From positions 1 to 23,069 of the IMG/VR virus record IMGVR_UViG_3300042310_000736: a DNA stretch of 23,069 nt; one strand, 5' to 3'. Shown piece by piece: positions 1 to 23,069 of this stretch (positions are counted from its first letter, which is position 1; each line of letters starts with the position of its first letter). The DNA comes from a virus. Position numbers and translations under genes: made by a program. Under the pieces are notes generated by a model. The model had not been told where the DNA came from, made no database searches, and saw only the letters and a program-made list of their open reading frames with translations.

Positions 1-1590
1 ATGGTCTTGGAACAGTTCTTCGATCATAAGAAGAGACACGTCGTCCTCTCTGCCGATACCGGAACGGGTAAGTCCATCATCGCTGCTGCAATCAGCAAAT
101 GCTTCCAACGCCGGGTCACAGATCCGCTGACCGCATTCACGTTGATGCAAAACAACGCTCTCGTCCGTCAGTACGCCGATACGTTCGGCCACTTTGACAA
201 TCGAGAGTTTTATCAGATCAAGGGTGCAGGCAACTATCCATGTCCCGCCCTTGCTGAACTCACAAACGACCAGAACGCCAATGGTGAGTCGTGTTCGTTT
301 GATGAGCTTCCAGATCCTATGAAGCTCCGCTATTGCTCGCAGTGCGAGTTCAAGAAGGCGAAGGGTCTGAGGAATGAGACGCAGAATCTCATCACCAACT
401 ATTCCTACTATTTCATTTCCAAGATGTGGTCTAATCATCTGAATGATCGACCACTAACTGTATTTGATGAGGCTCATACCCTTAACGAAGTCTTCTGCGA
501 CCATAACGCGATCTATTTCTCTGTGGAACGTCTGACTGATTACGCAAATGAGTGCAACCAGGCCCTGAGCGTAATTGTCGAAGATGAAGTCAAGAAGATG
601 AACCTCATCAAGCGACTCTTAAGAGACAAGGGTATTACCGAACAGAACTATTTGAAGGTCTTGCGTGAACTCTTGGACGTTTACAAGACTCTGTCTGCTA
701 AGTTTGAAGAACATGCCGAGAACCAATCCTTGGTCAGCGCTTTGAAGACCAAACAACTTGGCAAGAAGTACTTCAACCTTGGCTGTAAGATTGGTGATCT
801 ACTTACTTACAACTACGATCACGTCTTCGAATACATTGTGGAAGACGAAGCTATCTCTGTAAAGCCTGTCTTCATCGGTAAGATGGCTGACAAGATCCTG
901 GGAGAGCGCAATCTCTTCATGTCAGCGACCATCTCCGACAAGTACATTATCGACACTCTCGAGCTGGACCCAAGCACCGTCGGCTTCGTGAAGCTGCCGC
1001 CAGTATTTGATCGCGCCAACAAGGAGATCGTCTTCGTTGGTCGCCGTAGTCTGAACTACGGTCTCATGAACGATGATCAGGTCGTCAAGGAACTAGCCCA
1101 GCAGTGTAGCTCTATCGTGGGCTCTCACGCCAAGATGGGCGAGAAGGGTTTGATCCTCGTGCCGTCATTCAAGGTAGCCGAACAGATGGCCAACGGTATT
1201 ACGGACAGATCCTCCCGAGTGTTCGTACACACCCGTAGAGACAAGATCGGCGAACTGATTGACCAGTTCAAGGCGTATTCGAAACCTGCGGTTCTCATCA
1301 GCCCTTCCATCTTTGAGGGTTTGGATTTTGCCGATGATGCGTCCAGGTTCCAGATCATTCTGAAGGCTCCGTTCCCGTCTCTCGGTGAGAAGCGGATGAA
1401 ACACATTGCTGACAAGTATCCAGACATTTACAAGCTTATGACCCTGAAGAAGATCATCCAGGGTATCGGCCGGTCTGTGCGTTCTCCTGAGGACTACGCC
1501 ACGACCTACGTCTTGGATTATAACGTCAAGAAGCTCTTCGACTCGGACCTTAACGTTTGGGATGATCAGTTTACCGTGACAAGCATTTAA
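1..1590 (+). CDS. XPD/DinG-like Fe-S superfamily 2 helicase, probably 5'-partial
   Basis: The protein is an ATP-dependent DNA helicase of the superfamily 2 XPD/DinG type. Visible motifs are Walker A (ADTGTGKS, residues 18-25), a DEAH box (155-158) and a C-terminal motif VI, QGIGRSVRSPEDY (487-499). Between Walker A and the DEAH box lie four cysteines (81, 98, 112, 115) spaced as in the Fe-S cluster of XPD/DinG helicases. Family members unwind DNA 5'-3' and act in repair or replication. The reading frame is open from the first base of the window, and Walker A comes only about 18 residues after the ATG. The upstream adenine-contacting (Q-motif-like) segment is therefore missing, so the true start probably lies upstream of the window. 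It ends 15 bases before the next gene. The family call is firm; the phage role is inferred. Confidence 0.85.
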   Translation: MVLEQFFDHKKRHVVLSADTGTGKSIIAAAISKCFQRRVTDPLTAFTLMQNNALVRQYADTFGHFDNREFYQIKGAGNYPCPALAELTNDQNANGESCSFDELPDPMKLRYCSQCEFKKAKGLRNETQNLITNYSYYFISKMWSNHLNDRPLTVFDEAHTLNEVFCDHNAIYFSVERLTDYANECNQALSVIVEDEVKKMNLIKRLLRDKGITEQNYLKVLRELLDVYKTLSAKFEEHAENQSLVSALKTKQLGKKYFNLGCKIGDLLTYNYDHVFEYIVEDEAISVKPVFIGKMADKILGERNLFMSATISDKYIIDTLELDPSTVGFVKLPPVFDRANKEIVFVGRRSLNYGLMNDDQVVKELAQQCSSIVGSHAKMGEKGLILVPSFKVAEQMANGITDRSSRVFVHTRRDKIGELIDQFKAYSKPAVLISPSIFEGLDFADDASRFQIILKAPFPSLGEKRMKHIADKYPDIYKLMTLKKIIQGIGRSVRSPEDYATTYVLDYNVKKLFDSDLNVWDDQFTVTSI

Positions 1591-1605
1591 CATTAGGAGG
1601 CTAAG

Positions 1606-1818
1606 ATGGGCTGGTCAAGCGGAACCACACTATTTGAACACGTGATTGAAACGGTGAAATTCCACGTACAGGATTTTGACGCTAGATACAGCATGTATGT
1701 GGAACTCGTCAGCGCTTTTGAAGCCCACGACTGGGACAATCTGGATGAAGTGGTCGGCATCGACCCAGCGTATGACCAATTTTACAATGAGTTCGTGAAA
1801 GAAAACGATGAAGATTGA
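1606..1818 (+). CDS. small conserved phage protein (MGWSSG family)
   Basis: This encodes a 70-residue acidic protein with no signal peptide or membrane segment. A strong ribosome site (AGGAGG) lies just before the ATG. The opening MGWSSG, followed by a helix-rich body and a conserved-looking stretch around FEAHDWDNLDEVVGIDP, matches a small protein family often seen in phage genomes; to my knowledge its function is unknown. Its 3' end overlaps the start of the macro-domain gene by 11 bases, which suggests translational coupling within one early operon. The coding call is firm and the family recognition is from memory. Confidence 0.75.
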   Translation: MGWSSGTTLFEHVIETVKFHVQDFDARYSMYVELVSAFEAHDWDNLDEVVGIDPAYDQFYNEFVKENDED

Positions 1819-2281
1819 ATACGTCAAAGGCTCTGTGATTGATGCGACTGAATCGATTATCGCTCAGGGGTGTAATGCTCAAGGCGTGATGGGATCCGGC
1901 GTGGCCAAGGCCATCCGCGACAGGTGGCCTGAAGTGTTTCCACGCTATAAGGTATTCATTGACGAAATTCGAGCTGCCGGCCGAAATCCTCTTGGCTGCA
2001 CCAACTTCGCTAATGTGGATCCATACGGTGATGATAAAATGATCGTCAATATGATCACCCAGGAGTTTTACGGCCGTGACGGTAAACAATACGTTGACTA
2101 TAATGCCGTGAGAAAATGCATGAATCTCTTAAATAGAAGAGTAGGAATGTTTTCATCTCATCCGCATCGTGTTGCAATGCCTAAGATCGGAGCCGGTCTT
2201 GGTGGAGGTGATTGGGAAATCATTTCTCAAATCATTGAAGAAGAGAGCACTAACTTCCAACCTGTGGTCTATGAACAATGA
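1808..2281 (+). CDS. macro-domain protein (ADP-ribose binding/processing)
   Basis: This is a 157-residue single-domain macro protein. The ADP-ribose-binding signatures are visible: GCNAQGVMGSGVAKAIR (21-37) with the catalytic or binding Asn region and glycine loop, and MPKIGAGLGGGDW (124-136) forming the phosphate-binding loop. Macro domains bind ADP-ribose or hydrolyse ADP-ribose-1''-phosphate and ADP-ribosyl groups; this short form resembles the Poa1p/Appr-1-p processing subgroup. It overlaps the small gene upstream and shares an ATGA overlap with the SLOG gene downstream. In a phage it could process products of tRNA repair or of host or phage ADP-ribosylation, or buffer ADP-ribose-derived defence signals; these roles are inference. 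Family call firm. Confidence 0.88.
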   Translation: MKIEYVKGSVIDATESIIAQGCNAQGVMGSGVAKAIRDRWPEVFPRYKVFIDEIRAAGRNPLGCTNFANVDPYGDDKMIVNMITQEFYGRDGKQYVDYNAVRKCMNLLNRRVGMFSSHPHRVAMPKIGAGLGGGDWEIISQIIEEESTNFQPVVYEQ

Positions 2282-2637
2282 GAGTTTTAGTCTGCGGTGG
2301 CCGCGATTACACAGACAAAGAACATGTGTACTCTATTCTTGACCAGTGTTATAGTCAGAATACCAAGCTAGAGATCATCTCCGGTATGGCTCGAGGCGCC
2401 GACAGGTTCGCCTACGAGTGGGCCAAGGAACGAGGCGTAAAATGCTTCGAGTTCCCTGCCGACTGGGATAGATACAAGAAGGCTGCTGGTCCTATCAGAA
2501 ATCAACAGATGATTGATGAGGGTTTCCCTGATGCTGGGATCGCCTTCAAAGGAACAACCGGAACCGCTGACATGGTCAGACGCCTGAAGGCGAACTGCAT
2601 CCCAGTGTTAGATCTTCGCAACGAAAGAAAATCATGA
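2278..2637 (+). CDS. YspA/cpYpsA-related SLOG family protein (DUF2493-like)
   Basis: The product is a 119-residue Rossmann-like protein. GGRDYTD (7-13) is the N-terminal nucleotide-binding loop. SGMARGAD (35-42) and FPADWDRYKKAAGPIRNQQM (59-78) are typical of the YspA-like branch of the SLOG superfamily, and GTTGTADMVRRL (92-103) is the C-terminal glycine-rich turn. SLOG domains are predicted to bind nucleotides or nucleotide-derived ligands; some members sense ADP-ribose-type signals in NAD-based defence. No catalytic function is established for this branch. The ATG overlaps the macro-domain stop codon (ATGA), so the two proteins are probably co-produced. The family is confident; the ligand is unknown. 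Confidence 0.82.
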   Translation: MRVLVCGGRDYTDKEHVYSILDQCYSQNTKLEIISGMARGADRFAYEWAKERGVKCFEFPADWDRYKKAAGPIRNQQMIDEGFPDAGIAFKGTTGTADMVRRLKANCIPVLDLRNERKS

Positions 2638-3119
2638 TCCTCAATCTGGTCCCCGAGACTGATCCTATCCTGAAGTCCGAACTATCTAGATTCGACTTCT
2701 CCAATCCACCTACCGATCCGGTTCAACTCGCCAAGGACTTGGCTGAGACTATGATCCAGAACAAGGGCCTGGGTCTAGCGGCCAACCAGTGTGGTCTGCC
2801 ATACCGCGTCTTCGTTATGAATGGAGAGCAGATCCGGTGTTTCTTCAATCCGAAGATCGTTGACACCTCTGACGAAGAGGTTGTCATGCCAGAGGGATGC
2901 CTGAGCTTCCCAGGTCTGTTTGTTAAGGTCAAGAGACCTGCCACGTGCAAGATCCGCTACACTCAGCCTAATGGCGAGGTCGTCACTGAAGAGTATGGCG
3001 GATTGTCAGCGCGAGTTATCCAACACGAAATCGACCACCTGAACGGGTATACCTTCAAGGATAGAGCTTCAAAGTTCCACCTTGAGTCTGCCCTACGCAA
3101 GAGAAAGAAGAACAAATGA
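2634..3119 (+). CDS. def: peptide deformylase
   Basis: The enzyme removes the formyl group from N-terminal formyl-methionine of new proteins. All three family motifs are present: GLGLAANQ (45-52), EGCLS (87-91, metal ligand Cys89) and HEIDH (131-135, metal ligands His131 and His135, catalytic Glu132). The 161-residue length fits bacterial and phage deformylases. Deformylases are known in phage genomes, including marine T4-like phages, where they are thought to support processing of proteins made during infection. The ATG overlaps the upstream stop (ATGA), and the downstream gene starts in the same way. No key residue is missing. Confidence 0.95.
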   Translation: MILNLVPETDPILKSELSRFDFSNPPTDPVQLAKDLAETMIQNKGLGLAANQCGLPYRVFVMNGEQIRCFFNPKIVDTSDEEVVMPEGCLSFPGLFVKVKRPATCKIRYTQPNGEVVTEEYGGLSARVIQHEIDHLNGYTFKDRASKFHLESALRKRKKNK

Positions 3120-3529
3120 AGTCATGGCCACAAGACATCCACGAGATGCACACTAAGTTCGGGCATCTAGATGCTGTCAGGAACATGGAACCAGAAACCC
3201 TGAGGGCAATGCTGAAGTTCCGTATTGATTTCCTCCAAGAGGAGCTGGATGAAACCCGCAAAGCCCTTGATGAAGATTTTGACCCAGAAGAAATCGTAGA
3301 TGGCTGCATCGATCTTTGCGTCGTTGCCATCGGAACGCTGGATCTCTTTGATGTTGACGTTCAAGAAGCATGGAACCGGGTCCACGCCGCCAATATGTCC
3401 AAGGAGGCTGGCATTAAACCAGGGCGTCCAAACCCACTCGGCCTTCCAGATTTGATGAAGCCAGCGGGTTGGGTTGCTCCTAACCACCTCGACAATCACG
3501 GCTTCATGGCCAAGGCTTTTGAACAGTAA
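3116..3529 (+). CDS. MazG-like all-alpha NTP pyrophosphohydrolase
   Basis: This is a 137-residue helical protein with the MazG-superfamily metal-binding pattern: E43xxE46 followed, twelve residues later, by E59xxD62 (EELDE ... EEIVDG). The segment VVAIGTLDLFDVDVQEAWNRVHAANMSK (about 69-96) matches the second helical pair, including the conserved Asn-rich end. These enzymes hydrolyse nucleoside triphosphates to monophosphates plus pyrophosphate; in phages they are thought to clean up non-canonical dNTPs or alter nucleotide signals. With a hydroxymethylcytosine pathway downstream, a role in removing unwanted dCTP-type nucleotides is possible but is inference. The start overlaps the deformylase stop codon (ATGA). 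Confidence 0.78.
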   Translation: MKSWPQDIHEMHTKFGHLDAVRNMEPETLRAMLKFRIDFLQEELDETRKALDEDFDPEEIVDGCIDLCVVAIGTLDLFDVDVQEAWNRVHAANMSKEAGIKPGRPNPLGLPDLMKPAGWVAPNHLDNHGFMAKAFEQ

Positions 3530-3544
3530 TTAAGGATTTTTAGA

Positions 3545-4144
3545 ATGAGAATTGTTAGAAAACCGTATGCTGAACTCCGAATTCCATATTCGAGGTTCAA
3601 GCGGTTTATGAGAATGATCATTCGGGAAATTCGTGAGTGTGATCCTACAGACAGTGAATACATTAAAGATCTAGCAAACACTTTGCGGCAATACATTTAT
3701 GAGTGTGGGTATCGCCCAACTGGTTACACATCACATGCGGCTCTAACTTCAAAAAATACAACCCTAGAGCATTTTCATTCTCGCCTTGGATACGCAAAAC
3801 GTATTATTAAGCTTATCAACTCTCAACGGTTTATTGATTCGGAAGAGTCATACAGACGACTATACAACATGGTCAAATCTGCGTCTAGGGTTCATTGCAC
3901 GACTCCAGAAGAAAATAGACGCCTGTCGCGCATACAAAATGATCCTCGGTATTCACATTTGTCCTGGCGTGTTCAATATCGTCTGGCAGGAATAGTCCTA
4001 ATCTACACGGCGAATATATTCCATATTGATAATGTGGAATACCGTGGATATACAAAAACCGACATGCTCAGCATTCTTGATGTTTCAATATACACTTTTG
4101 ATAAGAGATTGAAAGATCCACGATACCCATGGCACCAAGCATGA
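3545..4144 (+). CDS. unrecognised basic protein in AT-rich cassette
   Basis: I do not recognise this 199-residue protein. It is rich in Arg, Tyr, His and Ile, has no signal peptide or obvious membrane segment, and contains a His/Arg cluster, LEHFHSRLGYAKRI, in the middle and a TTPEENRRLSRIQ segment further on. The basic character fits a nucleic-acid-binding protein or nuclease, but no known motif can be assigned. An SD-like AGGA lies upstream of the ATG. The DNA is visibly AT-richer than its surroundings: 4021-4080 has 23 G+C of 60, against 31 of 60 at 4861-4920. It ends in an ATGA overlap with the next gene, which shares the AT-rich composition, so the two look like one acquired unit. Confidence 0.75.
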   Translation: MRIVRKPYAELRIPYSRFKRFMRMIIREIRECDPTDSEYIKDLANTLRQYIYECGYRPTGYTSHAALTSKNTTLEHFHSRLGYAKRIIKLINSQRFIDSEESYRRLYNMVKSASRVHCTTPEENRRLSRIQNDPRYSHLSWRVQYRLAGIVLIYTANIFHIDNVEYRGYTKTDMLSILDVSIYTFDKRLKDPRYPWHQA

Positions 4145-4617
4145 ACACGCTTGAAGCTCTTTGCAATGAACATCTGCAAAACATCCTGATCACTCAGGAG
4201 TTTATAGACTATCGTAACGAGCTTTCTCAGAAGTTTTACACGGGCGGCCGAGATGAGAAAGAAATGCTTGTCTCGGCCGATTGTCTAATTGCTGAATATG
4301 AACTCTTGAGATTAGGAGTCGTTCAAGAGCCTCTTAGTTTCGCACACGACATCATAGTCGACGGCAAGCTGATTGACATCAAGGTAGTTAAGAGTACTTG
4401 GTTCACAGTCAAAGACAGAAGACTTGAGTGGTATAGAGAGTGCGTTGCTAAACGTTCTGTAGATGACTTCGCCTTTTTAGCCTATAAGCGCAGTGTAACC
4501 AAGCCATTCGTTGTAGGTGATATCATATCATTACGATTTATTAAACAGGTCCCAGCTAAAGAAGTGTTGTACAAATTGAAAAAATCGATGTATAATGGCT
4601 TCTACTATCCAATGTAA
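4141..4617 (+). CDS. candidate PD-(D/E)XK nuclease-like protein
   Basis: This is a 158-residue protein starting at the ATG that overlaps the previous stop codon (ATGA). An in-frame ATG 12 bases upstream, at 4129, is an alternative, and neither has a clear SD. The layout AEYELLRLG (Glu52), then FAHDII (Asp70), then LIDIK (Asp79-x-Lys81) fits the E...D...(D/E)xK active site of the PD-(D/E)XK nuclease fold, with a helix containing E52 preceding the beta-hairpin. This is motif-based, with no family recognised. Pairing with the AT-rich gene upstream suggests a two-gene nuclease or nucleic-acid-processing cassette, possibly a mobile or DNA-repair module. Function unknown. Confidence 0.6.
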   Translation: MNTLEALCNEHLQNILITQEFIDYRNELSQKFYTGGRDEKEMLVSADCLIAEYELLRLGVVQEPLSFAHDIIVDGKLIDIKVVKSTWFTVKDRRLEWYRECVAKRSVDDFAFLAYKRSVTKPFVVGDIISLRFIKQVPAKEVLYKLKKSMYNGFYYPM

Positions 4618-4626
4618 GGAATACAC

Positions 4627-5049
4627 ATGAGCATGATTATAGCCAAGCCTACCAAGGAGTCTATCAAAGTCCTTGAGGAATGCGCAGCAGTCCAGAAGAA
4701 AAAGGGCGCTGACTACCAAAACCCCAACAGCAATGTCAAGCAGGCGATGCACTACCGCCGCGGCATTGATTCTATCCACGACCTCCTCCAGGGTAAGCTC
4801 TACAGGGCGCAATCCCTCCTCGAGGCTGCTCACACCCCCAACCAGGCACCGAACTTCGAGTCCATCGAAGACACCTACATGGACCTGATCAACTACGCCT
4901 CTTTCGCCGTCGAGTATCTCCGGGGGAAGATGGATGGCCAAGATCCCAACCGGGACATCTTCAATCGCCCGAAGCCGACCTTGCCGTCGGCCTTGCCGGG
5001 CTCAACTATTTCTAGCATTTCTCATGAAGACAACGGGAAGCACATGTAA
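4627..5049 (+). CDS. Nmad1/DUF1599-like nucleotide-modification-associated protein
   Basis: The product is a 140-residue helical protein. The pattern KKKGADYQNPNSN, then a central segment with Lys/Tyr/Arg (GKLYRAQSLL), then FESIEDTYMDLINYASFAVEYLRG, matches the DUF1599 / nucleotide modification associated domain 1 family, whose members often sit beside phage DNA-modification genes. A clear SD (AAGGA) precedes the ATG. The C-terminal 30 residues are Pro/Ser-rich and look disordered. It directly precedes the dCMP hydroxymethylase gene, with a TAATG stop-start overlap, which supports a link to modified-nucleotide synthesis. The biochemical role is not known; family recognition is moderate. Confidence 0.65.
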   Translation: MSMIIAKPTKESIKVLEECAAVQKKKGADYQNPNSNVKQAMHYRRGIDSIHDLLQGKLYRAQSLLEAAHTPNQAPNFESIEDTYMDLINYASFAVEYLRGKMDGQDPNRDIFNRPKPTLPSALPGSTISSISHEDNGKHM

Positions 5050-5714
5050 TGGCGGAATACATCGAAACCCTAAATGCCTCAGACATTCGCAACATCCTGA
5101 AGGAGCGCCTCCGCCGCGAGCAGTACGTCATCGATAAAACCGGCGTGAAGATGATTGAGATCGTCGGTGCCAGCTTCATCGCTGATGAAGAAGCCATCTT
5201 CGGCGAGGTCAATTGGGATTATGTCCGCCGCGAAATCGCCTGGTACGAATCTGAGTCTCTGAATGTCAATGACATTCCAGGCCAGACTCCAGCCATCTGG
5301 ACTCAGGTTGCTGATGAGACTGGAATGATCAACTCGAACTATGGTTGGTGCATCTACTCCGAGGACAACTGGCATCAATACGATCATGTTCTCGCCGAAC
5401 TGGCTGACAAGCCAAACTCCCGTCGGGCCATCATGATCTACACCCGTCCGACTATGTGGGATGACTATGACATGAACGGCCGTTCTGACTTCATGTGCAC
5501 CAATGCGGTTCAATATCTAGTTCGTGATGGTGCCCTTCATTGCGTGGTTCAGATGCGGAGCAATGATGTTGTCTTCGGTTACAAGAACGATAGGGCTTGG
5601 CAAGACCATGTCCTTCGCCAACTCGCCGCAGATCTCGACCTGCCCGTCGGGAATATTTACTGGCAGGTCGGGTCGCTCCACGTTTATTCTAGACACTTCG
5701 ACTTAGTCAAATAG
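5049..5714 (+). CDS. 42: dCMP hydroxymethylase (T4 gp42 homologue)
   Basis: The enzyme converts dCMP to 5-hydroxymethyl-dCMP using methylenetetrahydrofolate. The whole chain is gp42-like (for example DKTGVKMIEIVGASF, INSNYGW, MIYTRPTMW, MRSNDVVFG, WQVGSLHVYSRH). Counted against E. coli thymidylate synthase landmarks (C146, R166, N177, H207, Y209), the equivalents fall exactly at C150, R170, D181, H211 and Y213. Asp replacing Asn177 is the known switch from a uracil to a cytosine substrate, so dCMP is the expected substrate. At 221 residues it stops right after the HVY motif and lacks roughly the last 25 residues of T4 gp42 (about 246). It starts on the Nmad1-like stop codon (TAATG). It implies hydroxymethylcytosine-containing phage DNA. 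Confidence 0.93.
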   Translation: MAEYIETLNASDIRNILKERLRREQYVIDKTGVKMIEIVGASFIADEEAIFGEVNWDYVRREIAWYESESLNVNDIPGQTPAIWTQVADETGMINSNYGWCIYSEDNWHQYDHVLAELADKPNSRRAIMIYTRPTMWDDYDMNGRSDFMCTNAVQYLVRDGALHCVVQMRSNDVVFGYKNDRAWQDHVLRQLAADLDLPVGNIYWQVGSLHVYSRHFDLVK

Positions 5715-5726
5715 GAGAGAGCAACC

Positions 5727-6029
5727 ATGAGTGATAGAATCAATATTCTAGACCGCATTGACGGTGAGCGCGAATATCAAATCCAGCGATGGGGAACGTT
5801 GGATGAAGAATACAATATGCCGAACGACTTTGTGGCGTACATGTCCCACTACAGCACGAAGTGGTTTGATGGGCAAATCGCCCCATACAATCTTGAAACT
5901 GTGGTCCGCTTTAACGAAGCCATGGTGAAGACTGCTGCCATTGCAGTTGCCGCCGCTGAACTATCGGAAAAGATCATCAACGGTGAAATTGATCGGCCCG
6001 ACATTCTACAAGCTGCAACGGAAGCGTAA
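5727..6029 (+). CDS. conserved small phage protein (GEREYQ..RWG type)
   Basis: This is a 100-residue protein with a good SD (AGGAGA) before the ATG. The N-terminal GEREYQIQRWG followed by a helical body with an E...RFNEAMVKTAAIAVAAAELSE segment resembles a short protein family common in phages, of unknown function to my knowledge. An all-alpha NTP-pyrophosphohydrolase-like fold is possible because of the ExxYQ helix and the helical Ala-rich end, but no full metal-binding motif is visible. The position between dCMP hydroxymethylase and dCMP deaminase, with a TAATG overlap to the latter, points to the nucleotide-metabolism operon. Confidence 0.7.
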   Translation: MSDRINILDRIDGEREYQIQRWGTLDEEYNMPNDFVAYMSHYSTKWFDGQIAPYNLETVVRFNEAMVKTAAIAVAAAELSEKIINGEIDRPDILQAATEA

Positions 6030-6520
6030 TGAAAAACTCTTGGAAGACCAAGTATCTAGACCTAGCCCAACACTTCTCTACGTGGTCCAAGGATCCGAGT
6101 TCTAAAATCGGCGCTGTAACGGTTGCCGATGATGGCCGAGTTCTGACCCAAGGGTACAATGGTTTTCCAAGAGGCATTGCTGACACTCCAGAGCGTCTGA
6201 ACGATAGGCCTACCAAATACGGTCTAGTGGTTCATGCTGAAATGAACTGCATTTACAACGCTGCTGATATGGGCATTAGTCTGAGAGATTCGTCTCTATT
6301 CGTGTACGGGCTTCCTGTATGCGATCATTGCTCGTTGGGTATCATCCAGGCCGGCATCAAGAAGGTCTACATGAGACCTAACTACGAAAAACTCACGCCT
6401 ACATGGTTGGCTTCCTTCCATAACACGGCCAATAACTTTGCAGAGGCCGGAGTCCACTGGGAAATCGAAGTCCCTCGCCTTGAGGGTGTTGAGTACCTGG
6501 AGCTTCATAGGTTCACATGA
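6029..6520 (+). CDS. cd: deoxycytidylate (dCMP) deaminase
   Basis: The enzyme deaminates dCMP to dUMP, the precursor of dTTP. The zinc and catalytic motif HAE (69-71) and the second zinc motif PVCDHC (Cys98, Cys101) are present. The N-terminal AQHFSTWSKDPSSKIGAV and GYNGFPRG segments are typical of the ComEB/T4 Cd deaminase family. Its 163-residue length is normal. It lies next to the dCMP hydroxymethylase gene, so the two enzymes compete for the same dCMP pool, one feeding thymidine and the other hydroxymethylcytosine synthesis, as in T4. It starts at a TAATG overlap and ends in an ATGA overlap with the next gene. Confidence 0.9.
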   Translation: MKNSWKTKYLDLAQHFSTWSKDPSSKIGAVTVADDGRVLTQGYNGFPRGIADTPERLNDRPTKYGLVVHAEMNCIYNAADMGISLRDSSLFVYGLPVCDHCSLGIIQAGIKKVYMRPNYEKLTPTWLASFHNTANNFAEAGVHWEIEVPRLEGVEYLELHRFT

Positions 6521-7710
6521 CAATCACACTGACTCCGTATTACGATGAGTTTCTCCGTTATCATGAACTGGCGAAGAAACAGCAGGATCTCTGCAATCTA
6601 GGATCTGAGTCGTATCTTGGCTCTGTAGGCGATCCGCTTATGGAGCACGTCGAGTTGTATGATGTGGTCGAACGGAAGTATGCCGGCTTCAGCCAGATCG
6701 TCCATGATGTTTGGTACGGTTGGCGAAAAGATCACCCATACTGGAACAAGATGGCAGCCGGCAATGTCTCACGTCAGCGAGAGATGATCGCCAAGGACTG
6801 GACCGGGAAGCACATCGGTCTACCTGAGTTTCTTTATATGCTGATCCTTCACCGGGTCACGGGTTCTGGCATTAACTACGCCGCCAAACCATCCGGTTAC
6901 CATAACTCGATTCTGATGCACCTTCATCAGTGCCATAACGGCGATAACGTGATTACTATGAATAAGATGGTTGATTTCATCAAGCATTACCCATCCACGT
7001 TCATGACATCAGTCGGGTATCAGTTTCCTAAATTCCCTAAGAGCCCAAGTTCTGAATACCGTATTGGCGGAATTTATTATCTCTGTGAATTTGCACCAAA
7101 GCTCGCTAGAGACCTGGCCACGATGCTTCAGGACATCCAAACTCCAGGGCTTGGGATCACTAAACTGACATTTAGACAGCTCGGTGAATGGATGCTCAAC
7201 TGGAATCTAGAGCATGGCCTCGGGCGATATATATTCCAGTACGCGGCCGTGATCGCAGACATTGCCGATTGGCTCCCACAGTATGTGGACCATTCGAGCA
7301 TGTTCTACTACGGGACCAATGCGGTTAACTGCATGGGTTTCATGGGAACGTCCACCAAACTCAAAGGCCAAGATCTCCTTGATGCAATCATGGAGCAGGC
7401 AGTTAAAGACACAGGCGGGCATCCGTATAATCTGGAAGACGTCATGTGTGACACGATCCGGTACGTAGAGAATTACTGCCGGCCCGGAGACGCTTACGGG
7501 CACCTAGACCTTGATAAGGTCTGGAACACGTCCAAGATCATCCACCCGTACGGACGCCAGAAGGCTATGTTGGATCTAGGTCTGGTCAAGACGTTCAATG
7601 ACATCAAACATCACCCCACCGGCGACTCTGTTATCGCAGCTGCCGGCATGAAACCACATGAGTATATTGAGAAAGTGAAAGACCTGCATGGCACTACGCA
7701 GTCACTCTGA
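6517..7710 (+). CDS. putative alpha-glutamyl/putrescinyl-thymine pyrophosphorylase-like (amino acid:DNA transferase) protein
   Basis: This is a 397-residue, mostly helical protein. The blocks HRVTGSGINYAAKPSGYHN (112-130), QYAAVIADIADWLPQYVD (241-258), YYGTNAV (264-270) and EDVMCDTIRYVENY (307-320) resemble the family predicted by Iyer and colleagues to hypermodify phage bases. Members of one clade attach amino acids to phosphorylated 5-hydroxymethyluracil in DNA. The assignment is by remembered motif style and context, not by alignment. Neighbours support it: a gp42-type enzyme upstream and a PLP enzyme overlapping its 3' end by 23 bases. Because this phage makes hydroxymethylcytosine, its substrate may be cytosine-derived, which would be new. 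Other DNA-binding or glycosylase-like folds remain possible. Confidence 0.5.
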   Translation: MTITLTPYYDEFLRYHELAKKQQDLCNLGSESYLGSVGDPLMEHVELYDVVERKYAGFSQIVHDVWYGWRKDHPYWNKMAAGNVSRQREMIAKDWTGKHIGLPEFLYMLILHRVTGSGINYAAKPSGYHNSILMHLHQCHNGDNVITMNKMVDFIKHYPSTFMTSVGYQFPKFPKSPSSEYRIGGIYYLCEFAPKLARDLATMLQDIQTPGLGITKLTFRQLGEWMLNWNLEHGLGRYIFQYAAVIADIADWLPQYVDHSSMFYYGTNAVNCMGFMGTSTKLKGQDLLDAIMEQAVKDTGGHPYNLEDVMCDTIRYVENYCRPGDAYGHLDLDKVWNTSKIIHPYGRQKAMLDLGLVKTFNDIKHHPTGDSVIAAAGMKPHEYIEKVKDLHGTTQSL

Positions 7711-8581
7711 ACACGTCCTAGATGGGCTCAACCGAGATGTTGGCGTTATCGGATGGGAAGCAGCCAAGGAATATTATCTGGGCCTGGCCGAAGGTTGGAA
7801 ACCTTACAACCCAGATCCCATCACAAAAATCCACGAAGGCATTACCGTAGTTCGCGATGACCTCGTAGCCGGTACAAAAACTCGGGCCGCAGATCTTCTT
7901 CTGAGCAGGACACAAGCCGATCGCTTTGTATACGTTCAGCCCCGTACTGGACTTGCTGGGGTATCGCTGCTTCACGCTGCCAAGGTTCACAACCGCGACG
8001 TTACTCTCTTCATGCCATCCTCCAAGAGGATCAGTCTTCACCAGGCCTGCTGCATCGAACAGGGAGCGACTCCTATATTCGAGCGGATTGCGGCTATGCC
8101 AAATCTCAACAAAATTGCAAAGGAATGGTCAGATGACAACAAAGCCTTCTTCATACCCCTCGGGCTTCGTCACGAACTCGCAACTGCGGCCATCGTCACC
8201 GCCGCCTCCACTATACCTGAACCCGACGAGGTCTACGTTGCTATCTCAACTGGGGTTCTTACCAGATCTCTCCAAATCGCATGGCCCAATGCCAAGTTCA
8301 CCGCGGTGGCGGTCGCTAGGAACCTGAAGGCTGGGGAGGCCGGTCCATCAAAGATCATCTCAGAACCCCTAGAATTCCAGACTAGAGAAAAGGAGGAAAA
8401 CCTTCCTCCGTTCCCATGCGTAGAAACCTACGATGGAAAAGTTTGGAAATATATTCCGAAGAACACAGGCCGAAACATTCTATTTTGGAATGTTGGTCAG
8501 AACCCAGTTCTGAAGGATGAAACCATATATGATCGTGTTAACTCGGTAAGAGAGTGGAAGAAGAAATGTCCGGTAGACTAA
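7688..8581 (+). CDS. fold-type II PLP-dependent enzyme (ACC deaminase/tryptophan synthase beta-like)
   Basis: This is a 297-residue protein of the tryptophan-synthase-beta / ACC-deaminase fold. VVRDDLVAGTKTRAADLL (54-71) matches the Schiff-base lysine motif of the ACC deaminase branch (GNKTRK), giving Lys64 as the PLP lysine. A PRTGLAG loop replaces the usual Ser/Gly/Asn loop that binds the substrate carboxylate, and a later AISTGVLTRSL loop matches the phosphate-binding glycine loop. The domain is shorter than ACC deaminases (about 338). PLP enzymes occur in phage base-hypermodification pathways, where they process amino acid adducts. It starts inside the preceding gene (23-base overlap), which strongly couples the two. 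The exact reaction is unknown. Confidence 0.72.
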   Translation: MALRSHSEHVLDGLNRDVGVIGWEAAKEYYLGLAEGWKPYNPDPITKIHEGITVVRDDLVAGTKTRAADLLLSRTQADRFVYVQPRTGLAGVSLLHAAKVHNRDVTLFMPSSKRISLHQACCIEQGATPIFERIAAMPNLNKIAKEWSDDNKAFFIPLGLRHELATAAIVTAASTIPEPDEVYVAISTGVLTRSLQIAWPNAKFTAVAVARNLKAGEAGPSKIISEPLEFQTREKEENLPPFPCVETYDGKVWKYIPKNTGRNILFWNVGQNPVLKDETIYDRVNSVREWKKKCPVD

Positions 8582-9126
8582 CAGTAACCTGCGGCCCGAT
8601 GTTTGCCGGCAAATCTACGGCCCTTCAGAGTGACATCGAGCTGTTTGCTAGCCCATACCGGGTTTTCAAGCCCGAGCTTGATACTAGAAGCCCAGGCCGA
8701 ATCGTCTTGCATAATGGTAGCTATATTGATGCCATAGAGATAGATGCCACAGACGGGTCGCTGTGCGCACATCTAGATGAAGGTGTTAGAACCATCTTTA
8801 TTGATGAGATCCAGTTCTTCGGGCCCTGGATTACTCGTGAGATCATTTATTTGATCTTGGAGCAAAATATTGATGTACATGTTTATGGACTTGATTTAGA
8901 TTATAAAGGTGGGGCCTGGCCACGCATGTCGGAACTACTGCCGTTGGCAGATGAGGTCCACAAGCTGAAGGCTGTGTGCCAGATGTGTGGGAAGTTCGCT
9001 TCCAAGACTGTTCGCATCTCCCACGAAGAATACCAAAACCAGGTCATGGTCGGCGCAGCTGACCTGTATGAACCTAGGTGCAACCTCCACTTTACAGAGC
9101 ATTTTCATGAAGATATTGCTGACTAG
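8566..9126 (+). CDS. tdk: thymidine kinase (type II)
   Basis: The enzyme phosphorylates thymidine or deoxyuridine to the monophosphate. Walker A is GPMFAGKS (10-17), Walker B with the catalytic Glu is FIDEIQFF (78-85), the lasso/active-site GLDLDYKGG is at 108-116, and the zinc ligands are C138, C141, C172 and H175. I chose the ATG at 8566 (186 residues), which overlaps the PLP-enzyme stop by 16 bases; an in-frame GTG at 8554 would add four residues. T4 also encodes a type II thymidine kinase. Here it sits inside the putative base-modification run, so it may supply thymidine nucleotides or simply share the operon. Confidence 0.92.
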   Translation: MSGRLTVTCGPMFAGKSTALQSDIELFASPYRVFKPELDTRSPGRIVLHNGSYIDAIEIDATDGSLCAHLDEGVRTIFIDEIQFFGPWITREIIYLILEQNIDVHVYGLDLDYKGGAWPRMSELLPLADEVHKLKAVCQMCGKFASKTVRISHEEYQNQVMVGAADLYEPRCNLHFTEHFHEDIAD

Positions 9127-10183
9127 TCCGGTAACGCCTATCTCGGAATCCGAGTACTCGCACCGGTCTGCTCAAGCTGAGATTTATGCTCAGATGATCT
9201 ATGATACCTTCGACTGCCCTATCGGCAATTTAGAAGTGGTCATTAACTATCGGAACAAGATCAAGGACTATTCAGATTTTGATCTCGTCTACGTCTATCA
9301 CGGCAATGACTGGGGTGGAGCGCTGAACCTATTCGGGGGCATCAGCGGTTTGTCAGATCCAGAGGGTTTGGTCGCTTTGCATAAACTCGACACCAAGAAT
9401 GTGGTGTCTATTGCAATCCCAATGCCTGATTACGCCGGCCTTCTGAGGAAGAGGCTGAAGCCTGGTGAGAAGTTCGACTCTATCTTGGACGAACTCCCAG
9501 AGAATACCCCGATGACCTACGCGGTCACCCCAGTATCGTTCGAGGGAACGTCCAACTTGGTCATCGGGGACTCACACGCTATTTGCATGTATCGCCCGGG
9601 CTGGGAAGTCCTGTCGGTTCCGTTCAAAACTTTGCATGGTGCCTTGACCGGCTCTGGCGGTATTCGCCAGCTGGTAAAGGATAAGTTTGAACACTCCGGA
9701 CACTTCGAGCACCTCGAGTTCTATTTCGGCAACATTGATATTCGCCACCACCTGATGCGTCAGCCGGAGCCTAAGGTTGCTACGATCGATTTGGCCAGGA
9801 GATATTTTGCAGAAGTCGAAGGCCGCTTCCCTAGTGCGCTGACCAAATCCATCTATGAGCCGCTTCCGATTGAGGACGAATCTCGGAAGCTCCCCAAAAC
9901 TGGATATTACAAGGGTCTTCCTTTTTACGGAACGTGGGAAGAGCGCAACAATATACGAGAACTGTTCGCTGCCACCCTAGAGAAACTATGTGCGGGCAGC
10001 TCGGTCAAGTTCATTCGATGGACCGACTATCTCAAAAATGCGCAAGGCCAGCTTGATTTCAAACACATGGAGAAGCCTAGGTCTGTCCATTTGGCTCGTG
10101 CTTCGTATCCGCATTGGCAAGGCATGAACAAAATTCCTGAAGCCGTAACTCCAACCTCATCGCTCGAAGGCTTTTTCACTTGA
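9107..10183 (+). CDS. GDSH-containing protein, possible SGNH-hydrolase-like
   Basis: This is a 358-residue protein starting MKILLTSP; the frame is open further upstream, but those residues lie inside the thymidine kinase gene and look like frame shadow. LVIGDSHAICMYRPGW (151-166) resembles block I (GDS) of SGNH/GDSL esterases, FGNIDIRHHL (207-216) resembles the G-x-N-D block, and SVHL (326-329) could be the terminal histidine block, though the usual Asp of DxxH is not seen. SGNH enzymes are esterases or acyltransferases. The protein follows the hydroxymethylation, PLP and kinase genes and might act in base modification or on host surface glycans. I recognise the pattern only, not a family. 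Confidence 0.6.
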   Translation: MKILLTSPVTPISESEYSHRSAQAEIYAQMIYDTFDCPIGNLEVVINYRNKIKDYSDFDLVYVYHGNDWGGALNLFGGISGLSDPEGLVALHKLDTKNVVSIAIPMPDYAGLLRKRLKPGEKFDSILDELPENTPMTYAVTPVSFEGTSNLVIGDSHAICMYRPGWEVLSVPFKTLHGALTGSGGIRQLVKDKFEHSGHFEHLEFYFGNIDIRHHLMRQPEPKVATIDLARRYFAEVEGRFPSALTKSIYEPLPIEDESRKLPKTGYYKGLPFYGTWEERNNIRELFAATLEKLCAGSSVKFIRWTDYLKNAQGQLDFKHMEKPRSVHLARASYPHWQGMNKIPEAVTPTSSLEGFFT

Positions 10184-10713
10184 TTGACTTTCTCACCCAA
10201 ATTAAACAAGACCTGCACCTCTCTGGTCAAATCGACGCCCTAGTCGCTGAGCCGGAAAGCTCATGGGTCTGGCAGGTTCCTGCAGGCGGACTTGTTATGG
10301 GAGCTAGGGCTTTTGAGGTGACTATGGAAGTCAGAGACGGCGTCAATTCCGACGGTACCATTCATACCGCAGACGGCCTCACATTTCAAATCTACAAACA
10401 ACCCCGATCAAAGGAACCATCAATGACAGATACCCCATCAAAAGTCGAATATCGGTTTGATGAAGACAAACTTCTGGCTGAGATTGGGGACTATATCGCT
10501 GGCACATACTCGAAACATTACGCAACCAACGGCGGCATTCAGGCAATGGATGCCATTACAGCTACGGGCGCAGGTGTAGGATTCTGCGTTGGCAATATCC
10601 TGAAGTACGCTTGGCGCCTCGGTAAGAAAGATGGATTTAACAAACTTGACATCATGAAGGTGATTCACTATTCGATCATCCTGATGTTCATTATGAAGAA
10701 GGAAACCAAATAA
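10180..10713 (+). CDS. DUF3310-type domain protein with N-terminal extension
   Basis: This is a 177-residue frame. The C-terminal part (from Met82, position 10423) carries KHYATNGGIQAMDAI, VGNILKYAWRLGKKDG and DIMKVIHYSIIL, the signature of DUF3310, a phage protein family of unknown function. A clear SD (AAGGAA) precedes the internal ATG at 10423, so a 96-residue DUF3310 protein may be made alone. The N-terminal 81 residues start at a TTG overlapping the previous stop, with AAGG upstream; they look protein-like (Trp-containing, mixed charge) and are of unknown role. Fused, nested or two-product reading are all possible. It ends in a TAATG overlap with the vWA gene. Confidence 0.65.
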   Translation: MIDFLTQIKQDLHLSGQIDALVAEPESSWVWQVPAGGLVMGARAFEVTMEVRDGVNSDGTIHTADGLTFQIYKQPRSKEPSMTDTPSKVEYRFDEDKLLAEIGDYIAGTYSKHYATNGGIQAMDAITATGAGVGFCVGNILKYAWRLGKKDGFNKLDIMKVIHYSIILMFIMKKETK

Positions 10714-11315
10714 TGAGAGCATATATACTACTAGACCGTTCGGGCAGCATGGCTGGACTCTGGAATGAAGCCATCGGCTCCATCAACGCTTACGTCAAGG
10801 GCCTTCCGGCGAAGGCCAAGGTTACAGCTGACCTGTTTGATACTGGCACGTACGGTCAATCAGATACATATGTCCGCGCCCGCGACACCACGGTCAACAA
10901 CTGGCAGGACATCAGCACTACCGAATATTCTCCCCGCGGCGGCACTCCGCTGAACGACGCAGCCGGACGTCTTCTAACCGAAGTCCTGGCGTCCAAGGAC
11001 AAGAAGGCCGTCGTGATCATCATGACTGATGGCTACGAGAACGCCTCCAAGGAATTCACTCTGGCCCAGGTCAAGGAGCTCATCAAGAAAGTCGAAGCCC
11101 GTGGTTTCGAGGTCATCTTCCTGGGCGCCAACTTCGATAACGCAGAACAACAAGCTGTCGGCTATGGCGTCGCTATGGACAAGACCATGAATATCTCCAA
11201 GGGCAATCTCGAGAGCAGCATGCGTAGCATGTCTCAGATGACGATGGCCTATATGTCGGGATCCTCCGCTTCAATCACACTGGACGCTGGCACCAAAGCC
11301 GCAGCCGTTAAATAA
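10713..11315 (+). CDS. von Willebrand factor type A domain protein
   Basis: This is a 200-residue protein that is essentially one vWA domain. The metal-ion-dependent adhesion site is complete: D8-x-S10-x-S12 (DRSGSM), Thr78 in GGTPL and Asp106 in MTDGYEN. vWA domains bind protein partners through a chelated Mg or Mn ion; many phages encode stand-alone copies of unknown function. There is no signal peptide or membrane segment, so it should act in the cytoplasm, perhaps with an AAA-type partner, though none is adjacent (the clamp loader starts about 1.6 kb downstream). The last 30 residues (Met/Ser/Ala-rich) may be flexible. Confidence 0.88.
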   Translation: MRAYILLDRSGSMAGLWNEAIGSINAYVKGLPAKAKVTADLFDTGTYGQSDTYVRARDTTVNNWQDISTTEYSPRGGTPLNDAAGRLLTEVLASKDKKAVVIIMTDGYENASKEFTLAQVKELIKKVEARGFEVIFLGANFDNAEQQAVGYGVAMDKTMNISKGNLESSMRSMSQMTMAYMSGSSASITLDAGTKAAAVK

Positions 11316-11323
11316 GGAATAAC

Positions 11324-12187
11324 ATGTCATTTGAACTAACCGTCCAACGCGAAGACCTGAAGAAGCAGAAGCTCTTCATTGCCACCCCCATGTACGGCGG
11401 CATGTGCGCCGGCATGTATTGCCGATCCATCGCCGACCTGAGTGCCCTCTGCACTGCGTACGGTATTTCACTCCAGATCTACTACCTCTTCAATGAGAGC
11501 CTGATCACCAGGGGCCGGAATTATTGCGTCGATGAGTTCCTACGTTCTGGCGCCGACCATTTGATGTTCATTGACGCTGACATCGGCTTCGATCCGAAAG
11601 ACGTCATCGCCCTCATGGCCATGCAGATGTCTGACCCTGCGAAGTACAACATTGTCTGCGGTCCTTATCCTAAGAAGTCCATCTCTTGGGAGAAGATCAA
11701 GCTGGCCGTTGACAAGGGCTTTGCCGATGAAAACCCTAACGACCTCGACAAGTTCGTTGGTGATTACGTCTTCAACCCAAAGGGCGGAACGCAGTCTATC
11801 TCCCTTGGCGAACCAGCTGAAGTTATGGAAGCCGGCACCGGCTTCATGATGATTCACAAGGACGTGTTCCCTAAATATCGGGAAGCATATCCTGAGCTGA
11901 GCTACAAGCCGGACCACGTTCGCTCTGAGCATTTCGACGGGACCAGAGAAATCCACGCCTACTTCGACTGCATCATCGATCCTGATACCAGACGGTACCT
12001 CTCTGAGGACTACATGTTCTGCTATAACGTCAACAAGATGGGTGGTCACATCTGGCTTTGCCCATGGATGAGATTGCAACACGTCGGGACTATGATCTTC
12101 GGCGGCTCTCTTGCTGATCTTGCATCAATCGGTGCATCCGCCACAGCGGATCCGAAGGCGATCACGAAAAACAAGAGAAATCAATAA
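11324..12187 (+). CDS. GT-A-like glycosyltransferase
   Basis: This is a 287-residue protein with features of a GT-A glycosyltransferase: an N-terminal Rossmann-type strand (KLFIATPMYGG), NESLITRGRNYCVDEFL (57-73), the metal/sugar-nucleotide DxD motif in MFIDADIGF (84-86), GTGFMMIHKDVF near the middle and a C-terminal HVGTM block. It lacks transmembrane segments, so it should be soluble and act in the cytoplasm. Such enzymes transfer sugars from UDP- or GDP-sugars; in a phage that makes hydroxymethylcytosine, glycosylation of that base is an attractive role but is not shown. Modification of host lipopolysaccharide is the main alternative. An SD-like AAGGAA precedes the ATG. Confidence 0.75.
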   Translation: MSFELTVQREDLKKQKLFIATPMYGGMCAGMYCRSIADLSALCTAYGISLQIYYLFNESLITRGRNYCVDEFLRSGADHLMFIDADIGFDPKDVIALMAMQMSDPAKYNIVCGPYPKKSISWEKIKLAVDKGFADENPNDLDKFVGDYVFNPKGGTQSISLGEPAEVMEAGTGFMMIHKDVFPKYREAYPELSYKPDHVRSEHFDGTREIHAYFDCIIDPDTRRYLSEDYMFCYNVNKMGGHIWLCPWMRLQHVGTMIFGGSLADLASIGASATADPKAITKNKRNQ

Positions 12188-12202
12188 GCTGTGTACTTAA
12201 AT

Positions 12203-12233
12203 GGGCTCAAGTGCTAAAATGGCACTTGAGCCC
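12203..12233 (+). promoter_or_regulatory. 12-bp perfect hairpin upstream of sliding clamp gene
   Basis: A perfect 12-bp inverted repeat, GGGCTCAAGTGC / GCACTTGAGCCC, with a 7-base loop sits in the 70-base gap between the glycosyltransferase and clamp genes. It is strong and GC-rich, but no T-run follows it, so it is not a classical Rho-independent terminator. It may be an attenuator, an RNase processing or stabilising stem, or a weak terminator. The clamp SD (GGAG, 12243-12246) is just outside the stem. Confidence 0.6.
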
Positions 12234-12257
12234 CGACCATTTGGAGAATATTTCGTA

Positions 12258-12917
12258 ATGAATCTAGACCCCCGCACGCTGCAGATCCTTAAGTCGTTCT
12301 CAGCGATTAACCCATCCATCCATTTCAATGGCGGGAAAACACTAAGAACTATCTCACCCACTAAGACGGTGATGGCAAAGGCCATTCTAGATGACGGGTT
12401 TGATCAACCATTCGCCATCTACGACCTGTCCAGGTTCCTCGGTGTTCTCAGTCTGTTTGATAACCCAGAACTGACCATCACTGATACAGCCGTTGAGATC
12501 CGTGGCCGCAATGGCGATAGCATCAACTATGTCGTCGCCGATCCCTCGAATATCGTGACTCCTCCTGAGAAAGATATCAAATTCCCTTCCGTTGACGCAA
12601 CCTTCTCGCTGAAGCAAGATGACTTCAGCCGTGTGATCAAGGCCCTTTCTGTTCTTGGTCTTCCAGAGATTGCTGTGGTCGGCGACGGAGAGAAAGTCTT
12701 CCTACAAGCCGCAGACTCCAAGAACCCAACTGGCGATGTTTATAAGACTCCAGTCGGCGACACGGACCGAGTCTTCCGGGCCATCTTCAAATCTGAGAAC
12801 CTGAAAATTCTGCCCGGAGATTATGAAGTCTCTATTAGCAAAGCTGGCCTGGCCTACTTTGAAGGAGCTGGCATTGAGTATTTCATTGCCATGGAAGGCA
12901 CATCCAAGTTCAACTAA
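12258..12917 (+). CDS. 45: DNA polymerase sliding clamp (gp45)
   Basis: This encodes the ring-shaped processivity factor of the T4-type replisome (homotrimer), which in T4 also activates late transcription. The 219-residue protein is close to T4 gp45 (228). The N-terminal MNLDPRTLQILKSFSAIN and the C-terminal FEGAGIEYFIAMEG fit the family, and it is followed by the clamp-loader genes as in T4. I start at the ATG at 12258 with GGAG upstream. The frame is open from 12201, but that extension runs through the hairpin and is unlikely to be translated. The presence of a clamp plus a TATAAATA late promoter in this window is consistent with T4-style late transcription. Confidence 0.9.
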   Translation: MNLDPRTLQILKSFSAINPSIHFNGGKTLRTISPTKTVMAKAILDDGFDQPFAIYDLSRFLGVLSLFDNPELTITDTAVEIRGRNGDSINYVVADPSNIVTPPEKDIKFPSVDATFSLKQDDFSRVIKALSVLGLPEIAVVGDGEKVFLQAADSKNPTGDVYKTPVGDTDRVFRAIFKSENLKILPGDYEVSISKAGLAYFEGAGIEYFIAMEGTSKFN

Positions 12918-12947
12918 GACTACCTTTTATCATGGAGCTATTTTATA

Positions 12948-13889
12948 ATGCGTGAGCAATTCCTCTACGTGGAAAAATACCGCCCTCACACGGTGGCGGA
13001 TACTATTCTTCCCGAGAGTCTCAAGGCGACTTTTCAGTCTTACGTCGACAAGGGCAACATTCCGAACATGACCCTGGTCGGTGGTCCAGGTATTGGAAAA
13101 ACTACCATTGCCAAGGCAATGTGTGACGAACTAGGCATCGACTATATTGTCATTAACGGTTCTCTGGACCTGAACAAAGACGCTTTGCGTAACGATGTGC
13201 AACAGTTTGCATCTTCGGTTTCTTTCACGGGTGGCCGCAAGATGGTCATCGTAGATGAAGCCGACGGCCTGCGTGGTGACGTTCAGGGCGCATTGCGTGC
13301 CTTCACTGAGGAGTTTTCGGCTAACTGTGGTTTTATCCTGACTGCCAACTTTGGCAACAAGATTATGGAAGCTCTCCGCAGCCGCTGCCCTCCTGTGAAC
13401 CTGACCATCCGCAAGGATGATAAGCCACAGATGGCCATGCAGTTTATGAAGCGTTGCCTGACCATCCTTGATAAGGAGGGCATTACCTACTCCAAGGAGG
13501 CGCTCGCTGCTATTATCCAGAAGTACTTCCCCGACTTCCGTCGGACTCTGGGAGTTCTTCAAGAATACGCGTCGGCTACAGGCACTATCGATTCTGGCGC
13601 TTTGGTCGACTTGGCTGATGAGTCCATTGATGCAATTAAAAAGCTGATCAAAGATAAGAACTTCTCCGGCATGCGAAAGTGGGTCGGCGAGCATTCGGAC
13701 ATGGACACCACTGTCTTCTTCCGTGCTCTTTACGATAAGATTACCCCAGAGTTGGAACCTAACTCGGCTCCACAGCTGGTCTTGATTCTGGCCGATTACC
13801 AGTATAAGGCAGCCTTCGTTGCTGATCAAGAGATTAACACTGCGGCGGCTCTGACTGAGATCATGGCTTCAGTCATTTTCAAGGGATAG
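12948..13889 (+). CDS. 44: clamp loader large subunit (gp44), AAA+ ATPase
   Basis: This ATPase opens and loads the gp45 clamp at primer ends together with gp62. Visible motifs are the N-terminal VEKYRPHTV, Walker A GGPGIGKTT (45-53), Walker B IVDEADG (101-107), sensor 1 TAN (132-134) and the arginine-finger SRC (145-147) that acts across subunits. At 313 residues it matches T4 gp44 (about 319). A short SD-like GGAG precedes the ATG. It is followed two bases after its stop by the gp62 gene, conserving the T4 order and the expected coupling that keeps the 4:1 subunit ratio. Confidence 0.95.
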   Translation: MREQFLYVEKYRPHTVADTILPESLKATFQSYVDKGNIPNMTLVGGPGIGKTTIAKAMCDELGIDYIVINGSLDLNKDALRNDVQQFASSVSFTGGRKMVIVDEADGLRGDVQGALRAFTEEFSANCGFILTANFGNKIMEALRSRCPPVNLTIRKDDKPQMAMQFMKRCLTILDKEGITYSKEALAAIIQKYFPDFRRTLGVLQEYASATGTIDSGALVDLADESIDAIKKLIKDKNFSGMRKWVGEHSDMDTTVFFRALYDKITPELEPNSAPQLVLILADYQYKAAFVADQEINTAAALTEIMASVIFKG

Positions 13890-13891
13890 TC

Positions 13892-14284
13892 ATGGCCGGC
13901 AATCCCTTCGAATACATCAATAATATCACGTCCGGCCGGCAAAATATGATTCGCGAAAGTGATGATCCGTTTGTCGCTGAAAAGGAATACCCCGCGTTCA
14001 TGGCGAATCGAGGGCTTTCCTATTTCATTGACACGATCATGTATGCTAACGACATGAACAAGCATGCAGCACTTGATGGTATCATGCAATATGAGTACCT
14101 CTATTATTCTGTCCCTAAGAAGAAGAGGTTTACAAAATGGTCTAAGCCTGACAAGTCTGAAGAGATTGTACTGGTCTCAGAATACTACGGTTATTCAAAG
14201 AAGCGAGCAGAAGAAGCTTTGCGGCTATTGACTCCAGATCAGCTTACTGCTATCAGAAAGGTTTTAGACAAAGGCGGAAAGTGA
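13892..14284 (+). CDS. 62: clamp loader small subunit (gp62)
   Basis: This is the partner of gp44 in the clamp loader. The 130-residue protein carries gp62-like landmarks: NPFEYINNI, MANRGLSYFIDTIMYANDMN, QYEYLYYSVPKKKRFTKW, and a terminal LDKGGK. It is shorter than T4 gp62 (187) and similar to the compact version in other T4-like phages. Identification relies on these motifs plus the gene order 45-44-62-regA. It begins two bases after the gp44 stop codon with no separate strong SD, as expected for coupled translation. Confidence 0.85.
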   Translation: MAGNPFEYINNITSGRQNMIRESDDPFVAEKEYPAFMANRGLSYFIDTIMYANDMNKHAALDGIMQYEYLYYSVPKKKRFTKWSKPDKSEEIVLVSEYYGYSKKRAEEALRLLTPDQLTAIRKVLDKGGK

Positions 14285-14289
14285 TAATG

Positions 14290-14342
14290 CATAAATATCA
14301 ACAACGTCATGGAGTAATGATGAGTTAGAAAGTGTGCAAACC
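14290..14342 (+). promoter_or_regulatory. regA leader with upstream mini-ORFs and candidate late-promoter-like box
   Basis: The gap between gp62 and regA holds a 7/8 match to the T4 late box (CATAAATA, 14290-14297) and two overlapping mini-ORFs: ATG-GAG-TAA at 14309-14317 and ATG-ATG-AGT-TAG at 14317-14328. GGAG at 14311-14314 sits at a usable distance from the second ATG (14320). Translation of these would end just before regA. RegA proteins repress translation at start regions, including their own in T4, so this is a plausible autoregulatory leader. This is a sequence pattern only. Confidence 0.35.
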
Positions 14343-14750
14343 ATGGTTGATCAAGATATATTCCGCGGTCTAGGTGTTGAAATCCAGATTGCTAAGGAAG
14401 ATGACTTCCTTAAAATCAAAGAGACTTTGACTCGTATAGGCATCGCCTCTAAAAAAGACCAGAAATTGTTTCAGTCATGCCACATCTTGCATAAGCGTGG
14501 TCGATATGCCATCATGCATTTTAAGGAACTTTTTATCTTAGATGCTAAGCGCACTGACTTTACCGATGATGACCTCGGCCGTAGAAATACTATCGCTGGG
14601 CTACTTGAGGAATGGGGCCTCATTAAGATAACTAACCCCAAGCTGTGTGAATCCCCTCGCGCAGATCTCCGTAACATTAAGATCCTTCCATTTTCTCAAA
14701 AACGAGAGTGGGAGTTGTGCTCTAAATATACTATAGGAAACAAGCAATGA
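14343..14750 (+). CDS. regA: RegA translational repressor
   Basis: RegA binds AU-rich start regions of phage early mRNAs and blocks translation. The protein matches T4 RegA almost end to end: EDDFLKIKETLTRIGIASKKD, QSCHILHKRGRYAIMHFKEL, LLEEWGLI, and the ending KYTIGN. From the ATG at 14343 it is 135 residues, about 13 longer than T4 RegA (122) owing to an N-terminal extension before VEIQIAKEDDF and a small C-terminal addition. An in-frame GTG at 14334 is an alternative start. It sits directly after gp62, as in T4, but gene 43 (DNA polymerase) does not follow here. Confidence 0.93.
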   Translation: MVDQDIFRGLGVEIQIAKEDDFLKIKETLTRIGIASKKDQKLFQSCHILHKRGRYAIMHFKELFILDAKRTDFTDDDLGRRNTIAGLLEEWGLIKITNPKLCESPRADLRNIKILPFSQKREWELCSKYTIGNKQ

Positions 14751-14941
14751 TTAAAGTAGAAATGACCACCATCCAAGCATCCGCACTTCTGCAGATCATG
14801 GATAGCGCCGTTCGTGCCACTGGCCTGAATGCTGCAGATACCCTTGCTGTTATTCAGCCTGTGCTTGTCCAGCTGATCAACGATTACCGTGTTGCAGTTG
14901 AAGCTGAGCAGGCTAACGAAGCAGTTGCGCCTAAGAAATAA
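14747..14941 (+). CDS. small hypothetical protein
   Basis: This is a 64-residue protein starting at an ATGA overlap with the regA stop codon. It is mostly helical, with alternating hydrophobic residues (ASALLQIMDSAV, LAVIQPVLVQLINDY) and an acidic, Ala-rich C-terminus ending in PKK. No family is recognised and there is no signal peptide. The overlap with regA and its intact frame support a real gene. It could be a small interaction partner or scaffold, but nothing in the sequence indicates a function. It occupies the place where T4 has gene 43. Confidence 0.65.
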   Translation: MIKVEMTTIQASALLQIMDSAVRATGLNAADTLAVIQPVLVQLINDYRVAVEAEQANEAVAPKK

Positions 14942-14965
14942 GGCCTATTACGCTTTTTAGTGTAC

Positions 14966-15022
14966 AAAATATCCTAAGTGTTTTATGGTGGGTTATACCC
15001 CGTTTAACACTTAGGATATTTT
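14966..15022 (+). promoter_or_regulatory. 17-bp perfect hairpin that buries the ribosome-binding site of the next gene
   Basis: AAAATATCCTAAGTGTT (14966-14982) and its exact complement AACACTTAGGATATTTT (15006-15022) enclose a 23-base loop that itself can form a small GGGT/ACCC stem. The only SD of the following gene, AGGA at 15013-15016, nine bases before the ATG at 15026, lies inside the right arm. The fold would block translation of read-through mRNA, like the hairpins known before T4 late genes such as e and soc. The T-rich right arm could also act as a terminator. No TATAAATA box is visible in the loop. Confidence 0.7.
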
Positions 15023-15025
15023 CGT

Positions 15026-16135
15026 ATGAGCAAAGCTAGCCTTGATGGTCTAAACCTTACCGTTTTCGACGAGATTTACGTTCAGACACAAAATCGAGTT
15101 CCATTCGATACGGAAGCCCCGCCGCTGGCATTCGCGACCCAGACTGGTGCTGGTTTTGAGAAGCGTAAACAAACTGTCGACCAATGGTCAGGGCCGACGT
15201 ATCGCGATGTCCCGAAACTAGATGAAGCCGGCAAGCCCGTGATGCGAACCGACTATCCTACTCTTGCTGAATATGTACGCGAGGCCAATCCGATGACAGA
15301 AGGCCGTATCTTGGCCAACGTTCCTTTGTCAGGGTTCACCTTTGAGAAGTCGGTCAGCCGCTGGTCGACTTCCAACAAATGGTTCACCATTAACGATCCA
15401 CGCGGATTCCAACTGCAAATCGCGGCTGATAACCTCGGCGACATCTTGATCAATGCCGGCGTGCTTAATGGCGATCTACAGGGTGAATACGTCTGGGCTC
15501 GCAACAAGGCCAGCATCTTTTTGTGTCGTACGAGCCACCCGGCATACAGAGATTTTGTCTCACCAAAAATCATCCGGACCAATCTAATCCCAGGTGACAT
15601 CATCTTGATGGGTCAGGAGACAACCGAGTATGAGTTTCTGGGGACTTATTACACGACCCGTCTCGGCACCGAATACCGCTACGTTCATAAACAGACCGGG
15701 AAGATCATGCCTGATGGATGGCGGGATCGCGGATATTGGTCCTATCACACTCGGTCAGATTACGAGCAGAAAGGCGTTACGTTCAGCACCCAAGATTCCA
15801 AGCTGGTTTTCGTCTTCAAGGGTGAAAGCGGCCAGCTGAAGGTCATGCGGCAGAAGCCCACCAAGGTCAAGATCGTCCGTGAAGGCAACCCATCTGTCCT
15901 GCTGAAGACTGGCCAGCCGTACAGCATTTGGTCAAATCTGCCGGCGTCAAATGTTGCCCTCTTCTGGGATTCCGTTGAGGATATGGAGGAGCATGGCCCT
16001 GCGTTCATTCAGTTCCATGGAGACACTATTCGTGACGCCAAGAACTTCGGTGGGTATTCCTACACCAGGGATTCGCAGATCTTCGGAGGCGATTACGCTT
16101 TTGACAAGGCAAATAACAAAGCGCCGACTATTTGA
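15026..16135 (+). CDS. unrecognised phage protein behind a regulatory hairpin
   Basis: This is a 369-residue protein of no recognised family. It has no signal peptide or membrane segment, is rich in Tyr, Trp and Gly in its second half (for example EYEFLGTYYTTRLGTEYRY and DGWRDRGYWSYHTRSDY), and looks like a mainly beta-sheet protein. The start is the ATG 9 bases after AGGA. It stands alone between the RegA operon and a convergent minus-strand gene, whose end it overlaps by 8 bases. The hairpin over its start suggests timed, probably late, expression, which would fit a virion or morphogenesis protein; this is inference. Confidence 0.7.
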   Translation: MSKASLDGLNLTVFDEIYVQTQNRVPFDTEAPPLAFATQTGAGFEKRKQTVDQWSGPTYRDVPKLDEAGKPVMRTDYPTLAEYVREANPMTEGRILANVPLSGFTFEKSVSRWSTSNKWFTINDPRGFQLQIAADNLGDILINAGVLNGDLQGEYVWARNKASIFLCRTSHPAYRDFVSPKIIRTNLIPGDIILMGQETTEYEFLGTYYTTRLGTEYRYVHKQTGKIMPDGWRDRGYWSYHTRSDYEQKGVTFSTQDSKLVFVFKGESGQLKVMRQKPTKVKIVREGNPSVLLKTGQPYSIWSNLPASNVALFWDSVEDMEEHGPAFIQFHGDTIRDAKNFGGYSYTRDSQIFGGDYAFDKANNKAPTI

Positions 16136-16718
16136 TGGGGTTGCCGGCTTTGCCTAGCATCACCTTGGTGTGCCAGTGGTCGCCGATCTTACGCTGATAG
16201 AAGTGATTCTTAAACTCAGGGTGTCTAGTGACCTCTGGATCATCGTCCGGCGCGTGTCTGATAGGATCTTCATCGCCAAGGTGTCTCTTAACTTCATCAT
16301 GACTCATGGCGTGATGATGAAGATCAGGTGTGTGGCGTTTCATGAAGCTCAAGGACGGTCCAGACAATTCCTTGTAAGAAGTCCCATGTTCAATCTCTGA
16401 TTTCATGATATGCTTCAGACCATGCTTGCCTTCATCGGAGCCATCGGTTCCAACAGCAACGCTCTTACGACCGCCTTTGTCCTTATACAGAACTGCGGCA
16501 TGGACTTTGCCATCCTTTTTGTGGAGCTTCCACATAGGAATGTTTTTGACCATGTCGTCTGCATCTTTGAATCCAGACCCGTGGATTCCGCCTATTTTCT
16601 CATAGGATTTTTGCATGAGTCCAAAGACCTCATGTTTGTGGGCTTCTTTTTCAGCCTCATGGTGTGGCAAGAGGTTAACAAAACGCTCTGCTAAGACAAA
16701 TTCACCGAACGTTTTCAT
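16128..16718 (-). CDS. conserved phage protein (GGIHGSGF..DDMVKNIPMWK family), unknown function
   Basis: This is a 196-residue protein starting MKTFGEFVLAERF, with SD AGGGGA just upstream. The frame is open a further 29 codons upstream, but those overlap the esterase gene. The block YEKIGGIHGSGFKDADDMVK, then NIPMWKLHKKDGKVHAAVLYKDKGGRKSVAVGTDGS, recalls a family I associate with T4-like phages, possibly with an acetyltransferase-like or virion-internal role; I cannot name it firmly. The C-terminal half is very His-rich (HTPDLHHHAMSHDEVKRH), which may bind metal. A 7/8 late-promoter-like GATAAATA lies on the same strand 34 bases upstream, at 16753-16760. Confidence 0.65.
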   Translation of the reverse strand: MKTFGEFVLAERFVNLLPHHEAEKEAHKHEVFGLMQKSYEKIGGIHGSGFKDADDMVKNIPMWKLHKKDGKVHAAVLYKDKGGRKSVAVGTDGSDEGKHGLKHIMKSEIEHGTSYKELSGPSLSFMKRHTPDLHHHAMSHDEVKRHLGDEDPIRHAPDDDPEVTRHPEFKNHFYQRKIGDHWHTKVMLGKAGNPIK

Positions 16719-16726
16719 GTAGTCCC

Positions 16727-17263
16727 CTAGTGCATCAAATGCTTCTTCATGATATTTATCACAGGGCCCATGTTGACAATCCGATGGCCTTCGCCTTTTA
16801 GCCACGTGATGTTCTTGAACTTCTTAGCAGCATAGTCAGGCTTGACAACGTCATCCTGATCGCTCAGAAACACGTGGTGGTTCTTCGAAGGTTCACCCTT
16901 GGCAAGATTAAACTCTGCGTAATCTTGTAGGACTTTAGCGGTCAGCCCGAACTTGGTGAGGTTCTTAACCGGCTCAAGCGAGGGGTTCAGAAGAACCATC
17001 CGCGAGCCTTGCTGTTTGGCAAAGTGATATGCCCACAACCCACCGGCGCTGTTACCGACCAGAATCACGTCTTCAGGGTGGTACGTATCGAAGATGGTGT
17101 TGATGGCTTTTTCGAGCTTGGCAGCGATCTTCGTCGGGCCTTCTTGGTGCACGATCGGATACGATAGCACTAGATGCTCAGGGAATGCTTGCTGGATGGC
17201 GATCTTGCTGTCGGCCTCCGGGCTTCCGTTAAATCCATGAAAGTATACGATGCACTTAGACAC
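16727..17263 (-). CDS. YqiA-like alpha/beta-hydrolase (UPF0227-type esterase)
   Basis: This is a 178-residue hydrolase of the YqiA esterase family. YFHGFNGSP (7-15) is the oxyanion-hole strand, GNSAGG (70-75) carries the nucleophile Ser72, DQDD (135-138) supplies the catalytic Asp and GEGHR the His160. No signal peptide is seen, so it should be cytoplasmic. I take GTG at 17263 as start because GAGGAG lies six bases upstream. Its substrate is unknown; in a phage it might act on host lipids, thioesters or surface acyl groups. Upstream lies the paired GTACAT promoter motif, so it may be transcribed separately from the fibre cluster. Confidence 0.82.
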   Translation of the reverse strand: MSKCIVYFHGFNGSPEADSKIAIQQAFPEHLVLSYPIVHQEGPTKIAAKLEKAINTIFDTYHPEDVILVGNSAGGLWAYHFAKQQGSRMVLLNPSLEPVKNLTKFGLTAKVLQDYAEFNLAKGEPSKNHHVFLSDQDDVVKPDYAAKKFKNITWLKGEGHRIVNMGPVINIMKKHLMH

Positions 17264-17279
17264 TCTAAACTCCTCTTAC

Positions 17280-17314
17280 ATTATCAATGTACACTTATCT
17301 TAAAAGATGTACAA
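17280..17314 (-). promoter_or_regulatory. paired GTACAT promoter/operator motif before the esterase gene
   Basis: Read on the minus strand, this gap holds two GTACAT boxes (plus-strand 17307-17312 and 17287-17292) 20 bases apart, the second continuing as GTACATTGATAAT. A small AAGAT/ATCTT dyad lies between them. The same arrangement, GTACAT and then GTACATTGATAA 21 bases on, occurs on the plus strand at 20871-20902 before the RNA ligase gene. This suggests a shared promoter or activator site of this phage. The GATAAT part resembles a -10 box. Confidence 0.5.
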
Positions 17315-17325
17315 CGAATTGAGCG

Positions 17326-19161
17326 TTAACCGATGATGATGGCTGTCCGGCGCCCCGGCAGTTGATCACGAACCGCGCCGGCTCCTGATGCTATTACCCC
17401 GCCGAGCAACACACTCGTCATCGAGGAAATATCTACAGCACCATCAGCCTGCGACATAGAATCTTGCAGGATGATAGACGCACCGCCGGAGATGTATGTT
17501 TGACCAGAACTGGAAACTAAAGTAGAGCCGAGGATTTTTGTAACCATAGCCCCAGCTATGGCGCTCGCTGTCGAAGATCCCGAAGCCGAAGCTAAAGTCT
17601 TGTTAGTATTTGCCGAGATAGTAGCCGCAGCAGATGACGAAGCCGTTAGGTCTGCTAGAGTTTTATCCAATGTTGCTGTAAGAATATCAAATTCTGTGCT
17701 AGCACTGGAAATAGCTGTTGCTGGTTCTAAAGTGAAATTAGCGCTTGCAACAATCTCACTGTAAACGTTTGAATCCGAATCTACAACGGCAGGGCTTAGC
17801 GATACCTCTGCTGTGGCAATGATGGCAACAGCCCCAGACGATGTAGAAGTTGCAGGAGCAAGTTGCCCTGCTATATAGGCTTCAATCGAAACTGACGCCG
17901 ACCCAGATGATGTTACAGCCCCGAGGGTTTGCGATATATTAGCGGTAACAGTGGCAGTGGCACCAGACGATACAGCCGCCGTTTCCAATGTTAGTGTCGC
18001 ATCAGCACTTACGATAACCCCGGTTTCAGCCGTAAGACTTGTTTCTCCTAAGGTTGAAGAGGCCGCTCCGGAGGCGATAACAGATGTCGTAGATGCGACA
18101 TTCATTGCACTCAGTGACTTGTTTAGGTCGGCGACCACATCAGTTAGCGCCAGACCATCGCCTGTTGCTGTAGCGGTAGATCCTGCAGCGGCGTCGCCGG
18201 CCCCTTCGGCGATAGCAACACCAACACCAGATGCAGAAGTTTCACTAGTAGAAGCCGCGTCGCTGGGAATTACGCCAGTTCCTTCAGCAGTAATTGTTGC
18301 CGCGCCGCCGGCATCTCCAACCCCAATACCCGTGGCAATACCTTCGGCAGAACTTGTAGTAGCACCGGCAGATGAACCGGAAGCTGAAGTGAATGCATCT
18401 ACTGTAGTGCCGACGGCACTCGCTGTTGCGGCCCCAGACGCCGAGCCAATGGCCGTGTTTGGTCTTTCGTAGAAGACCGCCGCCATCATGGTGTGAAGGG
18501 CTGACAAGCCAGCCGTGGCCGATATTTCTCCTGTGGCCCCGGCTGTCGACTGAACCGCGTCTGCGACGCCTAGCTGAGAGGACGGCGACAAGGAGGTTCC
18601 GCTGTTCACCCTGCGCCGCCAAGCCCCGGCGGCTATCTCTCCAGCGGCGGTTTCAGTGCTGGACCCGCTATCGGTCGCAGGGTCTGTTGCTGCGTCAAAT
18701 GCGGTTACGTTTGTGAACCGGGCAGCGGAGGCGCCCACGACTATGAGAGAATTGTTGTTCGACGGGGTCACGCTTCCCGTGGTCATCGCCGTGCTGGCGG
18801 TGGATAGCTGGCGCGAAGACGAGACGTCAAAAAGGGGCGAAAGACCCCTATAGGCTACAATCACAGACCGGCATCGCCCGCTGCCTGTACGGGCGAAACT
18901 CGTGTCGATGTTGGCCGCGCCCTTCACGGCATACGCCATCGTGATGGCTGAGGCGGACGCCGTGGTTTCGTTTGTGGAGTTGCCGTCTGACCGACGCTCG
19001 ATCAGGGTCCATGTTGAGCCCAAGGAGAACGTGCAAGTTCCTCGGGTGGCCAGTATCAATACGACAAGGTCGCCGTTCTGCACACCGGCGGGCCAGCCGG
19101 GAATGGCTGCGCCCGCCGTCGAGTTGTGAACTGTACCTGCGGAGACGAACTCGAAGGACAT
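17326..19161 (-). CDS. tail-fibre-like protein with 21-24-residue tandem repeats
   Basis: This is a 611-residue Ala/Ser/Thr/Gly-rich protein likely on the virion. Residues 1-230 (MSFEFVSAGTVHNST ... MMAAVFYER) form a beta-rich domain of a type often found in phage tail proteins. From about 230 to 345 and again to the C-terminus there are degenerate tandem repeats of about 21-24 residues, with units such as TLADLTASSSAAATISANTNK and TLASASGSSTASAIAG. Such repeats suit a beta-structured fibre shaft. SD GGAGGGG precedes the ATG. The DNA of the N-terminal domain is far richer in G+C (40 of 60 at 18901-18960) than the repeat part (24 of 60 at 17641-17700), so it appears mosaic. No catalytic motif is seen. 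Confidence 0.75.
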   Translation of the reverse strand: MSFEFVSAGTVHNSTAGAAIPGWPAGVQNGDLVVLILATRGTCTFSLGSTWTLIERRSDGNSTNETTASASAITMAYAVKGAANIDTSFARTGSGRCRSVIVAYRGLSPLFDVSSSRQLSTASTAMTTGSVTPSNNNSLIVVGASAARFTNVTAFDAATDPATDSGSSTETAAGEIAAGAWRRRVNSGTSLSPSSQLGVADAVQSTAGATGEISATAGLSALHTMMAAVFYERPNTAIGSASGAATASAVGTTVDAFTSASGSSAGATTSSAEGIATGIGVGDAGGAATITAEGTGVIPSDAASTSETSASGVGVAIAEGAGDAAAGSTATATGDGLALTDVVADLNKSLSAMNVASTTSVIASGAASSTLGETSLTAETGVIVSADATLTLETAAVSSGATATVTANISQTLGAVTSSGSASVSIEAYIAGQLAPATSTSSGAVAIIATAEVSLSPAVVDSDSNVYSEIVASANFTLEPATAISSASTEFDILTATLDKTLADLTASSSAAATISANTNKTLASASGSSTASAIAGAMVTKILGSTLVSSSGQTYISGGASIILQDSMSQADGAVDISSMTSVLLGGVIASGAGAVRDQLPGRRTAIIIG

Positions 19162-19177
19162 ATCTCAGCCCCTCCGG

Positions 19178-19606
19178 TTAGTCCTCGGTGATGGCGGTCG
19201 CCGTGGTCAGGCGAGGGGTGACACCGTCGCCGCAGACGATGTTCGGCGTGATTGCCCCCTTGTAGAGCAGCACACCTGCGCCAGAAGAGGCGACACCAAT
19301 CCCGAAGTGCGTGGCAGTGCCGGAACCGCCGGTACCTGCCGGGAAGTCAATGTTGGCGGCCGGCTGGACGGTGTTGCCAGAAACAGTCCAGCCACCTGCC
19401 GTCCGCGCCACTGCTACACGGGCGTATGATGTGTAGGCGATTTCGTTGGTCGACTGCGTTCCCGCCTCGCCGGGGTCGGCCGTGTGCAGACTGACGTGCA
19501 GGTTGGTCGCCGGTGATGTTGCGTCGTTCTCTGCCAGATCGGCAATCGCCGTGGCGTTGAAGATCAGCTGCAACAGGGCGGTTTCAAAGGCGTTTGATTT
19601 TGACAT
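19178..19606 (-). CDS. phage virion/tail protein (LHTADPGE family)
   Basis: This is a 142-residue beta-rich protein. The segment LHTADPGEAGTQSTNEIAY followed by YARVAVARTAGGWTVSGNTV is typical of a structural protein family found beside tail-fibre genes of many phages and prophages. It has no signal peptide. An SD (AAGGA) precedes the ATG. The gene shares the high G+C content of the N-terminal domain of the fibre gene downstream, which suggests the two were acquired together. The exact position in the virion is unknown. Confidence 0.75.
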   Translation of the reverse strand: MSKSNAFETALLQLIFNATAIADLAENDATSPATNLHVSLHTADPGEAGTQSTNEIAYTSYARVAVARTAGGWTVSGNTVQPAANIDFPAGTGGSGTATHFGIGVASSGAGVLLYKGAITPNIVCGDGVTPRLTTATAITED

Positions 19607-19615
19607 AAGAATTCC

Positions 19616-20020
19616 TTAAGCGTTGGCATCTGAAAGGGTGAATGTATTCACCGTAACTGTCTGCGAAACTGCAATAGAGGTGTTGTCAAGCTCCATATCG
19701 CCGCCACCTGAAGTAGCCGTAATCGAACCCTGTAGGTGGCAGGTTGTTCCTGCGTTATCGACGATCCGGAAGTGACCTGCAGTGCCAGCTGCGACGCCGG
19801 TTCCAGACCATGTTCCAGATTTAGATTTTGAACCAGATGATGCTGCGGCCAAGTAGTCAGAAGGCAGCGTTAGTTCTGCCAAAAGGGTGCCTGATGCTGC
19901 AGCTGCACACGATGCGGGTTGTGCACCGGTCCGAATCTGCAGTTTTGCTGTTGCACCAACCGCAGTTTCAATAGCGTCTAGACGGGCGTTGCGAGCCGCG
20001 ACTGATAGTTGAATTGCCAT
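19616..20020 (-). CDS. small virion-associated protein, unknown function
   Basis: This is a 134-residue Ala/Ser/Thr/Gly-rich protein starting MAIQLSVAARNARLDAIET, with SD AGGAG nine bases before the ATG. The composition (small residues, HLQGSITATSGGGDMELDN stretch) and its place in the fibre cluster point to a tail or capsid surface protein; similar proteins occur in phage structural modules. It lies 9 bases before the LHTADPGE gene and 1 base after the next upstream gene, in one transcription unit. No enzymatic motif is seen. Confidence 0.7.
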   Translation of the reverse strand: MAIQLSVAARNARLDAIETAVGATAKLQIRTGAQPASCAAAASGTLLAELTLPSDYLAAASSGSKSKSGTWSGTGVAAGTAGHFRIVDNAGTTCHLQGSITATSGGGDMELDNTSIAVSQTVTVNTFTLSDANA

Positions 20021-20021
20021 G

Positions 20022-20504
20022 TTAGCGGTCTCCTGAGAGTGTTATTGAAAAATCCTTAAGATCAAATGTTGCATTTGATGATAGGACTCGAAGAGTACCC
20101 GGCTCTAGAACCAGATTATTGGAAAATGTAAAACTGGCCGAATTAGTCCCGAAGACCACATTGGCAACTGCCCTATTTATCCCGTTTGATTCAAGAGTTA
20201 TGTTGATCGTGGCTGGGCTAGTAGGCCATTCCTCAGCAGATGCTCGGCATCTGGCTGGAACTATTGTGACATTGGCTCCTAATTCCAAGCGAAGCAATAG
20301 TTCATTGCTTCCGATCTCCCCAATGACATTTAGGGCAATGTCAGATGGCCGTGCCCGAGTATCTGGTGGGCCCATCGGCCCTTCCGTAACTATACTAATA
20401 ACCGTTGTATTTGCTTCTGTAACTACAGTTACTTGATCAGGATCACTGATCGCAGTTATGATCTGAGTATTTGCCTCAGTTATGATCGTCAAGTTATCTG
20501 ACAT
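20022..20504 (-). CDS. tail-fibre-associated protein with collagen-like tripeptides
   Basis: This is a 160-residue protein with three parts. The N-terminus has a near-repeat (TIITEANTQIITAI and TVVTEANTTVISIV), the centre a short GPMGPP collagen-like step, and the C-terminus a beta-rich domain (INITLESNG, NLVLEPGTLRVLSSN). This layout, a short helix or strand stalk, a collagen-like link and a beta domain, is common in phage fibre or baseplate accessory proteins. It is part of the same minus-strand cluster, with 4 bases between it and the upstream gene. The specific role is unknown. Confidence 0.7.
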   Translation of the reverse strand: MSDNLTIITEANTQIITAISDPDQVTVVTEANTTVISIVTEGPMGPPDTRARPSDIALNVIGEIGSNELLLRLELGANVTIVPARCRASAEEWPTSPATINITLESNGINRAVANVVFGTNSASFTFSNNLVLEPGTLRVLSSNATFDLKDFSITLSGDR

Positions 20505-20508
20505 TATG

Positions 20509-20838
20509 TTACCTGGTTACAGTAGGAATCACTTTGTACTTGCCATAAACCACGAAGTCTTCGCGGTCGGGCCACACTACCTTTACATCATATTTACCAC
20601 TCTGCGGCGTCAAATTTGCCGATTGACCTGCAGTTAGTGAAACCCAAAGGGTTACGTTGTTTGCGGAAAACGCACAATTGGCTTCGGCCGCCACGTCAGA
20701 AGCATGTGGCTCACCCCTAAACTGACATTTAGCACTTGTAGCTGTGGCAAAAACATTGTTGTTGCTAGAATCCGTTAGCTGAAGCCCAAATTTGAAGGTC
20801 TCGCCTTGATAGATTTCTAGATCGTGCTTAGTAGGCAT
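20509..20838 (-). CDS. small tail/baseplate-type structural protein
   Basis: This is a 109-residue beta-sandwich-like protein, first gene of the minus-strand fibre cluster. The pattern DLEIYQGETFKFGLQLTD ... AKCQFRG ... GKYDVKVVWPD ... YGKYKVIPTVTR matches a widespread phage structural domain resembling upper-baseplate or fibre-attachment proteins. I start at the ATG at 20838, with GGGGA five bases upstream; a TTG four codons earlier is possible but overlaps the SD. The TATAAATA box at 20862-20869 lies 23 bases upstream, suitable for a T4-type late promoter driving this cluster. Confidence 0.75.
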   Translation of the reverse strand: MPTKHDLEIYQGETFKFGLQLTDSSNNNVFATATSAKCQFRGEPHASDVAAEANCAFSANNVTLWVSLTAGQSANLTPQSGKYDVKVVWPDREDFVVYGKYKVIPTVTR

Positions 20839-20861
20839 TTCATTCCCCAAATATCTTGCTA

Positions 20862-20869
20862 TATTTATA
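20862..20869 (-). promoter_or_regulatory. T4-type late promoter box TATAAATA
   Basis: The exact T4 late consensus TATAAATA is present on the minus strand in the 66-base gap between divergent genes, 23 bases before the first fibre-cluster gene. It is in the right place and orientation to drive virion genes. In T4 such promoters need gp55, gp33 and the gp45 clamp; of these, only gp45 is encoded in this window. Confidence 0.7.
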
Positions 20870-20870
20870 T

Positions 20871-20902
20871 GTACATAAATTCCAGCCTATCGTACATTGA
20901 TA
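20871..20902 (+). promoter_or_regulatory. paired GTACAT promoter/operator motif before RNA ligase
   Basis: On the plus strand, GTACAT at 20871-20876 and GTACATTGATAA at 20892-20903 are spaced 21 bases apart, directly before the RNA ligase ATG at 20905. The first box sits in a 10-bp perfect palindrome (TATGTACATA). The same pair precedes the minus-strand esterase gene. The second box is too close to the start codon to leave a usual leader, so if it is a promoter the transcript is nearly leaderless, or the boxes are a protein-binding site. Confidence 0.45.
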
Positions 20903-20904
20903 AA

Positions 20905-21558
20905 ATGAATCAGGCCCGTTACAAGTACCCGAGCACACCACACCTACCGTTGTCCAAAGGACGACAGTGGGATGACACCGCTCTTGACGGCTATGCGAAT
21001 TTCATCGGCCACGAGGTCGTGATCACGGAGAAAATGGACGGTGAGAATGCTTCCCTTTACCATGGCTGCTATCACGCCAGATCCCTTGATTCTCGCCACC
21101 ATCCTTCTCGTGATTGGATTAAGTCTTTTTGGGGTCGCGTTCGGTTTGACATTCCCGACGGCTGGCGCTTCTGCGGAGAAAACCTCTACGCTGCTCACAG
21201 CGTCAAGTATGATTCTCTGCCTAGCTACTTTATGCTATTTAGTGTTTGGGATCATAACAATTATTCTCTGAGCTGGGATGAAGTCGAGTTCTGGGCAGAT
21301 CTTCTGGGCATAGATACTGTGCCTGTTCTTTATCGTGGTCCATTTGATAAGACCATCGTCGAGAAGATTGCTCGAGAACAGGATCCTGAGAAATCTGAGG
21401 GCTTCGTGATCCGCAACGCCAACTCATTCCACTTCGACGACTTCTCTAAGAATATGGGAAAGTATGTTCGAGTTAATCACGTGCAAACGGACACCCACTG
21501 GATGCACGCTGAAATCATCCCTAACCAACTGAAAGTAAATCAACATGAACCTGTATAA
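20905..21558 (+). CDS. RNA ligase (covalent nucleotidyltransferase family)
   Basis: This is a 217-residue ATP-dependent ligase. Motif I is EKMDGEN with nucleotidylated Lys43, motif III/IIIa is around RFCGENLYAAHS with Glu92 and LFSVWD, motif IV is SEGFVIR (164-170) and motif V is KYVRV (186-190). It consists mainly of the catalytic nucleotidyltransferase domain, with a short C-terminus. Such phage ligases seal nicked RNA, for example tRNAs cut by host defence nucleases. No polynucleotide kinase is visible beside it, but a phosphoesterase gene lies just downstream. The frame is open 27 codons upstream; I chose the ATG at 20905 because the protein-like sequence starts there and it avoids the opposite gene. 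No strong SD is seen. Confidence 0.85.
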   Translation: MNQARYKYPSTPHLPLSKGRQWDDTALDGYANFIGHEVVITEKMDGENASLYHGCYHARSLDSRHHPSRDWIKSFWGRVRFDIPDGWRFCGENLYAAHSVKYDSLPSYFMLFSVWDHNNYSLSWDEVEFWADLLGIDTVPVLYRGPFDKTIVEKIAREQDPEKSEGFVIRNANSFHFDDFSKNMGKYVRVNHVQTDTHWMHAEIIPNQLKVNQHEPV

Positions 21559-21760
21559 GCGTTTCGTACTCGGTAGCCCAACTAGTAAAGCGTTCGGCTG
21601 GTTTGGCCTGTCGATGTTTGTTTTGGGAATTATCTCGGCCATTTTCAACATCGTCATCGGGTCTTTCATTTGGGGGTTTAGCCCCTTCAATATCCTCGCC
21701 GGTATTTCGAACGTGGTAGTCTGTGCATTCCTATGGTCGGTGACGAAGCCCAATGAGTGA
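21545..21760 (+). CDS. small two-helix membrane protein
   Basis: This is a 71-residue protein with two probable transmembrane segments (about residues 17-37 and 45-65), separated by a short turn, and a short basic N-terminus (MNLYKRF). It overlaps the RNA ligase end by 14 bases and the phosphoesterase start by 8. It has no family I recognise and no holin-specific motif, though a small membrane protein of this size could be a holin, superinfection-exclusion protein or envelope modulator. The function is unknown. Confidence 0.6.
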   Translation: MNLYKRFVLGSPTSKAFGWFGLSMFVLGIISAIFNIVIGSFIWGFSPFNILAGISNVVVCAFLWSVTKPNE

Positions 21761-22325
21761 GATCTTCTACACCTCTGACTTGCATTGGGGCCATGAGGCA
21801 ACCTGCACCAAGTTCACCAGAAACGATGGGACACCTCTTCGTCCATTCTCCTGTGCGCAAGAGATGGACGAAGAGATGATCCGCCGTTGGAACGCAACTG
21901 TATCACCGAACGACAAAGTTTATGTTCTCGGCGACGTGGCTATGCGAAGTCAGCACCTGAAGACCATGGGCAGGGTTAACGGTAAGAAGACCCTCATTCG
22001 TGGGAATCACGATATTTTCGACATCAGGGATTACCTGAAATACTTTTCAGAGGTCCATGCTATTCGGTATCCGGAAACCCGTGAGTTCGTGATGACTCAT
22101 ATTCCTCTGCATCCCGAGTCCGTGCGCGAGAGGTATAAGTACAATGTCCACGGGCATTTGCACGCTAATCAGGTGACTCTGCCTCATCCGTACGCTAAAG
22201 ACCGTAGAGTCATCGATCCAATGTATTTGAACATCTGCGTCGAGCAAACGGACTATACTCCAATCTCACACGATGAGGTCCTTCGTCGGATCCGCCAGCA
22301 ACAAGAGGACTTTGACAATGGGTGA
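21753..22325 (+). CDS. calcineurin-like metallophosphoesterase
   Basis: This is a 190-residue enzyme with a complete metallophosphoesterase metal site: DLHWGH (Asp9, His11, His14), GDVA (Asp61), GNHD (84-87), TH (His116) and HGHLH (His133, His135, His137). These are the six classical motifs for a dinuclear metal centre that cleaves phosphomono- or diesters. The compact single-domain form resembles small phage and bacterial phosphodiesterases. It starts inside the membrane-protein gene. Its substrate cannot be told from sequence; RNA 2',3'-cyclic or 3'-phosphate ends, matching the upstream RNA ligase, are a possibility only. Confidence 0.88.
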   Translation: MSEIFYTSDLHWGHEATCTKFTRNDGTPLRPFSCAQEMDEEMIRRWNATVSPNDKVYVLGDVAMRSQHLKTMGRVNGKKTLIRGNHDIFDIRDYLKYFSEVHAIRYPETREFVMTHIPLHPESVRERYKYNVHGHLHANQVTLPHPYAKDRRVIDPMYLNICVEQTDYTPISHDEVLRRIRQQQEDFDNG

Positions 22326-22629
22326 ACCGACTATCATGATCATCCTGGCAAGTCTTGTTGTATTGGCCTGCTTGGCGTTTCTGACTTGGGTCCTGCTCAT
22401 CAGGCCCGGCCACCTCACAAAGCTTCATGATGAGGTCGTCGATGGGACAACTTCTGCAGTGCTAGAGGCTTGCCTGTCGTATGGGCAAAGCCAGCTCTCG
22501 GCTAGCGAGTATGAGAGATTCAAGACGCTGCTGACTGCTGAAATTACTGAAGGCGCAGGCGGCATTAGTCTGGCGGCTCTTGTTGAACGCTGCATTGCAG
22601 AAGCTAGGGAGGAATCCAATGCAGCGTGA
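22318..22629 (+). CDS. small membrane-anchored hypothetical protein
   Basis: This is a 103-residue protein with one hydrophobic segment (about 6-29, MIIL...VLLI) followed by a soluble helical domain with Glu and Lys (for example DEVVDGTTSAVLEACLSYGQ). The most likely topology is an N-terminal membrane anchor. I chose the ATG at 22318, with AGAGGA upstream; the frame is open another 15 codons inside the previous gene. It overlaps the phosphoesterase stop by 8 bases. No family recognised. Confidence 0.6.
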   Translation: MGEPTIMIILASLVVLACLAFLTWVLLIRPGHLTKLHDEVVDGTTSAVLEACLSYGQSQLSASEYERFKTLLTAEITEGAGGISLAALVERCIAEAREESNAA

Positions 22630-22816
22630 ATGGACTCCCATCACTGAAGATCAAAAAGATGGACGCATCTATCTCTTAGGAATCCCAGATAAGAAGATCG
22701 GCCCTTGGATGGGTTATTTCTGGAAGAACGGCAACTGCTGGCTCCAATGCGATCTTCCAGCCCACGGCAACTTGCCCACTCATTACTATGACTTGACGGG
22801 ATTGCTTTTCGAATGA
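22619..22816 (+). CDS. small hypothetical phage protein
   Basis: This is a 65-residue protein starting MQREWTPITEDQKDGRIYLLG, with a strong SD (GGGAGG) before the ATG. The pattern of Trp, Gly and Asp (GRIYLLG, WMGYFWKNGNCW, DLTGLLFE) is reminiscent of small beta-sheet proteins common in phages. Function unknown. It overlaps the previous gene by 11 bases and ends in an ATGA overlap with the last gene. Confidence 0.65.
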   Translation: MQREWTPITEDQKDGRIYLLGIPDKKIGPWMGYFWKNGNCWLQCDLPAHGNLPTHYYDLTGLLFE

Positions 22817-23061
22817 ACGCTCTTGAGTTTGACCGCGACGTTTTCATGGAACAAGGGTTCCAGTTCACTAGAAGCGGCAACAGCTGGATGGTCTCTGTTT
22901 TAGAGTCGTGGACCTCTGAAGGGGAAACGTGGCGTTTCATCGGCCACGCCATGGGCCGAGAGGATCGTTGGGCTTCAATCAATTTCCGTAGAACGACGAT
23001 CGGTCATAAGAGCCGCCTTGAAGCTGCCCAACAACTCGAGAGATTATTTTACGGCAAGTGA
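22813..23061 (+). CDS. small hypothetical protein at window end
   Basis: This is an 82-residue protein beginning at an ATGA overlap with the previous gene and ending 8 bases before the window end, so it appears complete. It is mixed alpha/beta with several Trp and Arg residues (WMVSVLESWTSEGETWRFIGH, RRTTIGHKSRLEAAQQLERL) and no signal peptide. No family is recognised. Frame and coupling support it as real. Confidence 0.6.
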   Translation: MNALEFDRDVFMEQGFQFTRSGNSWMVSVLESWTSEGETWRFIGHAMGREDRWASINFRRTTIGHKSRLEAAQQLERLFYGK

Positions 23062-23069
23062 ATTTAGTT

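Follow-up and report, generated by a model that had tools for sequence, protein, structure and literature searches.

What does a phage make of hydroxymethylated cytosine when, next to the enzyme that would produce it, it carries apparent relatives of enzymes so far known only from thymine-decorating phages? The question is raised by a window of 23,069 nucleotides (IMG/VR virus record IMGVR_UViG_3300042310_000736, positions 1-23,069), in which a cassette at 5049-10183 (Table 1) couples the two. Descriptions of pyrophosphorylase and amino acid:DNA transferase chemistry concern 5-hydroxymethyluracil, and to my knowledge the tailoring of 5-hydroxymethylcytosine (5hmC) is by sugar or carbamoyl only. 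I propose that the cassette probably directs a post-replicative hypermodification of cytosine, the counterpart of the thymine pathway but with another activation step. That the adduct would be amino-acid-derived I infer from a PLP enzyme and from the fold of a protein here called X. If this is true, such a cytosine would be a kind of DNA base not described before, and the cassette, carried by hundreds of uncultured phages, would add a class of DNA base and probably a new activation chemistry.

Table 1. Features of the cassette and its flanks, in window coordinates
Feature	Coordinates	Strand	Evidence or remark
DUF1599 "nucleotide modification associated domain 1" protein	4627..5049	+	PF07659 E 1.1e-5; directly 5' of hydroxymethylase
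T4 gp42-type dCMP hydroxymethylase	5049..5714	+	PF00303 E 3e-22; 1b49 E 2e-83
100-aa ORF	5727-6029		between hydroxymethylase and X
dCMP deaminase	6029..6520	+	PF00383 E 4e-16; phrog_174 E 2e-40
Protein X, candidate amino acid:DNA transferase-like helical enzyme	6517..7710	+	without sequence family; fold only
Fold-type-II PLP enzyme	7688..8581	+	PF00291 E 1e-4 (below cut-off); phrog_7093 E 2.5e-33
Thymidine kinase, accessory	8554..9126	+	PF00265 E 7e-34
SGNH (GDSH) protein, T4 beta-glucosyltransferase-like N-terminus	9107..10183	+	GDSH at 9566-9577
Glycosyltransferase-like protein	11324..12187	+	phrog_1574 E 5e-63

The case for cytosine begins with the hydroxymethylase, a PF00303 protein of 221 amino acids whose best solved relative, over residues 7-220, is the T4 dCMP hydroxymethylase (1b49); identity to the T4 protein is about 57-59%. 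Its landmarks are Cys150 (5496-5498) and Asp181 (5589-5591). The latter aligns with Asp179 of T4, while the next match, 6l18, has Asn at exactly the same place. Related hydroxymethylases encoded in this cassette all keep Asp181 (58/58) and Cys150 (57/57). An earlier note on this DNA had read the protein as a dCMP hydroxymethylase with the cytosine-type Asp, supplying a hydroxymethylcytosine precursor; the first part of that reading holds and the second is supported. Every thymidylate synthase homologue checked in X-bearing viral records, other than the true thymidylate synthases with their Asn, has Asp (16/16 of the gp42 type and 3/3 of a second subfamily). By homology, then, it is strongly supported that a gp42-type enzyme would make 5-hydroxymethyl-dCMP. 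In some X-bearing records, which may be incomplete, no hydroxymethylase was detected (for example L014, 174 kb). An RB69-type 5-hydroxy-dCMP synthase was also considered for 5049-5714 and rejected, the product being near T4 gp42 and only 32% identical, over 112 aa, to RB69ORF048c, which I take to be that synthase. The RB69 enzyme is described in PMC13390438.

The dCMP deaminase fits with this; its H69, E71, C98 and C101 are invariant in 37 of 37 relatives. Asp177-type enzymes and dCMP deaminases have been tied to contigs with experimentally modified cytosine (MetaGPA, PMC8670742). Those contigs likewise join an Asp-type thymidylate synthase homologue and a deaminase to a tailoring enzyme, giving a non-sugar derivative of 5hmC, as proposed for the window; their tailoring enzyme, however, is an O-carbamoyltransferase and not the set of X, PLP enzyme and SGNH protein.

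That this set is a unit follows from how it travels. X is encoded by more than 500 viral contigs, and in about 180 loci the genes of its neighbourhood are kept together as one cassette. Relatives with enough flank have, within 4 kb of X, the SGNH gene (74/86), the PLP gene (71/86), c3, a second helical protein (54/86), and the hydroxymethylase (46/86); 79 of 180 X-bearing loci also have a DUF1599 relative, at a median of 1.6 kb upstream of X. The window's own cassette is no assembly artefact, since the same set recurs in two other contigs with X 99-100% identical. Downstream of the hydroxymethylase the genes overlap, as the earlier note said, from the deaminase through the thymidine kinase. 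The last lies outside the conserved set, because it sits between the PLP and SGNH genes only in the window and in two contigs (L002 and L003) that are near-identical.

X itself is the hardest to place. Searches of Pfam, NCBIfam, PHROGs, PDB sequences and 50,697 phage records gave it no match by sequence, leaving aside a few unrelated models below threshold. The amino acid:DNA transferase (ADDT) model PF18724 finds nothing at E 10 in six X-bearing records, though it recognizes M6 (2e-48), ViI (5e-60) and PhiW-14 (4e-12); PF18746 (aGPT-Pplase3), run on 16 X-bearing records, and PF18723 (HMUDK_hel), run on 9, likewise find nothing at E 10. Comparison by hhalign of X with known HMUDK_hel and ADDT members stays within background, but the method is insensitive here, because known paralogues in M6 rank only slightly above background.

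The predicted structure says more. An AlphaFold model (pLDDT 85.8, pTM 0.86), which supersedes one from 10 sequences with pLDDT 68, was searched with Foldseek. Counting viral structures that bear a family name, the only families named at a probability of at least 0.85 were the ADDT domain, aGPT-Pplase clade 1, the HMUDK_hel of PhiW-14 and the SP10 5-hmdU DNA kinase. An orthologue of X, named "amino acid:DNA transferase domain", gave TM 0.85; the other named families had probabilities of 0.85-1.0 but E values of 0.003-0.2 and TM of 0.32-0.40 to the model. Against PDB structures there were weak matches to OGG1 and to the glycinyltransferase 8z2n. For the earlier likening of X to the pyrophosphorylase family, the model gives a probable resemblance of fold to the helical superfamily of ADDT, pyrophosphorylase and 5-hmdU-DNA-kinase proteins, and the sequence gives no match. 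Since no Pfam model of those families matches even at E 10, it is by its modeled fold only that X may be assigned to them. That relatives carry the helical protein c3 was missed in the first reading; c3 too has no meaningful match in the phage records, Pfam, NCBIfam, PHROGs or PDB sequences, with the same disregard of unrelated models, and scores 32.3 against HMUDK_hel, where background is 22.0.

Then there is the PLP enzyme, which ties the locus to Pseudomonas phage M6. That phage's 5-(2-aminoethyl)-dU cassette comprises UDG-like, ADDT, PLP, radical-SAM-like, P-loop kinase and HMUDK_hel proteins and a hydroxymethylase of the thymidylate synthase family. The PLP enzymes of the two cassettes are homologous (hhalign 97.6%, E 3e-12) and have a common end, PFP..YD.K.W...FWN.G. 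The window's Lys64, in a GxK motif (7877-7879), is invariant in 71 of 71 and would form the Schiff base; the fold-type-II assignment made at the outset is upheld. Both cassettes thus hold a hydroxymethylase of one family, a helical base enzyme and homologous PLP enzymes, and in some relatives of the window a UDG-superfamily-like gene adjoins X. They differ in that the window has a cytosine-type Asp enzyme akin to T4 gp42, an X that the ADDT model misses, no P-loop DNA kinase that could be found and an added SGNH protein.

The start of the SGNH gene is most likely 9107 (MKILLTSP..., where its relatives start), 8987 being the ORF limit only. The GDSH protein of the earlier note is real: S156, G178, N209 and H328 are invariant in 24 relatives, including those of Aeromonas phages. 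PF00657 reaches at best E 0.0038 (3/24 relatives, below cut-off), and the window copy matches neither it nor PF09198. The latter, the model of T4 beta-glucosyltransferase (beta-GT), matches 6 of 24 relatives at about residues 52-110 (E 0.0016-0.023, below cut-off), and a profile of the N-terminus has T4 beta-GT as its sole protein match in the PDB (E 0.34). In two cultured Aeromonas phages, 44RR (E 0.0036) and UP87 (E 0.0022), the SGNH protein is fused to a PF18723-like region. Neither the beta-GT-like N-terminus nor this fusion was noticed in the first reading. The window resembles the T4 5hmC pathway (gp42 and beta-GT) in its hydroxymethylase and perhaps, with matches below curated cut-offs, in this N-terminal domain. 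It differs in that no T4-type glucosyltransferase was recognized in the cassette, and I know of no T4 counterpart of X or of the PLP enzyme.

The Aeromonas phages 44RR2.8t and UP87 (ORF233c and its homologue), 25 and Aes012 have the same SGNH protein. Unlike the window they have no X, as judged by the search of phage records, and in 25 and Aes012 the neighbours of the SGNH gene are, in place of the fusion, a glycosyltransferase-like ORF and a UDP-galactopyranose mutase, the latter identified by Pfam in the case of Aes012. Phages 44RR, 31 and 25 possess gene 42 without T4 glucosyltransferase genes, and what replaces glucosylation in such relatives of T4 has been asked (PMC2993671). The cassette bears on that question by way of the SGNH protein held in common with cultured phages.

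How might the hydroxymethyl group be activated? No DNA-base kinase of known type is in the window, as had been claimed at first (best profile E 1.4). A search of 15 viral records that encode X, with lengths reaching 256 kb and some perhaps incomplete, turned up no M6-type (HMUDK-type) P-loop kinase; the best match covers 26 residues at E 0.026. The activation step must therefore differ or sit in an unrelated or unsequenced enzyme. Two candidates in the window were rejected: the thymidine kinase as a DNA kinase (it is not conserved and is an ordinary PF00265 protein) and the product of 10180-10713, where the PHROG label "nucleotide kinase" comes from a match to the DUF3310 part only.

One could suppose instead a thymine-type pathway whose ordinary 5-hm-base DNA kinase is encoded elsewhere in the genome or is too diverged to be seen, the SGNH protein being only an accessory. 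Incomplete records would allow this, and c3, above background against HMUDK_hel, would put a kinase-partner-like protein in many cassettes. But the profile that detects the kinases of M6 (1e-88), PhiW-14 (5e-61) and ViI (1e-25) finds 0 in 15, and in M6 the kinase lies beside the helical domain, so I consider this somewhat unlikely. The opposite idea, a wholly kinase-free route, is tentative and, taken in all its detail, doubtful: the beta-GT-like domain would hold 5hmC DNA, the SGNH protein take the place of the DNA kinase and esterify the hydroxymethyl group, turning it into a leaving group, X (with c3 where present) swap the ester for an amino acid and the PLP enzyme rework it to an amino-acid-derived cytosine.

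Plain sugar decoration seems improbable. Here 5hmC would be glycosylated by the glycosyltransferase-like protein encoded 1.1 kb downstream, such a gene occurring in 57 of 180 loci, and X, PLP enzyme and SGNH protein would assemble or trim a sugar-linked group or have some other role; the sugar-type neighbours of the SGNH gene in phages 25 and Aes012 agree with this. The glycosyltransferase, however, has a 66% identical homologue in DLP_6 within a PDF-GT-clamp array, in a region with no cassette genes annotated, and so it probably belongs to a T4-like replication array and was rejected as a cassette member. Nor do X and the PLP enzyme have sugar-pathway relatives, the latter matching the enzyme of M6, a phage with an aminoethyl-bearing base (PMC6449724).

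Modification of the nucleotide (5hm-dCMP or dCTP) rather than the DNA is very improbable: hydroxymethylase and deaminase do work on mononucleotides and the window copy has a thymidine kinase, but that kinase is confined to three loci, the fold of X and the beta-GT-like N-terminus point to enzymes acting on DNA, and the counterparts already known are post-replicative (PMC6449724).

In the post-replicative pathway that I favour, the gp42-type enzyme would provide 5-hydroxymethyl-dCMP for incorporation by the phage polymerase, with the deaminase setting the balance of dCMP and dUMP. X, as a base-accessing enzyme of the ADDT/HMUDK-helical superfamily, would put an amino-acid-derived group on the 5-hydroxymethyl of 5hmC in DNA, which the PLP enzyme may then rework. 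The SGNH protein would bind 5hmC DNA through its N-terminal domain and form or cleave an ester at either the hydroxymethyl or the attached group. The likely benefit is resistance to host restriction. As for the helical domain, in 44RR-type phages a region like it is fused to the SGNH protein, and in the SP10-type protein the same domain is combined with a kinase.

The cassette at 5049-10183 of this 23,069-base virus record is real and widespread. The earlier note had described there a gp42-type dCMP hydroxymethylase, a protein resembling the pyrophosphorylase family (here X), a PLP enzyme and a GDSH (SGNH) protein; every gene is present, in intact, overlapping reading frames. The same cassette lies on two more contigs, L002 (X 100% identical) and L003 (X 99% identical), the latter from a 198,633-base record. 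X is matched by none of 50,697 phage records but was confirmed in 505 viral loci. PLP-family and SGNH proteins each occur in 135 of 180 X-bearing loci, and the hydroxymethylase family in 87 of them. Counting only the 86 loci that have 3 kb or more of flank on each side, one finds SGNH within 4 kb of X in 74, PLP in 71, hydroxymethylase in 46, and in 54 a second conserved protein, c3. This protein, of some 330 aa and in many relatives encoded downstream of X, was found in neither the window nor the L003 record. The sequences show the cassette to be conserved. The clade of L014 is arranged differently: an HhH-GPD glycosylase-like gene, X, an unknown gene and c3, with no hydroxymethylase, PLP or SGNH gene near X and no PF00303 match in L014's 174-kb record.

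The sequence shows the hydroxymethylase, and with it the precursor, to be of cytosine type. The hydroxymethylase aligns with T4 gp42 along its length (1b49, E 2e-83), placing Asp181 opposite T4 Asp179, and this residue is invariant in 58 relatives. All 16 gp42-type proteins in X-bearing viral records have Asp, as do the three proteins there of a second, distinct TS-family subfamily, while true thymidylate synthases of the same records have Asn; the L003 record encodes such a synthase besides. That second subfamily, with an FVCTMY motif, occurs in L127, L264 and L270, records of the SGNH-X-PLP clade. Both dCMP deaminases and homologues of the Asp177 type are associated with contigs shown by experiment to carry modified cytosine (PMC8670742). 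A TS-superfamily enzyme is reported to make 5-hydroxy-dCMP in RB69-type phages (PMC13390438). I take this to be RB69ORF048c, annotated as similar to dCMP hydroxymethylase, with which the window's enzyme shares only 32% identity over 112 residues.

The sequence shows the PLP enzyme to be of the type found in Pseudomonas phage M6. Its profile is homologous to that of the M6 enzyme (97.6%, E 3e-12), and the two share the ending PFP..YD.K.W...FWN.G. M6 DNA contains 5-(2-aminoethyl)-dU, derived from 5hmdU via a DNA kinase (PMC6449724). In the M6 region covered here the gene order is UDG-like, ADDT (amino acid:DNA transferase), PLP enzyme, radical-SAM-type (my own reading), P-loop kinase, HMUDK_hel and TS-family gene. 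A UDG-superfamily-like gene directly upstream of X in locus L047, its family present in 45 loci, recalls the first of these. I propose that the product of the cassette would be amino-acid-derived.

X matches no family model or solved sequence. An AlphaFold model of it, computed on 55 sequences, scores a mean pLDDT of 85.8 and a pTM of 0.86. Among viral predicted structures the top match (TM 0.85) is a 54% identical 'Amino acid:DNA transferase domain-containing' protein, followed by two uncharacterised proteins (26% and 23% identity); the other named high-probability matches are only ADDT-domain, aGPT-Pplase clade 1, PhiW-14 HMUDK_hel and SP10 5-hmdU DNA kinase, all these names being UniProt labels, not tests. 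The PDB gives no significant match; among the weak ones are OGG1 glycosylases and the 5-phosphomethyl-dU glycinyltransferase of a Pseudomonas phage (8z2n). The X and c3 profiles score each other above 22 background families (25.2 and 27.3 versus 23.5 and 23.3), and c3 reaches 32.3 against HMUDK_hel (background maximum 22.0). X against HMUDK_hel or ADDT does not exceed background, and the curated ADDT model PF18724, which does detect M6, ViI and PhiW-14, finds nothing in six X-bearing records at E 10. X thus probably resembles the ADDT/aGPT-Pplase/HMUDK_hel superfamily in action and in fold, but I stop short of listing it as a tested member. It would serve as a transferase on 5hmC DNA.

Where the cassette departs most from the thymine pathway is the kinase, which went undetected. 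Used as a profile, the M6-type kinase picks out M6 (1e-88), PhiW-14 (5e-61) and ViI (1e-25) but detects no counterpart in the window, in line with the earlier note. Extended to 15 X-bearing viral records, the search again found none, the best match being 26 residues of P-loop (E 0.026); the records may be fragments, so this absence is no proof. The earlier note's central idea, that the final base could be an amino-acid-derived cytosine, emerges strengthened.

In the SGNH protein, the sequences show the Ser of GDSH, Gly, Asn and His to be invariant across 24 relatives, Aeromonas phages 44RR and Aes012 among them. Several relatives match T4 beta-glucosyltransferase (PF09198, E 0.0016-0.023, residues ~52-110), below the curated cut-off; the N-terminal profile finds in the PDB T4 beta-glucosyltransferase entries only, in register (E 0.34, also below cut-off). 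That the match is specifically to an enzyme of 5hmC DNA is suggestive, and the protein's role in the pathway is putative. In 44RR2.8t and UP87, cultured phages with gene 42, the protein has a C-terminal extension, for which HMUDK_hel is the top match in Pfam (E 0.0036 and 0.0022). In phages 25 (L274) and Aes012 the SGNH gene stands alone; its neighbours are a GT-like ORF and a UDP-galactopyranose mutase, the latter typed in Aes012 (PF03275 E 5e-54), a neighbourhood in which galactofuranosyl-type decoration of 5hmC is possible. According to PMC2993671, phages 44RR, 31 and 25 have gene 42 and lack the T4 glucosyltransferase genes; the paper leaves open the presence of other modifications in such phages. 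In some cassettes a C5-cytosine methyltransferase homologue adjoins the SGNH gene (PF00145 E 4.6e-16 in L051).

Positions of cassette genes, related loci and other genes of the window
Feature	Position	Strand	Remark
Hydroxymethylase	5049-5714		
dCMP deaminase	6029-6520		
X	6517-7710	+	
PLP enzyme	7688-8581		
SGNH protein	9107-10183		
44RR2.8t ORF233c, 795 aa	L234:8001-10388		SGNH domain + HMUDK_hel-like C-terminal region; same in UP87
Aes012 SGNH neighbourhood	L273:773-4047		
L014 clade example	L014:9128-12644		
UDG-superfamily-like gene	L047:9552-9998		
C5-cytosine methyltransferase homologue	L051:14354-15559		
C5-cytosine methyltransferase homologue	L006:15949-17151		
Macro-domain-like protein	1808-2281	+	judged by eye, sequence only
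611-aa protein rich in Ala, Ser, Thr	17326-19161	-	within run of minus-strand ORFs
RNA-ligase-like protein	20824-21558	+	judged by eye, sequence only
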